From assembly GCA_009782175.1 (NCBI GenBank), contig WRKR01000004.1:1-64000 (forward strand): a stretch of 64,000 bases of DNA, written 5' to 3'. Positions within the stretch are counted from its first letter, which is position 1. The number at the start of each line of letters is the position of its first letter. The notes below the pieces were generated by a model that was not told the origin of the DNA, made no database searches, and saw only the letters and a list, made by a program, of their open reading frames with translations. Position numbers and translations under genes: made by a program. The DNA comes from Cystobacterineae bacterium (lineage in GTDB: Bacteria > Myxococcota > Myxococcia > Myxococcales > Myxococcaceae). Below are positions 1 through 64,000 of the stretch, one piece after another.

Positions 1-2
1 TT

Positions 3-182
3 TTCACCGTGCTGTGTGACGCCATAAAAAAAGAGCACGCTTGCATAACAAAATATTTGAGCTCCCTTCTGGGAATGCTGAACGAGTCCATTGCTGACGC
101 CAAAATGCAAGCCAAAAAGGAAGCCATGCTGGTGTTTTTCCCTTTGGCCACGCCGAAGCAGCCCACCGGAAAGCGGAGCTGA
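3..182 (+). CDS. C-terminal fragment of an unrecognised protein
   Basis: This frame is open from the left edge of the window and ends in TGA two bases before the ATG of the next gene. That spacing suggests a real upstream gene in the same transcript. About 59 residues are visible. The first 45 look helical and amphipathic, followed by a short proline/lysine tail. The fragment could be the end of a helical regulator, for example TetR-like, but nothing diagnostic is present and I assign no function. Confidence 0.4.
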   Translation, partial: FTVLCDAIKKEHACITKYLSSLLGMLNESIADAKMQAKKEAMLVFFPLATPKQPTGKRS

Positions 183-184
183 GC

Positions 185-460
185 ATGAAAAACGATGAAG
201 CCTTAAAAGGGTTGAAGCTGCTGAGTGGTGCGGTGCGCCTCAAAATATTGCGAGCCCTTTCCGATGGCGAAAAAAACGTAGGCGAGTTGGCGCGTATTGC
301 GCGTGTGCAAAGCAGCACAGCCTCTCAGCAGCTAATTTTGCTGCGCAGAAGTGGCGCGGTCGCGAGCAGGAAAAGCTCGCCGATGGTTTTTTATTCCCTT
401 GCTGACGAGAAAATTTCTGAACTCCTCAAAACATTGGAGCGGCTATATGCACCGAAATAA
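185..460 (+). CDS. ArsR-family winged-helix transcriptional regulator
   Basis: This 91-residue protein has the compact winged helix-turn-helix of the ArsR/SmtB family. There is an N-terminal helix (LKLLSGAVRLKILRAL), a recognition region (VGELARI...SSTASQQLILLRRSGAV) and a wing ending in VFYSLAD. ArsR proteins usually repress their own operon until an inducer binds. No Cys-x-Cys metal site is visible, so the signal need not be a metal. The gene starts two bases after the preceding stop and is followed after 74 bases by a small membrane peptide, so all three are probably co-transcribed. The family call is firm; the regulated process is unknown. Confidence 0.8.
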   Translation: MKNDEALKGLKLLSGAVRLKILRALSDGEKNVGELARIARVQSSTASQQLILLRRSGAVASRKSSPMVFYSLADEKISELLKTLERLYAPK

Positions 461-534
461 AGAGAGTAGCATTTGCTGGCGCAGAGAGCTGGAGCACAAA
501 ACTTTGGCTGAACGCCAAATACAAAGGGGGAGCC

Positions 535-687
535 ATGGATAACAAAATCCTCAGAGAAATTGTGCGAGTGCTGTGGCCTCCAGTTGCTGTGTTGTGTTTC
601 TTCTTGGGTTTTAGCCTGGGCTATAAAGGTTGTTCGGAGACCCAACTGCGCTCCTATATGGAGGGCGCAGCTGGGCCGCCGCAATAA
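535..687 (+). CDS. Small single-pass membrane peptide, 50 aa
   Basis: This short gene has a strong Shine-Dalgarno sequence (aaaggggg) just before its ATG and encodes 50 residues. Residues 12-29 (VLWPPVAVLCFFLGFSLG) form one hydrophobic segment, flanked by a short N-terminus (MDNKILREIV) and a polar tail rich in Gly and Pro. This looks like a single-span inner-membrane peptide of unknown role. It lies downstream of the ArsR-type regulator on the same strand. The ribosome-binding site and membrane segment are what support it as a gene. Confidence 0.5.
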   Translation: MDNKILREIVRVLWPPVAVLCFFLGFSLGYKGCSETQLRSYMEGAAGPPQ

Positions 688-699
688 GACAAACTTAAG

Positions 700-2466
700 C
701 TATTGAGGAATATGCGCAGGCATGGCCACCGTCTGCCCTAAAAGGCCGGGGAGTTGGCCTTCCACATATGTCCATGGGCTGGTGAGGAATTCTGCCGGGA
801 AACCGTCTCTTCTTCGCAACAGTCCAGCGCTGATGTCAGCGCCGTCAATATAAGTCAGGCCTATGTTGCTCCAACTGATGGTGCTGCCTGCACTGTTTTC
901 CATGCCGTCGAAGGCATGGTTGTTTGTCAAAGTGCCGTTGTTTTCGTTTAGTCCCGCCACACGTCCGACACTGTTGGTGCCGCTCACCATTGGGTTCAAC
1001 GCCAGGCTGTTTTGCACTGTGCCCTCGCGGTTATAGCCCACCAGGCCGCCGACAGAGATGTTCCCGTTAACACTACCCGTGGCATAGCTGTTTTGCACTG
1101 TGCCGCCGGTGTTAGAGCCCACCAGGCCGCCAACACCGCCGCTCCCGTTGACACTGCCCGTGGCATAGCTGTTTTGCACTGTGCCGTTGCCGTAGTTAAA
1201 GCCCACCAGGCCACCGACATTGCCGCTACCGTCATTGCCGCTACCGTTGACACTGCCCGTGGCATAGCTGTTTTGCACTGTGCCGCCGTTGTTCCACCCC
1301 ACCAGGCCGCCGACATTCCAGACGCTGCCACTAACATTGCCCGTGGCATAGCTGTTTTGCACTGAGCCGCCGAAGTTCATCCCCACCAGGCCGCCGACAT
1401 TCTGGTAGCCGTTAACACTGACTTCTGTCAGCCTAATGTTCTCCAGGGTGGCGCCTTCGCCTATATAGCCAAACAAACCCTGGTAGTAGCTGCCATAGGC
1501 ACGGATGCGAAGGCGGAGAAACTCGTGGTTTTCACCATTCAAACTGCCCATAAATGGGGCGCTACCTGTGCCAATCGCCGTCCAATTGCTTTCTGTGGGT
1601 TGAGCCGGCTCAGCAAGGTTAATGTTTTCTGTCAGCCTATAGTGTTTTTTCAAGCCATCCACCGTGTTGGCATAGCGGTTAAAGGCCAAAATATTGGCCT
1701 GGTTCAGCGGAATGGCGCGGTTGGTGGCCTGTCCATCTATAATGCTCATATGGATGCTGCTTTCAGCGGTATAGCCCGATATATTGGTCAGGCCCAGGTT
1801 GAAGGTTGCAAAACCTTCGGGAAAGGCCGTCTTCCCATCATATTCCACTGTTATATAAAAGGTTTGGTTTGTTTCTGTCGTCTCTTCGGGGTCGCTTGCC
1901 ACCTCAAAACTCAGCCCCCTTATAAAGTCTATGCTGAGCCTTGCCCTGCTGGCGCCGTCCACATTGTCAAAGCCTGAAACCACCACCCTGAAAGTGGCGG
2001 TGCGCTCACTATAAATATCATCCATTATAGGCGTAAGCACTGCCGTGCTAGGGCTAATGGCCATCTGCAGGCCCTCTTCCGAGGGCGGCCCCCACTGGGC
2101 ATAAACCGTGAGGTCCTCCAAAACAGGTGTGAGGACAGTGAAAACCGCTCCACTCCCATCCGCCGCCGTGTTCCACCCCAAAAATGTATAGCCCTCCCAT
2201 GTGGGTTCTTCGGGCAGCTCGTCCAGGGTTGTTGCCGGCGGCTCCACCGTTTTGCTTTGTGGGTTTGCCTCGGTGTCCCCACCATTTTTGTCAAAAATAA
2301 CGGTATAAACCCCTTCTAAGGGCTCGATAATTGTCTCCGGTGTGGAAGAAGAGCAGGCACTCAAGGCTGCGCTCAGCAATACACACGGCAACATATGCGG
2401 TGTGCCAGGAGAAAAGCGTTTCAGGGGGAATCCCCTTGGGGGGCTTAAATTTTGAGTGGTTTTCAT
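700..2466 (-). CDS. Surface lipoprotein with InlB-type repeat and GLUG repeats
   Basis: The predicted protein has 588 residues. A signal sequence ends in a lipobox (LSAC, Cys at about residue 38), so it is likely lipid-anchored. Residues of about 50-125 match the InlB B-repeat/Listeria-Bacteroides repeat family (VIFDKNGG...GYTFLGWNT...LTVYAQW). The middle is a beta-rich domain. About residues 340-510 hold consecutive GLUG motifs of the form VGGLVG...G-TVQNSYATGSV. Such modules occur in large adhesins and cell-surface proteins, so an adhesion or surface-binding role is inferred, not shown. I chose the ATG that gives a short basic N-region; a start 15 codons upstream is also open. The gene is probably monocistronic and is preceded by a long non-coding region. 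Confidence 0.75.
   Translation of the reverse strand: MKTTQNLSPPRGFPLKRFSPGTPHMLPCVLLSAALSACSSSTPETIIEPLEGVYTVIFDKNGGDTEANPQSKTVEPPATTLDELPEEPTWEGYTFLGWNTAADGSGAVFTVLTPVLEDLTVYAQWGPPSEEGLQMAISPSTAVLTPIMDDIYSERTATFRVVVSGFDNVDGASRARLSIDFIRGLSFEVASDPEETTETNQTFYITVEYDGKTAFPEGFATFNLGLTNISGYTAESSIHMSIIDGQATNRAIPLNQANILAFNRYANTVDGLKKHYRLTENINLAEPAQPTESNWTAIGTGSAPFMGSLNGENHEFLRLRIRAYGSYYQGLFGYIGEGATLENIRLTEVSVNGYQNVGGLVGMNFGGSVQNSYATGNVSGSVWNVGGLVGWNNGGTVQNSYATGSVNGSGNDGSGNVGGLVGFNYGNGTVQNSYATGSVNGSGGVGGLVGSNTGGTVQNSYATGSVNGNISVGGLVGYNREGTVQNSLALNPMVSGTNSVGRVAGLNENNGTLTNNHAFDGMENSAGSTISWSNIGLTYIDGADISAGLLRRRDGFPAEFLTSPWTYVEGQLPGLLGQTVAMPAHIPQ
1000..1400 (-). repeat. Intragenic tandem repeats encoding the GLUG motifs
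   Basis: Imperfect tandem units of roughly 60-80 bp share the core gcatagctgttttgcactg, followed by a variable spacer and caccaggccgcc. They encode successive GLUG motifs of the lipoprotein. Unit length varies because of short insertions such as ggtagcggcaatga-type blocks. Recombination between units could change the number of motifs. Confidence 0.8.
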
Positions 2467-2708
2467 TCCTGTTTTTCCGGGGCTGTCGGGGCTGTTTCGG
2501 CCTATATACAACAGAGCATCTATTGCTGAGCGTAGTTTCGAAAAAATATTTTTTTAGCTTTTGGGTCGCAAGGGCGCACTTTTCACTCCCCAACCGTATA
2601 GTCTTTTGTTGGTGCTATGTCAGGAAATGTTGACATTTTGTCGTTTAAAACATGACACGATGTCAGGTTTTATTGACATTCAGGTGCATGGGCAACAGTC
2701 CAGCGCTG

Positions 2709-3035
2709 GTGTCGTCTCCGGCGAAAGGTTTTATTTGTTTTTGGTTTTGTTTTTCCCCCTCCGGGAGGGGAGTGTCGTCTTTGGCGAAGGGTTTTTTTTG
2801 CCCTCCCGGGCAGAGGTTGTTTTGCAGAGTGGGCCTGCGGCCCGGCTATTTTCAAAGGAAAAAGTTTTTTGTGGGGGGTGTTTTTATTTTTTCCTCCAGG
2901 TGGGGAGTGTCGCCTTCGGCGAAGGTTTTTTTTCGCCTTCAGCGGGGGGAGGTTTCGCCTCCCGGCGAGTTACTTTTTTTGTCTGGACAAAAAAAGTAAC
3001 CAAAAAAAGCCACTCTCCGAGGGCCCTGCGGGGCT
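2709..3035 (+). repeat. Composite repeat, copy A
   Basis: The block contains three related units of the form gtgtcgcctTcggcgaagg followed by a T-run, a GC-rich unit (gtgggcctgcggcccggc), and a perfect 15-bp inverted repeat GTTACTTTTTTTGTC at 2969-2983 with its complement at 2986-3000. It ends in ccaaaaaaagcc. The same modules recur in inverse orientation at about 3482-3725, and part of them near 16861. I see no coding capacity. Confidence 0.75.
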
Positions 3036-3243
3036 CATCGTCGGTTGCTTCCTAGCTTCTTCCTTGCTGCACCAACTACTTTTGCCCCTTCGGCGGCGGC
3101 GAATATTAGTGTCTAGAAACACTTTCGCAAACACCCATTACATTGCCCTAAGCTGCAATTCGCCGCCTCAAAAAGAGGAGTCCGGAATCCTTCCGTGAGC
3201 CCCCCCAAAATTGCGTTGAATTTTTTCAACATTGCAACGTTAT

Positions 3244-3317
3244 GGTTGGTGGAAGTTTTTCGAGCCTCAACGTTTTGGAATGAAGGGGAGTTGAGGCTCG
3301 AAAAACTTTCACCAACC
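3244..3317. repeat. Long hairpin with 28-bp stem
   Basis: The left arm, 3244-3271, begins GGTTGGTGG and ends GCCTCAAC. It pairs with 3290-3317 over 28 bp with a single mismatch, leaving an 18-base loop. The stem is far longer than a normal terminator and there is no U-tract next to it. It sits in the core between two inverted composite repeats. Confidence 0.85.
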
Positions 3318-3381
3318 TACGCGCCAACATTTTATTCGCCCATGATGCAGGCTGCGAAGCAGAGAGTTTCGGAGTCTGCAA

Positions 3382-3463
3382 GCCCCAGGGAGGTTTTAAT
3401 TCCGAGTTGCGCTTAGAGAGTTTAGTGCGCCAACGGTTGCTCGTATTAAAACCTTCCTGGGGC
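3382..3463. repeat. Second long inverted repeat, 19-bp arms
   Basis: The arm at 3382-3400 (gccccagggaggttttaat) pairs with 3445-3463 over 19 bp with one mismatch, enclosing 44 bases. It lies between the 28-bp hairpin and composite repeat copy B and appears to belong to the same element. Confidence 0.8.
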
Positions 3464-3481
3464 CGCTCGTAAGCCCCCGGC

Positions 3482-3725
3482 AGGGTGGTTTTTTTTGGTT
3501 ACTTTTTTTGTTCAGACAAAAAAAGTGACTTGCCGAAGGCAAGGTGCGCCCGCAGGGCGAAAATAGCCGGGCCGCAGGCCCACTCCCCCCCCGGATGGGG
3601 AAAAAAACAAAACCAACAGCAAAAAAACCCTTCGCCGAAGGCGACACTCCCCCCCCCGGAGGGAAAAAAACAAAACACCCCCCTATTTAAATTGCCCGCC
3701 GCCAGGCGAAAAAACAAAACTCAGT
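3482..3725 (-). repeat. Composite repeat, copy B (inverted relative to A)
   Basis: Read on the minus strand this has the same modules as copy A: a gtgtcgccttcggcgaaggg unit with T-run, gtgggcctgcggcccggctattttc, and a near-perfect TTACTTTTTTTGT/ACAAAAAAAGT palindrome at 3498-3529, followed by gtaaccaaaaaaa. Its outer end (gttttttcgcctggcggcgggca) is also found at about 16861. Copies A and B point towards each other, so the region forms a large imperfect inverted repeat. Confidence 0.75.
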
Positions 3726-3751
3726 TTGGAAAGCAAGCAAGGCGGGGGGCC

Positions 3752-4264
3752 TTAAGTGTTTTTGGCGTTGCTTTTTAAGCGTTTCATGCGTTTGCGTACC
3801 AGCTCTCTTTTCAGTGAGGAAACCCTGTCCACAAACACAATCCCATCCAAATGGTCTATTTCATGTTGCACGGCAACGGCCAAAAAACCCTCGCACTGCA
3901 AAACCTGGGGGTTGCCCTGCTCGTCCACAAACTCCACGTGTACACAGGCTGAGCGCTCCACCGTCTCAAACTCTCCAGGCAAAGAGAGGCAACCTTCTTC
4001 AAAAAGCTGGTTGCCTTTTTGGTGTACAACGCGAGGGTTAATGAGTGCCAGGGGCTTCAACTCGGGGCACTTGGCACTCACATCCAAAACCACCACACGC
4101 TTTAATATGCCAATTTGGGTAGCCGCCAAGCCTACGCCTTCCGCTGCATACATGGTCTCAAACATATCGGCCACCAGGGTGCGCAGCTCCTCGTCCACCT
4201 GTGCAACAGGCGCAGCGTTTTCTGCCAGCCGCTCATCTGGCCACAGCAAAATTTCATGCACCAT
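3752..4264 (-). CDS. def: Peptide deformylase
   Basis: This enzyme removes the formyl group from the N-terminal methionine of new proteins in the cytoplasm. All three family motifs are present: GVGLAATQIG (residues 43-52), EEGCLSLPG (89-97, Cys92 a metal ligand) and QHEIDH (132-137, with His133 and His137 as ligands and Glu134 catalytic). The length of 170 residues is normal. The ATG has a weak Shine-Dalgarno sequence but no in-frame alternative fits better. It lies downstream of ssb on the same strand, and dacB-ssb-def may be one transcript. Confidence 0.95.
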   Translation of the reverse strand: MVHEILLWPDERLAENAAPVAQVDEELRTLVADMFETMYAAEGVGLAATQIGILKRVVVLDVSAKCPELKPLALINPRVVHQKGNQLFEEGCLSLPGEFETVERSACVHVEFVDEQGNPQVLQCEGFLAVAVQHEIDHLDGIVFVDRVSSLKRELVRKRMKRLKSNAKNT

Positions 4265-4321
4265 GGCTTTATATATAGCTTGAGAGGGTTGGGGGGGGCA
4301 ACCCTTTCCTGAGGGAAGGCT

Positions 4322-4747
4322 TTAGAAGGGTATATCATCATCCAAAGGCTCCGGGCCGCTGTCCGGGTAGCCTTGCATGGGGCCTTCTTCTCGCCTGCCT
4401 TCCATTTTTCGTCCGTCTGCACTCCCTAAAAAGCAAACATTGGAAGCCACCACCTCCGTCGTATAATTTTTCTTTCCTTCTTTGTCATTCCACTCGCGCG
4501 TTTGCAGGCGGCCTTCCAAATAAACCTGGCGGCCCTTCTTCAAATATTCTCCGCACAACTCGCCAAGCTTTCCCCACACCACAATGCGGTGCCACTCGGT
4601 GCGCTCCTGTTTTTGCCCATCCTTGTCTTTCCAGCTTTCACTCGTCGCAATGCGGAAATTGGCGACGGCTTGGCCACCCGGCGTAAAACGGACTTCAGGG
4701 TCTACGCCTAGGTTTCCAACGAGAATAACTTTGTTCACTCCAGCCAT
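4322..4747 (-). CDS. ssb: Single-stranded DNA-binding protein
   Basis: This 141-residue SSB binds and protects single-stranded DNA during replication, repair and recombination. Residues 1-110 form the OB fold, with [14 protein letters not shown] at the start and [13 protein letters not shown] in the middle. The protein ends in the acidic DDDIPF tail that recruits partner proteins. I start at the ATG giving MAGVNKV, preceded by aaggcagg; an upstream in-frame start would add 14 residues not typical of the family. Confidence 0.95.
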
Positions 4748-4901
4748 AAGGCCTGCCTTTCTGGCGCCATGCGCCTGCTGTACTGCCACCCTACACTCAA
4801 GCCATGCTCAAAAAGCAATTCTAAAGCCTGTCCAGACGAAGCTCAACGCCCTTCTTCCACTATATATGTTGTCCTGTTTCAACGGGTATAAGCATGCCCA
4901 T

Positions 4902-7025
4902 TTAGTGCTTCTCCTGGTCTGTAGCCCCCGGTATTTTGTGGAGTGTCTGCACTGTTTTTAAAAGGTGCAAAAGCTTTTCCTTGGGTTCTGTTTTGGCGGC
5001 TATGGCTGTTTGGAGGGCCTCATGGAGTCCCAAAGCTCTTTCTTCTCCTTTGGAGAAGGCTGACATCAGCATCAGCATGGCGGCATGGGTTTCGGCCTCG
5101 GAGGCTTGCAAAAGTCCCTGGAGCATTTCTTCTGGGGCGCTTTCTGCGGCGGCGGCCAAGCCTTCGGCCAGGGGGGCTTGCAGGCGGGCATAGTTGGAGG
5201 CCCAAGGTGTCAACCCCAGCAATTTTGCAATGGCCTCGGTGGAGCCGCTGGCGGCTATTTCGGCAAGGCCATTCAGCCCGGGGAAGGGCATTTTCATTTG
5301 CAGGGAGAGTGCATTCAAAGGCCCCAGCAGTGCGGGTTGGGTGTTGAAGGCTTCCACAACGGCGTTGGCGGAGTCCACGTCCTTCGAGTCCAAGGCATAG
5401 AGGGCTTCTGCAATAAGCACACGGGAAACGGGGTTGGGCTCACTGCGCAGCATTTCTTGGAGCAGGGGTTGGCTTTTTCTGTCTTTGGCCAGCGTCGCAT
5501 AGGTTTTCACCTGGTGTTTAAAGGCTTCTATTCCGCCGTTGGCTATGCGCATGGGCGGTTTGGGGGGGTGCCCCACATTGGCCAGCAGCATGGCCAGGGC
5601 ATCAATGGAGCGTATAATTTCTGGGTTGCGGGAAGAGGCATCATTCACCAAAATAGAAAAAACAAACCACTTCCTGTTCATCCCCTGCACATAGCCTGAA
5701 AGCGCGGACACCGTTTCCAAAGTCCCCGTCTTGGCCCGCAGGCGCCCCTCGGCCTGGGAGCCGCCAAAGCGGGAGCGCAAAGTCCCGTCCTTGGCCGCAA
5801 TCCCCAAAGAGGAAATAAACTCTGGAGAAAATAAAGCTTCTTCAAACATATAGCGCAGAAGCTGGTTGGTTTGCGCAGCTGAAAACCGGTTGGCATCATT
5901 CAGCCCGGAGCCATTGCGCATCACATAAGTCCCGCGTGGAATGCCTATCTCTTTTTCTAAAAACTCGGCCACCACATCCAAACCTTTGGCATGGGTAGCC
6001 GGCAAGCCTCTATAGAGGCCGCCCATGACTTTCAGCAGTTGCTCAGCAATAAAATTGGAGGACTGTTTATTCATCCGCTTTAAAATAATGTCCAGGGGCT
6101 CACTGGAGGCCGCATAAAAAAACTCGGCTGAGGGGGGGACGGTGCCCACCAGCACTCTCCCGCGGACGTGGATGCCTTGCCGGGCCAAAAGCGCCTTGAG
6201 GGTATAGCCAAAATAATAGGCCGGCTCGTCAATGCGCTTCCATATAACCCATGTCCCCTTGCCGATGGGGACGTGCCCTCGCACCTCAATCTCCTGTCTG
6301 CGCCTATGGGGTTTGAGGTTGGGCTTTTCGGCTTCCAGGCCACTTTTAACAACAAAGCGCCTCTGGGTGGCCTTCCCCGTCAACAGTTTGGAGTGTATTT
6401 GGAAATATTCACTGGGGGGCTCCACCTCCACAAAGGCCGCCTTCCGCCTCAAAGCACCTGGGCGCAAATAAACGGCCACGGCATTCCAATTTAAAGAGAG
6501 GGCCCCCGTCGGTGCCAAATAGGCCCTGTCGCCCTGCTCCTGCTCATAGCCAAAGGCCCACTTCTCCCCATCAAAGTTGCTTTCGTCGAGAATCAAATCC
6601 CCGCGGATCTCCTTCAAACCCTGGCGAGAAAGCTCTGCGGCAATTCCATAGAGGCGCTCTGTCGTCATGCTTGGATCTCCGTTGCCCCGTACAAACAGGG
6701 TGCGGACCCAACCATTCTGGAGCGGCTTGTCTATAAAAAATTCCGTCTCAAAGCGGTGGTCCGGACCCAAGAGGCTCAGTGCCGCCGCCGAGGTGAAGAG
6801 CTTTACGTTGGAAGCCGGGTTCAACAAATCTCCTGCACCATGCTCAAAAACAATACTCTTGTCGGCTAAGCTGATAACCTGCAGGGAGACACGTGAGGAC
6901 TTCAAAGCGCTTTGCTCAATGGCCAAAGTCAGCGTATTGCGCAGCAACTTGTGCTCGTTCGTGTTAGGAACAGCTATGAGTGAAGTGAAAAAAAGAATGG
7001 TGGACGTGGTAGCGAACGAAATCAT
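4902..7025 (-). CDS. dacB: D-Ala-D-Ala carboxypeptidase/endopeptidase, PBP4 type, with long C-terminal extension
   Basis: This is a periplasmic peptidase S13 penicillin-binding protein that trims or cleaves peptidoglycan cross-bridges. The N-terminus has a hydrophobic export signal (FATTSTILFFTSLIAV). The three active-site motifs are present: SNVK (residues 72-75), SSN near 320 and KTG near 430 (RAKTGTLETVSALSGYV). After about residue 480 there are a further 220 residues, helical and Ala/Leu-rich, that ordinary PBP4 lacks; they resemble a helical-repeat domain, a guess from composition. An alternative GTG lies one codon upstream. Expected substrates are peptidoglycan stem peptides. Confidence 0.9.
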   Translation of the reverse strand: MISFATTSTILFFTSLIAVPNTNEHKLLRNTLTLAIEQSALKSSRVSLQVISLADKSIVFEHGAGDLLNPASNVKLFTSAAALSLLGPDHRFETEFFIDKPLQNGWVRTLFVRGNGDPSMTTERLYGIAAELSRQGLKEIRGDLILDESNFDGEKWAFGYEQEQGDRAYLAPTGALSLNWNAVAVYLRPGALRRKAAFVEVEPPSEYFQIHSKLLTGKATQRRFVVKSGLEAEKPNLKPHRRRQEIEVRGHVPIGKGTWVIWKRIDEPAYYFGYTLKALLARQGIHVRGRVLVGTVPPSAEFFYAASSEPLDIILKRMNKQSSNFIAEQLLKVMGGLYRGLPATHAKGLDVVAEFLEKEIGIPRGTYVMRNGSGLNDANRFSAAQTNQLLRYMFEEALFSPEFISSLGIAAKDGTLRSRFGGSQAEGRLRAKTGTLETVSALSGYVQGMNRKWFVFSILVNDASSRNPEIIRSIDALAMLLANVGHPPKPPMRIANGGIEAFKHQVKTYATLAKDRKSQPLLQEMLRSEPNPVSRVLIAEALYALDSKDVDSANAVVEAFNTQPALLGPLNALSLQMKMPFPGLNGLAEIAASGSTEAIAKLLGLTPWASNYARLQAPLAEGLAAAAESAPEEMLQGLLQASEAETHAAMLMLMSAFSKGEERALGLHEALQTAIAAKTEPKEKLLHLLKTVQTLHKIPGATDQEKH

Positions 7026-7143
7026 CACAATAGAATTATGTTTGAGGTAGAGGTAATTCGTCCAATGGACAACAACAGAAGAAGGGAAAGTAATCTCCTA
7101 TGCACAACCTTCATCCAGAACTTGAAAATGTATTGAGGTGTGC

Positions 7144-7172
7144 TTGCAAAACAAAAACTCCAACTCTACAAT
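7144..7172 (+). promoter_or_regulatory. Sigma-70-type promoter for the histone-like gene
   Basis: TTGCAA (7144-7149) and TACAAT (7167-7172) are separated by exactly 17 bases, matching 4/6 and 5/6 of the consensus hexamers. The start codon of the lysine-rich gene is at 7316, which implies a leader of roughly 135 bases. Confidence 0.55.
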
Positions 7173-7210
7173 TTTTGCTAGTGTCCGCCGGCGTTGGCGA
7201 TGCTGGCCAA

Positions 7211-7263
7211 ACTCTCTCCAGGGCCAAACTTTCTGAGAGAGTGACGCTCGGTTTCTCGAGCGT
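7211..7263 (+). promoter_or_regulatory. Two consecutive hairpins in the histone-like gene leader
   Basis: ACTCTCTC (7211-7218) pairs with GAGAGAGT (7235-7242). Immediately after, ACGCTCG (7244-7250) pairs with CGAGCGT (7257-7263) around a six-base loop and is followed by taaaaagc. Both stems are perfect. They lie between the proposed promoter and the ribosome-binding site. A run of eight C residues follows at 7291-7298. A regulatory function is inferred. Confidence 0.45.
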
Positions 7264-7315
7264 AAAAAGCGATGGCCTGTGAACATCTCACCCCCCCCTT
7301 TTTGAAAGGTTTAAC

Positions 7316-7699
7316 ATGGAAGACATCATCAATTTTGAAATGGAACCCACCCCCAACCAAGAACCTACGCGGAAAAAACCTGCAGCTAAAAAAGCGACCA
7401 AAAAACCCGCTGCCAAAAAAGCAACCCCCAAACCTGCTGCCAAAAAAGTAGCCAAAAAGCCAGCAGCAAAAAAAGCCGTCAAAAAACCCGTTGCCAAAAA
7501 AGCAGCCAAAAAACCCGTTGCCAAAAAAGCAGCTAAAAAACCCGTTGCCAAAAAAGCTGTCAAAAAACCCGTTGCCAAAAAAGCCGTCAAAAAACCCGTT
7601 GCCAAAAAAGCTGTCAAAAAACCCGTGGCTAAAAAAGTAGCCAAAAAGCCAGCTCCCAAGAAGACGGCCAAAAAGTCAACTTCAAAAAAGAAAAAATAG
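7316..7699 (+). CDS. Lysine-rich histone H1-like protein
   Basis: This 127-residue protein has a short acidic N-terminus (MEDIINFEMEP) followed by an almost uninterrupted run of KKPAAKKA/KKPVAKKA repeats to the C-terminus (KKSTSKKKK). That composition is typical of bacterial histone H1-like proteins, which bind DNA non-specifically and compact the nucleoid. Such proteins are common in myxobacteria, some proteobacteria and chlamydiae. A good Shine-Dalgarno sequence (gaaagg) precedes the ATG. The repeats are nearly identical at DNA level, so copy number could vary. It has its own promoter and terminator and looks monocistronic. Confidence 0.8.
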   Translation: MEDIINFEMEPTPNQEPTRKKPAAKKATKKPAAKKATPKPAAKKVAKKPAAKKAVKKPVAKKAAKKPVAKKAAKKPVAKKAVKKPVAKKAVKKPVAKKAVKKPVAKKVAKKPAPKKTAKKSTSKKKK

Positions 7700-7765
7700 C
7701 CGCGGCTTAAGCCTCTGTTTATTTTTTTAAGTGGCTTTGTTTTTTAAGCCCACCTCGTTGTGCTC

Positions 7766-7803
7766 AAAACCGGCACGCCCTTCAGCGGCGTTGCCGGTTT
7801 TTT
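7766..7803 (+). terminator. Rho-independent terminator after the histone-like gene
   Basis: AACCGGCA (7768-7775) pairs with TGCCGGTT (7792-7799) and is followed by T residues. It lies 67 bases after the stop of the lysine-rich gene. Because A residues precede the left arm, it could also act on the opposite strand for rpe. Confidence 0.8.
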
Positions 7804-7879
7804 GCTCTCAGACAAAGCCACTCCCCCCCCCAAGGGCCTTGGCACGGGGCTTCCTCTTGCTTGTGCTCCCCCTTATGCT

Positions 7880-8548
7880 TCAGGCTTGCCGGAGCTGAGC
7901 CATCGCCTGGGCCGGGTTTGGGTGGCGAAAAACGGCATGGCCCGCAACCAAAATATCCGCCCCCGCCTGGCGCACCTGCGCTGCCGTCTCCGCATTAATG
8001 CCACCGTCCACCTCAATCCATATGGGCCTTTCGCTTTGCGTGGCTCTTTGCTCCAACATGCCGCGCAGGCGCGCAATTTTTTTGAGGCTGCTGGGAATAA
8101 ACCGCTGGCCGCCAAACCCCGGGTTGACACTCATCAACACCACCTGAAACAACTCTTCCAACACCTCCTCTATGGCGCTGAGCGGCGTTGAGGGGTTTAA
8201 AGCCACCCCAGGTTGCGCACCCAGGCGATGTATCTCCGCCAAGGTGCGGTTTAAATGCGTGCATGCCTCCACATGTACACTCAGCCTGTTCGCGCCCGCA
8301 GCTATAAAGTCCGCTATATAACGCTCCGGCTTCTCTATCATCAAATGTACATCCACAGGCAAACGCGTCACCTTGCAAACAGCCTCCACCACCAGAGGGC
8401 CTATGCTGATGTTGGGGACAAAATGCCCATCCATAACGTCCACATGGAGAATGTCTGCCCCTCCCTCCTCAACGGAGCGGATCTCCTCTGCAAGTCTTCC
8501 AAAATTCGCCGACAACAATGAGGGGGCAATAAAACAAGGCATGGTCAT
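7880..8548 (-). CDS. rpe: Ribulose-phosphate 3-epimerase
   Basis: This enzyme interconverts ribulose 5-phosphate and xylulose 5-phosphate in the pentose phosphate pathway. The family signatures follow in order: APSLLSANF at the N-terminus, HVDVMDGHFVPNISIG, VDVHLMI, VNPGFGGQRF and EVDGGIN. The two metal-binding His, the catalytic Asp in VMDG and the Asp of VDGG are all present. The length of about 222 residues is standard. Start choice is ambiguous between a GTG at 8551, the ATG used here and another ATG two codons later. Confidence 0.95.
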   Translation of the reverse strand: MTMPCFIAPSLLSANFGRLAEEIRSVEEGGADILHVDVMDGHFVPNISIGPLVVEAVCKVTRLPVDVHLMIEKPERYIADFIAAGANRLSVHVEACTHLNRTLAEIHRLGAQPGVALNPSTPLSAIEEVLEELFQVVLMSVNPGFGGQRFIPSSLKKIARLRGMLEQRATQSERPIWIEVDGGINAETAAQVRQAGADILVAGHAVFRHPNPAQAMAQLRQA

Positions 8549-8663
8549 CACTCTGTATGTAGGTTTTCAATGTACTTAATGCTCTCTCAACAGCTCTTCA
8601 AGTCTTGCTTGTCTCCGGTGGCTTATATTTAAAATGGCGCGCATTCCGTGGAGCCGCTGCCTC

Positions 8664-9026
8664 TCACGTATTCCCGCCATTGCCAAAGCCTTCCCGCCAT
8701 TGCCAAAGCCCCCCATGAGCGTTTGGATGGGAGCTTGTTCGGATGAGCTCCTCCTCCACTCCCGCATCATCGCCTTCTGCGGTGTTTATGACGCACTCAC
8801 CGCTGAAAATTGCCCCTATAAAAAAACCGTCTCCACTCAACAGGCTTTGGAAATCCTTCAACAAGAAGCCCCAGCAGGAAAACGCGACGCGGAGCTTTTG
8901 GGCGTTTTTTATTGACGCCAACATAGGCCTTGCGTCAGCCCAAACCTCTAGGGGAATGCAAAACCAGACAAAGCACAGCCCCAACAAAAACAGGCCCCCC
9001 TCCAGAGCGGATTGATTTTTGGCCAA
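8664..9026 (-). pseudogene. Possible remnant of a periplasmic solute-binding-type protein
   Basis: This minus-strand frame starts at TTG and encodes up to 120 residues. The N-terminus has an export-signal-like stretch ([21 protein letters not shown]) followed by MLASIKNAQKLRVAFS. That resembles the start of family-3 solute-binding or MltF-type proteins (LxxIxxxGxLRV), but nothing further of that fold follows. A 20-bp tandem duplication near the 3' end shifts the frame, and another minus-strand frame continues to 8576, close to rpe. There is no Shine-Dalgarno sequence. It could be a decayed gene or a chance frame. Confidence 0.25.
8671..8710. repeat. Exact 2 x 20-bp tandem duplication
   Basis: The 20-mer ttcccgccattgccaaagcc occurs twice in immediate succession (8671-8690 and 8691-8710). 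Twenty is not a multiple of three, so the duplication changes frame in any coding sequence that crosses it. Confidence 0.95.
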
Positions 9027-9047
9027 GAGGGCTTTATGGGGGGCTTT

Positions 9048-10688
9048 ATGAAACAGCTTTCCTATCTCTCAGGCACCACCACCATTCCCCTCCTCGGCGA
9101 AACCATCGGCGCAAACCTCAAACGTACCGCAGAGCGCTTCCCCAACACAGAAGCCCTCATTTGTTGCGCACAAAACTACCGCGCCACCTATGCTGAGTTT
9201 TTTGAGCAAACCACGGAAATGGCCCTCGGCCTCCTCGCCATTGGCGTGCAAAAAGGGGACAGGGTGGGTGTCTGGTCCCCCAACCGCTATGAGTGGGTTG
9301 TTTTGCAATATGCCAGCGCGCGCGTCGGCGCCATTATGGTTAACATCAGCCCCGCCTATAAATCCGCCGAGCTGGAATATGCCTTAAACCAATCCGGCAC
9401 CTCCGTCCTCTTCCTCGCAAAAGGCTTTCGCAAAACCTCCTATCCGGAGCTTTTGGAAACCGTGCGCTCGCGTTGCCCCAAACTGCGCTTGGCCATGGTT
9501 ATTGACAATGATTGGGAGGTGGTGCGCGCCGCCGGCCACCGCGTCAGCATGCAACTGCTTGAGGAGTGCGAAGCCTCGTTGCAGTTTGATGACCCTATTA
9601 ACATCCAATATACCTCGGGGACGACGGGCTTCCCCAAGGGCGCCACGCTTTCTCACCACAACGTCCTCAACAACGGCTTCTTCATCGGCGAAACCCTCAA
9701 ATTTTCCGAGAAGGACAAACTCTGCGTCCCCGTCCCCTTCTACCACTGCTTTGGCATGGTGCTCAGCAACCTGGCCTGCACCACCCACGGCGCCACCATT
9801 GTTACCCCTGGGGAAGAGTTTGATCCACTCGCCACACTCAAGGCCGTGGAAAATGAAAAATGTACCTCCCTCAACGGCGTCCCCACCATGTTTATTGCGG
9901 AGCTCCAACACCCCGAGTTTGAAAAGTTTGACTTGTCCAGCTTGCGCACAGGCATTATGGCCGGCTCCCCTTGCCCCATTGAGGTGATGAAAGAGGTGCA
10001 GTCCAAAATGAATATGCGCGAAATTACCATTTGCTATGGAATGACGGAAACCTCCCCCGTTTCTACGCAAAGCCATGTGGACGACCCCCTCGAAAAACGC
10101 GTCTCCACCGTCGGCCGCATCCACCCCCATGTGGAAATTAAACTCGTCGACCCGGGCACCGGCAACATTGTCCCCCAGGGTACCCCCGGTGAGTTGTGTA
10201 CACGCGGCTATGGCGTCATGCTGGGCTATTGGAATAACCCGGAGGCCACGGCCGAAGCCATTGACAAGGCACGGTGGATGCACTCGGGGGACTTGGCCAC
10301 CATAGATGCCGACGGCTTCGTCAACATTGTGGGCAGGCTTAAAGACATGATAATTCGCGGCGGCGAAAACGTCTACCCACGGGAAATTGAGGAATTTTTG
10401 CACACGCACCCGGACGTTGCGGAGGCTCAGGTTATAGGCATTCCCTCCAAAAAATATGGTGAGGAGGTGATGGCGTGGGTGAAGCTCAAACGCGACACCT
10501 CTCTTTCAGGTGAGGAGTTGAAAGCCTATTGCCAGGGGAAAATTGCCACCTTCAAAATTCCCCACCATTGGAAGTTTGTCGACGCATTCCCCATGACGGT
10601 GACAGGCAAAATACAAAAATACCGCATGAGAGAGCTCTCCATTAATGAGTTGGGGCTCTCCATTGCTTCAGCCACCCGCACCGCTTAA
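9048..10688 (+). CDS. AMP-forming acyl-CoA synthetase (medium/long-chain, ACSF2/FadD-like)
   Basis: This enzyme activates a carboxylic acid with ATP and joins it to coenzyme A, probably for fatty-acid use. It is an ANL-superfamily protein of about 546 residues. The P-loop is [12 protein letters not shown], the A5 motif [10 protein letters not shown], the A7/A8 region [12 protein letters not shown] and [22 protein letters not shown], and the A10 lysine lies in [10 protein letters not shown] start at the third in-frame ATG, preceded by gggggg, because the first possible start (TTG at 9012) lacks a ribosome-binding site; 9036 is a close alternative. Its stop overlaps the stop of the convergent cation transporter. 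The exact acid substrate cannot be read from the sequence. Confidence 0.9.
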
Positions 10689-11629
10689 GGCAACTTCCGG
10701 CTGCCTTGGGCATGCTCGGGCATGTGCTTCAACTCCCTGGGGACAACACTGCTGGGGTCCACATGTATGAAGACTTCGGCCTCCGGCAAAATGCCCACAA
10801 TGGCAGCCTCGGCTTTGTCCGCCAAAACATGCGCTTCAAGCAAGGACAACGCGTCAGGTGCCTCCACATGCAGCTGCACAAAAAGGGTGGCGCCCGAGCG
10901 CCGCGTGCGCAAGTCGTGCGCACCTAAAATGCCAGGTACCTCCCTCACCGCATGGAGTATTTTGGCCTGCAAAACCTCCGGCAATTGCGTGTCCATTAAC
11001 AAGGCGATGGACTCGCGCACAATGCTGAAGGCGCTTTTTAAAACAAAAGCCGCTATGGCCAAACCAAACAAACCATCCGCCCATAAAAACCCCCCATAGC
11101 CCAAAGCCAAAGCAGCAAAGGCCGCTATGTTGCTGAATATGTCCGTGCGGTAATGCAAAGCATCGGCTTTTATGGCGGCAGAGTCCGTGGCGCGAATGGC
11201 TTTGCCCAAAAATACCAAAAGGACAAGCGTGGCCACCACCGCTATGCCCATAACAAGCATGCCCCACCCCAGCTGAGTTATGGGCCTGGGCGAAATAAGG
11301 CGTGTGGATGACTCATATAAAAGCCAAACCCCAGAGCCCCCAATAAACAGGGACTGCCCCAAACCCGCCAAAGCCTCCGCCTTGCCGTGCCCAAAAGAGT
11401 GCTCCCTGTCCGCCGGACGAAAGGAAAGGCGCACAGCCCAAAAATTGACGGAAGAAGCCATAACATCCAACAAGGAGTCCGCAAGAGAAGCCAATACGGC
11501 AACAGAGTGGGTGGCAAAATAGGCCAAGGTTTTTATGCCCAAAAGCCCCAAAGCCGTGCCCACAGAAGCCCAAGTGGCCCTGCGCAGCCAACGCTCTCTT
11601 AAGGGCACTCCGCATTTCCCCTGCTCCAT
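10685..11629 (-). CDS. Cation diffusion facilitator (CDF) metal efflux protein
   Basis: This inner-membrane protein of 314 residues exports divalent metal ions such as Zn, Fe or Mn in exchange for protons. The CDF signature lies at the first helices ([20 protein letters not shown], with Asp residues in helix 2) and [14 protein letters not shown] follows. A second metal-site helix carries [12 protein letters not shown]. About six membrane segments precede a cytoplasmic domain with [19 protein letters not shown]. The ATG at 11629 has a good Shine-Dalgarno sequence (cgaggg). The gene converges on and overlaps the acyl-CoA synthetase at the stop codons. Metal specificity is unknown. Confidence 0.9.
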
Positions 11630-11900
11630 AACCCTCGTATTGCCATAGCCATATGCGCCTGCAACCAAAAGCTGAAAAGAGTGCCCTTTTATGCCATAAA
11701 TGGAGGCAAGGCATGGCTACAACAACACTCAAAATGCGTTTTCCCCACACCACAGGCGACACACAGCGGACATACAGGCTACACTAAAATGCCCCCGCCT
11801 TAACAACAGGCCGCTTTTTTGTTTCTATTTAACCATGCTTGTTTTTTATATGAGGGTGCACACCTTTTCCAAACACACCCTATAACCCCAGGCATGGAAA

Positions 11901-12926
11901 ATGTTTCGCCTCGCCCATTTTAAAAACACCTATACAACCCTGAGCGCCCTCGCCGCCCTCTGGCTTGGCTGGCTTGGCGCATGTACCTGCAACCCACCCG
12001 CAGCCTTGCCACCAGCACCTCAACTGCCTGCCCATTGGCTCGCCCAAGTGAATGGCAGCATACTCACCCTCGAGGATGTTGAAAATGAGTTGGCCCTGGG
12101 GCTTGGCTCCGCGGAAAATTCCGCAGAGCACCCCCACCTCTCGTTGAAAACACTCCTGGCCGAGTTAATAGACAAAACCCTCTTGCTGCAAGAGGCCCAT
12201 AAAAGACAACTCTTCCCCAACCCAAGCCAAATAAAACAACATACCCAGGTGTTAATGTCCGGCTTCCTCGGAAATATGGCCGAAAACATGGGCGAAGCCA
12301 TGGCGGATACCCCTCAGCTGAATATGGCCCACTTTGAAAAAATAACCGCACAGCACATGGCCATTGAGGCCCTCCTCTATGAGGAGGTGTTTGCGCGCAT
12401 TGCCATTACGGAGGAGGCTTTGCGCCACTTTTATGAGGAAAATGCAGAGTTGTTTTTCGCGCCCACAGAAATTGAAGCCAGCCAAATTGTCGTCAAAACA
12501 CAGCAAGAGGCCAACAAACTGCTGCGCCTCTTGAGGGCAGGGCACTCCTTTGAAAAATTGGCACGCCAATATTCCATCGCGCCAGAGGCCGAAAATGGCG
12601 GCAAACTCGGACGCTTCGCACAAAACGTCATGCCCTCCCCCATGGATGAAACCCTGTTCTCCCTGCGTACCAACCAGGTTTCCAGCCCTACGCCCTCTCC
12701 CTTCGGCTGGCACCTCTTTTGGGTACAAAAAAAATTCCGCCCCCAGCGCATACCCTTTAGCAAAGCCAGAAATACCATTGAGGCCAGGCTGGTGGCAGAG
12801 CGCGGTACCCAAATGAAAGCCGCGTTTTTGCAAAAACTCAAAAGCCAGGCCCATGTGGAAATACACGAGGCCCTCCTTAACTTGGCCACTTGGCCACCCA
12901 AACATGTTAGTGGAAAAAAACCATGA
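11901..12926 (+). CDS. Parvulin-type peptidyl-prolyl isomerase lipoprotein
   Basis: This 341-residue envelope chaperone has a lipoprotein signal peptide (WLGWLGAC). A SurA/PrsA-type N-domain follows (LAQVNGSILTLEDVENEL; LIDKTLLLQEAHKR). A rotamase domain covers about residues 185-280 (EIEASQIVVKTQQEANKLL...SFEKLARQYSIAPEAENGGKLG...PFGWHLFWVQ). The family isomerises prolyl bonds and helps fold exported or outer-membrane proteins. The gene overlaps surA by four bases (ATGA), opening a coupled five-gene operon. Being lipid-anchored distinguishes it from its soluble neighbour. Confidence 0.9.
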   Translation: MFRLAHFKNTYTTLSALAALWLGWLGACTCNPPAALPPAPQLPAHWLAQVNGSILTLEDVENELALGLGSAENSAEHPHLSLKTLLAELIDKTLLLQEAHKRQLFPNPSQIKQHTQVLMSGFLGNMAENMGEAMADTPQLNMAHFEKITAQHMAIEALLYEEVFARIAITEEALRHFYEENAELFFAPTEIEASQIVVKTQQEANKLLRLLRAGHSFEKLARQYSIAPEAENGGKLGRFAQNVMPSPMDETLFSLRTNQVSSPTPSPFGWHLFWVQKKFRPQRIPFSKARNTIEARLVAERGTQMKAAFLQKLKSQAHVEIHEALLNLATWPPKHVSGKKP

Positions 12927-13867
12927 GTATATGCTTGCTCGGCTGCCTCCTCTCCTTCTCCACCCTGGCTGCCAACAGAGAGTTGGTGGACGCTGTCGCC
13001 GCTGTCGTCAATGGAGAGGTTATTCCCCTCTCCGCCATAAACAAACGCCTTAAACAAGAAGCACCCCCCGAGGTGCTCGCCGTTGCCGAAAAATATAAGG
13101 CCGCACAAAAACGCATGCTCTCCACCCTCATTGACGAAAAACTCATGGACGCCCAAGTAAAAATACTCAAGCTTGAAGGCAGTGAGGAAGAGGTTAACCT
13201 GGCCATTGAGGATATTTTGCAACAAAACAACGCCACCTTGCAGCAGTTGGAGCCTCTGCTCGCTCGGGAAGGGCTGAGCCTTTTAGCCTACCGCTCCCAG
13301 CTGAAAACACAGCTGGGGAGGATGAAGCTTGTGCGCCTCAAACTCCAAAGCAAGGTGAATGTAACCGAGGAGGATGTTAAATCCGCCTATGAGCAATGGG
13401 TAAAAAGAGAAAGCACCGAGTTTGAGGTGCATGCCAGGCATATACTGATACGCCTGGAGGGGGAGGCCGACGAAAAAACCGCCCAGGCCGCTTGGGAAAA
13501 AGCCTACCACATTGCTCAACTCGCACAAAAACCCGAAGCCCATTTTGCCGAGTTGGCCCAACAACACGGTGAAGGTGCCTCCGCCTCCACAGGGGGGGAT
13601 TTGGGTTATTTTAAACGCGGCATTATGGTGCCAGAGTTTGAAAATGCGGCCTTCTCCCTCGAGGTGGGCCAGGTTTCACCCCCCATTAAAACCAACCTGG
13701 GGCTGCACATTATTAAAGTGGAAAACAAACGCCCTCTCCCCCTGGCCCCCCTTGAGGAAATGAAGGAGAGCCTCCGCCAAAAACTGGTGCAGGAGCAAAT
13801 GGAAACCCATGCAAGGCACTATGCCCAGGAGCTGCGCGCACAAGCCATTGTTGAGGAAAAACTTTGA
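12923..13867 (+). CDS. surA: Periplasmic chaperone/peptidyl-prolyl isomerase SurA
   Basis: SurA escorts unfolded outer-membrane proteins across the periplasm to the Bam complex. The 314-residue product has a signal peptide (ICLLGCLLSFSTLAA) and a SurA N-domain (VDAVAAVVNGEVIPLSAINKRL). One parvulin domain (about 165-275) contains HARHILIRLEG, FAELAQQHGEGASASTGGDLGYFKRGIMVPEFENAAFSL and LGLHIIKVE. E. coli SurA has two parvulin domains; this one has a single copy. It sits between a second parvulin gene and pdxA, recalling the surA-pdxA order of enterobacteria. Start and stop overlap both neighbours. Confidence 0.9.
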   Translation: MSICLLGCLLSFSTLAANRELVDAVAAVVNGEVIPLSAINKRLKQEAPPEVLAVAEKYKAAQKRMLSTLIDEKLMDAQVKILKLEGSEEEVNLAIEDILQQNNATLQQLEPLLAREGLSLLAYRSQLKTQLGRMKLVRLKLQSKVNVTEEDVKSAYEQWVKRESTEFEVHARHILIRLEGEADEKTAQAAWEKAYHIAQLAQKPEAHFAELAQQHGEGASASTGGDLGYFKRGIMVPEFENAAFSLEVGQVSPPIKTNLGLHIIKVENKRPLPLAPLEEMKESLRQKLVQEQMETHARHYAQELRAQAIVEEKL

Positions 13868-14892
13868 AACTCCCCCGCATAGGCATCAGCGCCGGCGACC
13901 CTTCAGGCATAGGCGCCGAAATCCTCACCCAGGCTTTGTCCCAAACACAACTTCAACACCTTTTTGTGCCCATTGTTTTTGGAGATGCCTCTTTGGCTCC
14001 CTTGCTCCCCCCACATGTGGAGCTTATATGCATAAGCCACCTGCCCCCTGAAGACAGAAAACCCGGCAGCCCCTCCCCGGCAGGAGGCAAAGCCCAATTG
14101 GACTATATTAATGCCGCCATTGCCGCCGCACAAAACAAAAGCCTCGACGCGCTCTGCACCGCCCCCGTCTCCAAAGAGGCCATTATGCGCAGCGGCTCCA
14201 GTTTCCACGGGCATACGGAGTGGCTCGCCCAAGCCTTCAACTGCCAGGTGCTTATGCTTATGGAGAGCCCCAAACTCCGCGTCGCCCTGGCCACCAACCA
14301 CCTGCCCATTGCCCAGGTGCCCCAGGCACTCCATACCCATACCCTCGTGGCACAACTGCAGCTGCTCTCCTCAACCCTTAGCCCATTGCTGGGCCGCACA
14401 GCACGCCTGGCCATGCTGGCGCTCAACCCACACGCAGGCGAGGGAGGGCTCCATGGCGACGAGGAGCTGCGCATTCTCCGGCCCGCCCTCCAACAGGCCA
14501 AGCACCTCGGCCTCCTGTGCGAAGGCCCCTTCCCCGCAGATGGCTTCTTCGCCAGCCTCCATACTCAACCTTTTGATGCTGTGCTGGCCATGTATCACGA
14601 CCAGGGCTTGTGCGTCATCAAAGCCATGGACTTTGAGAATACGGTGAACATCAGCCTCGGCCTCCCCCTGCCGCGCACCTCGCCAGGACATGGCGTCGCC
14701 TATAATATTGCAGGAAAAAACACAGCCAACCCCCTCCCCATGGCTCAGGCCCTCTTGCGCGCCGCACACTATGCACAAGCCTTTTCTGCACAAGCTTCTT
14801 CTGCACAAGCTTTTGCTCCACAAACCCTGGTTGCCTCACCCCCTCAAAACCCTCCCTCAACAAGTGGGCCCCCATGCAAAATGACAACATAG
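13864..14892 (+). CDS. pdxA: 4-hydroxythreonine-4-phosphate dehydrogenase
   Basis: PdxA oxidises and decarboxylates 4-phosphohydroxy-L-threonine in the DXP-dependent pathway to pyridoxal phosphate (vitamin B6). The N-terminus is PRIGISAGDPSGIGAEI. Metal-ligand regions are FHGHTEWLA, LNPHAGEGG and MYHDQG, and the C-terminal block is LGLPLPRTSPGHGVAYNIAGK. The start is TTG, overlapping the surA stop (TTGA). The last 40 or so residues add a low-complexity tail with AQAFSAQASSAQAF repeats, probably from replication slippage, beyond the usual family end. The gene overlaps nagZ by 19 bases. Confidence 0.93.
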   Translation: MKLPRIGISAGDPSGIGAEILTQALSQTQLQHLFVPIVFGDASLAPLLPPHVELICISHLPPEDRKPGSPSPAGGKAQLDYINAAIAAAQNKSLDALCTAPVSKEAIMRSGSSFHGHTEWLAQAFNCQVLMLMESPKLRVALATNHLPIAQVPQALHTHTLVAQLQLLSSTLSPLLGRTARLAMLALNPHAGEGGLHGDEELRILRPALQQAKHLGLLCEGPFPADGFFASLHTQPFDAVLAMYHDQGLCVIKAMDFENTVNISLGLPLPRTSPGHGVAYNIAGKNTANPLPMAQALLRAAHYAQAFSAQASSAQAFAPQTLVASPPQNPPSTSGPPCKMTT

Positions 14893-15998
14893 GCCACAAA
14901 GCAGCTCAGCTGTGCCTGTTTGGCTTTGAAGGCACGGCGCTTTCTGACACCTTGCGCAGACAAGTGGATTTGGGCGTTGCCGGCTTCATCCTCTTTAAGC
15001 GCAACATTGAGTCTCCCGCTCAAGTGGCAAAACTTGTTTTTGCACTCAAAGCTTATGCCCAACGCCCCCTCATTGTTGCCGTCGACCAGGAGGGCGGCCG
15101 CGTCGCCAGGTTGCGTATGCCCCCGATGACGCACCTGCCCCCCATGCGTAGCTTGGGCAAGGCCGTGGACACCCAACTCCTTCAACAGGCCGGTGCCCTC
15201 GTCGGCTTTGAGTTGTCCGCCCTCGGCATTGATTGGAATTTGGCCCCCGTGCTCGATATAGATACCAACCCTGACAATGTGGCCATTGGGGACCGCTGCT
15301 TCCATGAGCAAGCCCATGTGGTGGCGCCCTTGGGTTTGGCTTTCGCCAGAGGCCTCGAAAGCCAGGGCGTCGCCTCCTGCGCAAAACACTTCCCCGGCCA
15401 GGGGGATGCACCGCAAGACACTCACTTTTTTCTGCCCTCCATCCTCCATGACGAAGCTTTTTTGAGAAGCCGCGAGCTCATCCCCTTCGCCGCCTATGCC
15501 AGAACAGGCTTGGCCGCCATTATGCCCGCACATGTACGCTACCCCGCTTTGGATAATGCCTGGCCTGCCAGTTTGAGCCCCACCATACTCACCCAACTTC
15601 TGCGCAAGGAGATGGCTTTTGAAGGGCTTATTGTGGCCGATGACATGGGCATGGGCGCCATTGTCTCCCACTGGCCCATGGAAAAAGCCGCCGTGCAGGC
15701 CATAGCCGCAGGCTCCAACCTCCTCTTGCTGTGCAACAGCCCACAACAACGCTTGCAAGCCATGGACGGCCTCTCCAAGGCCATTGCCGAAGGCACACTC
15801 TCTGCAGAGTTGTTGCAACACACTCATGAGAAACACCGACAGTTTTGCGAGCGCTTCGTCAAAGAGGCTGCTTCCCGCTATTCCACCTTGGACTCTGCAG
15901 AGCACCGCGCTTTGCGCGAAGCTTTTTGGAACCATTGGAATGCTTGCCCCCAAAGCCAATACCCTCAACCTCTGCAGGCCGACCCAACCACACCATGA
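14874..15998 (+). CDS. nagZ: Beta-N-acetylhexosaminidase (glycoside hydrolase family 3)
   Basis: NagZ removes N-acetylglucosamine from peptidoglycan fragments during wall recycling. The 374-residue protein has the GH3 landmarks VDQEGGRVARL, KHFPGQGDAPQDTH (the Asp-x-His that forms the catalytic dyad is kept, although the usual GHGD is GQGD), IMPAHVRYPALD and the nucleophile motif VADDMGMGAI. It is probably cytoplasmic, as no signal peptide is visible. It lies in the operon with envelope chaperones and overlaps both neighbours. Confidence 0.92.
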   Translation: MQNDNIGHKAAQLCLFGFEGTALSDTLRRQVDLGVAGFILFKRNIESPAQVAKLVFALKAYAQRPLIVAVDQEGGRVARLRMPPMTHLPPMRSLGKAVDTQLLQQAGALVGFELSALGIDWNLAPVLDIDTNPDNVAIGDRCFHEQAHVVAPLGLAFARGLESQGVASCAKHFPGQGDAPQDTHFFLPSILHDEAFLRSRELIPFAAYARTGLAAIMPAHVRYPALDNAWPASLSPTILTQLLRKEMAFEGLIVADDMGMGAIVSHWPMEKAAVQAIAAGSNLLLLCNSPQQRLQAMDGLSKAIAEGTLSAELLQHTHEKHRQFCERFVKEAASRYSTLDSAEHRALREAFWNHWNACPQSQYPQPLQADPTTP

Positions 15999-16846
15999 AA
16001 CAATTTTTGTTTTTGCTGCTGTGCTTGCTGCTGTGTTTGCTGCTCCCTCTCGCCTGCTCGCGCCCACAAAGTTTTGCACCCCAAAGCTTTCCCGAGCGCC
16101 CCTATGCACTTTGGGTGCCGGATGAGGCTTCCCCAAAGCCCTTTGCGCTGGTGGTGCTTTTGCATGCTTATGATACCTCTCCCGCTACCCAGGAGCGCTT
16201 CTTCCGCATAAAAGCCGAATTGCAAAAAGCCGGCATTGCCTATGCATGGCCTTTAGGCACAAAAAACCTCTCCGGCAAACGCTATTGGGATGCCAACACC
16301 AGCTGCTGCAACCATGATGCTCAACACCCTGAGGATTTGGCCTATATTATGGCCGTCCTCGAGGATGTTGCACAACGCCTCCCCATAGACAGCACCCGCA
16401 TAAGCCTCATAGGCCTCTCCAACGGCGCCTTCCTGGCCTACCAACTGGCTTGCGAAAACCCGGAGCGCTTCTCCAAACTCATTGCCGTGGCCGGCGCACC
16501 CCCAGCCTCTTGCCCCTCCCTCTCTGCCTCAGGCCCCTCCATTTTGCACATCCACGGCGACGCGGATGAGTGGGTGCCTCTAGAAGGTGGAAAACTCTCC
16601 CCCACGGCCACAGCCTTTCCCTCCCCCTCCACCATGCTTGAGCTTTGGGCCACTCAGGCACAGTGCCTCCCCATTAATGCGGAGAGCCCCCCTCCCCTCT
16701 TTCAACAGCCCTTTAGCCAAAAAGCGTGGATTTGCCCTCAGCAAAAACGCCACCTCACCCTCTGGGTTATAGAGGGCGGAAAACACCAACTCAAACCCAC
16801 CCGCACTTTCCATAAAGCCATTCTCCACTTCCTCTTCAGCCCCTAA
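15995..16846 (+). CDS. Alpha/beta-hydrolase lipoprotein (PHB depolymerase/LpqC-like esterase)
   Basis: The 283-residue product starts at the ATG that overlaps the nagZ stop (ATGA). It has a hydrophobic signal rich in Leu/Cys repeats ending in a lipobox (LPLAC). The catalytic triad is visible: nucleophile in GLSNGAF, Asp in HIHGDADEWVP and His in GGKHQ. These features match the esterase family of poly-3-hydroxybutyrate depolymerases and feruloyl-esterase-like lipoproteins. It probably cleaves ester bonds in the periplasm or at the cell surface; the substrate is unknown. It is the last gene of the operon, followed by a repeat that may act as terminator. Confidence 0.75.
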   Translation: MKQFLFLLLCLLLCLLLPLACSRPQSFAPQSFPERPYALWVPDEASPKPFALVVLLHAYDTSPATQERFFRIKAELQKAGIAYAWPLGTKNLSGKRYWDANTSCCNHDAQHPEDLAYIMAVLEDVAQRLPIDSTRISLIGLSNGAFLAYQLACENPERFSKLIAVAGAPPASCPSLSASGPSILHIHGDADEWVPLEGGKLSPTATAFPSPSTMLELWATQAQCLPINAESPPPLFQQPFSQKAWICPQQKRHLTLWVIEGGKHQLKPTRTFHKAILHFLFSP

Positions 16847-16860
16847 GGAAGCGGAAAACT

Positions 16861-17010
16861 GTTTTTTCGCCTGGCGGCGGGCATTTTAAATAAGTGGGGG
16901 GGGTTTTGTTTTTTCCCTTCCAGGGGGGGAGTGGAGGCTCGCTAAAGCTCGCCTGACTCCGCTTCGCTCCGTCCCCCCCCCGGAGGGAAAAAAATAAAAC
17001 CAAAAACAAA
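16861..17010. repeat. Composite repeat, third partial copy between convergent genes
   Basis: The stretch begins gttttttcgcctggcggc and continues with aaata, a G-run and ggttttgttttttccc, the same order as the outer end of the repeat at 3725 read on the minus strand. Its right end, ccccggagggaaaaaaataaaacc, is complementary to its own middle, so the RNA would fold into a long stem with A/T flanks. It lies between the stops of two convergent genes and could act as a two-way terminator. Confidence 0.65.
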
Positions 17011-17021
17011 CGAGAAAGCTT

Positions 17022-18584
17022 CTAGGCATTATTCCAAAAGCGCATGCTACCGGCTTGGGCGAGAGCCAGGTGCATTTTATAGCACTCGTCAAGCATTTGC
17101 GGCTCATGGTGGAGGCCGGTGGTTTTTTCTGCGCGCTGCAAATAGTCCATGAGGTAGTCGCGGTAGGCCGGGTGGGCGCACTTTTGGATAATAACGCGCG
17201 CTCTGTCCTTGGGTGCAAGTCCGCGCAAGTCAGCCAGGCCCTGCTCCGTCACCACAACATCCAAGTCATGCTCCGTATGGTCCACATGCGGCACTTTGGG
17301 GACGACGCAGCTGATGCCCAGCTCATCGGTTTTGGAGGGGCGCACGGAGGGGCAATGCATCATGCTCAAATAGGTGTTGCGCAAAAAATCCCCGGAGCCG
17401 CCAATGCCATTGAGCATTTTGGTTCCGCCGGCCAGCGTGGAGTTGGCATGCGCATACATATCAAACTCCAGCGGCGTATTCATGCCGATGACGCCCAGGC
17501 GCCGAATAACCTCGGGGTTGTTGGACACCTGTTGGGGGCGCAGCAGCACCATGTTTTTATATTTGTCAAATTTTGCCCACCACTCCACAAAACCCTCTTT
17601 GGACAAGGAGAGGGAGGTGCAGTTAATAAATTTGCACTTGCCCGAGTCGAGGAAGGGCAGAAAAGTATCTTGCAACACCTCGGTGAAGACGACGAGGTTT
17701 TCAAAGGGGGACTGTGTCAAACCGCCCACCACCGCGTTGGCGATGGAGCCCACGCCGGACTGCAGGGGCAGGAGGTTTTTGGGCAGGCGGCCGGCCTTCA
17801 CCTCAGCGAGGAAAAAATCCACAATATGGTCGGCAATGGCCTGGGATTGCTCGTCAGTGCCACGCAGCGCGCGGCCGTTGTCGGGCTTGTTGCTCTCCAC
17901 AATGGCAATAATTTTGGATTTGTCGGTGGGCACCCAGGGTGTACCTATACGCTGGCGTACATCCGTTATGGGGATGGGGCGCTTGTTGGGCGGAAGGTCC
18001 GTCATCCAAATATCATGCATGCCCTCGAAGGAGGGGAGGCTGGTGTTGATTTCCACAATAATTTTTTCGGCAATGTCAATAATTTCAGGCGCGGCGCCGA
18101 CGGAGCCGGCCAGCACAATGTGGCCCTCCTCCGTAATGGCCGAAGCCTCAATGAGGGCGATGTCGAGTTTTCCGCCTTTGTCCGGCGTATAAAACCCATA
18201 GCGCAAGTCCTGCGCAAACATGGACAGGTGTTTGTCGCCCATGCGTATGTGGCCGCTGTTAATGCCCTGCGCAATATTTTTTCCGGTTTGGTAGGGCCAT
18301 CGCCTGTCAATGAGGCCCAGCGCAGCCCACCTGTCCTCGGTTTCTGCGCCGACGGAGGCGCCGATGAAGAGGTTAAATTTCCATTTGCCTTGCAGGCCCT
18401 TTTTTTCGACATGGTCCGCAACGGCGGTGGGCACCATTTTAGGGTAACCCACCGGCGTAAACCCGGACCACCCCAGGTTCATCGGCGCGCGGGCCGCCCC
18501 CTCGAAAAAGGGGAGCGTATCTTCTGCCTTCATCACCTTGGACAGCAAGCTTTTGTCACGGATGCGTTTTTCAAGTTCGGACAT
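17022..18584 (-). CDS. Acetyl-CoA hydrolase/succinyl-CoA:acetate CoA-transferase
   Basis: This 520-residue protein belongs to the Ach1/AarC family, which moves CoA between acetate and acyl-CoAs such as succinyl-CoA. Recognisable blocks are ELEKRIRDKSLLSKVM at the N-terminus, GWSGFTPVGYPKMVP, GINSGHIRMGDKHLSMFAQ, QSGVGSIANAVVGGL with LVVFTEVLQD after it (the region of the catalytic Glu), and PHVDHTEHDLDVVVTEQGLADLRGL. The chosen ATG has a perfect aaggag at the right distance; the frame extends 46 codons upstream without a better start. Hydrolase and transferase activities cannot be told apart by sequence alone. It is probably monocistronic. Confidence 0.88.
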   Translation of the reverse strand: MSELEKRIRDKSLLSKVMKAEDTLPFFEGAARAPMNLGWSGFTPVGYPKMVPTAVADHVEKKGLQGKWKFNLFIGASVGAETEDRWAALGLIDRRWPYQTGKNIAQGINSGHIRMGDKHLSMFAQDLRYGFYTPDKGGKLDIALIEASAITEEGHIVLAGSVGAAPEIIDIAEKIIVEINTSLPSFEGMHDIWMTDLPPNKRPIPITDVRQRIGTPWVPTDKSKIIAIVESNKPDNGRALRGTDEQSQAIADHIVDFFLAEVKAGRLPKNLLPLQSGVGSIANAVVGGLTQSPFENLVVFTEVLQDTFLPFLDSGKCKFINCTSLSLSKEGFVEWWAKFDKYKNMVLLRPQQVSNNPEVIRRLGVIGMNTPLEFDMYAHANSTLAGGTKMLNGIGGSGDFLRNTYLSMMHCPSVRPSKTDELGISCVVPKVPHVDHTEHDLDVVVTEQGLADLRGLAPKDRARVIIQKCAHPAYRDYLMDYLQRAEKTTGLHHEPQMLDECYKMHLALAQAGSMRFWNNA

Positions 18585-18884
18585 ATCAACTCCTTCACAA
18601 AAGAGGTTCACAAAAGAGGGGGAGGGGGTTTGCGCCCTCGGCGTTATAGCAGCTAACACCTTTTGGTGCAGAGAGACAACGAGGGACTCATGTGAAAAGA
18701 GTGTGTGCGCGCATTTCCACACAGTAGAAAAATGAATGGCATCTGCCCAGGTGGGGCCGAAATGGCCTTGAGGCCATGGCTTGGGGGGAGGGAGCCTTCA
18801 AGCCTGTGCACCTTTTCAGTATCCGCAGGGGGTGTTGGGGCAGCCTATGTTGGGGCAGCTTGTGAGCCTGGTTTTGAGGGTAGT

Positions 18885-20663
18885 TTAGAAGAAATTGTGG
18901 TCTACATACATGGCATGCATTTGCGTGTGGATGAAGGCTTCAATTTCTTCTGTGGAGCTTTTTTGGAGAGCGGCCTGCATCATCTGCTGTGCTTTGGCTA
19001 TGGAGGTATTTTGAATGCACTCTTTGACTTTTCCCATGTGCACAGCAGCCATGGAGAGGGAGTTTATACCCATGCCCAAAAGCATGGCGGTGTGTTGGGA
19101 GCTGCCGGCCATTTCTCCGCAAACGCACAGGGGAATGCCGGCTTTTTGGGCGGAGGCCACAATGTGTTGGAGGGAGCGAAGCACAGCCAAATGCAAGGGG
19201 CTATAGAGGTAGGCCACTTGGGAGTTTTGTCTATCAATGGCCAACGTATATTGTATTAAGTCATTCGTCCCCACAGAAAAAAAGTCCACCTCATAGGCCA
19301 GCAAATCCGCAACCCACGCGGCAGCGGGCGTCTCAATCATCATCCCCACCGGAATGTGCTTGGCCATGGCTATGCCTTGCACACTCAAACTGGCACGGCA
19401 GGCTTCCAACTCTTTTTTGGCCTCATGGAGCTCCGAAAAATGGCTGATGAGCGGAAACATGAGTTGAAGGTTTCCAAAGGCAGAGGCACGCAATGCAGCG
19501 CGCAATTGCGTGCGAAAAAGCTCCCTGTGGCCCAGGCAGAGGCGAATGGCGCGGAGCCCAAGCGCCGGGTTGGCTTCCTTCTCCACATGCCCCTCCAGAA
19601 ATTTTTCCAGAGGCTCCCCCGGAAGCTTGTCCCCACCCAAATCAAAAGTACGCAAGGTGACGAGACGACCCTGCATGGCCTCAAGGACGCGGCGATAGGC
19701 CCAAAACTGCTCCTCCTCGGAGCAGGGCCTGTCCTTGCCTACCAGCAAAAACTCTGTCCTAAAAAGCCCTATGCCTTCAGCCCCCATTTTCAACAACATG
19801 TCCACTTCCTCTATAAACTCCACATTCCCCCAAAGAGAAACCTTGTGCCCGTCCAAGCTGAGCGCAGGGGCATGGGCTTGTTGTTGGGCATGCATTTGTT
19901 GTGCTTGCTGTTGGCGCTGTTTGCGTTTTGCCTGCCTTAGCATGCCTTCGTCGGGCTCTACATAAATTTCACCCAACTCCCCATCCACCACCAAACTGTC
20001 TCCGGGTTTGACGTTTTGCAAAAGCGTGCTGGCGCCAACCACGGCAGGCAATTGTTTGGCGCGGGCAACAATGCTGGTATGGCTGGTTTCTCCACCGCCC
20101 TGCGTCACAAAGGCAAGCGTGTTTTTCTCATTGGCCAAAAACACCGCCTTGGCGACAGGCAGCTCATCCGCCACCACAATGGAATTTTCAGGGAGGTGAA
20201 AACCATCCTCCTCCTCTTCAAAAACATGCCCGGCCAAATTTTTCTGCACACTGTCAGCCACCCATTTTATGTCTGAGCGGCGCTCGCGGATATAGGGGTT
20301 TTGGAGAGCGTCAAAATGCGCAAGCAACTCCTGAGTGGTTTCAAAAACAGCCCACTCTGCATTAATGCCCTTGGAGAGGATGGCAGCCTTGGCTGCGTCT
20401 GCAAAGAGTGGATCCGCCAACATGAGGCTGTGCGCCTCGAGAATGAGGCCATGCTCCTGTGCAGAAAGTTTTTGGCGCAAATGCGCAAGCTGTTTTTCCG
20501 TCGCGCCAAGTGCAACACACAGCCTCTCCACCTCAGCTTTCAGCTGTGCTTGAGGCAACTCCTTGCGCAAGGGGACAATGGTTTGCAAAGCATAAACAAA
20601 AGCCTGGCCAATGGCGATGCCGGGGCTTGCGCCTATGCCTTTGAGGACAATACGCGCAGACAT
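18885..20663 (-). CDS. ptsI: PTS enzyme I (phosphoenolpyruvate-protein phosphotransferase)
   Basis: Enzyme I takes phosphate from phosphoenolpyruvate and passes it to HPr. The 592-residue protein starts MSARIVLKGIGASPGIAIG. The phospho-His domain contains GGGETSHTSIVARA (His in TSH). The PEP-binding barrel has GLFRTEFL, FDLGGDKLP, MFPLI, GMMIETPAAAW, DFFSVGTNDLIQYTLA and the Cys of CGEMAG. It lacks the GAF domain of the nitrogen-PTS paralogue PtsP. The ATG overlaps the HPr stop (TAATG). No sugar-specific EII gene is nearby, so the pair may serve regulation or a distant permease. Confidence 0.95.
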   Translation of the reverse strand: MSARIVLKGIGASPGIAIGQAFVYALQTIVPLRKELPQAQLKAEVERLCVALGATEKQLAHLRQKLSAQEHGLILEAHSLMLADPLFADAAKAAILSKGINAEWAVFETTQELLAHFDALQNPYIRERRSDIKWVADSVQKNLAGHVFEEEEDGFHLPENSIVVADELPVAKAVFLANEKNTLAFVTQGGGETSHTSIVARAKQLPAVVGASTLLQNVKPGDSLVVDGELGEIYVEPDEGMLRQAKRKQRQQQAQQMHAQQQAHAPALSLDGHKVSLWGNVEFIEEVDMLLKMGAEGIGLFRTEFLLVGKDRPCSEEEQFWAYRRVLEAMQGRLVTLRTFDLGGDKLPGEPLEKFLEGHVEKEANPALGLRAIRLCLGHRELFRTQLRAALRASAFGNLQLMFPLISHFSELHEAKKELEACRASLSVQGIAMAKHIPVGMMIETPAAAWVADLLAYEVDFFSVGTNDLIQYTLAIDRQNSQVAYLYSPLHLAVLRSLQHIVASAQKAGIPLCVCGEMAGSSQHTAMLLGMGINSLSMAAVHMGKVKECIQNTSIAKAQQMMQAALQKSSTEEIEAFIHTQMHAMYVDHNFF

Positions 20664-20935
20664 TAGCGAGGCTCCCCAAAGCGGTTTTGGATGAGGCGAC
20701 CCATTTCCCCAAGGCACTCTTCAGCACCCTCCCCCTCACAACACAGGCCTATGTACATGCCTTTGGCAACAGCCAACATGAGGACACCCATAATGGATTT
20801 GGCATTGACGGTTTCTCCCGCACAACTTAAGGCCGCGGTGCAGGCATAGTTGTTGGCAACGCGCACCAGTTGCGCGGCTGCGCGCGCGTGCAAACCCAGC
20901 TGGTTAATTATTTCAAAGGTGGCTTTATGCTGCAT
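20663..20935 (-). CDS. ptsH: Phosphocarrier protein HPr
   Basis: HPr relays phosphate from enzyme I to EIIA proteins. The 90 residues from MQHKATFEI have normal HPr length. They include the phospho-accepting His in GLHARAA and the regulatory Ser in KSIMGVLMLA, so HPr-kinase-type control is possible. This start has no good Shine-Dalgarno sequence. An in-frame ATG at 21043 does have one (gaggggag, nine bases away) and would add 36 mostly hydrophobic residues, so the true N-terminus is uncertain. It is translationally coupled to ptsI. Confidence 0.88.
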   Translation of the reverse strand: MQHKATFEIINQLGLHARAAAQLVRVANNYACTAALSCAGETVNAKSIMGVLMLAVAKGMYIGLCCEGEGAEECLGEMGRLIQNRFGEPR

Positions 20936-21132
20936 GCTGAAGTTTATATAACCGCTGAAAGCGCCAAAGTCCCCCACAAATAGGAGCAGCCCTTCCAACA
21001 AATGCCCAGAAGCCCTCAAGGGCAAAGCTTGTTTTCCTCTCATAAAAACTTTCTCCCCTCTGTGCAGCTTGGGGCTTGAAGGAGGCGAGTTGTTTCTAAG
21101 CCCATGCATGAAAATGTGCTAAGAGGGCACCC

Positions 21133-21954
21133 ATGGAGTCCACCTTTCTGGTTGAGCGGCTGTTTGCCGCACGCAGCGCGCATTGCTTCCCCTCACAAAT
21201 ACAGCCTCTGGTGCAGCAATTGGCCTCCCGTGCCATGGAGTTGCTTTTTCCCCACTTCTCCCCCAACCTCTCCTGCTCCAAAGCGGCCCTTGAGGAAGAG
21301 CTTTTGTCGCTGATGCAATTGCTGGGGCGGCTTGCGCGCGCTGTCAGCCCTCCGGGTGCGCCCACACGCGAGGCTCGTTTTCCAGAGCGCTTCTTCGAGG
21401 AGTTGTGGGGCTTGCGCGAGCGGATGCAGGCAGATGCCGAGGCCATTTTCGAGGGAGACCCTGCAGCCCAAAGCCTGGATGAGGTTATTCTGACATACCC
21501 TGGTTTTTATGCCATTTCCCTCTATAGGCTTGCGCACGCGCTGCACACGCACGGCATGCCTCTGGTGCCGCGCATGCTGACGGAATATGCGCACCAGAAG
21601 ACGGGCATTGACATTCACCCCGGGGCAACCATTGGTGGCCGTTTTTTTATTGACCATGGTACGGGCATTGTCATCGGCGGAACCACGCACATTGGTGAGG
21701 GCGTCAAACTCTATCAGGGCGTTACGCTGGGGGCATTGACGGTGGAGAAGCACATGGCCAACCAAAAACGCCACCCCACCCTCGAGGACGGCGTCGTCGT
21801 CTATGCCAACGCCACCATCCTCGGAGGCTCCACCATTATTGGGAAAAACAGCATTGTCGCCGGCAACGCGTTTATTACGCAAAGCATTCCCCCCAACTCC
21901 TTTGTTGCACGCAAAAATGAAATTCGCCCCCAAAGCGAGCTGCCCCAACCCTGA
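21133..21954 (+). CDS. cysE: Serine O-acetyltransferase
   Basis: This enzyme acetylates serine with acetyl-CoA, the first step of cysteine synthesis. The 273-residue protein has a helical N-domain (DEVILTYPGFYAISLYRLAHAL) and a left-handed beta-helix of hexapeptide repeats (GIDIHPGATIGGRFFIDHG, GTGIVIGGTTHIGEGVKLY, QGVTLGAL). The catalytic His and Asp lie in IDIHPGA and FIDHGTG. The length and N-domain resemble the EpsC/SAT type of many proteobacteria. Shine-Dalgarno agaggg precedes the ATG. It is divergent from ptsH. Confidence 0.93.
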   Translation: MESTFLVERLFAARSAHCFPSQIQPLVQQLASRAMELLFPHFSPNLSCSKAALEEELLSLMQLLGRLARAVSPPGAPTREARFPERFFEELWGLRERMQADAEAIFEGDPAAQSLDEVILTYPGFYAISLYRLAHALHTHGMPLVPRMLTEYAHQKTGIDIHPGATIGGRFFIDHGTGIVIGGTTHIGEGVKLYQGVTLGALTVEKHMANQKRHPTLEDGVVVYANATILGGSTIIGKNSIVAGNAFITQSIPPNSFVARKNEIRPQSELPQP

Positions 21955-22035
21955 GCGGAAAAGACACCAAACCCCACCCCGTTGAGGCTTTTCTCCACCC
22001 TAAAAGCACCCCCAAAAGAAAAAAGAAAACTGCAT

Positions 22036-23154
22036 ATGCACAATACCCCGCAGCCTCTGCTGCCTCCTCTTGCCCCGCGCCTCTTGTGCCTGCCCCCACT
22101 GCTTGCTGTTTTGGGGGGGTGTACACCCCTTTATAGTGGGCCCCCTACGGAGCATTTTGACGGCACCCGCTTTTCCAACCAGCCGGGAGTGCCCTCACGC
22201 CCGGGCGCGGGTGAAATACTCAAGTGGCATTTTAGCCGACGCACGGGCCCTGCGTGGCAGGGTTTTGTGGATGCGCCTTTCGGGCCGCCGCCACCTCAAC
22301 GCGTGGAGGGCTTGCGGCTGAGTTTTGTGGGGCATGCCACGGTGCTCCTGCAATACCATGGCCTCAACCTGTTGACGGACCCTGTCTGGTCCTCCCGCGT
22401 GGGCCCCGCCTCCTGGTTGGGCACCCAACGCCAACGCCCCCCGGGTATACGCTTTGAGGATTTGCCGCCTATAGAGCTTATTCTCCTCAGCCATGACCAT
22501 TATGACCATTTAGACTTGCCTACGCTGCGAAGACTTGTGGAGGCTTTTCCCAACCTCACCATCATAACGGGCCTGGGCAACGGCACCTTCCTGCAGCAAA
22601 ATGGCATTTGCGCCAAGGTGATAGAGTTGGATTGGTGGCAGTCCACCACCCTGGGGAGCCTCACCATTTGGGCCACCCCCGCCGCACATTGGTCCGGCCG
22701 AAACCCCTTCTTTCTCAACAGGACACTCTGGGTAGGCTTTGTGGTGCAAGGGCCGGAGGGGGCCCTATATTATGCAGGCGACACCGGGTGGGGGCCGCAT
22801 TTTGCACAAATATATGAGCGCTTTGGCCCCATGCACCTCGCCTTGCTGCCCATCGGCGCCTATAAGCCCGAGTGGTTTATGGGCGCGCAGCACATAGGCC
22901 CCAAAGAGGCCCTGGAGGCCTCAGCGGTGCTCAAAGCTTCCCACAGCGTGGGCCTCCACTTTGGCACTTTCGACCTGGCCGACGACGGCCAACTCGAAGC
23001 CACCCAGGCTGTCGACGCCTTGCGCACGGCCTACCCTGAGGTGCGCTTTGACATACTCCAGGAAGGCGAAGGGCGGGACTTTGCTGCCCACCTCAACGCC
23101 CCCACGGACAAGCCCCCACCCGGTGAAATACCCTCTAGACCGCTTTCACTTTGA
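22036..23154 (+). CDS. Metallo-beta-lactamase-fold lipoprotein hydrolase (NAPE-PLD/UlaG-like)
   Basis: The 372-residue product has a lipoprotein signal (LLAVLGGC) and a metallo-hydrolase core with the binuclear metal motif LSHDHYDHLD, an upstream FVGHATVLLQ strand, YYAGDTGW with its Asp ligand, and GLHFGTF carrying the last His. The arrangement resembles N-acylphosphatidylethanolamine phospholipase D-like and UlaG-like hydrolases. The substrate is not identifiable; a phospholipid or sugar ester would fit. The final residues (RPLSL) and the stop codon lie inside a MITE-like repeat, so the original C-terminus was probably changed by insertion. I start at ATG 22036 because it gives a compact lipoprotein signal. 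Confidence 0.78.
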   Translation: MHNTPQPLLPPLAPRLLCLPPLLAVLGGCTPLYSGPPTEHFDGTRFSNQPGVPSRPGAGEILKWHFSRRTGPAWQGFVDAPFGPPPPQRVEGLRLSFVGHATVLLQYHGLNLLTDPVWSSRVGPASWLGTQRQRPPGIRFEDLPPIELILLSHDHYDHLDLPTLRRLVEAFPNLTIITGLGNGTFLQQNGICAKVIELDWWQSTTLGSLTIWATPAAHWSGRNPFFLNRTLWVGFVVQGPEGALYYAGDTGWGPHFAQIYERFGPMHLALLPIGAYKPEWFMGAQHIGPKEALEASAVLKASHSVGLHFGTFDLADDGQLEATQAVDALRTAYPEVRFDILQEGEGRDFAAHLNAPTDKPPPGEIPSRPLSL

Positions 23155-23338
23155 CATGATCTCTTCGTTGGGCTCCGGTTTCGCTCAGGTCATGCACTTA
23201 AGTGCACTCCCTACCTCCACCCTTCCGTCAGCAAGCTCCACCGGAGCTTGCTCATCGCGAAATCCTCGCCCGCCTCGACCTCATGCCAAATTGAAACCGG
23301 TCTGGAGAATCAAATCAGTTCTAAGTAAAAACGGTCTA
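23136..23338 (+). repeat. MITE-like element, long copy (203 bp)
   Basis: The element begins tagaccgctttcactt and ends in the near-complement aagtaaaaacggtcta (14 of 16 positions pair). It contains the 14-bp perfect palindrome tgcacttaagtgca. Another copy at 55713-55873 in opposite orientation is almost identical, but lacks a 42-bp block that holds the hairpin AGCAAGCTCC-acc-GGAGCTTGCT. The left end overlaps the 3' end of the metallo-hydrolase gene and supplies its stop. The ends carry TA or CTAG on both sides, compatible with a TA target duplication. Confidence 0.85.
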
Positions 23339-23378
23339 GGGAGCACCCACCTTAAGCAGGAGGTGGAGTGGGGTATAC

Positions 23379-24347
23379 CTAAGCTTCATGGTCGAGGGGG
23401 TTTACGGCCACCAAGTCAAAATCGGGAATTTCAGCGTGCATATATTTGCGGATTTTCTCTATAAGGGCCGCTTCTATTTGTCGGGCACGCTCCCGGCTGA
23501 TGGAAAAGTGGGAGCCAATCTCCTGCAAAGTCATGGGCTCATCGGCAATGAGGCGCTTTTCAAAAACATATTTCTCCTTCTCTTTGAGGGTTTGGGCAAA
23601 TGTTGTCAGCTTTTCTCTAAACAAGGTGGACAGCTGCTCCTGGCCCAAAACCTCATCCGTCGGCGCATGGGGTGAGGCCAGGCTGGTGTGGGCGCGCATA
23701 CGTCCATCCTCATCCTCCCCTGTGGGCGCATCCAGGGAAACCTCATCTTGCCCCAAACGCTGATCCATCTCCTCTACTTCTTCTTCGGTGACGCTCAGAC
23801 GCTCTGCCAACAGCTTGGGCGTTATCTCAAAACCCTGGGCCGCCAACTTCTCCTGCTCTTGCCGAAGCTTAAAAAACAATTTTCGCTGGGCTTCTGTGGT
23901 GCCTATTTTCACCAGCTTCCAGCTGTCCATAATATAGCGGAGTATATAAGCCCTAATCCACCATGCCGCATAGGAAGAGAGCCTCACACCACGCTCCGGA
24001 TCAAACTTCTTCACCGCTTGAATGAGGCCCATATTCCCCTCTTGTATAATGTCCAAAAGCAACAAGGGAGAGCGGTGGTATTCATAGGCCAGCTTCACCA
24101 CCAAACGCAGGTTGGCCGCCACCAGTTTCCACCCCAAATGCAACTGGCCTGTCTGCTGAAATTCCCGCGCCAAAACCAGCTCTTCCTCGCGCTCAAGCAA
24201 AGCGTGGCGCATCACCTCCCGCATATAGGCCGCCAGTGAGTCTGCCGGGGCCAACGGGGTGGACTTCTCCCGGGGCGCAAGCGCCAACAACTCCTTCGGG
24301 CTTTGGCGCGGCAACAGCTGGGGAGCCTCCTCTCTTAAGTCTTCCAT
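23379..24347 (-). CDS. RpoH-type (sigma-32 family) RNA polymerase sigma factor
   Basis: This protein directs RNA polymerase to stress promoters. The 322 residues contain region 1.2 (DSLAAYMREVMRHALLEREEE), region 2 (NLRLVVKLAYEY, LDIIQEGNMGLIQAVKKFDPERG, SSYAAWWIRAYI), the RpoH-box-like EAQRKLFFKLRQ, and region 4 (EPMTLQEIGSHFSISRERARQIEAALIEKI). The RpoH box distinguishes it from the housekeeping sigma. Myxobacteria carry several such paralogues, so the symbol rpoH is not assigned with certainty. The start shown is conservative; upstream in-frame starts overlap the divergent helicase gene. Confidence 0.88.
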   Translation of the reverse strand: MEDLREEAPQLLPRQSPKELLALAPREKSTPLAPADSLAAYMREVMRHALLEREEELVLAREFQQTGQLHLGWKLVAANLRLVVKLAYEYHRSPLLLLDIIQEGNMGLIQAVKKFDPERGVRLSSYAAWWIRAYILRYIMDSWKLVKIGTTEAQRKLFFKLRQEQEKLAAQGFEITPKLLAERLSVTEEEVEEMDQRLGQDEVSLDAPTGEDEDGRMRAHTSLASPHAPTDEVLGQEQLSTLFREKLTTFAQTLKEKEKYVFEKRLIADEPMTLQEIGSHFSISRERARQIEAALIEKIRKYMHAEIPDFDLVAVNPLDHEA

Positions 24348-24421
24348 TAAACTTTGTTTAGCGCAAAGTTGCCTTTGTCGCTCCAAATCATTGCTTTGTC
24401 CCCTCAGAGAAGGATAGATGC

Positions 24422-26662
24422 ATGGCTGTGACATTTGAAACCGACAAAACAACCGACACCTCGCCCAGCCCCGAAGCCCAAACCACCTCGGAGCTTGCCT
24501 TGGCTGAAACCCCTGCTGAAGCCACTGCTGAAACCTCTGCTGAAGCCCCTGCTGAAACCTCTGCTGAAGCCACCTCATATGTGGCTGATGTGAGTTTTGA
24601 GTCCCTGGGGCTTTCCCAGGAGACACTCCGCGCTTTGGCGGAGCGCGGCTATCGCCAGCCTACACCGGTGCAAGCCCAGGCCTTTCAACCCGCCTTCCAG
24701 GGGAAGGATTTAATTGTACGCTCCAAAACAGGCACCGGAAAAACAGCCGCCTTCGGCCTGCCCCTGTTGGAGCGCATCCCCAAAGGCACATGTGAAACCG
24801 AAGCCCTCATTTTGTGCCCCACAAGAGAGTTGGCCTCCCAGGTGGCCACAGAGTTGGGAGCACTTTCTCAATACCGCGATATTCAAATTGCAGCCATTTA
24901 TGGTGGCGCCTCGATGAAGCTCCAAGAGGCTGCTCTCGAGAAGGGTGCCGCCATTGTTGTGGGCACCCCAGGGAGAATTCAGGACCATATGCGCCGTGGA
25001 AATTTAAAACTCCACAGCTGCCGCCACATTGTTTTGGACGAAGCCGATGAAATGCTGAACCAGGGCTTTTATGAGGAGGTAACCCATATTATTGAGGCGC
25101 TTCCTCCGGAGCGACAAGTGCTGCTGTTTTCAGCCACCGTCTCGGATGATATACGCAGGCTGATTATGCGGCATACGCATGAGCCGCAGACGCTTTTGCT
25201 TTCCAAGGATGTTTTTACCGTAGAGCACATCCACCACGTCCGCTATGATGTGGATGATGCCTTCCCCAAACCGCGCAACTTGCTTTATGTGCTTGAAATA
25301 GAGCAGCCTGAAAATGCCATCATCTTCTGCAATACCAGAGACGATACAGAGTTGGTGGTGGCCGTGCTCAACCGCAATGGCTTGGATGCGGAGCTGCTGA
25401 ACGGGGACTTGCCACAAAAAGAGCGCGAGCGCGTGATGGCCAAAGTGAAAAGCGGGGAGTTGGCTTTTATGGTGGCCACGGATTTGGCCGCGCGCGGAAT
25501 TGACATTTCGGACTTGGGGCACGTTATTAACTATTCCCTGCCGGAAGACCCTTCCGTCTATTTGCACCGCGTCGGACGCACCGGAAGAATTGGCAAAAAA
25601 GGCGTCGCCATTAACCTGGTTTCCGGAAGAGAGCTTTCCTCCTATTCCGCTTTGGAAAAAAAATATGGCATCCCCTTTGAAAAACGCCCCATGCCTGCAC
25701 CCCAAGTGGCCTTGGAAATGTGGACAGATCGCCACGTCCGCGAAATAAAAGAGGCCGCTTCCACCACCGTATATGAAGGCTTTTTGGGGCTTGCCACCGG
25801 ACTTAAACAAAGAAGCGATGCGGATGAGTTGGTTGCTTTCCTCTTGCGCTATTTCTTCTGGCACCAGCGAAAAACCAAAGCCCAGCAAAGCCAAGAAGAG
25901 CAACAAGCTTCCCCCAAGCATGCCCCCAAACACGCTCCTCATGAGGCTCAAAAAGGAAGAGAAAGCAGAGAAGGAAGAGACAGAAAAGGCAAAGAGCGCG
26001 GCCGCTCCAGAGACGAGCGCCGCCCTCCACGAGAAGCCCGCAACAGGCCACCTCGCCCACCTGCCGCAGCCATGCCTGCCCCTTTGGCCATGGTGGACAC
26101 GGAGAGCCTCGCCTCCTCTCCTGCCCCAAACCCGCCCCTTGAGGATACCGCTCCAACGGACAGCTGCCCCACAGAAAACCTTGCGCTGCTGGAGTCCACC
26201 CCTCCTGAAGAAACAACCCCTGCAACAAAAGGGAAACGCCACTTGTCCGACAGAGAGTTGTTTGAAGCCTTGCAGTCCGGCCAACCTCTCCCTTGGATAG
26301 AGGACCCGACGGTGGGCTCCAAAGAAGAGCACAGAGAACCCAGAGAACCCAGAGAGCCCAGAGAACACAGAGAGCGCAGCAGCAGACGCTCTGCCAAAAA
26401 ACAACGCCCCCAGGAGCCTCTGCCCGAGGGAATGGCTCGCCTGTGGATTAACTTGGGCACCCAAGAGTGTGGCACCGCAGAAAACTTCTGCGAGGCGCTC
26501 TCCCAAATAGGCGTTTCCACCGAGGCCTTCCAGCTTGTAGACTTGCACCCCAACTTCTCTTTCGTCCTCGTTGCAGAGGACAAAGCCGCCGACATGGAAA
26601 GCTTCACCGGCACAAAAATCCTCAACAAATCTCTCAAAATAGAGAGGGCCAAATGGAATTAG
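24422..26662 (+). CDS. DEAD-box RNA helicase with C-terminal DbpA-type RNA-binding domain
   Basis: This ATP-dependent helicase remodels RNA, for example in ribosome assembly or mRNA decay. Of 746 residues, 1-60 are acidic with EAxAET repeats. Motifs follow in order: Q motif (GYRQPTPVQAQAF), SKTGTGKT, PTRELASQ, DEADEML, SAT, TDLAARGIDI and HRVGRTGRIG. After residue 480 is a long charged linker with RERE-like and REPREPRE repeats. About 670-746 (MARLWINLGTQ...NFSFVLV) look like a DbpA RNA-binding domain. The organisation resembles CsdA/DeaD. A good ribosome site (gaagga) precedes the ATG. It is divergent from the sigma-factor gene and its stop overlaps that of ctpA. Confidence 0.93.
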   Translation: MAVTFETDKTTDTSPSPEAQTTSELALAETPAEATAETSAEAPAETSAEATSYVADVSFESLGLSQETLRALAERGYRQPTPVQAQAFQPAFQGKDLIVRSKTGTGKTAAFGLPLLERIPKGTCETEALILCPTRELASQVATELGALSQYRDIQIAAIYGGASMKLQEAALEKGAAIVVGTPGRIQDHMRRGNLKLHSCRHIVLDEADEMLNQGFYEEVTHIIEALPPERQVLLFSATVSDDIRRLIMRHTHEPQTLLLSKDVFTVEHIHHVRYDVDDAFPKPRNLLYVLEIEQPENAIIFCNTRDDTELVVAVLNRNGLDAELLNGDLPQKERERVMAKVKSGELAFMVATDLAARGIDISDLGHVINYSLPEDPSVYLHRVGRTGRIGKKGVAINLVSGRELSSYSALEKKYGIPFEKRPMPAPQVALEMWTDRHVREIKEAASTTVYEGFLGLATGLKQRSDADELVAFLLRYFFWHQRKTKAQQSQEEQQASPKHAPKHAPHEAQKGRESREGRDRKGKERGRSRDERRPPREARNRPPRPPAAAMPAPLAMVDTESLASSPAPNPPLEDTAPTDSCPTENLALLESTPPEETTPATKGKRHLSDRELFEALQSGQPLPWIEDPTVGSKEEHREPREPREPREHRERSSRRSAKKQRPQEPLPEGMARLWINLGTQECGTAENFCEALSQIGVSTEAFQLVDLHPNFSFVLVAEDKAADMESFTGTKILNKSLKIERAKWN

Positions 26663-27867
26663 GGCTTAGGTATACCCTCGCCAAAGCCCATGCTTTTTTT
26701 CAGCTTTGAAGGCCAGTTTTCCAGCCCTGTGCACCCTTTGGCCTGGTGGAAGTGGCAGTCCGGCAAAATGCCCTCTTTGTCAATTTTGGCACCTGTCAGC
26801 CGAATAAAATAGGCAACGGTTAAATAGATGGCGGAGCCGTCCGGCAAAAGCAGTTGCTCCTGAATGCTGCCTTTGCCATGGGTTTTTTCTCCCAACAGGC
26901 GAGCGCGTCCATTGTCTTTGAGGGCGGCTATTAATACCTCGGTGACGGAGGCGCTGTTTTCATCCATCAGCACCCACAGGGGAAGGCGGGTGGCGGTACC
27001 CTCAGGAGGAGAGGTGGTTTTCTCCAGCCTGGAGGGCCCAAGCTTAGGGCTTTGAATGTAGACAATGGGGCTTAGGGGCGGCAAAAAAAGGCTGGCCACG
27101 CCAAAGGCCTCTTGCAAAAGCCCCCCTAAATTTCCCCTTAAATCCAACACCAGGGAGCTGGGCTTCTGCGTTAAGGCCTCAGCAAAACGCTGGGAAAGCT
27201 CCAGGGCAACCCCCGGAGAAAAACGCGACAGGCGAATAACCCATATGGAGTCCACCCAATGGGTTTCCAAGGGAGAGCGCCGAAGCACAGCGCGCCTGAG
27301 GCGAAAATACAGAGGTTGGAATACGCCTTCCCTTTGGAGTTTTAAAACGGCTTGGCTGCCCACAGGCCCCACCAGCTGGCTTTGCACCTGGGCTGCCGAC
27401 AAGCCCTGCACAGGCAAGCCCTCCACCGCAAGCAACGCGTCCCCTTTGCGTATGCCTGCTTTATGCGCGGGTGAAGCCTCTTGTATGCTGAGCACCACCA
27501 GCCCCTGGGCGGACGCCTCAAGCCCCAAACCCAGCTCCCCCACCTCGGAGGCCTGCTCCAAACCCACCACCTCCGCGGCCGTCAAATAGCGGCTGCTGTT
27601 GTCTATTTCCCTCAGCATGCCGCGTATGGCCGCCTGCACCAAAAGCTCCACAGAGGGCTGTGTGGCAGCGCGGGACTCAATATGGTTGAGGGCGCGTGCA
27701 AGCACTTCCATTTGGCCATAGGCGGCCTCACTTGCCGCGTCCGCAGAAGGCCTTGCCGCTGCCCCAGCCAAACCCCCAAAGCCGCCAAAACCCAAAAAAC
27801 ACATAAAGCCAAGGCGCTTTATATAAGGCCTTGCTTGCGAGCAAACTCCCACCAAATACGCATGCAT
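26659..27867 (-). CDS. ctpA: Carboxyl-terminal processing protease (S41 family, CtpA-like)
   Basis: This exported serine protease trims or degrades envelope proteins, in several species peptidoglycan hydrolases or their regulators. A hydrophobic segment (LGFMCFLGFGGFGGLAGA) directs export. A PDZ domain spans about residues 80-160 (GLGLEASAQGLVVLSIQEASPA..AGIRKGDALL). The catalytic core has the nucleophile in DENSASVTE and the Lys in KTHGKGSIQ. I use the ATG with ggga upstream; this overlaps the preceding hydrolase gene by 49 bases. It is the last gene of the ftsE-ftsX-envC operon, so wall-hydrolase control is a reasonable inferred role. Confidence 0.9.
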   Translation of the reverse strand: MHAYLVGVCSQARPYIKRLGFMCFLGFGGFGGLAGAAARPSADAASEAAYGQMEVLARALNHIESRAATQPSVELLVQAAIRGMLREIDNSSRYLTAAEVVGLEQASEVGELGLGLEASAQGLVVLSIQEASPAHKAGIRKGDALLAVEGLPVQGLSAAQVQSQLVGPVGSQAVLKLQREGVFQPLYFRLRRAVLRRSPLETHWVDSIWVIRLSRFSPGVALELSQRFAEALTQKPSSLVLDLRGNLGGLLQEAFGVASLFLPPLSPIVYIQSPKLGPSRLEKTTSPPEGTATRLPLWVLMDENSASVTEVLIAALKDNGRARLLGEKTHGKGSIQEQLLLPDGSAIYLTVAYFIRLTGAKIDKEGILPDCHFHQAKGCTGLENWPSKLKKSMGFGEGIPKP

Positions 27868-28676
27868 TTTTTTGGGCTCTCCCATTGCGGCATGTGGCCA
27901 AACCCCTGCACCTCTAACAGCACTGCCCCCTTCGGCAAATGCTCTCGAAAATATTCAATACCCCCATAGGGGAGCAACTTCTCCAATGCCCCCCATATAA
28001 GCAAAGTGGGCATGTTCAGCTTTTTCAGCGTTTCAGGCTCCAAACAACGCTCCATGCCGCCCTCTCGCACAAGGCGCACCGCCGGCAGGTTAAACATGGG
28101 GACAAAACACCTCGCAAACCATTCGGCATACCAGGGGGTACGCACAAACAGGCGCCGAAGCAATGCGCGCGCCTGGCGCGCATTCTGCACATTATACAGC
28201 TTGCAGAGCCCCTTCGCCTCTTCTGCACTCATGCGCGCACCCGCCGGCGCCCACAGGCAAAGCGCTCGCACCTGCTGAGGCACTTGGGAGGCCACTTGGG
28301 CCGCCAAAGCCCCTCCCATGGAGTTGCCAAATAAAAAAACAGGCTGCTTCACCTCTTTGGAGAGAAAGGCTTCTATTAACTCTACCATGGACTCCAGGGG
28401 CATGGGCCCTTGGGGGGGCAAGGGAGAAAAACCATAGCCCGGCAAATCCAAAGCATAGACGGCGCTGAGCTTTTGGGCCAAAGAGGAAAATACTTTGGCA
28501 TAGCTGAGCCCATAGGCCCCCAAACCATGCAACAACAGCGCTGGCGGCCCCCCTCCCTTGCCCTGCTTGGCATAAAGCTGCACACGGTGTCCCCCCAACT
28601 CTATTTTGAGGGGGCAAATGCCACGCAGCCGCCCCACGGCTTTGCTCCAATGCTTATATAGGTGAAAAACACTCAT
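27819..28676 (-). CDS. Alpha/beta-fold hydrolase
   Basis: The 285-residue protein has the classic alpha/beta hydrolase layout: oxyanion region LLLHGLGAYGLSY, LDLPGYGFS, nucleophile in FGNSMGGALA, an acidic region after LLIWGALEKLLP, and catalytic His in GFGHMPQWESP. It resembles small esterases and lipases of the MhpC/monoacylglycerol-lipase type. There is no signal peptide, so it is probably cytoplasmic. A good Shine-Dalgarno sequence (gaggg) sets the start. It is inserted between envC and ctpA in a cell-wall operon and shares 49 bases with ctpA. The substrate is unknown. Confidence 0.8.
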   Translation of the reverse strand: MSVFHLYKHWSKAVGRLRGICPLKIELGGHRVQLYAKQGKGGGPPALLLHGLGAYGLSYAKVFSSLAQKLSAVYALDLPGYGFSPLPPQGPMPLESMVELIEAFLSKEVKQPVFLFGNSMGGALAAQVASQVPQQVRALCLWAPAGARMSAEEAKGLCKLYNVQNARQARALLRRLFVRTPWYAEWFARCFVPMFNLPAVRLVREGGMERCLEPETLKKLNMPTLLIWGALEKLLPYGGIEYFREHLPKGAVLLEVQGFGHMPQWESPKKCMRIWWEFARKQGLI

Positions 28677-28752
28677 GCCAACCCTCACAGTTTTTTGCCG
28701 CGCTGCCCCGCCCTCATGCGCAGAAACTTTGTTGAAAACCCCACAAAACAGC

Positions 28753-29877
28753 CTAGCGGAAACCCGCTTGCACAAACCACTCCATGGGGTTTTGGGCCAG
28801 GCCTTGCTGGCGTATTTCAAAATAAAGCCATGCCCCTGCAGGTTGTGCCTCTCCCACAGTCCCCAGCCAGCTCCCCTGCTCTATCCACTCACCCGCTTTT
28901 ATGAATATTTCCCCCAAATGCGCAACCAAAGTGTGGTAGCCGCCCCCATGCTCCATAATAATAAGCCTGCCAAAACCTTTGAGCTCCCCTGTATATACCA
29001 CCTTGCCTGAGGCAACGGCCCTGACGCGGCTGCCCCTTGCCGCCCGAATGCTGATGCCCTTATGCTGCGTTAAAGTATTGGATTGGGGGTTAACAACAAA
29101 GCCAAAAGGCCTCTCCACAAAACCAAACAAAGGGGGATAAAGCCTCCCCTTCCATAACGCCAGGGAGGGCTCCTCTTCCAGGGAAGCCCATACTATAGCT
29201 GGGGCTATAGCTGAAGCTGTGCCTGGGGCTGCTCCTCTTGCTGCTCCTGGAGCGCTATTTTTAAAGGGGTGTTTATAAGAGAGAGAGGGAGAGGGAGAGC
29301 CCATATCCGGCAATGCCGTCAGGGCATTGGTTAACCCCAGGTTATGCAACCGTATTTTTTCTGAAACCCGCTCAAATTGCGCATGGGTATGCCTTAAGTT
29401 GGCTTGGAGCTGCAAAAGGCGCTGGTGCCGCACCCGCAAGGCCTGCGCCTCCTGGGAGAGGTGGTGCTGCCGCTCCTGGCATTTTTGGAGCAAAGCCTGA
29501 AGCTTGTGGGTAGCCACGGCCCACTCGCTGGGGGCTCTCCCGGCGCGCAAAGCCGCTGCACCTTGCACACCCAGCTTGCGCATGAGGGGGTGGTATTGGC
29601 GGCACTCCTGGGCAAGCTTTCGTATTTTTTGCGCGTTTTGCTCTTGTGCCCACTGGTTTTCCACATGGCTTTCATGCCAATGCTTGGTGCTGGCTTCCGC
29701 CTCCCCCCTCAAGCCCAAAAGCTGAAACTGCAGGTGCTCTGCAAAACCCAACTCGGCCTCCAGGGCCTGCCGCTGGGCCTTCAGGGCCTGCTGCGCAAAC
29801 AAGGCTTGTGGCTCCCCCCCCCCAGGGCTGACAAAGCTATAGAGGGCCCACCACCCCCACCAGGCTAGGCCCAGCAT
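28753..29877 (-). CDS. EnvC-like LytM-domain protein (predicted non-catalytic amidase activator)
   Basis: EnvC proteins bind FtsX and switch on cell-wall amidases at division. This 374-residue protein has one N-terminal membrane or signal segment (LAWWGWWALYSFV), a long coiled coil (about 30-190) and a C-terminal M23/LytM fold (about 255-370: RPFGFVVNP, THKGISI-like block, RAVASGKVVYTGELKGFGRLIIMEHGGGYHTLVAHLG, LYFEIRQQG). In active M23 peptidases the first motif is HxxxD; here it reads HKGIS, so the metal-binding Asp is missing, as in E. coli EnvC. It overlaps ftsX by 13 bases. Confidence 0.85.
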   Translation of the reverse strand: MLGLAWWGWWALYSFVSPGGGEPQALFAQQALKAQRQALEAELGFAEHLQFQLLGLRGEAEASTKHWHESHVENQWAQEQNAQKIRKLAQECRQYHPLMRKLGVQGAAALRAGRAPSEWAVATHKLQALLQKCQERQHHLSQEAQALRVRHQRLLQLQANLRHTHAQFERVSEKIRLHNLGLTNALTALPDMGSPSPSLSYKHPFKNSAPGAARGAAPGTASAIAPAIVWASLEEEPSLALWKGRLYPPLFGFVERPFGFVVNPQSNTLTQHKGISIRAARGSRVRAVASGKVVYTGELKGFGRLIIMEHGGGYHTLVAHLGEIFIKAGEWIEQGSWLGTVGEAQPAGAWLYFEIRQQGLAQNPMEWFVQAGFR

Positions 29878-30689
29878 GTATGGCCCCTGATAAGCCAGGC
29901 CAACAAGGCCCCCGCTGCCCCCAGGGCTGTGGCCTGTGCCACCAACGCAGAGAGGAAAATGGAAAACTCAGGGGAGCCCCACAGGTGCACGGCCAGCTGC
30001 CCACCTATATAGGCGCATGCCCCCGCGAGGGCTGCCCACAGGAGCCCTTGTGCAAACCATATAGCTCGCACCTGCCTGAGGCTTGCCCCCAACCCCAAAA
30101 GTACCCTTAAGTGTTGGGCCTCCTCGTTAAAACAGCCCAGGGAGAGTGCCCCCAGGGCCAAGCCCATGCTGAGGGAGAAAAAAGCAAAGAGGGTATAGCG
30201 CAGCCAGGGCAAGGCCACCTGCGGAAGGGGTGTAGCCCAATAGGCCTGCTCTATAAGGCTTGTTTTCTCCAGGTGTATGCGCAACTGTTTGGCCAACTCA
30301 GCGGAAAGCCCTCGCCAATGCAACTCGGCTGCAAAGCCTATGTCCGCCACCCCTTCGAGCCCTAACTCCTCGGGGAAATGGCCAAGCTTGGCCAAAAAAC
30401 GCTGAGCGTCCGCCCACACATGTGCAGGCTCCCTGAGTATACTGCTTTGGGGGGGCGGCAATGTTTTTAAAAAGGGGTGTATATCGGACTCGCCTACCCC
30501 AGGTTTAAACAACAAGGTTAAGGCGGTAGCTTGCCTTGCCTTGTGGGTATGGCTTTCAACCAGCAGAGCCAACTCCCAGCCCAAAAGCCCCAGGCCTATG
30601 GCGCTTGCCCAGGCCAGGCGCCACCACCCTGTGTGGCGCAGGCAATGGAAAAATATTTTTGCCCATAACCCCAGGGCCCTAGGCCGCAT
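29865..30689 (-). CDS. ftsX: Cell-division ABC-type protein FtsX
   Basis: FtsX is the membrane half of FtsEX, which links cytoplasmic division signals to periplasmic wall hydrolases. The 274 residues show one N-terminal membrane helix (LAWASAIGLGLLGWELALLV), a periplasmic domain (about 45-155) and three C-terminal helices (YTLFAFFSLSMGLALGALSLG, QGLLWAALAGACAYIGG, FLSALVAQATALGAAGALLAWL). The start has an excellent ggagg ribosome site and overlaps ftsE by 11 bases. The family call rests on topology and on the ftsE-ftsX-envC order. Confidence 0.82.
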   Translation of the reverse strand: MRPRALGLWAKIFFHCLRHTGWWRLAWASAIGLGLLGWELALLVESHTHKARQATALTLLFKPGVGESDIHPFLKTLPPPQSSILREPAHVWADAQRFLAKLGHFPEELGLEGVADIGFAAELHWRGLSAELAKQLRIHLEKTSLIEQAYWATPLPQVALPWLRYTLFAFFSLSMGLALGALSLGCFNEEAQHLRVLLGLGASLRQVRAIWFAQGLLWAALAGACAYIGGQLAVHLWGSPEFSIFLSALVAQATALGAAGALLAWLIRGHTCWA

Positions 30690-31326
30690 AGAGAGAGCCT
30701 CCCTCAAGCCGCAGGCGCCTGTGTGCCCCCCCAAAGCCAGCTTGCCCCGCCACCACAACGGTGGCCCCCCCCCGGTGGTATTGCCGCAAAATGCTGAGCC
30801 AGTGTTTTAACTCCGTACGCTCCATGCCGTCCATACAAGCATCCACCAGCAGCATGCGCGGCATGCGGATGAGTGCGCGCGCCAACACAAGGCGCAGCCT
30901 TTGCGAGGGGAGCAGCTGTTGAGGCTTTTGGCGCCACAGGCCTTCCAAGCCTACAAAAGCCAATGTTTCCATACATTGTTTCTGTTTTTGTGGGCTAGAG
31001 GGTTGGGCAATGTCCACAGCCAGGCGCAGGTTGTCTTTGAGGTTGAGTTTGGGGAGAAACCCATCCGTGGGGGTGATATAAACAAGCCGCCGCAGGCGCG
31101 CAAAATTCCGTATATGGGGCAGGTCGTGTATTTCCATGCCATCCACCACCATTTGCCCTTGGGTGGGCGTCTCCCAAAGCCCCATGAGGCGGAGCAAAGT
31201 GGTTTTCCCCGCACCTGCCACACCCTCTATGGCCACAAACTCCCCCTTGTGTATGCTTAAGTTAATGTTGGAGAGTGTCTGGGGCTGCTTGGGGCCATGT
31301 TTAAAAACACGCAACATTTGTACCAT
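30679..31326 (-). CDS. ftsE: FtsE-like ABC ATPase with degenerate catalytic motifs
   Basis: FtsE is the cytoplasmic partner of FtsX. The 215-residue protein keeps Walker A (GVAGAGKT, residues 35-42). The other hallmarks are altered: the Q-loop Gln is not seen in VYITPTDGF; the signature LSGGE/Q is LLPSQ (138-142); Walker B is MLLVDACMDG, with the catalytic Glu replaced by Ala163; the D-loop is GMER; and the H-loop His is replaced by Gln195 (VVVAGQAG). It may bind ATP but should hydrolyse it poorly or not at all. A run of nine G residues on the coding strand encodes HRGGA near residue 186, yet the downstream frame still matches the family, so there is no frameshift. Confidence 0.85.
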   Translation of the reverse strand: MVQMLRVFKHGPKQPQTLSNINLSIHKGEFVAIEGVAGAGKTTLLRLMGLWETPTQGQMVVDGMEIHDLPHIRNFARLRRLVYITPTDGFLPKLNLKDNLRLAVDIAQPSSPQKQKQCMETLAFVGLEGLWRQKPQQLLPSQRLRLVLARALIRMPRMLLVDACMDGMERTELKHWLSILRQYHRGGATVVVAGQAGFGGAHRRLRLEGGSLYAA

Positions 31327-31448
31327 GTTATTTGCATAACACTGAAGGCCTCCCTGCGCTTGGGTGTCTGAAGTGGCCCCCCAGGGGCTCTCCTGAGGTT
31401 TTGGCTTGGGTAGGCTCAGCCTTTAAGCACAGCCTTTAAGCACAGCCT

Positions 31449-32477
31449 TCAGGCAGAAAACAAAAACTGTCCTTTTTCTGTGGTGCGTTGGAGTTGGCCA
31501 TTTTTCTCCAGCACCTCCAGGGCGGCCAGCACGCCGGAAAGCATGGGCCACATGCGTATAGCGTCTATGCGTATAAACAGGTGGTTCATCAGCTCGCGCA
31601 CCGTCATGGGTTTGGTTTTCAACAGGCCCAGCAGTTTTTGTCCGCGCTGCTCATAAAAAGCCAAGAGGGCATTCAGCAAAGGGCCATGGCCCACAAAGGC
31701 GGTACCGTGGCCAGGGAGTATAGCCCCAAAAGGCATGTGGGCCAGGCGTTGGGCTGAGGCCATATATTCTACCAGGGGGAGGAATTTGGTTTCTGCTTCG
31801 CCCATGGACAAATCCAAAAAGGGTGCGGGGGCCATGCGCTCCAATATGTGGTCGTCCGAAAACAAAAAGTTGGGCTCCTTGGCCCACAAGCAGACAAGGC
31901 CTGCGCTATGTCCGGGGGCGTGTATAATTTCCCCGGAAAATTTTGCAAAGGGGAATACCTCGCCGGCTTCCATGGTGCACAGCCGCTCCCTGGCTATGGG
32001 GGGAGCAAATATTTCGGCGCCTTTAAAGCTGCGCTTCATCTCCTCCAGCTCTCGTGGGGCAATGCCCAGTTTCAGCATATAGTCACCATGCGCATAGAGG
32101 ACGGCTGTCCAGTCTGAGGGCAGCACCACTTTGGCGGCATCTGCGGGGTGCACATATATTTTGGCACCTGAGCGTGCGGCCACGGCCTCGGCGGCGCCAT
32201 AATGGTCCACATGCGCGTGGGAGATGAAAATGCGGCTCACTTTGTCCAGGGCAAGGCCTTTGGCGGAGGCTGTTTTCAGCAGATGTGCCAGGGCAGGAGG
32301 TGTGCCAAAGCCACAATCCCACAAGCTTAAGCTGCCGTCGGCATTCTCAATGGCATATACATTGGCGGGGCCCCCTGTGTCCTCAAAGGGCACGGGCACT
32401 TCCAGGCGCACAATGCCAAAGTCCGCAAGGTGGGCCTCATTCCAGGGCGAGGTTTTGCCTTCCCAAAAGGCTGTCAT
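31449..32477 (-). CDS. MBL-fold metallo-hydrolase (glyoxalase II-like)
   Basis: The 342-residue cytoplasmic protein has the metal-binding motif HAHVDHYGA, further ligands in HAPGHSAGLVCLW and LFSDDHIL, and GHGTAF. A C-terminal helical or winged-helix-like region (about 260-342, MTVRELMNHLF...AALEVLEKNGQL) follows the core, as in several LACTB2/glyoxalase-like hydrolases. It overlaps the etfA stop (ATGA), so it is co-expressed with the electron-transfer flavoprotein. A thioester substrate from acyl-CoA metabolism is plausible but unproved. Confidence 0.82.
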   Translation of the reverse strand: MTAFWEGKTSPWNEAHLADFGIVRLEVPVPFEDTGGPANVYAIENADGSLSLWDCGFGTPPALAHLLKTASAKGLALDKVSRIFISHAHVDHYGAAEAVAARSGAKIYVHPADAAKVVLPSDWTAVLYAHGDYMLKLGIAPRELEEMKRSFKGAEIFAPPIARERLCTMEAGEVFPFAKFSGEIIHAPGHSAGLVCLWAKEPNFLFSDDHILERMAPAPFLDLSMGEAETKFLPLVEYMASAQRLAHMPFGAILPGHGTAFVGHGPLLNALLAFYEQRGQKLLGLLKTKPMTVRELMNHLFIRIDAIRMWPMLSGVLAALEVLEKNGQLQRTTEKGQFLFSA

Positions 32478-33472
32478 TTGAGGGCTTCAATGGCCTGCAG
32501 CAATTCAGGCAGGGCTTTGTGCATGTCGGCCACCAGGCCATAGTCCGCCACTTGGAAAATGGGGGCTTGGGCATCTTTGTTAATGGCGACAATAATTTTG
32601 GAGCCTTTCATACCGGCCAGGTGTTGGATGGCACCGCTGATGCCCACCGCAATATAGAGTTGGGGGGCCACCACCTTGCCGGTTTGCCCCACTTGCAGGT
32701 CGTTGGGCACCCAGCCTGCATCACAAGCTGCGCGAGAGGCCCCCACGGCCCCGCCCAGGCAATCCGCCAAGGCTTCTATCTGGCTGAAATCCCCCTTGGC
32801 ACCGCGGCCGCTGGAAACCACCACTTTGGCTTCTGTCAACTCGGGGCGTATGGTTTTGAGCTCTATAAAGGAAAGCACTTTGGAGGGGAAGGCCTGAGGC
32901 AGCTGTGCCTCAAATACCTCTATAACCCCGGTGGCAGCGTTTTGTTTTTCTGCCGGGGCAAACTCTGTAGCCCTCACAGAAAACACCTGTATGGGGGTAT
33001 CCAAGCATACTTTTGCCAATACGGAGCCGGCCCACATGGGGCGAGTCCACACAATGCTTCCAGTGCTTCCAGTGCTTCCGGTGCTTCCGGCTTCTGCTTC
33101 AAAAGCCATAACATCTGAAACCATGGCGGCTTGAAGGCGGGCGGCCATGCGCGGCAATATATCTCGGCCTGCGGCGGTGGCAGCGCCGCCAATAAAATTC
33201 GCGCCTATGTTTTGCGCCAGCTGTGCCAGTGCGGGTGCGCAGGCTTCGGCCAGGTTGTGAGCAAAACCCGCGGCACTCATGGCGTGTACTTTGGCCACGC
33301 CATAAGTTTTCACTTCTTCGGCCACGGCTCTGGCATCCGGCGCCAGCACAGCCGCGTGCAGGGCTGCGCCGAGGGTAGAGGCCAGGGCTTTGCCTGCCGT
33401 CAGCGCATGCAAGGCTGCTTTTTTAAGCTGCCCGTCGCTCTGCACTTCTGCAAAAATCAAAACAACCGCCAT
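32474..33472 (-). CDS. etfA: Electron transfer flavoprotein, alpha subunit
   Basis: EtfA carries FAD and, with EtfB, passes electrons from acyl-CoA and related dehydrogenases to the respiratory chain. The 332-residue protein begins [11 protein letters not shown]. The FAD-binding C-domain contains [69 protein letters not shown] and ADYGLV. The ATG has aaggag upstream. A short (GST) repeat, coded by a 9-bp tandem DNA repeat near 33058-33090, interrupts the N-domain at about residue 150. It follows etfB closely. Confidence 0.95.
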
Positions 33473-33491
33473 GGTGGGTAACTCCTTTTTG

Positions 33492-34289
33492 TCAGAGGAC
33501 TTTGGCCTCATTGCGCAATTTGTCAATCAACGAGGCCACGTCAGGCAAAATAACCCCTGCTTTTCTCTCTGTAGGTTTGAGTAATTTTTGAATTTTCAAA
33601 TGGTTGCTTGCGCTAACGCCCAAAGCGGCGCACGTCAACTCTTGAATGGGTTTGGTTTTGGCTTTCATAATACCAGGCAGCGAGGCATAGCGTGGCTGGT
33701 TAAGGCGCAAGTCCACCGTCACCACGGCGGGCAGGGTACACTGCACTTGCAGCAGGCCGCCATCGACTTCGCGTGTCACCACCACAGAGCTACCCTCCGG
33801 GGAGAGGACTATGCCGGGTTGTTTGTTTTTTTCTGCCTCTGAGTCCAGGGAGTCCTTTTTGGAGGCAAAGGTTGCCTGGGGCATTTGGGCATATTCGGCC
33901 AAATATTGTCCCACTTGGCTTTGGTCATCATCAATGGCTTGTTTGCCCATTAAAACCAATTGGGGTTTTTCTGCTTCAACCACCTTGGAGAGCAACAAAG
34001 CCATGCTCATCTGGTCGAGGGCCTCTGTGTGGTTAATCCATATGGCGCGGGAGGCTCCCATGGCCAAGGCGTGGCGCAACTGCTCCTGCACCTCTTTTCC
34101 GCCTATGGAAACGGCCACCACCTCTCCGGAGTGTTTGGCGACAAGCCGCAAGGCTTCTTCAACCGCAATCTCATCAAAAGGGTTCACCTTAAACTTGAGG
34201 CCCTCCTGGAGAATGCCTGTTCCCTCTGGTGTTATCCTTATTTTGGACTCAGGGTCCTCAACTCGCTTTATGGTGACGAGTATCTTCAT
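33492..34289 (-). CDS. etfB: Electron transfer flavoprotein, beta subunit
   Basis: EtfB is the AMP-binding partner of EtfA. The 265-residue protein starts MKILVTIKRVEDP. It contains NPFDEIAVEEALRL, GKQAIDDDQSQVGQYLAEYAQMPQATF and the conserved DLRLNQPRYASLPGIMKAKTKPI block near the C-terminus. Shine-Dalgarno aaggat precedes the ATG. It is the first gene of etfB-etfA-metallo-hydrolase. Such an operon feeds electrons from acyl-CoA dehydrogenation, consistent with the acyl-CoA synthetase elsewhere in the window. Confidence 0.95.
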   Translation of the reverse strand: MKILVTIKRVEDPESKIRITPEGTGILQEGLKFKVNPFDEIAVEEALRLVAKHSGEVVAVSIGGKEVQEQLRHALAMGASRAIWINHTEALDQMSMALLLSKVVEAEKPQLVLMGKQAIDDDQSQVGQYLAEYAQMPQATFASKKDSLDSEAEKNKQPGIVLSPEGSSVVVTREVDGGLLQVQCTLPAVVTVDLRLNQPRYASLPGIMKAKTKPIQELTCAALGVSASNHLKIQKLLKPTERKAGVILPDVASLIDKLRNEAKVL

Positions 34290-34410
34290 AAGCCATCCTT
34301 AGGCAGTCTCTGCCGCATATAAAAAGCAGACCTTGTATCAGGGCATGGTTTCAAGGCAACCTAAAAGTGGGTGGTGTGTGTTTTGCATTCTCCGAGGTCC
34401 GCTGGCACAA

Positions 34411-34435
34411 GAAAAAGCCGCTCAAGCAGAGCGGC
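34411..34435 (-). terminator. Rho-independent terminator after the orphan gene
   Basis: On the minus strand, GCCGCTC and GAGCGGC form a 7-bp stem around TGCTT, followed by TTTTTC. It lies about 45 bases beyond the stop of the 484-residue gene at 34480. Confidence 0.8.
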
Positions 34436-34479
34436 CAGGAGGGAGGAAAAGCCTGTGGAGCCAGGCTTAAGGCTTGAAG

Positions 34480-35934
34480 CTACCACTGTCCAGAGGCGCC
34501 ACCCCCCATTCTCACGGGGGGGTTCAGGGCAGACTTGGCCCACTCGGCGAAGCTTTGAGCGAGCTGAGTGAGAGAGGCCTTTTCTCTGGAAATTTCCCTG
34601 GGGCTCGTTTTTTCATAATTGAGTTCCGCCGACATACCTGTGCCTAAAACTTTCGCGGACGGGTTAAAACTCCCCCCAGAGCTTGAAACCTCGGAACGTG
34701 TCATTGTGCATTGGATATTATCTCCGACGCGCTTGGCTGCTTCAGCGAAATTCCCTTGAAAAAGTGAGTTGATAAGCTCTTTTCCGGAAAGCTCACTGGG
34801 GGTTCCATGAAGGCTCAGCTCAAGACGGCTTGTCTTGCCTGAAGACGAGGCTATGCCGTTGAATGTGCCTTCAACGGTGGTTGTCAAAGTTCTTTCGGTT
34901 TCCGAGGTGTTCAGTTTATTCAAGTCAGCGAGGCTTTTGTACTGGCTTGAGTCGATGGAGAAACGCCGCTCTGCTGTCAGCTTAATGCTTCCGCTGGCGC
35001 TGCCGCCGTTGATGCTGAGTGCTCCCTCTGCCGCCTTGGAGCGCAAGTTTCCTTCGAGGTTCAGCCCCAACGCCCCCTCGAGCCCAGCTGACATTTCCTC
35101 AGAAAAAACGAGGGCAGAAGGTTTTCCTTGTTCCAACTCAAGGCGTGCGGAGAGACTGGCTTTGGTCTCAGCGCCTGCACCGACTTCAAAGATGGATTTG
35201 AGGCCAAGCTTGGCTTGGAGTTGGCCGCTCACTTCCCCACTCAGCTCAATGGCGGATAGATGTTTGGCCAAAAACACTATATCGCCATCAAAGGCTGATT
35301 TTATTTGAGAAGGCGCGGTTAGAGCCATTCCCACAGGGGTGATACCAGCGGCCTGTATCGAGAAATATCCCGCTGCTCTGACAGCGTCTTGGGGGCTGTT
35401 GAAAGTAAATTCCACTTGAGAGCCCGCGCTTAAGAGGGCTCCTGCGCTCACTTCGGCTCCTGCTTTCACTCCGGGTATTTTTATTTTGGCAAGGCTTGCC
35501 TCAACCCCGGCACCCAGTTTGCCACCTGTGCGCAAACTATAAGTTCCGTCTTCATTGCATTTCACCTCAATATTTCCCTCGCCGGCCAGTTTTGCACCTT
35601 TGAAGCCCACGTCTCCTCCGAGGCTGATGGAGAGCGTGTCCTTTGGCTTGAGGTCGTATATCTGGTTATCCCAGAAACAGTTGATGGGGCTCAACGCACA
35701 ACTCAGGGCATTGTATGTTGGCTTTTTCGGCTTTTCCGGCGCTGATGGCTCGTATATATCCGGATTTCCTGGCGACTTTGTCTGAGTTTTCGGCGCTGAT
35801 GGCTCGTATTTATCCTGCAAACCTGGTGTTTTGTTTTCCGGCGGCGGTGACACGTCTTTGGGAGTCCGTGTTTGCGGTGTGGTGTTGGATAGAGGAACAT
35901 TTGTTTTGTTATTGATGTTGTTGATGGATGACAT
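34480..35934 (-). CDS. Orphan protein, Gly/Ala/Ser-rich with YEPSAP repeats
   Basis: I do not recognise this 484-residue protein. The first 90 residues are polar and rich in Asn, Pro and Lys, probably disordered, with two copies of a YEPSAP motif (DKYEPSAP and DIYEPSAP). The rest alternates short beta-strand-like segments with Gly/Ala/Ser (ISLGGDVGFKGAKLAGEGNIEVK; VKAGAEVSAGALLSAGSQVEF), suggesting a repetitive beta structure. There is no signal peptide or membrane segment. I start at ATG 35934 because the upstream extension is basic and lacks support. The gene is followed by its own terminator and looks monocistronic. A secreted or cell-contact protein is one possibility only. Confidence 0.6.
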   Translation of the reverse strand: MSSINNINNKTNVPLSNTTPQTRTPKDVSPPPENKTPGLQDKYEPSAPKTQTKSPGNPDIYEPSAPEKPKKPTYNALSCALSPINCFWDNQIYDLKPKDTLSISLGGDVGFKGAKLAGEGNIEVKCNEDGTYSLRTGGKLGAGVEASLAKIKIPGVKAGAEVSAGALLSAGSQVEFTFNSPQDAVRAAGYFSIQAAGITPVGMALTAPSQIKSAFDGDIVFLAKHLSAIELSGEVSGQLQAKLGLKSIFEVGAGAETKASLSARLELEQGKPSALVFSEEMSAGLEGALGLNLEGNLRSKAAEGALSINGGSASGSIKLTAERRFSIDSSQYKSLADLNKLNTSETERTLTTTVEGTFNGIASSSGKTSRLELSLHGTPSELSGKELINSLFQGNFAEAAKRVGDNIQCTMTRSEVSSSGGSFNPSAKVLGTGMSAELNYEKTSPREISREKASLTQLAQSFAEWAKSALNPPVRMGGGASGQW

Positions 35935-36249
35935 AACATTTCTCGGGCGAGTGGTTGCCTTTATTTTTTTATCGGCAAAGAACCCAGAAAAGTTGCCTCT
36001 TGGGGAGGAAATTCCCAAATAAATAACCAAAAGTATGGGCTTTTCTCAAACCCTATCCTGACTGTATCAAGACAATGTTGTGAAGCCTGATGTGATGTTG
36101 AGGGTGTTCTATTATATTTGTATTTCAGTTAAGCGCAGCGGGAGGAAAACGCTCTGTCCACGCGCGCATGGATGGGCTGGGTGTTAAGCCATGGCTAAAC
36201 ATCCAACATAAGCTGGTTTTTTCTTCATTTAACATTCAGAATAGTTTTA
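35935..36249. other. Intergenic region upstream of the orphan gene
   Basis: About 315 bases, more AT-rich than the surroundings, with no convincing gene. The promoter of the orphan gene should be here. Apart from the hairpin at its right end, I see no clear structure. Confidence 0.4.
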
Positions 36250-36294
36250 AGGCAAAAACATTGAACAACTCAATGTATGTATTTGTTTTTGCCT
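36250..36294. terminator. Hairpin at the end of the efflux operon
   Basis: AGGCAAAAAC (36250-36259) is perfectly complementary to GTTTTTGCCT (36285-36294). Inside, ATTGA and TCAAT form a second stem. The right arm includes the stop codon of the permease gene. No long U-tract follows, so it may protect the mRNA end or slow polymerase rather than act as a classic terminator. Confidence 0.55.
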
Positions 36295-37498
36295 ATTCAT
36301 ATCTCAATGCGTCAATGGGGTTGAGTGAGGCTGCGCGGCGTGCAGGGAAATAGCCAAAAACCACGCCAATGAGTGCGGAGAAAACGAAAGAGAGCAAGTT
36401 AATGCTGGAGTCAAATATATAGGGGACTTGCATGAGGCTGGCCAAACCCACGGAGGCGCCGGTGGCCAGAAGAATGCCCAAAAGGCCGCCCAGTGCGGAA
36501 AGCACAACTGCCTCTATCAAAAATTGAAGCAAAACTTCATTCTCCAATGCACCAATGGCAAGGCGTATACCTATTTCCCGGGTTCGCTCTGTCACGGACA
36601 CCAACATAATATTCATAATGCCAATGCCGCCCACCAGCAGGCTGACGGCGGCCACGGCTCCCAGAAGTGCTGTCAAAATTTTGGTCGTCGAGGTGAGTGT
36701 CTCTGCAATCTGCCGCGTATCCATCACCCTGAAATCATCCTCACCGCTCTCTGCAATTTTTCGCCGCTCGCGCATCAAAGCATAGAGTTGCTCCTTCACC
36801 GCATCCATGGAGGCGCCCTGTTGCACAGAAACCATAAACCGCCCAATGTCCTGGCTTCCGGAGAGGCGGCGCTGCACCGTGCGCAACGGCATCACCAAAA
36901 CATCATCCTGATCGTTCCCCATGGCTGCTTGTCCTTTGGATTTGAGCAGGCCAACCACCTCACAAGAAAAATTTTTGACGCGTATTTCACTGCCCACAGG
37001 GTTTTCGCGGCCAAACAAATGGTTGCGGACTGTCTCTCCGATGATGCACACCGCCTTGCCTGCCCTCTCCTCCGCGTCGTTAAAAATACGGCCAGAATCC
37101 AATGTCCAATTGGCTACGTGGAAATAGTCAGCGTTGCTGCCCACAGCCACCGTCAGCCAGTTTTTCGTCTGGTTAACCACCACCACGGCTTTGTTGACGA
37201 CGGGCGCAACACCTGAAACCGCTGCAATTTGAGCGCGGACTGCCTCTATATCCGCCATTTTGAAACTGGGCGCTCCATCAGAGCCCCCAGGCCCAGAGCG
37301 CTGCCCTGGCACAACAATTAACTGGCTGCTGCCCATGGAAGCAATTTGGTCCGTGACGGACTTTGTGGCTCCATTTCCCAGCGTCACCAAAGTAATCACC
37401 GCGGCAATGCCAATGACAATGCCCAGCGTGGTTAAAATAGAGCGCATGAGGTTGCGGCGAATGGCGCGCAATGCCAGCAAAAAGGTATTCCACAACAT
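36293..37498 (-). CDS. MacB-type ABC permease
   Basis: The 401-residue inner-membrane protein has the MacB/FtsX topology. There is one N-terminal helix (SILTTLGIVIGIAAVITLV), a large periplasmic domain with the family block SSQLIVVPGQRSGPGG, FNDAEERAGKAVCIIGETVRNHLFG and VMPLRTVQRRLSG, then three C-terminal helices (LGAVAAVSLLVGGIGIMNIMLVSV, EREIGIRLAIGA-like, and a final one). It forms the membrane half of a mechanotransmission-type transporter. In E. coli MacB the ATPase is fused; here it is a separate gene with ATGA overlap. The system probably exports small toxic compounds or peptides. Confidence 0.9.
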   Translation of the reverse strand: MLWNTFLLALRAIRRNLMRSILTTLGIVIGIAAVITLVTLGNGATKSVTDQIASMGSSQLIVVPGQRSGPGGSDGAPSFKMADIEAVRAQIAAVSGVAPVVNKAVVVVNQTKNWLTVAVGSNADYFHVANWTLDSGRIFNDAEERAGKAVCIIGETVRNHLFGRENPVGSEIRVKNFSCEVVGLLKSKGQAAMGNDQDDVLVMPLRTVQRRLSGSQDIGRFMVSVQQGASMDAVKEQLYALMRERRKIAESGEDDFRVMDTRQIAETLTSTTKILTALLGAVAAVSLLVGGIGIMNIMLVSVTERTREIGIRLAIGALENEVLLQFLIEAVVLSALGGLLGILLATGASVGLASLMQVPYIFDSSINLLSFVFSALIGVVFGYFPARRAASLNPIDALRYE

Positions 37499-38202
37499 CA
37501 GAGGCTCTCCTCGTTGCGACGGTCGCTCTCTATTTTGCCGTCGACAAAGCGAATAATGCGTTTGGCATAGGCTGCAATATCAGGCTCGTGTGTCACCATG
37601 AGAATGGTAATGCCTTGCTCGCGGTTGAAACACCTAATCAACTCCATCACCTCTTGACTCATTTTGGTATCCAGGTTGCCTGTGGGCTCATCTGCCAACA
37701 GCACAGAAGGTTGCGTCACAATGGCCCGCGCAATGGCTACGCGCTGTTGTTGCCCACCTGACAATTCTGCCGGCGTATGGTGCTCCCAACCCTTAAGCCC
37801 CACTTGCTCCAAAGCAACGTATGCCGCGGCACGGCGTTGGGCAGCAGGCTCCCGGCGATAGAGCAAGGGCAACTCCACATTTTCAAGCGCTGTCGTCCTC
37901 GACAAAAGGTTAAAACCCTGAAACACAAAACCCAGCTGGTGCCGCCGAAGCAAAGCGCGCTGGTTGCGTGTCAATGTTTCAACGTGCACCTCTTGAAACC
38001 CATAGCTGCCACCCGAGGGTATATCCAAACAACCCAGAATATTCATGGCTGTGGATTTGCCTGAGCCGCTGGGGCCCATAATGGCGACAAAATCACCCGC
38101 TGCAATGGAAAAGTCTATACCTTTGAGTGCCTGGAAGGTGACCTGGCCTTGCCCATATACTTTGGTGACGTTAGAAAAGCGAATGAGAGGCTCGCTGCTC
38201 AT
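37498..38202 (-). CDS. MacB/LolD-type ABC ATPase
   Basis: The 234-residue cytoplasmic ATPase drives the adjacent permease. All motifs are intact: Walker [11 protein letters not shown]-loop FVFQGFNLL, signature [14 protein letters not shown], Walker [13 protein letters not shown] and H-loop MVTHEPDI. It is flanked by ATGA overlaps with both the permease and the membrane-fusion gene, so the proteins should be made in fixed ratio. Compare the degenerate FtsE in this window. Confidence 0.93.
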
Positions 38203-39503
38203 GAGGCGGCACCCAACATTTCCGTAATCACTTCCATTCCAGGCTCAAGCGTTCCACCCACAATTTCTGTCACCTGGCCATTGGTTGGGCCTGTCTGAAC
38301 ATCCACCGACACAGGCTGGCCTTCCTGCAACACCCAAACCCGTGCACCACCTTCTTTTTGAGCTGTGGGGTTTTTGCGTGGAGAAGAAGGCCGCATTCTC
38401 GGCATGGGCATCAACTTGTTCATAATGCTGCCCGAAGGTTTTTTGGGGGTTGCAGCGGTTGCCGGCGGAGAAAAGCGCAAGGCGGCATTCGGCACCAAAA
38501 GCGCGTTCTCTTGCGTCACCGTTATAATTTCGGCCGTGGCCGTCATGCCTGGGCGCAAACTTAAGTCGTCATTATTCACCTCAAGCAAGGTTGGATAGGA
38601 CACCACTCCGTCTTTGGTTTGAGAGCCAAAATCCACACGCGTAATAACGCCTGAATATTTCCGGCCGGTCCAGGCATCCACAGAGAATGTGGCTTGCTGG
38701 CCCACTTTTACTTGAGAAACATCGGCCTCATCCACATCCACCTGCAACTTCATCTTCGCCAGGTCGTCTGCCAAGCTAAACAACACGGGCGCCTGGAATG
38801 TGGCGGCAACCGTCTGCCCCGGCTCTATGTTTCGCATCAAAACAACGCCGTTAATGGGGGCGCGAATGCTGGCTTTAGCGAGGTTGGTTTCGTCTGACTG
38901 GAGGTTGGCTTTTGCCTGAATAACGGTTGCCTTGGCAACAGCCTCGTTTGCCTCGGCGCGTTTCAAATTCGCTTCGGCAGCATCCATTTCACTCTTGGAA
39001 GGGACTTTCCCGTCGGACAATTTCGAAACCTGTTTATAGCGCTCCAACAAGGCATGCGCTTCCATCGCCGTGGCTTTGCTCTGGGCAACGTGCGCCTCTG
39101 CTGCAAGCAAATCCGCCTTGGAGCGCGCCACAGAATCCTTGAGTTTGGAAAGGTCCAACTGCGCCAACACCTGTCCTGTTTTGACGAAGTCATTGTTGTC
39201 CACAAATACTTCCGTAATAATGCCGGACAACTCGCTGCCCACATCTACCATATTCACCGGCTGCAAATTGCCTGTGGCAGACACCTTCACCACCAGTTTC
39301 CCTGTGGTGGCAGGCTCTGTTTTATAGCGCGGTCCATTCGCCTTGTCGTCAGAGCGAAAGAGCAAGAAGAGCCCCACCGCTACCACCAAAATGCCGGCAA
39401 AAATCCACCCCTTTTTGCGAGAAAAAAAACGGCTCTGCCCTTTGTGAAGAAGTTTTTTCAGTGCGGTGTCCTCTTCACCACCCGAAGTTTTGTCGGTTTT
39501 CAT
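38199..39503 (-). CDS. MacA-type periplasmic adaptor (membrane-fusion protein)
   Basis: The 434-residue protein is anchored by one N-terminal helix (GWIFAGILVVAVGLFLLF). Next come a lipoyl/barrel-sandwich half (VKVSATGNLQPVNMVDVGSELSGII), a long alpha-hairpin (about 110-190, LDLSKLKDSVARSKADLLAAEAHVA...), the second half (IRAPINGVVLMRNIEPGQTVA) and beta-barrel and membrane-proximal domains. It connects the ABC permease to the outer-membrane channel. A Pro/Lys-rich insertion (about 370-395, MNKLMPMPRMRPSSPRKNP) in the C-terminal domain is unusual. It overlaps both neighbours by four bases. Confidence 0.9.
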   Translation of the reverse strand: MKTDKTSGGEEDTALKKLLHKGQSRFFSRKKGWIFAGILVVAVGLFLLFRSDDKANGPRYKTEPATTGKLVVKVSATGNLQPVNMVDVGSELSGIITEVFVDNNDFVKTGQVLAQLDLSKLKDSVARSKADLLAAEAHVAQSKATAMEAHALLERYKQVSKLSDGKVPSKSEMDAAEANLKRAEANEAVAKATVIQAKANLQSDETNLAKASIRAPINGVVLMRNIEPGQTVAATFQAPVLFSLADDLAKMKLQVDVDEADVSQVKVGQQATFSVDAWTGRKYSGVITRVDFGSQTKDGVVSYPTLLEVNNDDLSLRPGMTATAEIITVTQENALLVPNAALRFSPPATAATPKKPSGSIMNKLMPMPRMRPSSPRKNPTAQKEGGARVWVLQEGQPVSVDVQTGPTNGQVTEIVGGTLEPGMEVITEMLGAAS

Positions 39504-41026
39504 GAGTTATCCTTTCCTGCTTGGGAGGATTCAGTCTGCGGCGACCAACCCCCCCCCAGTGCTTTATACAAACGAATGAGCGCGAATATTCCATCCGCGC
39601 GAGTGCTGGCCAGGCTGTCTTCAAGCGACAGCACGCTGCGCTCGGTGTCTACCACGGACTGGAAGTCAATAACGCCAGCGCCATAACGTTGGCGCGCAAG
39701 CAAGGCGGCATTCTTCGCTGCTTCAACAGCCCGCTCTAAGGCTTCAGCTCGCTCCCGGTTGCGAACAATGGCCACCAACACATCCTCCACCTCTTGCAAA
39801 GCAGCCAGCACTGTCTGCTCATAACCCAGAAGTGTTTGCTCTCTCACCGCGTCTTGCACTTCCAGCTGCGCACGGAGGCGTCCACCCTGGAAAACAGGTG
39901 CCGCCACCCCGCCAAGCAAAGAATAGAAGAAGCCAAAACCATTCCCCATAGAAGCCTGGGTGAGCGCCTCAATGCCCACGGAGCCAGAAAGGTTGAGGGA
40001 GGGGTATAAGGCAGCTGTCGCCACACCTACGCGCGCCGTTTCTGCTGCCAGCTTTCGCTCAGCAACGCGTATGTCCGGGCGCTGGCGCAGCGTTTCTGCC
40101 GGAATGCCCACAGCAATCCGCGAGGGCATGGGGGGAAGCTCTCCTCCTGAAGCCAAACGCGCATGCAAACTTCCGGGCAATTTTCCCAAAAGAATGTCCA
40201 GGCTGTGCTCCGCTGCGGCCAAGCTGCTTTCCAGGCTTGGCAAGTGGGAGAGTGTCTGCTCTCTTACACTCTTTGCTTGCTCAACATCCTGTACGCTGAC
40301 AAGGCCAGCCTGAGAGCGCAATTCCGTCAACTGAAGCGTTTCTGTCTGGCTCTCTAAGTTGCTGCGCGCAATGCCCAAACGTATTTGGAATGAGCGCACT
40401 TCAAAATAGTTTCGCGCCACCTCGGCCACCAAGGAAACCTGCGTGTCATTCAAACTCGCTTCGACGGATGCTTCGTCAGCATCTGCAGCCTCAACACTTC
40501 GACGTATGCCGCCAAAAACATCAACCTCCCAGCTTGCATCAAAACCGGCACTCAAGGCGTTGCTGACAGCGCCACCGGAGGAATTGCCACCCCCACTCTT
40601 GGTGGACTGCCTTCGGCTTGCAGAGCCTGAAGCAGACACGCTTGGGTAATAGGCTGAAGCGGCCATGGCTCGACGGGCACGCGCCTCACGCAAGCGGGCT
40701 TGAGCTTTGCGCAAATCCAAGTTGGCTTTGAGGGCCTCGTCTATAAGCTCCGACAACAACGGCTCCTCCAGCTTCAGCCACCACTCTCGCAAATCCTCCG
40801 CCTCATGGGTATAGGTTATGGAATGGTTCGCACTGTCCAGCCGACTCCAATGCTCTGGAGCATTCAACTCCGGCTTGTGGTAATGCGGACCCACAGCACA
40901 GCCCGAAAGGAGAAGGCCTGCCAAGCCCATCAACCCCCCAACACCCGGCATTCCAAGGTGAAATACAGCGCTCATCCAATGCTTGTATCTGCTATATAAA
41001 GGCAATGAGTTCGTCACAAACGGCAT
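39500..41026 (-). CDS. TolC/NodT-family outer-membrane efflux lipoprotein
   Basis: The 508-residue protein has a lipoprotein signal (MGLAGLLLSGC followed by AVGPHYHKPE, the typical NodT N-terminus). It contains the two OEP repeats (LISELIDEALKANLDLRKAQARLREARA and the later ALQEVEDVLVAIVRNRERAEALERAV). It forms the outer-membrane channel of the tripartite pump, completing the MacA, ATPase and permease genes behind it. It is the first gene of the operon; three 34-bp-spaced repeats lie upstream. The exact start is uncertain because several Met codons precede the lipobox. Confidence 0.92.
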   Translation of the reverse strand: MPFVTNSLPLYSRYKHWMSAVFHLGMPGVGGLMGLAGLLLSGCAVGPHYHKPELNAPEHWSRLDSANHSITYTHEAEDLREWWLKLEEPLLSELIDEALKANLDLRKAQARLREARARRAMAASAYYPSVSASGSASRRQSTKSGGGNSSGGAVSNALSAGFDASWEVDVFGGIRRSVEAADADEASVEASLNDTQVSLVAEVARNYFEVRSFQIRLGIARSNLESQTETLQLTELRSQAGLVSVQDVEQAKSVREQTLSHLPSLESSLAAAEHSLDILLGKLPGSLHARLASGGELPPMPSRIAVGIPAETLRQRPDIRVAERKLAAETARVGVATAALYPSLNLSGSVGIEALTQASMGNGFGFFYSLLGGVAAPVFQGGRLRAQLEVQDAVREQTLLGYEQTVLAALQEVEDVLVAIVRNRERAEALERAVEAAKNAALLARQRYGAGVIDFQSVVDTERSVLSLEDSLASTRADGIFALIRLYKALGGGWSPQTESSQAGKDNS

Positions 41027-41048
41027 AAAGCTACCTTCACCATTTTGG

Positions 41049-41137
41049 GGTTTCTTGAGTATTAACGTTCTTGGGCGTTTTTGGTTACCTGAGCATTAAC
41101 GTTTTTCACCACTGTGGATTACCTGAGTATGAACGAC
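41049..41137 (-). promoter_or_regulatory. Three direct repeats at 34-bp spacing upstream of the efflux operon
   Basis: cttgagtattaacgtt (41054-41069), cctgagcattaacgtt (41088-41103) and cctgagtatgaacgac (41122-41137) are 16-mers spaced exactly 34 bases apart, each preceded by a ggntt-like sequence. They lie 28-111 bases before the first efflux gene. The regular spacing suggests binding sites for a regulator, but no regulator gene is adjacent. Confidence 0.65.
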
Positions 41138-41217
41138 ATCCCCTGCCCATAAATTCAGTGCTTTTCAAAATAAATATAAAATTGTCCTGAAATTATGGGT
41201 TTAGGCTATCAAAGCCC

Positions 41218-42429
41218 TCAGGCCTGCCGAGTGGGGACTTTGAAAAGCAAAACCATGGCCGCAATCAACGCCAAAACGCCAGAGCCCACAAAGGCCACAA
41301 CGCCACCCAGCTTGTCCCAAACCATGCCAAAGCTGGTGCTGGCAAGCAGTGCCGAAAACCCAATCAGCATATGGTATGTACCCAAAGCTTTTCCTTGGGC
41401 ATTTCCGCCAGAAAGTTCTGAAATTAAAGCTTTTTCAGCACCTTCAACCAGGCCGTTGGACATGCCATATATAGCAGCCAATACCCAAAGCAAGGGGAGC
41501 GTTTGCGCAAAACCCATGGCCGACCATGTCACCGCATACACCACCCAACCCAAGGCCAAAATATTTCTCTTTCCATAGCGGTCCGCAAGGCGCCCTCCCG
41601 CAGTGGCTGTGCTGGCCTTCATCAGGTGTATGGCCAGCCAAAGCAGGGGGGCCATTATCGGCGATGCGCCCAATGTTGTCGCTTTCACGAGAATAAACAC
41701 GTCCGTGGCATTCGCAAAAGCAAAGAGGGTTATGGGCAAGAGCGCTCGCTTCAAAGGCCTGGGCAATGCGGGAGGCAGCTTCGCTGAAACAGCTGGCCCA
41801 AACTGCCTTGAGGGCTCTTTCGTCAGCATAAGCACCACCAGGGCAAGCACACCGGGAACAGCTGCCCACAAAAAAACGGTGCGCATCTGCTCCGCGCTGG
41901 CCGCTTCAGCCGTCCTCGCGCCAAGCCACCACAACAAACCGACGCTCAACACAGTGCCTATGGCTGCCCCCGCATGGTCCATGGCCCGGTGAAAACCATA
42001 GGCGCGCGCGCGCATGGAAGGAGGCGTGGCTTCGGCAATCAGCAGGTCGCGAGGCGTCGTCCTCAGGCCTTTGCCCATTCTATCGCCCATGCGAATACAA
42101 AGCACATGCCAAGGCGCAAAAGCAAAAGCGACCAGCGGGCGAAGCACGGTGGAGAGCCCATAGCCCCACAGGACGAGTGGCTTTAGGCGCGTGCGCCTGT
42201 CTGAAAGCACTCCTGTCAAATATTTCAGAAGGTTGGCAATAAAATGGGCGGCACCTTCTACCAAGCCAATGAAGGCGTTGGTTGCACCCAGCGTTGTGAG
42301 GAATAGGGGCAGGAGCGGAAAAATGGCTTCACTGGAAATATCCGTCAGCAAACTCACCCACCCAAGGCCTAAAACTGTGGCCGGAAGCTTTTTATGTTTT
42401 GCGAAGCTGACCTTGGAAGAATGTGCCAT
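41218..42429 (-). CDS. Major facilitator superfamily transporter
   Basis: The 403-residue inner-membrane protein has about 12 hydrophobic helices. The MFS loop 2-3 signature appears as GVLSDRRTRLKP, and a repeat-like motif in loop 8-9 as GGRLADRYGKRN. Its loop GDRMGKGLRTTPRDLLIAEA is shared with a group of uncharacterised MFS exporters. It starts 37 bases after the PhoU-fusion gene on the same strand, so it may be the last gene of the phosphate operon. Substrate unknown; a link to phosphate, arsenate or phosphonate is only suggested by position. Confidence 0.85.
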   Translation of the reverse strand: MAHSSKVSFAKHKKLPATVLGLGWVSLLTDISSEAIFPLLPLFLTTLGATNAFIGLVEGAAHFIANLLKYLTGVLSDRRTRLKPLVLWGYGLSTVLRPLVAFAFAPWHVLCIRMGDRMGKGLRTTPRDLLIAEATPPSMRARAYGFHRAMDHAGAAIGTVLSVGLLWWLGARTAEAASAEQMRTVFLWAAVPGVLALVVLMLTKEPSRQFGPAVSAKLPPALPRPLKRALLPITLFAFANATDVFILVKATTLGASPIMAPLLWLAIHLMKASTATAGGRLADRYGKRNILALGWVVYAVTWSAMGFAQTLPLLWVLAAIYGMSNGLVEGAEKALISELSGGNAQGKALGTYHMLIGFSALLASTSFGMVWDKLGGVVAFVGSGVLALIAAMVLLFKVPTRQA

Positions 42430-42466
42430 TTAAAAACCCATGCCGCTCTCACAACCTGGGCTTTTT

Positions 42467-43597
42467 TCAGTGCTTTTCTCTGTTTGAGGATGACTTTAAA
42501 TTCTCAATTTGCCTGCGCAACTCGTCGCGGACATTTCTAAAGGCAGAAAGCACTTCCTCTTCAGAGCCCTCTATGGTTTCTGGGTTAACCAGGGGCCAAG
42601 CAACCCTGCGCGAAATGTTTCCGGGTACAGAGCACTCATCCTTGGAACATAGCCTCACAAAAGTATCCACATCTCCCATGGGCACAGCCGAAAACCCTTT
42701 GGGTCGCTGAGTGGAAATATCAATCCCTATTTCTTTCATCACCTCAATGGCCCGCGGATGAACAACAGCTGCTGGTTTCAAACCTGCACTCCAAATGCGA
42801 ACAGAGGATGGCAAAAACTTGCGAGCCAAACCTTCGGCCATTTGGCTCTGCACCGAATTTTCAATGCACACAAAAAGAACGCCTCGGGGAATGCGCGGCT
42901 CCCGAGCGTTCCCCAGGCGTCCAGCGTGCCGAATATCCGTTGCTTTCACCATGAATACCACCATTTCAGCCAAATTGGTGGCGTGGTCTCCAATGCGCTC
43001 GAGATATTTTGAAACAGATTGGATTTTTGTCGCCCTATAAATGTTTCGAACATCTTCCATCATATAGGTCAGCATCTCTCGAAAAATCTGCCCATAATAA
43101 AAATCCAAAGACTGATCCTTCTCAATGACTTGTTCTGCTTGCTCCGCATCACGGCTGACAAAAGCATCCAAGGCACTGCGCACCATCTCTTGCGCAATTT
43201 TAGCCATGTGCTGCAAATCCACATAAGGCTTTAAGGGAGGCACCATGTTGAGCTCAATCACCCGCTCACAAATGTTGACTGCCAAATCCCCAATGCGCTC
43301 CAAGTCTGTCACCATTTTCATCACCGTGGTGATGGCACGCAAGTCGGACGCCACAGGCTGCCTTCTGGCCAAAACCCTCAAACAAAGCTCGTCAATATCC
43401 AATTCGAGTTTGTTAACCTCATTGTCCAACTCAATCATCTGATGTGCCAACTCGCTGTCTCTCCCCAGCAAGGACTTGATGCCAACGGCAATCATCTCCT
43501 CTACTTTTGCGCCCATAAGCAGCAGTTGCTCGCGAATTTTGCGAAGCTCACCATCATATTTTTGTGCTGTATGTTTGAATGTCATCATCGCCAACAT
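42467..43597 (-). CDS. PhoU fused to an arsenate-reductase/LMW-phosphatase-like domain
   Basis: Residues 1-220 are PhoU, with both three-helix repeats (LERIGDLAVNI and LERIGDHATNLAE), the regulator that restrains Pst uptake and PhoR signalling. Residues 238-365 resemble thioredoxin-coupled arsenate reductase (GVLFVCIENSVQSQMAEG, SAGLKPAAVVHPRAIEVMKEIGIDIS). The catalytic loop C-x5-R is changed: Cys244 is present but the Arg position is Gln250. The general-acid Asp before Pro is Asn338, while a pair of Cys (317 and 322) remains. The domain is therefore probably non-catalytic and may bind an oxyanion. PhoU is usually about 220 residues. The gene ends the pst cluster, three bases after pstB. Confidence 0.88.
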   Translation of the reverse strand: MLAMMTFKHTAQKYDGELRKIREQLLLMGAKVEEMIAVGIKSLLGRDSELAHQMIELDNEVNKLELDIDELCLRVLARRQPVASDLRAITTVMKMVTDLERIGDLAVNICERVIELNMVPPLKPYVDLQHMAKIAQEMVRSALDAFVSRDAEQAEQVIEKDQSLDFYYGQIFREMLTYMMEDVRNIYRATKIQSVSKYLERIGDHATNLAEMVVFMVKATDIRHAGRLGNAREPRIPRGVLFVCIENSVQSQMAEGLARKFLPSSVRIWSAGLKPAAVVHPRAIEVMKEIGIDISTQRPKGFSAVPMGDVDTFVRLCSKDECSVPGNISRRVAWPLVNPETIEGSEEEVLSAFRNVRDELRRQIENLKSSSNREKH

Positions 43598-43600
43598 GCC

Positions 43601-44476
43601 TCATCCAAATCGACCCGTAATATAGTCTTCCGTTTGTTGCTTGCCTGGTTTCGTAAAAAGAATGTCAGTGTCATTAAACTCTACCAGCTCCCCCATATAA
43701 AAGAATGCCGTATAGTGAGACACGCGAGCCGCTTGTTGCATGTTATGCGTGACAATGACAATGGTGCAGATTTTTCCAATGCTGTGAATGAGCTCTTCAA
43801 TGCGTGAAGTGGCAATGGGGTCCAAAGCCGAGCATGGCTCATCCATCAACAATATTTCCGGCTCCAGCGCCAATGCCCTTGCAATGCAAAGACGCTGTTG
43901 CTGTCCTCCGGACAAACTCGCCCCTGAGCGGTTGAGAATGTCCTTCACTTCACCCCACAATGCCGCTTGCTCCAGCACCTTCTCCACCAGCTCATCCGGA
44001 CGCGGAATTTTGACGCCATTGAGTTTCAAACCCGCCAACACATTCTCCCGAATGGACATGGTCGGAAAGGGATTGGGCCTTTGAAAAACCATTCCAACGC
44101 GGCTGCGGATTTTGACGGGGTCTATCTGCTTCTCATAAATATCCACATCATCCAAAAATACTTTTCCGGAAACCAATGCCTGGGGCACAACTTCATGCAT
44201 GCGGTTGAGGCAGCGAATAAACGTGGATTTTCCGCAGCCCGACGGGCCAATAATGGCTGTCACTTTCTTGTCCGCAACAGAGAGAGAAACGCCCTTAATA
44301 ATTTCTGCCTTTCCAAACCATGCCTGCAAGTGTTCAACACGCATTTTTCCAACGGACTTCGCATCATCTGCTGAGTTATGCAGCATATTCTCTTTGTTAA
44401 ATGGCATCTTCTCCTCGGGAACACCCACTCCTGCGCTCATACTTCTAAGCTGAAACATTTGCTTTGCTGTTATCAT
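43601..44476 (-). CDS. pstB: Phosphate ABC transporter ATPase
   Basis: PstB powers high-affinity phosphate uptake. The 291-residue protein shows Walker [11 protein letters not shown]-loop [18 protein letters not shown] (the RPNPFP block is typical of PstB), signature [14 protein letters not shown], Walker [14 protein letters not shown] and H-loop [11 protein letters not shown]. The ATG overlaps the pstA stop (ATGA) and adds about 35 residues before the usual start of the domain. It is part of pstS-C-A-B-phoU. Confidence 0.95.
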
Positions 44477-45321
44477 CGCGCGTGACTCCGTGAACTCGTA
44501 AGCAGCTTTGCAGAAACATTTAAAATGAGAACTATCAACACAAGAATCAGCGCAGCTGCCCAGGCCTGTTGATGCCATTCTTCATAGGGAGAGCTTGCAT
44601 ATTCATAAATTTGGACCGGCAAGGAGCTGATGCGCTTGTCCAAGCTTGCTGACCAAAAACGGTTGTAGCCCGCCGTAAACAAAAGAGGGGCTGTTTCTCC
44701 AAAAGCCCTCGCGATGGCCAGCATAACACCGGTGGCAATTCCAGACATGCCCGCAGGCAACACCACTCTTAAAATGACGCGCCACTTCGGCATCCCCAAT
44801 GCCAGACCGGCTTCTCGAAGGGAAGTGGGTACGAGTTTTATCAGTTCCTCTGTTGTCCGTATAATGGTCGGCAACATCAAAATACTCAGTGCAATGCCTC
44901 CTGCAAGCGCAGAAGGGCTGCCCATGGACAACACCACCAAAGTATAGACGAAAATGCCAATGAGTATCGAGGGGACTCCCGCCATCACATCCGCACAGAA
45001 ACGCACAGCCTTTCCAAAACGGTTGGAGCCAAATTCAGAAAGGTAGACGCCTCCAAGCACGCCCACGGGGATTCCAACAACACTCGCTATCCCCAAGAGC
45101 ACAAAGCTTCCCACAATCGCATTGCCCACACCTCCTCCAAGCTCACCCACGGGTTTGGGAAGCTCCACAAAAAAATTCCAGCTCAATCCCCCTATGCCTT
45201 TGACAAAAACATAGGCCAGCACACTGAACAAGGGAACAACCGCAAACAGTGTCGCGACAATGCACCATGAGCGCATCACCCAATCCACACACTTCCTCTT
45301 TCTATAAACCCGCGTCCCCAT
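44473..45321 (-). CDS. pstA: Phosphate ABC transporter permease PstA
   Basis: One of two membrane subunits of the Pst system. The 282-residue protein has six helices, with the permease loop [38 protein letters not shown] and the block [12 protein letters not shown] earlier. The ATG, two bases beyond the pstC stop, has ggag at a proper distance; the longer frame has no support. It ends in the overlap with pstB. Confidence 0.94.
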
Positions 45322-45322
45322 C

Positions 45323-46318
45323 TCATAAGCTCCGCGCGCCACCTGGCATGCGCCCAACACGCCAGACAAGCAGCTTTGAAACAATGTTGAGCACCAAAGT
45401 AACCGCAAACAAAACCAGACCCAGCTCTGTTAAAACGGATAGGTAGAGCGCTTCAGAAGTTCCCGCATATTCGTTGGCAATCATGCTGGCTATGGTGGCT
45501 GCCGGTGCAAAAAGCGAAGCAGAAATTTCAGCTCGGTTGCCAATCACCATCGTCACCGCCATCGTCTCGCCCAGTGCTCGACCAAAGCCCAAAACAATGG
45601 CCCCAACAATTCCCGAAGTCACATTGGGCAATACGGCAACGCGTATGGTTTCCCATCGCGTCGCCCCCAAGGCAAGTACACCTTCGCGATAGCCTTTGGG
45701 GACGGAGGCCATAACATCTCTGCTGACGGAGGCCACGGTGGGTAAGATCATAATAGCCAGCACAATCCCCGCCGCAAACATTGAACGCCCGGAACCTTGA
45801 AGTTCGCCTTGAAAGAGGGGAAGAAAGCCCAGTGTTTTTGCCAAAAGGGGGAAGATGGTTTGAAGGAGCCATGGGGCCAACACAAACATGCCCCACAACC
45901 CATAAACAATGCTGGGAATGGCCGCCAATAACTCGATAATAAGGTCCAAAGGCTTTTTAAGCCAAGCCGGTGCCAGCTCCGAAAGAAATATGGCCACACC
46001 CAATGCCACGGGAATCACCAACAACAAAGCAATAACGGAGGAGACAACGGTTCCAAAAATAAATGGAAATGCACCAAATATTTCATGGACAGGGTCCCAC
46101 TCCTTCTCTGTGAGGAAACCCAAACCAAAACGCTGGAGGGACAACGTGGAGGCCCGCGTCATCTGAATGAGCATGGCCGCCAGAACCAAAATGGCCGTCG
46201 CTGCAAACCCAGCTGTCATCCACTTGAAAACCCCATCCCCTATATTTTTGCCGCCTGCAACATGGGAAAGCCTGGGTTGAGGCTTTGGCTCATGCTGCTC
46301 GTCATCTGTTTGTGGCAT
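45323..46318 (-). CDS. pstC: Phosphate ABC transporter permease PstC
   Basis: Second membrane subunit of the Pst transporter, 331 residues with six helices. Conserved pieces are FLTEKEWDPVHEIFGAFPFIFGT, AIFLSELAP, LLAAIPSIVYGLWGMFVLAPWL and the cytoplasmic loop VPKGYREGVLALGATRWETIRVAVLP. An in-frame TTG a little upstream overlaps the pstS stop; I use the first ATG. It is adjacent to pstA. Confidence 0.94.
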   Translation of the reverse strand: MPQTDDEQHEPKPQPRLSHVAGGKNIGDGVFKWMTAGFAATAILVLAAMLIQMTRASTLSLQRFGLGFLTEKEWDPVHEIFGAFPFIFGTVVSSVIALLLVIPVALGVAIFLSELAPAWLKKPLDLIIELLAAIPSIVYGLWGMFVLAPWLLQTIFPLLAKTLGFLPLFQGELQGSGRSMFAAGIVLAIMILPTVASVSRDVMASVPKGYREGVLALGATRWETIRVAVLPNVTSGIVGAIVLGFGRALGETMAVTMVIGNRAEISASLFAPAATIASMIANEYAGTSEALYLSVLTELGLVLFAVTLVLNIVSKLLVWRVGRMPGGARSL

Positions 46319-46332
46319 GCTTGTGAGCTCTT

Positions 46333-47427
46333 TCAATCCACCAACACTTGGTTGTTGGATTTCATTTGTCGAAGTTTTTCTTCTATTTTTGTTATCATTT
46401 GACTGGGCAGCGGCGCATAGTGGAGGGCTGCACCAAACTGCTGTCCCTCATGAATGGCCCACCATAAAAATTGACCCAGCGCTTTTCCTTTTTGTGCGTC
46501 AGGCTGCTCCTCATATATGAGGACATAAGTGAAAGCGGAAATGGGGTATGCGCGCTCTCCTGGAGCGTCCACAATGGACATTCTGAGGTCCTCAGGCATC
46601 GCTGCTCCCACGCCCTCCGCTGCCGCGGCGATGTTTTCCAGTGAAGGCTCAACAAATTGTTTGCTGGAATTTTGGACCCAAGCATAGGCAAGCCCTGCCT
46701 GCTTGGCATATGCCAACTCCACATAACCTATGCTTCCTGGTGTCATTTTCATCTGCCCAGAAACACCTTCGTTGCCCTTTGCTCCCAACCCCTCAGGGAA
46801 TTTCACGCTCTTGCCCGTGCCTACTTTTTCTTTCCATGAGGCGCTCGTCTTAGAAAGGTATTCCGTAAACACCGCCGTCGTTCCACTGCCATCTGTCCTA
46901 TAAACAACGGAAATGGGCTGCTTTGGCAAGGTGACGCCCGCATTCAGCTCGGCAATGGACGGATCATCCCAACTCTTAATCTCCCCCAGAAAAATGCCCG
47001 CTATCACCTGGGGAGAAAAATTCAGGCGGGAAACACCGGGCAGGTTGTAGGCCACAACCACAGCCCCAAGCGTCGTGGGTATATGAAAAATTTTTCCTGA
47101 AACCTTGGCCAACTCTTCCGGGGTCATCGGCGCATCGCTGGCACCAAAGTCAATTATTTTTTCCGTAATTTGGCGAATCCCTCCACCTGAGCCAATGGAT
47201 TGATAGTTGACGTGAATGAGGGGCTCTCTCTTTTGATATTCAAACATCCACTTGGAATAAAGAGGATAAGGGAAGGAGGCACCCGCACCTTGAATGTCTA
47301 TGGGTTTCCCTTTTTGCTTCGAAGTTTCGCTTTTCTTTTCAGCAGAAGTGCCCAAAGCCGTATCCGAAGGCTTGCAGCCCACGGAAAACCCCAGCATGGC
47401 AAATGCAATGCAAGCTGCTATGCGCAT
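46333..47427 (-). CDS. pstS: Phosphate-binding lipoprotein PstS
   Basis: Periplasmic phosphate receptor of the Pst transporter. The 364-residue protein has a lipoprotein signal (IAFAMLGFSVGC), then the PstS core: GAGASFPYPLYSKW, YQSIGSGGGIRQI, FGASDAPM, VYRTDGSGTTAVFTEYL and SIGYVELAYA. Conserved Ser, Asp and Arg residues for phosphate binding sit in these blocks. A strong ribosome site (aaggaag) precedes the ATG. A Pho box lies about 40 bases upstream, so expression under phosphate limitation is expected. Confidence 0.95.
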   Translation of the reverse strand: MRIAACIAFAMLGFSVGCKPSDTALGTSAEKKSETSKQKGKPIDIQGAGASFPYPLYSKWMFEYQKREPLIHVNYQSIGSGGGIRQITEKIIDFGASDAPMTPEELAKVSGKIFHIPTTLGAVVVAYNLPGVSRLNFSPQVIAGIFLGEIKSWDDPSIAELNAGVTLPKQPISVVYRTDGSGTTAVFTEYLSKTSASWKEKVGTGKSVKFPEGLGAKGNEGVSGQMKMTPGSIGYVELAYAKQAGLAYAWVQNSSKQFVEPSLENIAAAAEGVGAAMPEDLRMSIVDAPGERAYPISAFTYVLIYEEQPDAQKGKALGQFLWWAIHEGQQFGAALHYAPLPSQMITKIEEKLRQMKSNNQVLVD

Positions 47428-47464
47428 CGTTTTCTTCCTTTCAATGGTTGCTTATGGTGGAGAT

Positions 47465-47481
47465 GTGACATTTATGTGACA
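47465..47481 (-). promoter_or_regulatory. Pho box upstream of pstS
   Basis: On the minus strand the site reads TGTCACATAAATGTCAC: two TGTCAC half-sites spaced 11 bases apart, part of a perfect 11-bp direct repeat (atgtgacattt twice at 47463-47484). A weaker third half-site (atggca) follows at the same phase at 47487-47492. The spacing and sequence match known PhoB boxes. Confidence 0.85.
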
Positions 47482-47519
47482 TTTTGATGGCAAGGTTGCA
47501 AAATGGATTGAAGGCCTCT

Positions 47520-48701
47520 TCAAAAGGCAACTTGTCCTGCAAGAATAAACTCATTGCTCGGTTTGCTCGTCTTGTATTGCAACCGGCTATAAGCGAGTTG
47601 AAGCTTCATCTCATGTTTCTGTATATAATAGTTGAGCCCCGCATCTATTTGCCAGGCTCTGTCTTTCCCTCCTGAAGCCATGTCTACGCCAATGTTGGGA
47701 TCCATATAGCCAACACGGAAAGAAGGTTGCAGCACATCCAAAAAGGTCCAGGCAATGGCACCATAAAACCCCTGCCCCTTCACGGATGGAGCGGCGCTTT
47801 TCACATCACGTGCACGGATGTATTCGGATTGAAACAAGAAGGGACCTCGCTCAAAACGCACATCTATCTCATATCTGTCCCTGGCATTCTCCTTGCGAGA
47901 GCCCAGCGTCGCATAGGCCAAACCGGCAATGACCAGCCCCTCAATGGGATAGGCTTCAAGCCTCAAAGCAATGTCTTTGGCATTATCCACATCCAAAACA
48001 TTGGCACCGGAACCACTGAAAACCCCAGCTGAATAACCAAAATATTTAAAGTTTTTTGCAAGCCTTATGCCCATGTCCCGCCGGTCGCCAAACTCTCTGG
48101 AAGAGAGCGCTCGCTCCGGGAAAAGAAGCCTGGAAGAAGAATTATAGCCTTCCCAGCTGATGGGGGTTTTAAATTGACCGAGCGAAACATCCATATATGA
48201 GGTTTTTAAGCTTATAAAAAAGTCCTGAAGAATGTCTGTCGACCGGGTCGGATCTACCATCACGGCATAGGCCACCCATCCAGGAACAATCTCCCCCCTG
48301 GCATGAAGCTCAACGCGGCGCAGACGAAACAGGGTTGCCGTCTCCTCAGCGCGCCGCGCCAAAAACCAACCTTGCAACAAAATGCCTGGACGAAAAAACC
48401 CTTCCATGCCCACACTCAATTGTTTGCTTGCGGCTTTATCTGGAGCAACTGCAGGCGCAGGAGCTGACATTTGCGGCGGGGTTTCAACAGGCACTGGAGC
48501 GGGCGTTTCTTCCTGTGGCTTTTCCGCATGTTTTTCTGTGGATTCTGAAGGCAAAGGTTCAGACAGCGCCTCTAAAGTTTCTTCTACAACCGTTTCTTCT
48601 ACAACCTCTTCTACTGTTTCTGGCCTGTGTTCGTTTTGAGCGCTTGAGCTCACTGCACTGCAAAAAATGACCACGGCGGCTAGATTTTTCCAGTTTTGCA
48701 T
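47520..48701 (-). CDS. Phosphate-selective porin (OprO/OprP family)
   Basis: This outer-membrane beta-barrel probably admits phosphate or polyphosphate. The 393-residue product has a signal peptide (AAVVIFCSAVSSSAQ) and an acidic/Pro-rich linker with VEETVVEET repeats (about 20-85). The porin O/P barrel follows (GMEGFFRPGILLQGW, RLRRVELHARGEIVPGWVAYAVMVDPT, SLGQFKTPISWEGYNSSSRLLFPERALSS) and ends in Phe, as barrels do. The ATG has gaggag upstream. A Pho box lies about 45 bases before it, and it sits between pst and phoR-phoB. Confidence 0.88.
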   Translation of the reverse strand: MQNWKNLAAVVIFCSAVSSSAQNEHRPETVEEVVEETVVEETLEALSEPLPSESTEKHAEKPQEETPAPVPVETPPQMSAPAPAVAPDKAASKQLSVGMEGFFRPGILLQGWFLARRAEETATLFRLRRVELHARGEIVPGWVAYAVMVDPTRSTDILQDFFISLKTSYMDVSLGQFKTPISWEGYNSSSRLLFPERALSSREFGDRRDMGIRLAKNFKYFGYSAGVFSGSGANVLDVDNAKDIALRLEAYPIEGLVIAGLAYATLGSRKENARDRYEIDVRFERGPFLFQSEYIRARDVKSAAPSVKGQGFYGAIAWTFLDVLQPSFRVGYMDPNIGVDMASGGKDRAWQIDAGLNYYIQKHEMKLQLAYSRLQYKTSKPSNEFILAGQVAF

Positions 48702-48746
48702 ATGCTCCTCGTTATGGTTAACGAGGAGCACAATGTGCTGGAGTCT

Positions 48747-48763
48747 GTGGCAATGTGGTGACA
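48747..48763 (-). promoter_or_regulatory. Pho box upstream of the phosphate porin
   Basis: On the minus strand TGTCACCACATTGCCAC gives half-sites TGTCAC and TGCCAC with 11-base periodicity, as at pstS. It lies 46-62 bases upstream of the porin start codon. Confidence 0.7.
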
Positions 48764-48903
48764 GGCCAGCAAAGTCTTCGTGTCAAAATTTCAGACGGGT
48801 TTCATGTCGGCTCGAGCGTGGCGAAACAGGCCGTTGGAGGCAAGCTCAAGCTTGCCTACATTCCGCTTCATCCATGGAAAAGCAGCTCAAGTGAAAAAGC
48901 CGT

Positions 48904-50256
48904 TTAGGCCATGCTTCTCACAGCACTGTGAGCAACGGGCAAAGTAAAATAAAAGGTGGAGCCTTGGCCCAGGGTGCTCTCCACAGAAACCCACCCCTGC
49001 ATGGCTTCTACGAGGTGTTTGACAATGGACAGCCCAAGTCCAGTTCCACCCACAGCGCGTGAGCGCCCGGCATCCACGCGGTAGAAACGCTCAAACAAAC
49101 GAGAGAAGTGTTTGGCTTCTATGCCCTGCCCTGCATCCTTCACCGAGATGCGCACAAACTCATGGAGGGGCTCAACTTCAACCTGCACAGGCATATTTTC
49201 AGCGCCATATTTTATGGCATTGTCCAAAAGGTTGGAGAGCACCTGCTCCAGCCTCCTTCGGTCTGCGCGAATCAGCGGAATGCCTTCAGGTATAACCACA
49301 GAGAAACTCACCCCCTTGGCATCGGCTTGCTTTTGAAACAACAACAGCGCCTGTGCAATGCTGTCTCTTAAGTCCACATCCTCCAAAACCAACCTGAATT
49401 CTCTGGACTCAATATGAGAAAAATCTAGCAAATCCTCGACCAGTTGGTGCAAACGCTCTGTGTTCCGCTCAATAATGCCCACAAACTCATCCGAAAGCTC
49501 GGGTTGGACTTCCATCGTTCTGCGCAAAGTTTCTGTTGCAGAGCGCACAACCGCAATGGGCGTGCGAAGCTCGTGCGAAACATTGGCAACAAAGTCTCTG
49601 CGCAAAGTCTCCAGACGGCGTAAATCCGTCACATCCACGAAGACAGCCAACATTCCCTGGGGCTCTCCTTGGAATGCAGAGGCATGGACCAACAGGCGCC
49701 TGGAGCCCAATTCACTGCTCACATCAAACTCCGCAGAAACCAACTCCATGGAAAACTTGGCTTCGTCAATAATCCTCTTCAATGTCGCACTGCGGATCAG
49801 CTCAAGTTGGGATTTTCCCATCACATCCACATTCAAATGAAGCAAATTGCGCAGCGCTGTATTGGCAAACACCACACGCCCATCTTTTCCAAGCAACAAA
49901 ACGCCCTCTTCCATTCCTTCAAGGACTCTGTTCATCAAATCGCGCTCTTTCCTCAGCGCGCCCAGCGCATTTTGGAGCTTGGTTGCAAGTTGGTTTAATA
50001 CACGGCCCAGCTCAGCAACCTCATCACGGCTTTCTATGTGAGTGCGCTCTGCCAAATCTCCCGAAGCCATTCTTCTTGCCGAGTCAATCAGCTGTCGAAC
50101 GTTTTTGGACATCCGAAACGACAAAAAAATCGTCAACAACACCGCAACCAGCAGAACCATTCCTGTCACGTGGGGATAGGCATCCGCACTAAAAAATGAA
50201 ACGGCCGCCAAACCCACAACCAGGAGAAGCCACTTGGAAGGCATGCCCAAACTCAC
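48904..50256 (-). CDS. phoR: Phosphate-sensing histidine kinase PhoR
   Basis: Sensor kinase that phosphorylates PhoB when phosphate is scarce. The 450-residue protein has two N-terminal membrane helices ([29 protein letters not shown]), a HAMP region (about 50-100), a PAS domain (about 108-215, [21 protein letters not shown]), a HisKA domain with the phospho-His in [11 protein letters not shown], and the ATPase motifs ([25 protein letters not shown]). The start is GTG, overlapping the phoB stop (GTGA). The small periplasmic loop fits PhoR, which senses through PstSCAB and PhoU. Confidence 0.92.
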
Positions 50257-50951
50257 GAACCATCCTCTTTGGGCAACTCTGCAAAGCGATATCCAACACC
50301 ACGAATGGTTTCTATATAGTCTCCTGCCTGCCCCATCTTCTCTCGAAGCCGCTTGACATGCGTGTCCACAGTCCGCGTGGTAATGTCTGCATCAATCCCC
50401 CACACATTGTCCAAAAGAGAGGTTCTGCTCTGCACACGGTTTTTTCGCTCATAAAGCGTCACCAGCAATTTGAATTCAATGGCCGTCAGCTCTACCTCTT
50501 TCTCGCCTACAAAAACCCTGTGCGCTTCTCGCTCTACGCATAGCTTCCCAAACCGAATGGGAAGTTGCAGTGCACCCTCCCCGCGCGCCCTTCGCAAAAT
50601 AGCATCTATGCGCAACAACAACTCCCGGACACTAAACGGTTTGGTGAGATAGTCGTCCGCCCCCAACTCAAAACCCAAAATTCTGTCAACCTCTTCACCC
50701 TTCGCCGTCAACATCAAAATAGGAATGGCCTCCGTGGCAGCGTCCCTCTTGAGAAGTTTGCAAACTTCTGTTCCCGCCATGTCCGGCAACATCAAATCCA
50801 AAATGATAAATTCCGGAGAGCGCTCCCGCGCAAGCTGTATCCCCTGCCTGCCTCGCAGAGCAGCAGAAACCTCATGCCCAGCCTGACGCAAGTTGAATTC
50901 CAAAATTCTTTGCAAATCGGCTTCGTCTTCTATGAGCAGTATGTGGGCCAT
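50253..50951 (-). CDS. phoB: Phosphate-regulon response regulator PhoB
   Basis: This OmpR-type regulator activates phosphate genes when phosphorylated. The 232-residue protein has a receiver domain with acidic pocket (IEDEADL), phospho-Asp in FIILDLMLPDMAG, TA and Lys in LMLTAKGEE, and GADDYLTKPFS. A winged-helix DNA-binding domain follows (VELTAIEFKLLVTLYERKN, ITTRTVDTHVKRLREKMG, IETIRGVGYRF). A Pho box about 35 bases upstream suggests autoregulation. It is coupled to phoR and lies next to the pst genes. Confidence 0.94.
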   Translation of the reverse strand: MAHILLIEDEADLQRILEFNLRQAGHEVSAALRGRQGIQLARERSPEFIILDLMLPDMAGTEVCKLLKRDAATEAIPILMLTAKGEEVDRILGFELGADDYLTKPFSVRELLLRIDAILRRARGEGALQLPIRFGKLCVEREAHRVFVGEKEVELTAIEFKLLVTLYERKNRVQSRTSLLDNVWGIDADITTRTVDTHVKRLREKMGQAGDYIETIRGVGYRFAELPKEDGS

Positions 50952-50985
50952 TGGGGTTTTGCTATAGCCCAGCTGTTACGTTTTG

Positions 50986-51002
50986 GTGACAAAGCCGTAA
51001 CA
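50986..51002 (-). promoter_or_regulatory. Pho box upstream of phoB
   Basis: On the minus strand TGTTACGGCTTTGTCAC has half-sites TGTTAC and TGTCAC at the same 11-base spacing as the pstS and porin sites, 35-51 bases upstream of phoB. Confidence 0.65.
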
Positions 51003-51212
51003 AACTGCCAAAAAACCCGACTTTTCTTCTCTTTTTCCCTGCGCGCGCTCCCCCATAAAACACCCTCCACATCCATCCTCTCCTCTTGGGCACCTCTGCA
51101 TTCACTCCCTCTGGTTTAACACACAATACGTGCCTCCCTCTTACAACATGCCTGACATACAGACGAGCACACCTGGGGGTTTTGTCGAAAGACTTTGGAT
51201 TTTGTTGGTGGG

Positions 51213-51237
51213 GAATATATTTCTGAAGAATATATTT
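51213..51237 (+). promoter_or_regulatory. Direct repeat just upstream of dps
   Basis: The 10-mer gaatatattt occurs at 51213-51222 and again at 51228-51237, 15 bases apart, directly before the ggagg ribosome site. It may hold the -10 element and an operator. The regulator is unknown. Confidence 0.4.
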
Positions 51238-51250
51238 TTATGGAGGCCTC

Positions 51251-51718
51251 ATGAACATCAACATTGGAATTGAAACCGATAAACGAAAAGAAATTGCTGG
51301 CGGTCTGGCGCGGGTGCTTGCGGATACGTATACGCTGTATTTGAAGACGCATAACTACCATTGGAATGTCACAGGCCCCATGTTTCAAACGCTGCACCTC
51401 ATGTTTGAAACACATTATAACGAGCTGGCGCTCGCGGTGGACCTCATCGCCGAGCGCATTCGCGCGCTCGGTTTTCCCGCGCCGGGGACTTATGGGCAAT
51501 TTATGGCGCTTTCTGCCGTCAAAGAAGAAAGCGAAATCCCCAAAGCCCAGGAGATGATCTGCAAAGCCGTTGAAGCTCACGAAACTGTCGCGCGCACAGC
51601 TCGCCAAGCCTTCAAAGCTCCAGAGAGCGTTGGCGACCAGCCTACCTGTGACTTGTTGACTCAGCGCATGCAATTCCACGAGAAAACAGCCTGGATGCTG
51701 CGCAGCCTGCTGGAATAA
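51251..51718 (+). CDS. dps: Dps-family ferritin-like DNA-protection protein
   Basis: Dps forms 12-subunit shells that oxidise and store iron and protect DNA from peroxide. The 155-residue protein carries the inter-subunit ferroxidase residues: His in KTHNYHWNVTG, the second His of that block, and Asp/Glu in ELALAVDLIAERIRALG. There is no lysine-rich N-terminal tail, so direct DNA binding may be weak. A strong ggagg site precedes the ATG and a terminator follows. Monocistronic. Confidence 0.94.
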   Translation: MNINIGIETDKRKEIAGGLARVLADTYTLYLKTHNYHWNVTGPMFQTLHLMFETHYNELALAVDLIAERIRALGFPAPGTYGQFMALSAVKEESEIPKAQEMICKAVEAHETVARTARQAFKAPESVGDQPTCDLLTQRMQFHEKTAWMLRSLLE

Positions 51719-51744
51719 CTTTTTTTAACGCAGCTCGCTTCAAT

Positions 51745-51779
51745 GCCGGCTTTTGTTGTGGCCGGCTTTTGTTTTTTTT
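51745..51779 (+). terminator. Terminator after dps
   Basis: GCCGGC at 51745-51750 and 51761-51766 (self-complementary, so they pair) around ttttgttgtg, followed by ttttgtttttttt. It lies 26 bases after the dps stop. Confidence 0.7.
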
Positions 51780-51835
51780 CAGGCGGCTTCCCTGCTTGCC
51801 TACGCTTGCCTAAGCCCCCTCTGCATAACCCAAGC

Positions 51836-53098
51836 TTAAGCGCCTTCTCCCAGCGCGGGAAATTCTAGGCCCTCAATCTCCTGCATGGATTTTCCGGCTA
51901 TGCCCTGCAAATCCCCATACATCCCCAGGGTCGCTTCAACCACTTTGCTAATCTGCACCTCACGCTTGGCCCATTGTTTCACCATGGCCTTGCGCTCTTT
52001 GTCCAAATCCTCCTGCATCAAAGAGAATGCCTCCACAATGGCCTCTATGCGCTGACGGAAATGAGAGCCCGTCAGGTATTGGTAGACCATTTCTGTCTTC
52101 GTCTGTCGCCCCGCCGAAGCTTGCTGGGCCATGCCCATTTGAAGCAGTGCATGGCGAAGAGTGGTGGCCAAAGGCAGCACCACACGGGGACTTGAAATCC
52201 ATATCCCCTCCACAAACTCAAAAAACTCAACACCCTTCGGAAGCACTTGGCTGACAAGCACCGCCACTTCCGCTTTGGCTGCACGCTGGTCTTCACGCAA
52301 TTTTGAAAGCCAAACCTCATGCCAATTCTTCGTGCGTTTGGACTCCCAAAGTATGCTGCCACAAGCCTGCCCGCTTGGACTCAAAACGCATTGCAACACA
52401 TCCCCACCCCATTCTCCCTTGGGGACAGCTTTGATTAAATCCGCAGGGAAGGCCTCTGTCAGCCACCTCTCAAGCTCCAACTCCTGCACTTCTCCTTGCA
52501 ACTGTTGTGAGCCTTCTTCCGCTTTGCGCTTCAACTCTTCTATTTTTTTCTGCATGGAAGCAATGAGTTGCTCCCTCTCGAGCGCCTTCATTTTAAAATT
52601 CTCTTCCGTCTCCTTTTGAGCCAAAAAGCGCACCCTCTCCAACTCACTCGCTATGCGCTTTTCAACCCTCAGCTCAACCTCCCTCCTGGCATCATCCAGC
52701 TCTCGCTGCTTCTTCATAAATTCTGCCTGCGTTTTTTGTGCCTCCGTCAATTTTTCACCCTGTAGCTTCAACACCCCCTGCAACACTTCCAACTCCTGCG
52801 CCTTCTGCTCCAACTCTTCAGCCCAAACGCGTTTTGCCTTCTGAAACTCTTCAGCCGAAAGACGCGCACGCTCCTCCTTTAAACGCAAAAACACTTGCTC
52901 CTCTATGCCCTGCTGGGCTTTCTCTATGTGTTTCTCTCTCTCGAGAATGCCTTGCTCTCTGTGCACCATGTCTGCTTCTTGCTGGGCAAGCCTCTTTTCA
53001 AATTGCTGGCGCGTGGCCGCAACAAGCGGAGCAGCCAGAGACTCTGTGAGATGAATTTCTCTCTCGCAATGGGGGCACCTCAGCGTGGGCTCTGTCAT
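51836..53098 (-). CDS. DUF2130 coiled-coil protein
   Basis: The 420-residue protein starts with a possible zinc-binding pair (RCPHCEREIHL). A long coiled coil runs from about residue 30 to 230 (many Glu/Gln/Lys/Arg heptads). The conserved C-domain of the DUF2130 family follows: LIKAVPKGEWGGDVLQCVL, GSILWESKRTKNWHEVWLSKLREDQRAAKAEVAVLVS, FVEGIWISSP. The C-domain resembles nuclease-like restriction folds (WESKRTK), but biochemical function is unknown. The start ATG has ggagag upstream. It is followed by the gene for Dps on the opposite strand. Confidence 0.85.
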   Translation of the reverse strand: MTEPTLRCPHCEREIHLTESLAAPLVAATRQQFEKRLAQQEADMVHREQGILEREKHIEKAQQGIEEQVFLRLKEERARLSAEEFQKAKRVWAEELEQKAQELEVLQGVLKLQGEKLTEAQKTQAEFMKKQRELDDARREVELRVEKRIASELERVRFLAQKETEENFKMKALEREQLIASMQKKIEELKRKAEEGSQQLQGEVQELELERWLTEAFPADLIKAVPKGEWGGDVLQCVLSPSGQACGSILWESKRTKNWHEVWLSKLREDQRAAKAEVAVLVSQVLPKGVEFFEFVEGIWISSPRVVLPLATTLRHALLQMGMAQQASAGRQTKTEMVYQYLTGSHFRQRIEAIVEAFSLMQEDLDKERKAMVKQWAKREVQISKVVEATLGMYGDLQGIAGKSMQEIEGLEFPALGEGA

Positions 53099-53150
53099 GT
53101 TGCTCTCCGGCAATAAAAAAGCTTTCTAACTGAACATGGGAAAACCCCCT

Positions 53151-53717
53151 TCATGCACACTCCCTTTCCAACATTTCTGCCCAATAGTGGAGAATGAAAA
53201 TATGCGCTTCCTGAATGCGGGCGGTGCTCATGTGCGGCACAACCACCGTTGTGCCCATGAGGGCTTTGAGCGCGCCGCCGTTTCTGCCCAAAAGGCCCAC
53301 GGTGGCCATGTCAGCGGCATGGGCTGCTTCCACAGCTTTAATAATGTTGGCAGACTCCCCAGAAGTGGAAATGCCGAGAAATACGTCACCCTTGTTGCCA
53401 AGCCCCTCCACTTGCCGCGCAAAAACCTGCTCAAAACCAAAGTCATTGCCAATGGCCGTTAGCTTGGAGGTGTCCACCGTCAGCGCGAGGGCGGGCAAAG
53501 AGCGCCTGTTGCGCTGAAAGCGTCCCACCAACTCGGCGGCGAAGTGTTGAGCGTCGGCAGCGGAGCCTCCATTGCCGGCAATGAGAATTTTGTTGCCACG
53601 CAGCAATGCTTCGCGCATCAGGCTTAGGGCTTGGGCCATGTCCGGCTCAAGCGCGGGCAGGGCGTTAAACAACTCCAGGTGGCTGGAAAGGGAGGCGTGA
53701 AACAAGGGTATATCCAT
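53151..53717 (-). CDS. gmhA: Phosphoheptose isomerase
   Basis: GmhA converts sedoheptulose 7-phosphate to D-glycero-D-manno-heptose 7-phosphate, the first step to activated heptose for lipopolysaccharide or other glycans. The 188-residue SIS-domain protein has GNKILIAGNGGSAADAQHFAAELVGRF, ALTVDTSKLTAIGNDFGFEQVFARQVEGL, GISTSGESANIIKAV and the C-terminal EAHIFILHYWAEMLE, with the zinc/active residues in these blocks. A perfect aaggag site precedes the ATG. The sedoheptulose substrate links to the pentose phosphate pathway (rpe). Confidence 0.94.
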   Translation of the reverse strand: MDIPLFHASLSSHLELFNALPALEPDMAQALSLMREALLRGNKILIAGNGGSAADAQHFAAELVGRFQRNRRSLPALALTVDTSKLTAIGNDFGFEQVFARQVEGLGNKGDVFLGISTSGESANIIKAVEAAHAADMATVGLLGRNGGALKALMGTTVVVPHMSTARIQEAHIFILHYWAEMLERECA

Positions 53718-53752
53718 GGCAAAGTCTCCTTCTTATGCTGCTATGCTCAGTG

Positions 53753-54955
53753 TCAAATGGGGTAGTTTTTTTCTATTAAATCCGCCAGTGTTTTTGCCAA
53801 GGCCATGGAGCTGGTAAAGCCTGGGGAAACGGTGTTGAGCAGGTGAAAACTGTTTTCGTCCTGAACGGAAAAAAAATCCATAACCATGCTCCATGTTTTT
53901 TTGTGGATGAGCTGAGGGCGCAGGCCCACTTTGGGGCAGCGCCGAATTTCACGCCTTTTAAGCGTGTGGAGCAGTTTGCGGGCATCTTCATAGAAGAAGC
54001 GGGGAATATATTTGCGCGGCTCCTCAAGCGCCACCTTGCGAAAGCCAGGGTTTCTGAAAAACATGGCAGCCATGGCACGCAGAATGGACAACAACTCACC
54101 CAGAAAGACGCCTTCAAACAAACCATAGTTAAGGCGCCCCAGCGCCGGAATGGCCGTGGGGCCTACATAAACATTGCCGTTAATGCCGCGCGTAAAATGT
54201 ACACCCAAAAAGGTGTTGCGTGGATCCGGCACGGGATAGATGCTGCCGCGCACTTTGGCGGCGTTTTCTGAAACAAACTGGTGATAAATGCCCTTGAAAG
54301 GAATGAGGGCATATTCCCTGCCCAGGTTAAAAGCGTGTGCAACCCTGTCACTGCTTGGCCCCGCGGCGTTGATGAAAAGCTTGAAGGAAATAGGCCCCCC
54401 GGAGGTATAAGCTGTGGTGCCTTCCGCATGCTCAAAGCGCGTATGGGTTAAAATGTTTATTTTGCCTGAGCCCACCAGCTCATCCCTGAGGGCATGCAGC
54501 ACGGCCTTGGGGTCGACCACGGCAGTATGGGGGGAATAAATGGCCCTGCCTCCGGCGGTGCGCGCCAATGGCTCAATGTCCGCCAACTCCTTCTCATCTA
54601 TCATCTGCACGGTTGCACCGTTGGCCTTGGCCTTGGAAAAAAGGGCCTCCATCGCCACAAGCTCGCTTTCCTGTTTGGCCACAATCACCTTGCCGTTCTT
54701 CTCATAAGGCAAACCCTTCTCCTGGCAATATTCGGCCATCAGGCGTGCACCCTCACCGCAGGTTTTGGCCCTTATGCTTTCGGGCGCATAATAAATGCCC
54801 GAATGCAACACGCCGCTGTTGCGCCCGGAGGCATGCAGCCCTATTTCCGGCTCGGCCTCCAGCAGGCTAATGCCTTCCACGCCACGGGAACGCAGCTCCC
54901 TGGCCAGTGTCAACCCAATAATCCCCGCGCCACAAATGAGAATGTTCGTGTGCAT
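53753..54955 (-). CDS. lhgO: L-2-hydroxyglutarate oxidase
   Basis: This FAD enzyme oxidises L-2-hydroxyglutarate to 2-oxoglutarate and hands electrons to the membrane quinone pool. The 400-residue DAO-family protein has the dinucleotide motif ILICGAGIIGLTLARELRSRG, then GLHASGRNSGVLHSGIYY, GKVIVA, SPHTAVVDPKAV, FINAAGPSSDRVAH, FKGIYHQ, VPDPRNTFLGVHFTRGINGNVYVGPTAIPA and the C-terminal TVSPGFTSSMALAKTL. It separates gmhA from the other heptose gene and may have been inserted; its function is unrelated to heptose. Confidence 0.9.
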   Translation of the reverse strand: MHTNILICGAGIIGLTLARELRSRGVEGISLLEAEPEIGLHASGRNSGVLHSGIYYAPESIRAKTCGEGARLMAEYCQEKGLPYEKNGKVIVAKQESELVAMEALFSKAKANGATVQMIDEKELADIEPLARTAGGRAIYSPHTAVVDPKAVLHALRDELVGSGKINILTHTRFEHAEGTTAYTSGGPISFKLFINAAGPSSDRVAHAFNLGREYALIPFKGIYHQFVSENAAKVRGSIYPVPDPRNTFLGVHFTRGINGNVYVGPTAIPALGRLNYGLFEGVFLGELLSILRAMAAMFFRNPGFRKVALEEPRKYIPRFFYEDARKLLHTLKRREIRRCPKVGLRPQLIHKKTWSMVMDFFSVQDENSFHLLNTVSPGFTSSMALAKTLADLIEKNYPI

Positions 54956-54963
54956 CTCGGCTT

Positions 54964-55353
54964 TCAGGTGAGGGCTATGGCATATTTTGGAAAGGCTTTC
55001 AGCAGTTTTGCGTCCATCGTTATGAGTTTAACACCAAGCGTCAATGCCAGCGCGATGAATTCGCAGTCATAGGCTGAGCAGTTGCTGTCGCGAACGAGTT
55101 TGAGCACTAAACGCGAGTCCACCTCGTGTTCCGCGCCCGCCAACAGACTTTCGGCCTCCAGTTGCAGCCTGCTGGCAAGAGTGAAGGTGAGTTGTTTGCA
55201 ACGCATGTAGCCGGCAAGAATATTGCGAAACTCGCTTCTCCAAAGCATCGGCACCATCCAATCAGCGTCTCTTTGGAGCAAGGCTTCGGCCTGCGCTGTA
55301 TAGCCACTTGGCAAATATAAATAGGCAACAATGTCGCTGTCGACAACAATCAT
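54964..55353 (-). CDS. PIN-domain toxin (VapC/FitB type)
   Basis: Predicted ribonuclease toxin of a type II toxin-antitoxin pair. The 129 residues hold the PIN acidic residues: Asp in VVDSDIVAYLYL, Glu in LWRSEFRNIL, Asp in SAYDCEFIALAL and Asp in LITMDAKLLKAF. VapC-type toxins cut specific RNAs, often initiator tRNA. The ATG overlaps the antitoxin stop (ATGA), the usual coupling. Confidence 0.88.
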   Translation of the reverse strand: MIVVDSDIVAYLYLPSGYTAQAEALLQRDADWMVPMLWRSEFRNILAGYMRCKQLTFTLASRLQLEAESLLAGAEHEVDSRLVLKLVRDSNCSAYDCEFIALALTLGVKLITMDAKLLKAFPKYAIALT

Positions 55354-55607
55354 CGCCGCCCTTCTTGCTTATAGGCCTGAATGTCCTTCGCCCGAAACCT
55401 GCTGTTGGGGAATGTGGCGCGCAGCACAGCGCGCAGTGCGCGAGCTCGCTCAAGACGCTCGCTCGCAGTCATGCGCCTGGGCAAAAGCACGGATTCCAGG
55501 CACACAATGGCTTCGCCATTCAAACTGCGACGGTTGTTTTTCGCGGACGCCTTGAGACGTTCATATACCTCGCTGGGAATGTTTTTCAAAGTCAGAGTCG
55601 TCGGCAT
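55350..55607 (-). CDS. Ribbon-helix-helix antitoxin (FitA/VapB-like)
   Basis: The 85-residue protein begins with a ribbon-helix-helix DNA-binding domain (TTLTLKNIPSEVYERLKASAKNNRRSLNGEAIVCLESVL), followed by a toxin-binding tail rich in Arg/Ala. Such antitoxins neutralise the PIN toxin and repress their own promoter. A strong promoter with 11-bp operator-like repeats lies directly upstream. The N-domain closely resembles FitA and Arc-type antitoxins. Confidence 0.88.
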   Translation of the reverse strand: MPTTLTLKNIPSEVYERLKASAKNNRRSLNGEAIVCLESVLLPRRMTASERLERARALRAVLRATFPNSRFRAKDIQAYKQEGRR

Positions 55608-55624
55608 ATCGGCACCTCAAAGGT

Positions 55625-55670
55625 GGTTGCGTTATGGTTGCATTATGGTTGCATTATGGTTCCTTGTCAA
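55625..55670 (-). promoter_or_regulatory. Promoter and operator of the toxin-antitoxin operon
   Basis: On the minus strand TTGACA (55665-55670) and CATAAT (55642-55647) are separated by exactly 17 bases, near-consensus sigma-70. An 11-bp direct repeat (ataatgcaacc in 3.5 copies, 55625-55662) covers the spacer and -10 region. One helical turn per unit suits cooperative binding of a ribbon-helix-helix antitoxin. Confidence 0.8.
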
Positions 55671-55712
55671 GCTGGCCGAAACTGTCAGGCTTTTGTCCAC
55701 TTCAATTCGGCC

Positions 55713-55873
55713 TAGACCGTTTTTACTTAGAACTGATTTGATTATCCAGACCGGTTTCAATTTGGCATGAGGTCGAGGCGGGCGAGGATTTCGCGATGGG
55801 AGTGCACTTAAGTGCATGACCTGAGCGAAACCGGAGCCCAACGAAGAGATCATGTCAAAGTGAAAGCGGTCTA
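55713..55873 (-). repeat. MITE-like element, short copy (161 bp)
   Basis: Inverse, almost identical copy of the element at 23136-23338. It lacks the internal 42 bp and shows one G/T difference near the end. The ends are again tagaccg/cggtcta. Its end at 55871-55873 forms the stop codon of the HddC-GmhB gene, paralleling the first copy. It stands between that gene and the toxin-antitoxin operon. Confidence 0.85.
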
Positions 55874-57133
55874 GCCTCTGCAAGAGTCGGCAGCGGACAC
55901 AATCCACCGCGCGGCTTCATATAAGGTGTCCGCCACATAGGTGGCCTGGCTCCCCTGTTGCTCCGTCTGCGCACCATAGCCGGTGCGGAGCAGAACGGTT
56001 TGCATCCCGGCATATTTGCCCAGCAGAATGTCACACTCCTTGTCTCCAATAACAAACGAGGACTCGAAAGACAGCCCCCGCTCGCATGCGGCCTGCTCCA
56101 ACATGCCAGGGGCGGGCTTGCGGCATGGGCATGCTTCATCCGGGGCGTGCAGGCAATAATACATGGCATCCAGCTCAACCCCCTTCTCCCTAAGCAGGGT
56201 TTGCAGCCTTTGGTTGACGGCATGCATCTCTTCCACGGAATAATAGCCGCGCCCCACCCCCGCTTGGTTGGTCGCCACCATAAGGCTATAGCCGTGCTGG
56301 CGCAGCAGCAAAAGGCCCTCAACAACCCCCGGCAATATTTCTACCTCATCCGGGTTGTGCAGATAGTTTTTCTCCACAATGAGGGTGCCGTCGCGATCTA
56401 CAATAACGGTTTTTTTAACGGCCTTTTTTTTCCAGGCCGGCAAAAGCCTTTGCGCCTCGCCATAGGTAGAAGGCAACCCCATGTCCAGGAAAAACCCATT
56501 GCACACCGTGCCCACCAGTGTCCCTTCTTTTGCCAAGAGGGGAAAAAGCTCTCTTTCCAAGGAAGAGGCACCCAAAGGCAATGCATGCACTGCAGCAGGC
56601 GTCAGCACATAGACGCCGCCGTTAATGAGCCCGGAACCTGCAGCGCCTTTTTCGTGAAAACCGTGGATGTGGTTATTGGAGAAGTCAACCGCACCGAAGC
56701 GACCGGCTTCCTCCACTTCGCGCAAGACAATGCCGGCTTTGGCTTGGTGTTGGTATACAAGCTGAGCCAGTGGTTGAAAGTTGCAGTCCAGCAGAGTGTC
56801 GCCGTTGAGCACAAAAAAAGGCTCGGCCACATGGGCGGCGGCAAAGCGGACTCCCCCTCCCGTCCCCAGGGGGGAGTTTTCTTCCGCATAGTGGATGCGC
56901 GCCCCCATGGCGGCGCCATCCCCCAGACGCTCACGGATGGCCTCCGCACGGTAGCCCGTTGAGAGAATAATGTCGCTGATGCCCCAGCGTACAAGGTTCC
57001 AGATGACATATTCCAGAAAAGGCACCCCACCCACCGGGAGCAGCGGCTTGGGCAGCTCCTCCGTCAAAGCCCCCAAACGTGTCCCCCGCCCCCCTGCAAG
57101 GATGAGGGCTTTTCTCACATAGGGAATGCTCAT
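55871..57133 (-). CDS. Bifunctional heptose nucleotidyltransferase (HddC-like) and heptose-bisphosphate phosphatase (GmhB-like)
   Basis: The N-terminal 230 residues form a sugar-phosphate nucleotidyltransferase (KALILAGGRGTRLGALT, PKPLLPVGGVPFLEYV, EENSPLGTGGGVRFAA, FVLNGDTLLD), most like HddC, which makes GDP-D-glycero-alpha-D-manno-heptose. From about residue 240 a HAD phosphatase follows (VDRDGTL, VATNQAGVGRGYY, zinc ligands in CLHAPDEACPC, RKPAPGM, VIGDKECDI), like GmhB, which removes the C7 phosphate. Fusing two steps of one pathway is unusual; they are normally separate. The C-terminus and stop lie in the MITE-like element. The kinase step (HddA/HldE) is not in the window. Confidence 0.88.
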   Translation of the reverse strand: MSIPYVRKALILAGGRGTRLGALTEELPKPLLPVGGVPFLEYVIWNLVRWGISDIILSTGYRAEAIRERLGDGAAMGARIHYAEENSPLGTGGGVRFAAAHVAEPFFVLNGDTLLDCNFQPLAQLVYQHQAKAGIVLREVEEAGRFGAVDFSNNHIHGFHEKGAAGSGLINGGVYVLTPAAVHALPLGASSLERELFPLLAKEGTLVGTVCNGFFLDMGLPSTYGEAQRLLPAWKKKAVKKTVIVDRDGTLIVEKNYLHNPDEVEILPGVVEGLLLLRQHGYSLMVATNQAGVGRGYYSVEEMHAVNQRLQTLLREKGVELDAMYYCLHAPDEACPCRKPAPGMLEQAACERGLSFESSFVIGDKECDILLGKYAGMQTVLLRTGYGAQTEQQGSQATYVADTLYEAARWIVSAADSCRG

Positions 57134-57166
57134 GGGGGTGCACCCGCCGCAGGGCGGCAAACGCTC

Positions 57167-58105
57167 TTATACATTTCCATAGAGGGTGTTTTTGAGCATG
57201 GTATAGCCCTTCACCAACTCCTCTATACCCAGGTCCAGGGAGAAGCGCGGCCTAAAGCCCGTCGCTTCAATTTTGGCATTGGAGACAATATAGTCGCGCT
57301 GGTCTGGATCTGCCCCCAAGGGGGCCTCCAGGAAAACAAAGGAGGGCAAATGTTTTTGAATGCGTTCACACAACTCTCTCTTAGATACATTGGCGTCCGA
57401 GAGGCCGACATTATAAACCTGGCCCCTCATGGAAGAATGTTGGGCGATGGCATGCAAGAAAGCCGCGCTGACATCCCTCACATGAATGTAGTTGCGTTTA
57501 AAGTGGCCTTCAAAAAGCACCACAAAACGGTCGTGCACGGCACGGTAGACAAAGTCATTCACCAACAAGTCGGTACGCATGCGCGGTGACATGCCGAATA
57601 CGGTGGCCAGGCGGAAGCTGATGGCTCCAGGGTGTTGCATAAAGGCTTTCTCCACCTCCACCTTTTCTATGGCATAGTGGGAAATGGGGTTGAGCGGCGA
57701 CGCTTCCGTGCAATAATTGTTTTCATCGCCCTTGCCATAGGCGCTGTTGGTGGTGGGCATGAGCAGCATTTGCTGTTTGCTGACAAGCTTCAGCAACAGA
57801 AATACAGCATCGCGGTTGGTGGAGGTGGCCCCGATGGGGTCCCTGGCGCACAGGGGCGCGCCCACAAGCGCAGCCAAAGGAATAATTAAATCCGCCTTGG
57901 CCAAGAGCGGCCTCATGGTTTCTTCAGAGCGGATGTCCCCGCGCACAACGGAAAAATGAGGGTTGGCACACACATGGGCCAAGCTGTTCTGCTTATAGAG
58001 AAAGTTGTCCAGGACGGTGACGGTATGCCCGGCCGCTAAAAGCTCCGGAACCAGAATAGAACCGATGTAGCCGGCACCGCCGGTGACAAGAATGTGGTGT
58101 GGCAT
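57167..58105 (-). CDS. NAD-dependent sugar epimerase/dehydratase (extended SDR)
   Basis: The 312-residue protein has a Rossmann start (ILVTGGAGYIGS), VVRGDIRS, LAALVGAPLCARDP, PTTNSAYG and the catalytic YAIEK (Tyr-x3-Lys). NYIHVRDVSAAFLHA is typical of nucleotide-sugar epimerases. It follows the heptose fusion gene on the same strand and may convert an NDP-heptose or another NDP-sugar; the reaction is not determined. The start has gaggc upstream. Confidence 0.85.
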   Translation of the reverse strand: MPHHILVTGGAGYIGSILVPELLAAGHTVTVLDNFLYKQNSLAHVCANPHFSVVRGDIRSEETMRPLLAKADLIIPLAALVGAPLCARDPIGATSTNRDAVFLLLKLVSKQQMLLMPTTNSAYGKGDENNYCTEASPLNPISHYAIEKVEVEKAFMQHPGAISFRLATVFGMSPRMRTDLLVNDFVYRAVHDRFVVLFEGHFKRNYIHVRDVSAAFLHAIAQHSSMRGQVYNVGLSDANVSKRELCERIQKHLPSFVFLEAPLGADPDQRDYIVSNAKIEATGFRPRFSLDLGIEELVKGYTMLKNTLYGNV

Positions 58106-58173
58106 GGTTTGCCTCTTTTTTTGAATGTTTTGTCGTTTTTATTTCCCCTCCACCGGATAGCATAATGAGGGGA

Positions 58174-59544
58174 TTATTGAAAAAAACTTGCGTAGGTCGC
58201 TTTTTTTCGCCGCTCTGCAGACTCGTTGAACGCCTTCCAATCCGGCACCGGCCCGAACGAGCTCATGTTTATCTCTTCAAGCAGATCAAACGAACGCCAG
58301 TTGGAGCCTATTTTCAACAAAGAGCCATGCTTGGTGTCATAATACTCCGAGGTGAAAGAGGGGCCCCCTTGGGCCGTATATAGACCACGCACGCCCTGCC
58401 TGCAAAAAAGCAGATGCGCATGAAAGCGGGAAACAATCGCCAGGTCGCCGACACGAGCCAAAGGACCTTCTCGCATAATCTCTCCATATTTGCGGACGAC
58501 AACGCGCTCACGCATTTTTGAGAAGATGGGATATTCCAATAATTCTAGGTCGCCTTGTGGACAGAATTCCCAAACGACAATATTGCCAATGTCTTTTTCG
58601 TAAACCGCAAGAAAGCGATCGATTTTTGCCATGCATTCGGCGCGAGCCCGTATGTTCCATTGAGCAAGCTGAAGGCACAAATGCAAGTCTGCCGCACCAT
58701 CGGACAAAAGGCCGCGTTGTGGCGAGATAAAAATGTCATCCACTCCGCTGTCAACGGAGGCACTGTGAGCTGACAATGCTTTTACTGAGTCTTCATCGCG
58801 GCATTCGAAGGCGTCGAAATGAGAAACTGCTTCAGCCAGCGATGCCCTATCCTCAGAATTTAAGGGCATTAATCCCAGACCTGTAGCTATTAGCCGCGTG
58901 CCAAACTTCCGTTTCATCGCAATAGCCGCCCCAATCTGAAAGGCGCCATGGGGCCATATCGAATTTAAATAACCGCCCCCGTGGAGGTGGAATGTCTTTG
59001 TTCCAGCTAACAAATCCACGAAAAGTTTTGACGAGCCTTCGAAATCTGTGTCGAAAATACGCAAACCTTCCTTGATTGCGCTGCCAAATGAAGCAAGGCG
59101 CTCCTTCGGCAGATTCGACCAAAGATAGTTGATATGCCCAACCGCGGCAGAGGTCAAATTAACCCCATCAGAGGAGGTGTTCACGTTAAAACTGTTTATC
59201 CAAACGTTTTTGCCTGAAGCGAGATGAAATTTTGTAACCTCAAGTGCGATTCGATCGTCGCCATAATTGGGGTGACCGCTGGCGCCAGAAATCAGTACAC
59301 CAATATCATGCCGCAAGCTGCCATGAGCTCTCTGTTGAGCATAGCTTTCCAGTTCCCCTATGCGGTTCAGCAACGTATGACGTTGCTCATATTCACAATA
59401 AATAGATTCAGGGGAGAGCCTATTGAGTTTATCCTCAATAGCATTCAGGCGCTCCTCCATTTTTCTGCTATGCTCTGCCAACTCAGCATAGCCTACTGCG
59501 TTCCGTATTTTTCTTTTGAGCTTGGCTTTTAAATTTTTAAACAT
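58174..59544 (-). CDS. Polysaccharide pyruvyl transferase family protein
   Basis: The 456-residue protein has a basic N-terminus and a coiled coil (about 20-75), then the PssM/CsaB-like domain. It includes VLISGASGHPNYGDDRIALEV, FHLHGGGYLNSIWP, GVDDIFISP and SRFHAHLLFCRQGVRGLY. The family transfers pyruvate ketal or acts in glycan assembly. AT content is higher and the codon use looks a little different from its neighbours, suggesting later acquisition. I start at ATG 59544, three codons after a GTG. Confidence 0.75.
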   Translation of the reverse strand: MFKNLKAKLKRKIRNAVGYAELAEHSRKMEERLNAIEDKLNRLSPESIYCEYEQRHTLLNRIGELESYAQQRAHGSLRHDIGVLISGASGHPNYGDDRIALEVTKFHLASGKNVWINSFNVNTSSDGVNLTSAAVGHINYLWSNLPKERLASFGSAIKEGLRIFDTDFEGSSKLFVDLLAGTKTFHLHGGGYLNSIWPHGAFQIGAAIAMKRKFGTRLIATGLGLMPLNSEDRASLAEAVSHFDAFECRDEDSVKALSAHSASVDSGVDDIFISPQRGLLSDGAADLHLCLQLAQWNIRARAECMAKIDRFLAVYEKDIGNIVVWEFCPQGDLELLEYPIFSKMRERVVVRKYGEIMREGPLARVGDLAIVSRFHAHLLFCRQGVRGLYTAQGGPSFTSEYYDTKHGSLLKIGSNWRSFDLLEEINMSSFGPVPDWKAFNESAERRKKATYASFFQ

Positions 59545-59640
59545 ACTGCTCACCTCTCTGCTTTGAGGTATGCCGCAAAAGCACAGTTCTTGCTCGGAAA
59601 AAACGGCCTCTCTCTTCTGGCTGCTTTCCTCATGCCCATT

Positions 59641-61467
59641 TTATTGAGCTACACCTTTTTTCAAACGGCTTTCATATGCCGGCAATATGGTGTCCGGGCT
59701 TCCCTGCGCCACCCATTTCCCCTCTTCTACCCAAACCACCTCGTCGCATCCCGCAACCGTGCTCAGCCTGTGGGCTATAATAACTGTGGTCATTTTCCCT
59801 TTTAATTTATTAATGGTATCCATTATTGCCGCTTCTGTTCCTTGGTCCAAGGCGCTGGTAGCTTCGTCCAAAATTAAAAGCTCCGGGTCGGCATAGAGTA
59901 CTCTGGCGATGGAGACGCGCTGGACTTGGCCGCCGGAGAGGCCTGCTCCCCGTTCCCCCAGAGGAATGAGAATGCCCGCTTCATGGGTTTCTATTATTTC
60001 CAGTGCAGCCATGCGGCAGGCTTTTTTTACTTTGTCTTCATCCCAGGGTTTGCCCCACTGGCTGAAGGCCACATTCTCCGCCACCGTGCCGGCCATAACA
60101 TAGGGGGATTGTGGTACATAGCCTACCTTGGAGGTATAAGCGGACATGCCCTCCGGGCTGAGTTCTCTGCCATCCACTTTCAGTGTACCTGAAGTGGGTT
60201 GCATGAGTCCGCTGAGTATTCCAGCCAGTGTGCTTTTGCCTGCTCCTGAGGGGCCGATAATGCCTATTTGTGTGCCTTTGGGGATGCGCAGGGAAAAATC
60301 GCGCAACACTTCATGCGTGGTATTTGAATAATGGAAAGAGACGTTTTCCAAGCTAATGGCCTCTTCAAGGCTATAATTCGGGTCCGGCGGCGGCGGTGGA
60401 GTGGCGGGGTTGTTGTGCACCTGTTCCAGGCGATCCAAGCAATAGCTCGTCATCGGCCGAATGCCCCGCGCGCTGATGATGCATGAGAGCGAGCGGTTGA
60501 AGAGGGGAAGGACGCGCCAGGAGGTGAGCATTATCATCACCAACACCCCGGCAATTTCTGACATGGGTGCATCATATAGGCGCACCATGCTCCACAGGGT
60601 GACGGGGATAATGGCGAAGCCGAATACTTCCAGCACACCGGGGGGAATGCTCGGGGCTATGGCCAAAAAGGCGCGGCTTTTCATGCCACCGCGGCAGGCC
60701 TCGGAAAATTTCTGAAAAAATATGGGCTGCTGGCGATAAATCAGCACTTCGCGAATGCCGTTGACCGCGTTCAGCGTTGCTTTGGTCTCTTCCGCCCCGC
60801 AACGGGCCGTGGTCGTCCCAGCCCTGTCAATGGAATTTTTAATGGCACGGTATAGGCCAAAAGCCAACAAGCCCACAACAGCCAGCGTTCCAAGAATAAT
60901 CCCCGGTGTGGCCTGAATCAGAATGAAAAATAGCGCAATGGAAGTAATTCCATAGGTATAGACATTCATGAGGTTGATGCTCATATTACCCAGATGAGAG
61001 CGCCAGTTGATGGCCTGAAACATGGCCCCGCTGTCCCCGGAAAGGTGAACAATATATGGGCTATAAAGGTATTGATGCAATATACGTTGTCCGGCCTCCA
61101 GGCTGATTTGCTCACCCAGGCGGCTGGTGGCGGCGCCTACGAAGGCGGCCATGCCGTTTTTGCATAAGGTGAGAAAAACAACGGCCACAGAAGCCACAAG
61201 GGTTATATTGCGCAAATCGCCAAAGTATTCGCGCAAAAACGGCGCCACTTTGAGCAAGATGCGGCCTGGCACCGAGTCCAGCACGCCCTCGGGGGCGCCC
61301 ACACTCATGGCCAGAAATGAAAGCGAGAGGATGCTCAACACTTCCAATGTGGCCAATATAAACATCATCCCGAATACCAGGACAATGCGTGCGCGGAGCC
61401 GTCGCGACATCAGTCTATAAATGCGGCGCAAGTCCGCCACAAATATGTCATAGATGCCTTTCAGCAT
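59641..61467 (-). CDS. ABC exporter, fused membrane and ATPase domains (MsbA/PglK-like)
   Basis: The 608-residue protein has six membrane helices in the first 330 residues and an ATPase domain after about 365: Walker A GPSGAGKST, Q-loop YVPQSPYV, signature LSGGQVQRVSIARV, Walker B LLILDEATSALD and H-loop IIAHRLST. It is probably a homodimeric exporter or flippase for lipid-linked sugars of the surrounding cluster, as PglK. Its ATG overlaps the preceding glycosyltransferase stop. No other transport gene for the polysaccharide is visible. Confidence 0.88.
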   Translation of the reverse strand: MLKGIYDIFVADLRRIYRLMSRRLRARIVLVFGMMFILATLEVLSILSLSFLAMSVGAPEGVLDSVPGRILLKVAPFLREYFGDLRNITLVASVAVVFLTLCKNGMAAFVGAATSRLGEQISLEAGQRILHQYLYSPYIVHLSGDSGAMFQAINWRSHLGNMSINLMNVYTYGITSIALFFILIQATPGIILGTLAVVGLLAFGLYRAIKNSIDRAGTTTARCGAEETKATLNAVNGIREVLIYRQQPIFFQKFSEACRGGMKSRAFLAIAPSIPPGVLEVFGFAIIPVTLWSMVRLYDAPMSEIAGVLVMIMLTSWRVLPLFNRSLSCIISARGIRPMTSYCLDRLEQVHNNPATPPPPPDPNYSLEEAISLENVSFHYSNTTHEVLRDFSLRIPKGTQIGIIGPSGAGKSTLAGILSGLMQPTSGTLKVDGRELSPEGMSAYTSKVGYVPQSPYVMAGTVAENVAFSQWGKPWDEDKVKKACRMAALEIIETHEAGILIPLGERGAGLSGGQVQRVSIARVLYADPELLILDEATSALDQGTEAAIMDTINKLKGKMTTVIIAHRLSTVAGCDEVVWVEEGKWVAQGSPDTILPAYESRLKKGVAQ

Positions 61468-62837
61468 GCTTGTGCTCCGCTTTTGCCTTTTGCCACGCCG
61501 GGCAGCTGGTCGAACATGGTTTGTGTCAGCAACTCCGGCTTAAAACGCCGAGCATGGTATACGAGGTATTGGGCAATAGCATCCGAAAAAATGGCCTGTT
61601 CTTTGGCAATGCGCTGAAGTGCTGCGGGCACTTCGCCCAAGCTTTGCACGCAAAGCCCTATGCAGAGGCCCTCCTCAGCGGCCTGGCGGATGAGCTTGCC
61701 CATCCACGTTCCCGCAAACACAATGGAGGGTATACCCAGGTGCAGGGCTTCCACGAAAATGCCTGAAGAGCTGGCGGCATATTTGGGAGAGCAATATAAA
61801 ATCAGCGCGCAATCCAATCCGGCGAAGCAGGAAGCATAAGCAGCGGAACTCAAAGGGCCGGGCAACAGCTGCAGCTTCAAGGCCTCTGGGTCGGCGGCTG
61901 CTTTTTGGGCATGTCCTTCCAATATTGCACTCACAGCGCGTATTTCAGAAGAGGGCTCCCTCGCCCCTGTTTGTACCACCAACTCAAGGGGGCGCTCCCC
62001 CACTTTGGCAGGCAAAGCGCCAAGCAATGCCGGAAGGCAGCCAAAACCCTTTTCCATGCGCGGTGAGCCCAGCATACCCAGGCGGAAGGTTCCAGGGCTC
62101 CTCTGCGGAGGGAGCTTTTCTATCAGCAAGGGCACAGGCAAGGTTTTAAATTGTCCAGGCGCATCTATAATGGATTTAAATGAGGCAGACAGCTCTTCCG
62201 TGTCCGTATACATGCGCACATAGCTCAGCACGCTCTGTCTTTGCAGCATGTTGACAAAACGCTCCATGGTGGCTACCCGTGAGCAAGTTCTTTGGGGGAC
62301 GTGGCGGAACACCAGGTGGAGAGTGAGGCTATGGGCTCTGGCCTTGAGGAAGCGCCGCAGCATTTCCAGGCAGAACAACTCCTCCATGCCAGCATCCTGA
62401 AAGAGGATATGCACCTCTTTGGCCTGTGCATAGCGGGCTTTCACCAACCTATAGACAGACCAGGATAGCTCCATGGCACGCAAGCGTTTGACGATCAGAA
62501 ACGGCATTTTCACCGGCTCCCAGCAGTCTTCCGCCTGAAAACGAAAGTCAAGGGGAACTGGCTGAAAAGCTCGCTCAGGTTTCTGTTTTTGAAATAAAAG
62601 GCTCAGCCGGGCCTTAAGGGTATGCAGGCGCAACAAGTTCAAAGAAGCATGCACATGGGGGTGTTTTTCAGAGCGAAATTTTCTATCTGCAAAAATTTCC
62701 ACAAGCTCAAAAGAGGTGGCCAGCCTGGCCACGAGCAGATTATAGGCCAGATGATGCCCCCACATTCCTGTCAAACCATGGTCCACAATGCACAGTGCAC
62801 GCTGAAGCGCTGCCTGGTGGTGGCGGGGGGGAGCCAT
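61461..62837 (-). CDS. Glycosyltransferase, GT4-like
   Basis: The 458-residue protein resembles two-domain GT-B enzymes. The N-domain starts CIVDHGLTGMWGHHLAYNLLVARLA, a typical GG/HG acceptor region. In the C-domain RLGMLGSPRMEKGF recalls the GT4 linker. The C-terminal block has SSSGIFVEALHLGIPSIVFAGTWMGK in place of the usual EGxPxxE motif. Donor and acceptor sugars are unknown. It is overlapped by the ABC exporter, so probably works on the same glycan. Confidence 0.72.
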   Translation of the reverse strand: MAPPRHHQAALQRALCIVDHGLTGMWGHHLAYNLLVARLATSFELVEIFADRKFRSEKHPHVHASLNLLRLHTLKARLSLLFQKQKPERAFQPVPLDFRFQAEDCWEPVKMPFLIVKRLRAMELSWSVYRLVKARYAQAKEVHILFQDAGMEELFCLEMLRRFLKARAHSLTLHLVFRHVPQRTCSRVATMERFVNMLQRQSVLSYVRMYTDTEELSASFKSIIDAPGQFKTLPVPLLIEKLPPQRSPGTFRLGMLGSPRMEKGFGCLPALLGALPAKVGERPLELVVQTGAREPSSEIRAVSAILEGHAQKAAADPEALKLQLLPGPLSSAAYASCFAGLDCALILYCSPKYAASSSGIFVEALHLGIPSIVFAGTWMGKLIRQAAEEGLCIGLCVQSLGEVPAALQRIAKEQAIFSDAIAQYLVYHARRFKPELLTQTMFDQLPGVAKGKSGAQAC

Positions 62838-62840
62838 GTT

Positions 62841-63608
62841 TTATTTCATTCCATGTATAAAGTTCAGCACCGTGCTCCTGGAGTCAGGGAGTTGAATATA
62901 GCGGCTGACCTTATCCGTTGAAACCTCATAGCGTACCAGGCGGCTGTCCGGCTGTACCCAGCACTCGCGGCCCCACAAATCCAGCGCCTCGCAGAGCTTC
63001 AGCACGCCCTGGCCGCAAACATTCAAGAGGGTGTTGGCCACCCCCTGCTCATAGAGCGACCAAATGAGTTGGGCCGAATCATCCGTATGCAGAAATTGCA
63101 ACTCACTTTCCGGGTTTAACCACAGCGGCCCACCGTTGAGGATGTCGAAAATGGCATTTTTCTTAAGCCCCGGGCCTACAAAGCCACCCTGGCGGACTAT
63201 CAACCAGTTTTTGCAGGCATGCTGAATGCACTGCTCGGCCAAAAGCTTGTGGAAACCATAGGGCGACTGGCGACCAAGCGCTATGGGGGCATCCTCCTGG
63301 GTGCTCAACGGGCTGGAGCAGTCCGGGTAGACGTCGCAAGAGGAAAGATGGATATAAAAACCGGCCTTAAAATCCTCCAGGCTGGCCCTTGTGCTGCGCA
63401 CATTGGCCTCAAAGTCTGCCAAGGGCTGCCGGCTGGCCAATATTTTGCTGGAATTGCCATTGGCATTAATAAAAACGTCGCAAGAGCTGCCCACAAAGGC
63501 TGGGTAGTTTTCCCTGCTCAGCACCTGGTGCTCCAAGCCCAGCCGTTGAAACAGGCGGACAAAGCCGGAACCGACAAAGCCGTTGCCACCGAGGATATAG
63601 ATATTCAT
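62841..63608 (-). CDS. NAD-dependent epimerase/dehydratase (SDR)
   Basis: This 255-residue SDR has the Rossmann motif IYILGGNGFVGSGF, INANGNSS, the Ser in LSSCDVYPD, and catalytic YGFHK (Tyr-x3-Lys). It is short compared with the 310-350 of most nucleotide-sugar epimerases. It is probably involved in making a sugar for the surface glycan; the substrate is unclear. It starts 12 bases after the next gene and ends three bases before the glycosyltransferase. Confidence 0.78.
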   Translation of the reverse strand: MNIYILGGNGFVGSGFVRLFQRLGLEHQVLSRENYPAFVGSSCDVFINANGNSSKILASRQPLADFEANVRSTRASLEDFKAGFYIHLSSCDVYPDCSSPLSTQEDAPIALGRQSPYGFHKLLAEQCIQHACKNWLIVRQGGFVGPGLKKNAIFDILNGGPLWLNPESELQFLHTDDSAQLIWSLYEQGVANTLLNVCGQGVLKLCEALDLWGRECWVQPDSRLVRYEVSTDKVSRYIQLPDSRSTVLNFIHGMK

Positions 63609-63620
63609 CAGTTCCTCCGC

Positions 63621-64000
63621 TTAGAGGCGAATGCCGTCTGTTTTGTTTGCATAATGGGTGTTGAACCAGGAAATGGTTTTGGCCAAGCCTTCGGCCAAGG
63701 AGGTGGGGCAGGAAAGGCCAAGGCTTTTCAGGCGCGTTATATCAAATATTTTTACCATTTGGCCATCAGGTTTGCTTGTGTCCCATTGAATTTTGCCCTC
63801 AAAGCCCATCGTGGATTTGAGCGTGTCAGCCAACTCTATAATTCTAATGGCCGTTCCACTGGAAATATTCACCGGCTCCACAGAGTCATATTCTTCAATG
63901 AAATAGGGGATAAGTGCGGCTACGTCCCCGGCATAGACGAAGTCGCGCTGTGGCGCTCCTGTGCCCCACATGACAATGGCTTTGGCTCCAGCCTGTTTTT
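63621..64000 (-). CDS. GDP-L-fucose synthase-like epimerase/reductase, N-terminus beyond the window
   Basis: The frame is open at the right edge; 126 codons are visible. The part seen matches the C-terminal half of GDP-L-fucose synthase: AIVMWGTGAPQRDFVYAGDVA, then VEPVNISSGTAIRIIELADTL, WDTSKPDGQMVKIFDITRLKSLG and EGLAKTISWF. The enzyme epimerises and reduces GDP-4-keto-6-deoxymannose. A GDP-4-keto-6-deoxyheptose reductase would look the same, and the neighbouring GDP-heptose genes make that alternative attractive. Confidence 0.85.
   Translation of the reverse strand, partial: KQAGAKAIVMWGTGAPQRDFVYAGDVAALIPYFIEEYDSVEPVNISSGTAIRIIELADTLKSTMGFEGKIQWDTSKPDGQMVKIFDITRLKSLGLSCPTSLAEGLAKTISWFNTHYANKTDGIRL

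Follow-up and report, generated by a model that had tools for sequence, protein, structure and literature searches.

FtsEX of the window, the whole stretch of 64,000 nucleotides analyzed (contig WRKR01000004.1), would act as a hydrolysis-independent tether positioning a constitutively open EnvC, ftsE having been made a pseudo-ATPase on the stem of the genus; this reading, drawn from sequence comparison, is considered somewhat probable. New here are an apparent rewiring of FtsX and a predicted loss of the EnvC arm alongside FtsE degeneration, the FtsEX-EnvC system itself being already known. In the open-licence papers searched, a natural FtsE without catalytic motifs was nowhere described.

The FtsE-derived ABC protein is encoded at 30679..31326 on the minus strand (215 amino acids, ATG start). 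All genes of the module lie on this strand, with the conserved upstream neighbor, an MBL-fold hydrolase (31449..32477 (-)), being 74% identical in both congeners. FtsE is followed by an FtsX-like permease (29865..30689 (-)), an EnvC-like amidase activator (28753..29877 (-)), an alpha/beta hydrolase that is conserved at this place in the family's module (27819..28820 (-)), and the conserved last gene, a CtpA-type S41 protease (26659..27885 (-)). Where checked, gene order in the family was EtfA-MBL-FtsE-FtsX-EnvC-hydrolase-CtpA, as in the window, which makes the two operons orthologous by position. The arrangement of FtsE and EnvC was the same in 19 of the 20 relatives read, mostly with the hydrolase and CtpA downstream, and in some with MBL or EtfA upstream. 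The ftsE ortholog of G001, the sole other genus member where the gene was found, had the same neighbors, spread over two contigs, and the overlap of 11 nt between ftsE and ftsX was identical in both species. CtpA was unusually fast-evolving in the genus, lying about 3.5 times as far from the family as family members lie from one another, with the Ser and Lys motifs kept.

By operon position, the gene in the window is taken here as a degenerate descendant of FtsE. The Pfam ABC_tran match was 73 bits, and the best NCBIfam family was FtsE (TIGR02673) with 118 bits, below the equivalog cut-off of 264.85 bits. The tree gave FtsE of the window no placement because of the length of its stem branch (about 4.8 substitutions per site vs. 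about 1.0 between the two species). With this very long stem, the AU test rejected neither an FtsE clade including the window (p = 0.55 and p = 0.39) nor the family clade (p = 0.37). An AlphaFold model of FtsE from two sequences had a pLDDT of 42.

Motifs were read from an alignment that contained, besides FtsE of E. coli, 63 rows from relatives, with 43 unique sequences among them; the survey of FtsE extended to the phylum of the window genome. Walker A (GVAGAGKTT, with its G, K and T residues) and the Walker B Asp (D162) were retained in both species. In FtsE of the window, the LSGG signature was replaced by LLPS (LLPSQ for LSGGQ) and Q143 by R, and Q86 of the Q-loop was gone, with P or T in its place depending on gap placement. 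The catalytic Glu E163 was replaced by A, D169 of the D-loop by E, and H195 of the H-loop by Q, and the A-loop aromatic residue was Gly. The original prediction, made from the sequence without database searches, had named a kept Walker A, LLPSQ, Ala for the catalytic Glu, no clear Q-loop Gln and Gln at the H-loop; all of these were correct, and the Walker B Asp is kept too.

FtsE may still bind ATP. A switch gated by occupancy of FtsE rather than by hydrolysis, with ATP held by the P-loop and the Walker B Asp and acting on FtsX and EnvC, is a rather unlikely reading, less likely than the tether. Retention of Walker A and D162 in both species, against a background retention of about 36%, agrees with it. 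However, the signature and the D-loop that form the ATP-bound dimer were lost, the A-loop aromatic residue was lost in FtsE of the window, and the P-loop may be retained for folding alone.

FtsE of G001 (WQTM01000164.1; MAG Co191P4bin16, from a Cornitermes termite gut, the prefix Co standing for Cornitermes sp. [PMC7886697]) was 60% identical to that of the window. It lacked the Q-loop Gln, had LLAP as its signature, R at Q143, G at E163, E at D169 and R at H195, and kept D162. Because G001 carries the same losses, FtsE of the window is not a sequence error; an error or frameshift in ftsE was ruled out on this ground, and the objection of a local error, which comparison with related genomes was expected to settle, fails. 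Among other genera, the 63 rows from relatives and two sequences read separately were all canonical at the catalytic and dimer sites. The canonical rows spanned every other genus of the family (24 of 25) except g25, which gave no FtsE match. Identity was at least 64% among FtsE of other family members, whereas FtsE of the window was 32% identical to family FtsE.

Family-invariant FtsE columns survived in both species at 43 of 118 positions. Both species had lost 59 positions, and the same new residue was found at 33 of these 59, from which the common ancestor was already degenerate and the loss predates the species split. In 96 genomes of the family and 195 of the phylum, no third copy came anywhere close in score to the two already known, and a contig scan for further degenerate FtsE returned the known congener and two distant ABC proteins, and nothing else. 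The degenerate module is thus known from two genomes. In the third congener, G002 (88% complete), the contig ended 42 nt past the MBL gene, just before the expected ftsE start (L076, G002:C86, 5293-5335), and nothing in the assembly closely matched the FtsE, FtsX, EnvC or CtpA of this module, through either a gap or true loss.

The ftsE gene changed in a burst along the stem of the genus and has since been under strong purifying selection. Third-position divergence between ftsE of the window and of G001 was 56%, with a dN of 0.34 and a saturated dS. In neutral simulation at that divergence, expected identity was 16% vs. 60% observed, and the frame stayed open in about 0.1% of cases. Chance is thereby ruled out as the cause of the intact frame. 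The open frame at 30679-31326 bears out the intact reading frame initially described. The P-loop core was retained at 6 of 7 positions vs. 37 of 111 elsewhere (p = 0.009), and the set of catalytic and dimer positions at 0 of 8 (p = 0.02); both are small tests with sets named after looking.

A decaying module, in which genome reduction makes FtsEX unneeded and ftsE and ftsX are heading for loss, is accordingly rather unlikely. The genome of the window is small (2.7 Mb; 2.1-2.7 Mb in G000, G001 and G002 of the genus vs. 4-13 Mb in other family members), acceleration within the module is strongest in FtsE and FtsX, and the module was not found in G002, all of which agree with decay. Purifying selection on ftsE argues against simple decay, however, as do the losses being shared and settled before the species split, the conserved ftsE/ftsX overlap and the preferential keeping of the P-loop. 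The same genome sizes mark the genus as a strongly reduced lineage, with at least one member from a termite gut, and the organism is a relative of the myxobacteria with a small genome that probably dwells in a gut.

FtsX is, as far as its sequence can be compared, rewired in parallel with FtsE. The permease has 274 amino acids counted from an ATG, the open reading frame as called beginning at an upstream TTG (30758), and was assigned from position, topology and a sub-threshold Pfam match (20.9 bits, E = 3.8e-4; gathering threshold 25.5). It was 19% identical to family FtsX, kept 9 of 60 family-invariant residues in both congeners, and had its cytoplasmic EIEIQKLVGA motif replaced. Hydropathy indicated TM1, a loop of about 120 amino acids and then two segments; of the four TM helices expected in FtsX, with a large periplasmic loop after TM1, the fourth did not stand out by this method. 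The resemblance of LGLGASLRQVRAIWFAQGLLW and KLVGATDRFVKAPFLIEGLLQ and the gene position agree with FtsX identity. A family FtsX profile did not separate FtsX of the window from shuffled sequences, and a PDB search with it gave no match.

EnvC of the window (374 amino acids) has an N-terminal hydrophobic segment, a coiled-coil hairpin, a linker and a degenerate LytM domain with YFEIR. The LytM/M23 domain (28756..29148 (-); Pfam M23 match of 86 bits) had lost the HxxxD and HxH zinc ligands (HKGIS and WLYFE in their place), as in E. coli EnvC (4bh5), so the LytM partner was rightly called non-catalytic. The domain was 48% identical to the family, with the activator face LYFEIRQQGLAQNPMEWF kept and the LYFEIR..G.A.NP..W pattern retained. 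E. coli EnvC likewise combines a coiled coil with a non-catalytic LytM domain, its face reading LYFEIRRQG.A.NP..W.

By alignment, EnvC has lost its helical restraining arm and kept the putative amidase-activating LytM face. A linker rich in Pro, Ala, Gly and Ser (approximately residues 188-243; 29149..29316 (-)) sits where the family and E. coli have the helical arm. The distance from the helix end to LytM was 63 amino acids in the window and at least 18 in G001, vs. 0-14 in relatives with the module, and the gap was filled by flexible Pro/Ala/Gly or Gly/Glu sequence. Residues that align with the beginning of the arm in E. coli were absent in the genus and present in relatives, the arm of the relatives being matched to that of E. 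coli (222-278) by alignment alone. Single-sequence AlphaFold of EnvC of the window placed helices at 21-111 and 117-187, followed by disorder, with scores of about 70-83 for the helices and a poor LytM. In E. coli EnvC, unlike that of the window, the arm is present; it is autoinhibitory, blocking the amidase-binding groove, and its release is thought to be due to the FtsEX cycle (PMC7668044). The EnvC N-terminus (window 29800-29877 (-); L077 3150-3226 (-)) was hydrophobic, without initial positive charges or an AxA-type cleavage site. The signal peptides of relatives differ in this respect, and EnvC of the genus may thus stay membrane-anchored.

FtsA, FtsQ and FtsZ with its C-terminal peptide were present in the genome, together with two Amidase_3 enzymes with intact active-site motifs. 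A LysM-M23 protein of the NlpD type was found in G002, with a homologous M23 match in the genome of the window. Downstream of one amidase, a putative surface protein (L110 2438-3634; G000:C14) carried a GYIFLGWNTAADGSGTPF-type repeat that by eye resembles the InlB / Listeria-Bacteroides kind. A repurposed ABC pair that has left division for some other role in the envelope, together with EnvC and CtpA, is improbable: FtsX is nearly unrecognizable and CtpA evolves fast too, but the operon persists, EnvC retains its LytM activator face, and the amidases remain.

No other ftsE was found among the ABC proteins of the own genome (99.95% complete), where a second canonical copy had been proposed as a check, and the other ABC ATPases of that genome keep their motifs. 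The three best matches to the FtsE model (200, 193 and 188 bits) were considered as a second ftsE and rejected, being canonical, LolD/MacB-like and under the FtsE cut-off. In known ABC transporters, a degenerate NBD is often paired with a canonical one, yet continued ATP hydrolysis in such a heterodimer or by substitute residues is very improbable, since no second ABC gene adjoins ftsE, the remaining NBDs of the genome resemble those of LolD/MacB/Mla-type and other systems (assigned by motif and sequence), and the Glu position has no conserved acidic residue (Ala/Gly). FtsE resembles the degenerate NBDs of heterodimeric ABC transporters in having lost the catalytic Glu and signature residues and kept Walker A. 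Those transporters, unlike FtsE, have a canonical NBD partner and lose one of two sites; as no canonical partner was found for FtsE, an FtsE homodimer would have neither site active.

The tether remains the preferred reading. The ftsE gene of an ancestral ftsE-ftsX-envC-hydrolase-ctpA operon would have turned into a pseudo-ATPase on the genus stem, losing the residues of the ATP sandwich dimer and of hydrolysis, with the P-loop and the Walker B Asp remaining; the ATP-driven cycle of opening and closing would have ended with this loss. A static FtsEX, nucleotide-bound or not, would then hold EnvC, constitutively open, at the septum, and amidase activation would be set by the placement and amount of EnvC, independently of ATP turnover. 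Without a brake on EnvC, ATP-driven release would no longer have a purpose. The static scaffold put forward in the original prediction is supported, and is strengthened by the apparent arm loss in EnvC and rewiring of FtsX.

The system is like E. coli FtsEX-EnvC, which activates AmiA and AmiB, in its trio of FtsE, FtsX and EnvC and in the presence of amidases, FtsA and FtsZ, whereas in E. coli FtsE the ABC motifs are complete and full function requires hydrolysis. The earlier statement that amidase activation by FtsEX depends on ATP hydrolysis was too strong, since ATPase-dead FtsEX can suffice in E. coli: it recruits EnvC and lets cells separate, provided that it is uncoupled from FtsA and that the cell has the NlpD pathway (PMC7343993). 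Otherwise, dead FtsE blocks septal synthesis in E. coli, through FtsA (PMC7343993). A close comparison is E. coli FtsE(D162N)X (PMC7343993), which hydrolyzes no ATP and with which EnvC recruitment is possible, a dead state presumed here as well. FtsE(D162N)X was, however, made in the laboratory and arrests division as long as FtsA stays coupled, whereas the presumed dead state of the window is natural and fixed in the lineage. Because dead FtsEX blocks septal synthesis and free LytM is toxic in E. coli, further compensating changes would be needed in this genus.

The purpose of ATP hydrolysis by FtsEX has been called unclear (PMC7343993). A lineage with a dead-looking ATPase, a rewired permease and a missing EnvC brake would be an evolutionary double mutant, through which the role of FtsEX ATP hydrolysis becomes testable. 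The model predicts that removal of the EnvC arm, and of the coupling to FtsA, makes FtsE catalysis dispensable. It is proposed tentatively, at slightly less than even confidence, that the FtsEX-EnvC switch was naturally converted across the genus to a hydrolysis-free tether by joint loss of FtsE catalysis and of the EnvC arm, and that this conversion would show ATP turnover to serve mainly in relieving the inhibition of EnvC (and FtsA). If this is true, ATP turnover by FtsEX would be dispensable once the inhibition of EnvC (and FtsA) is gone.
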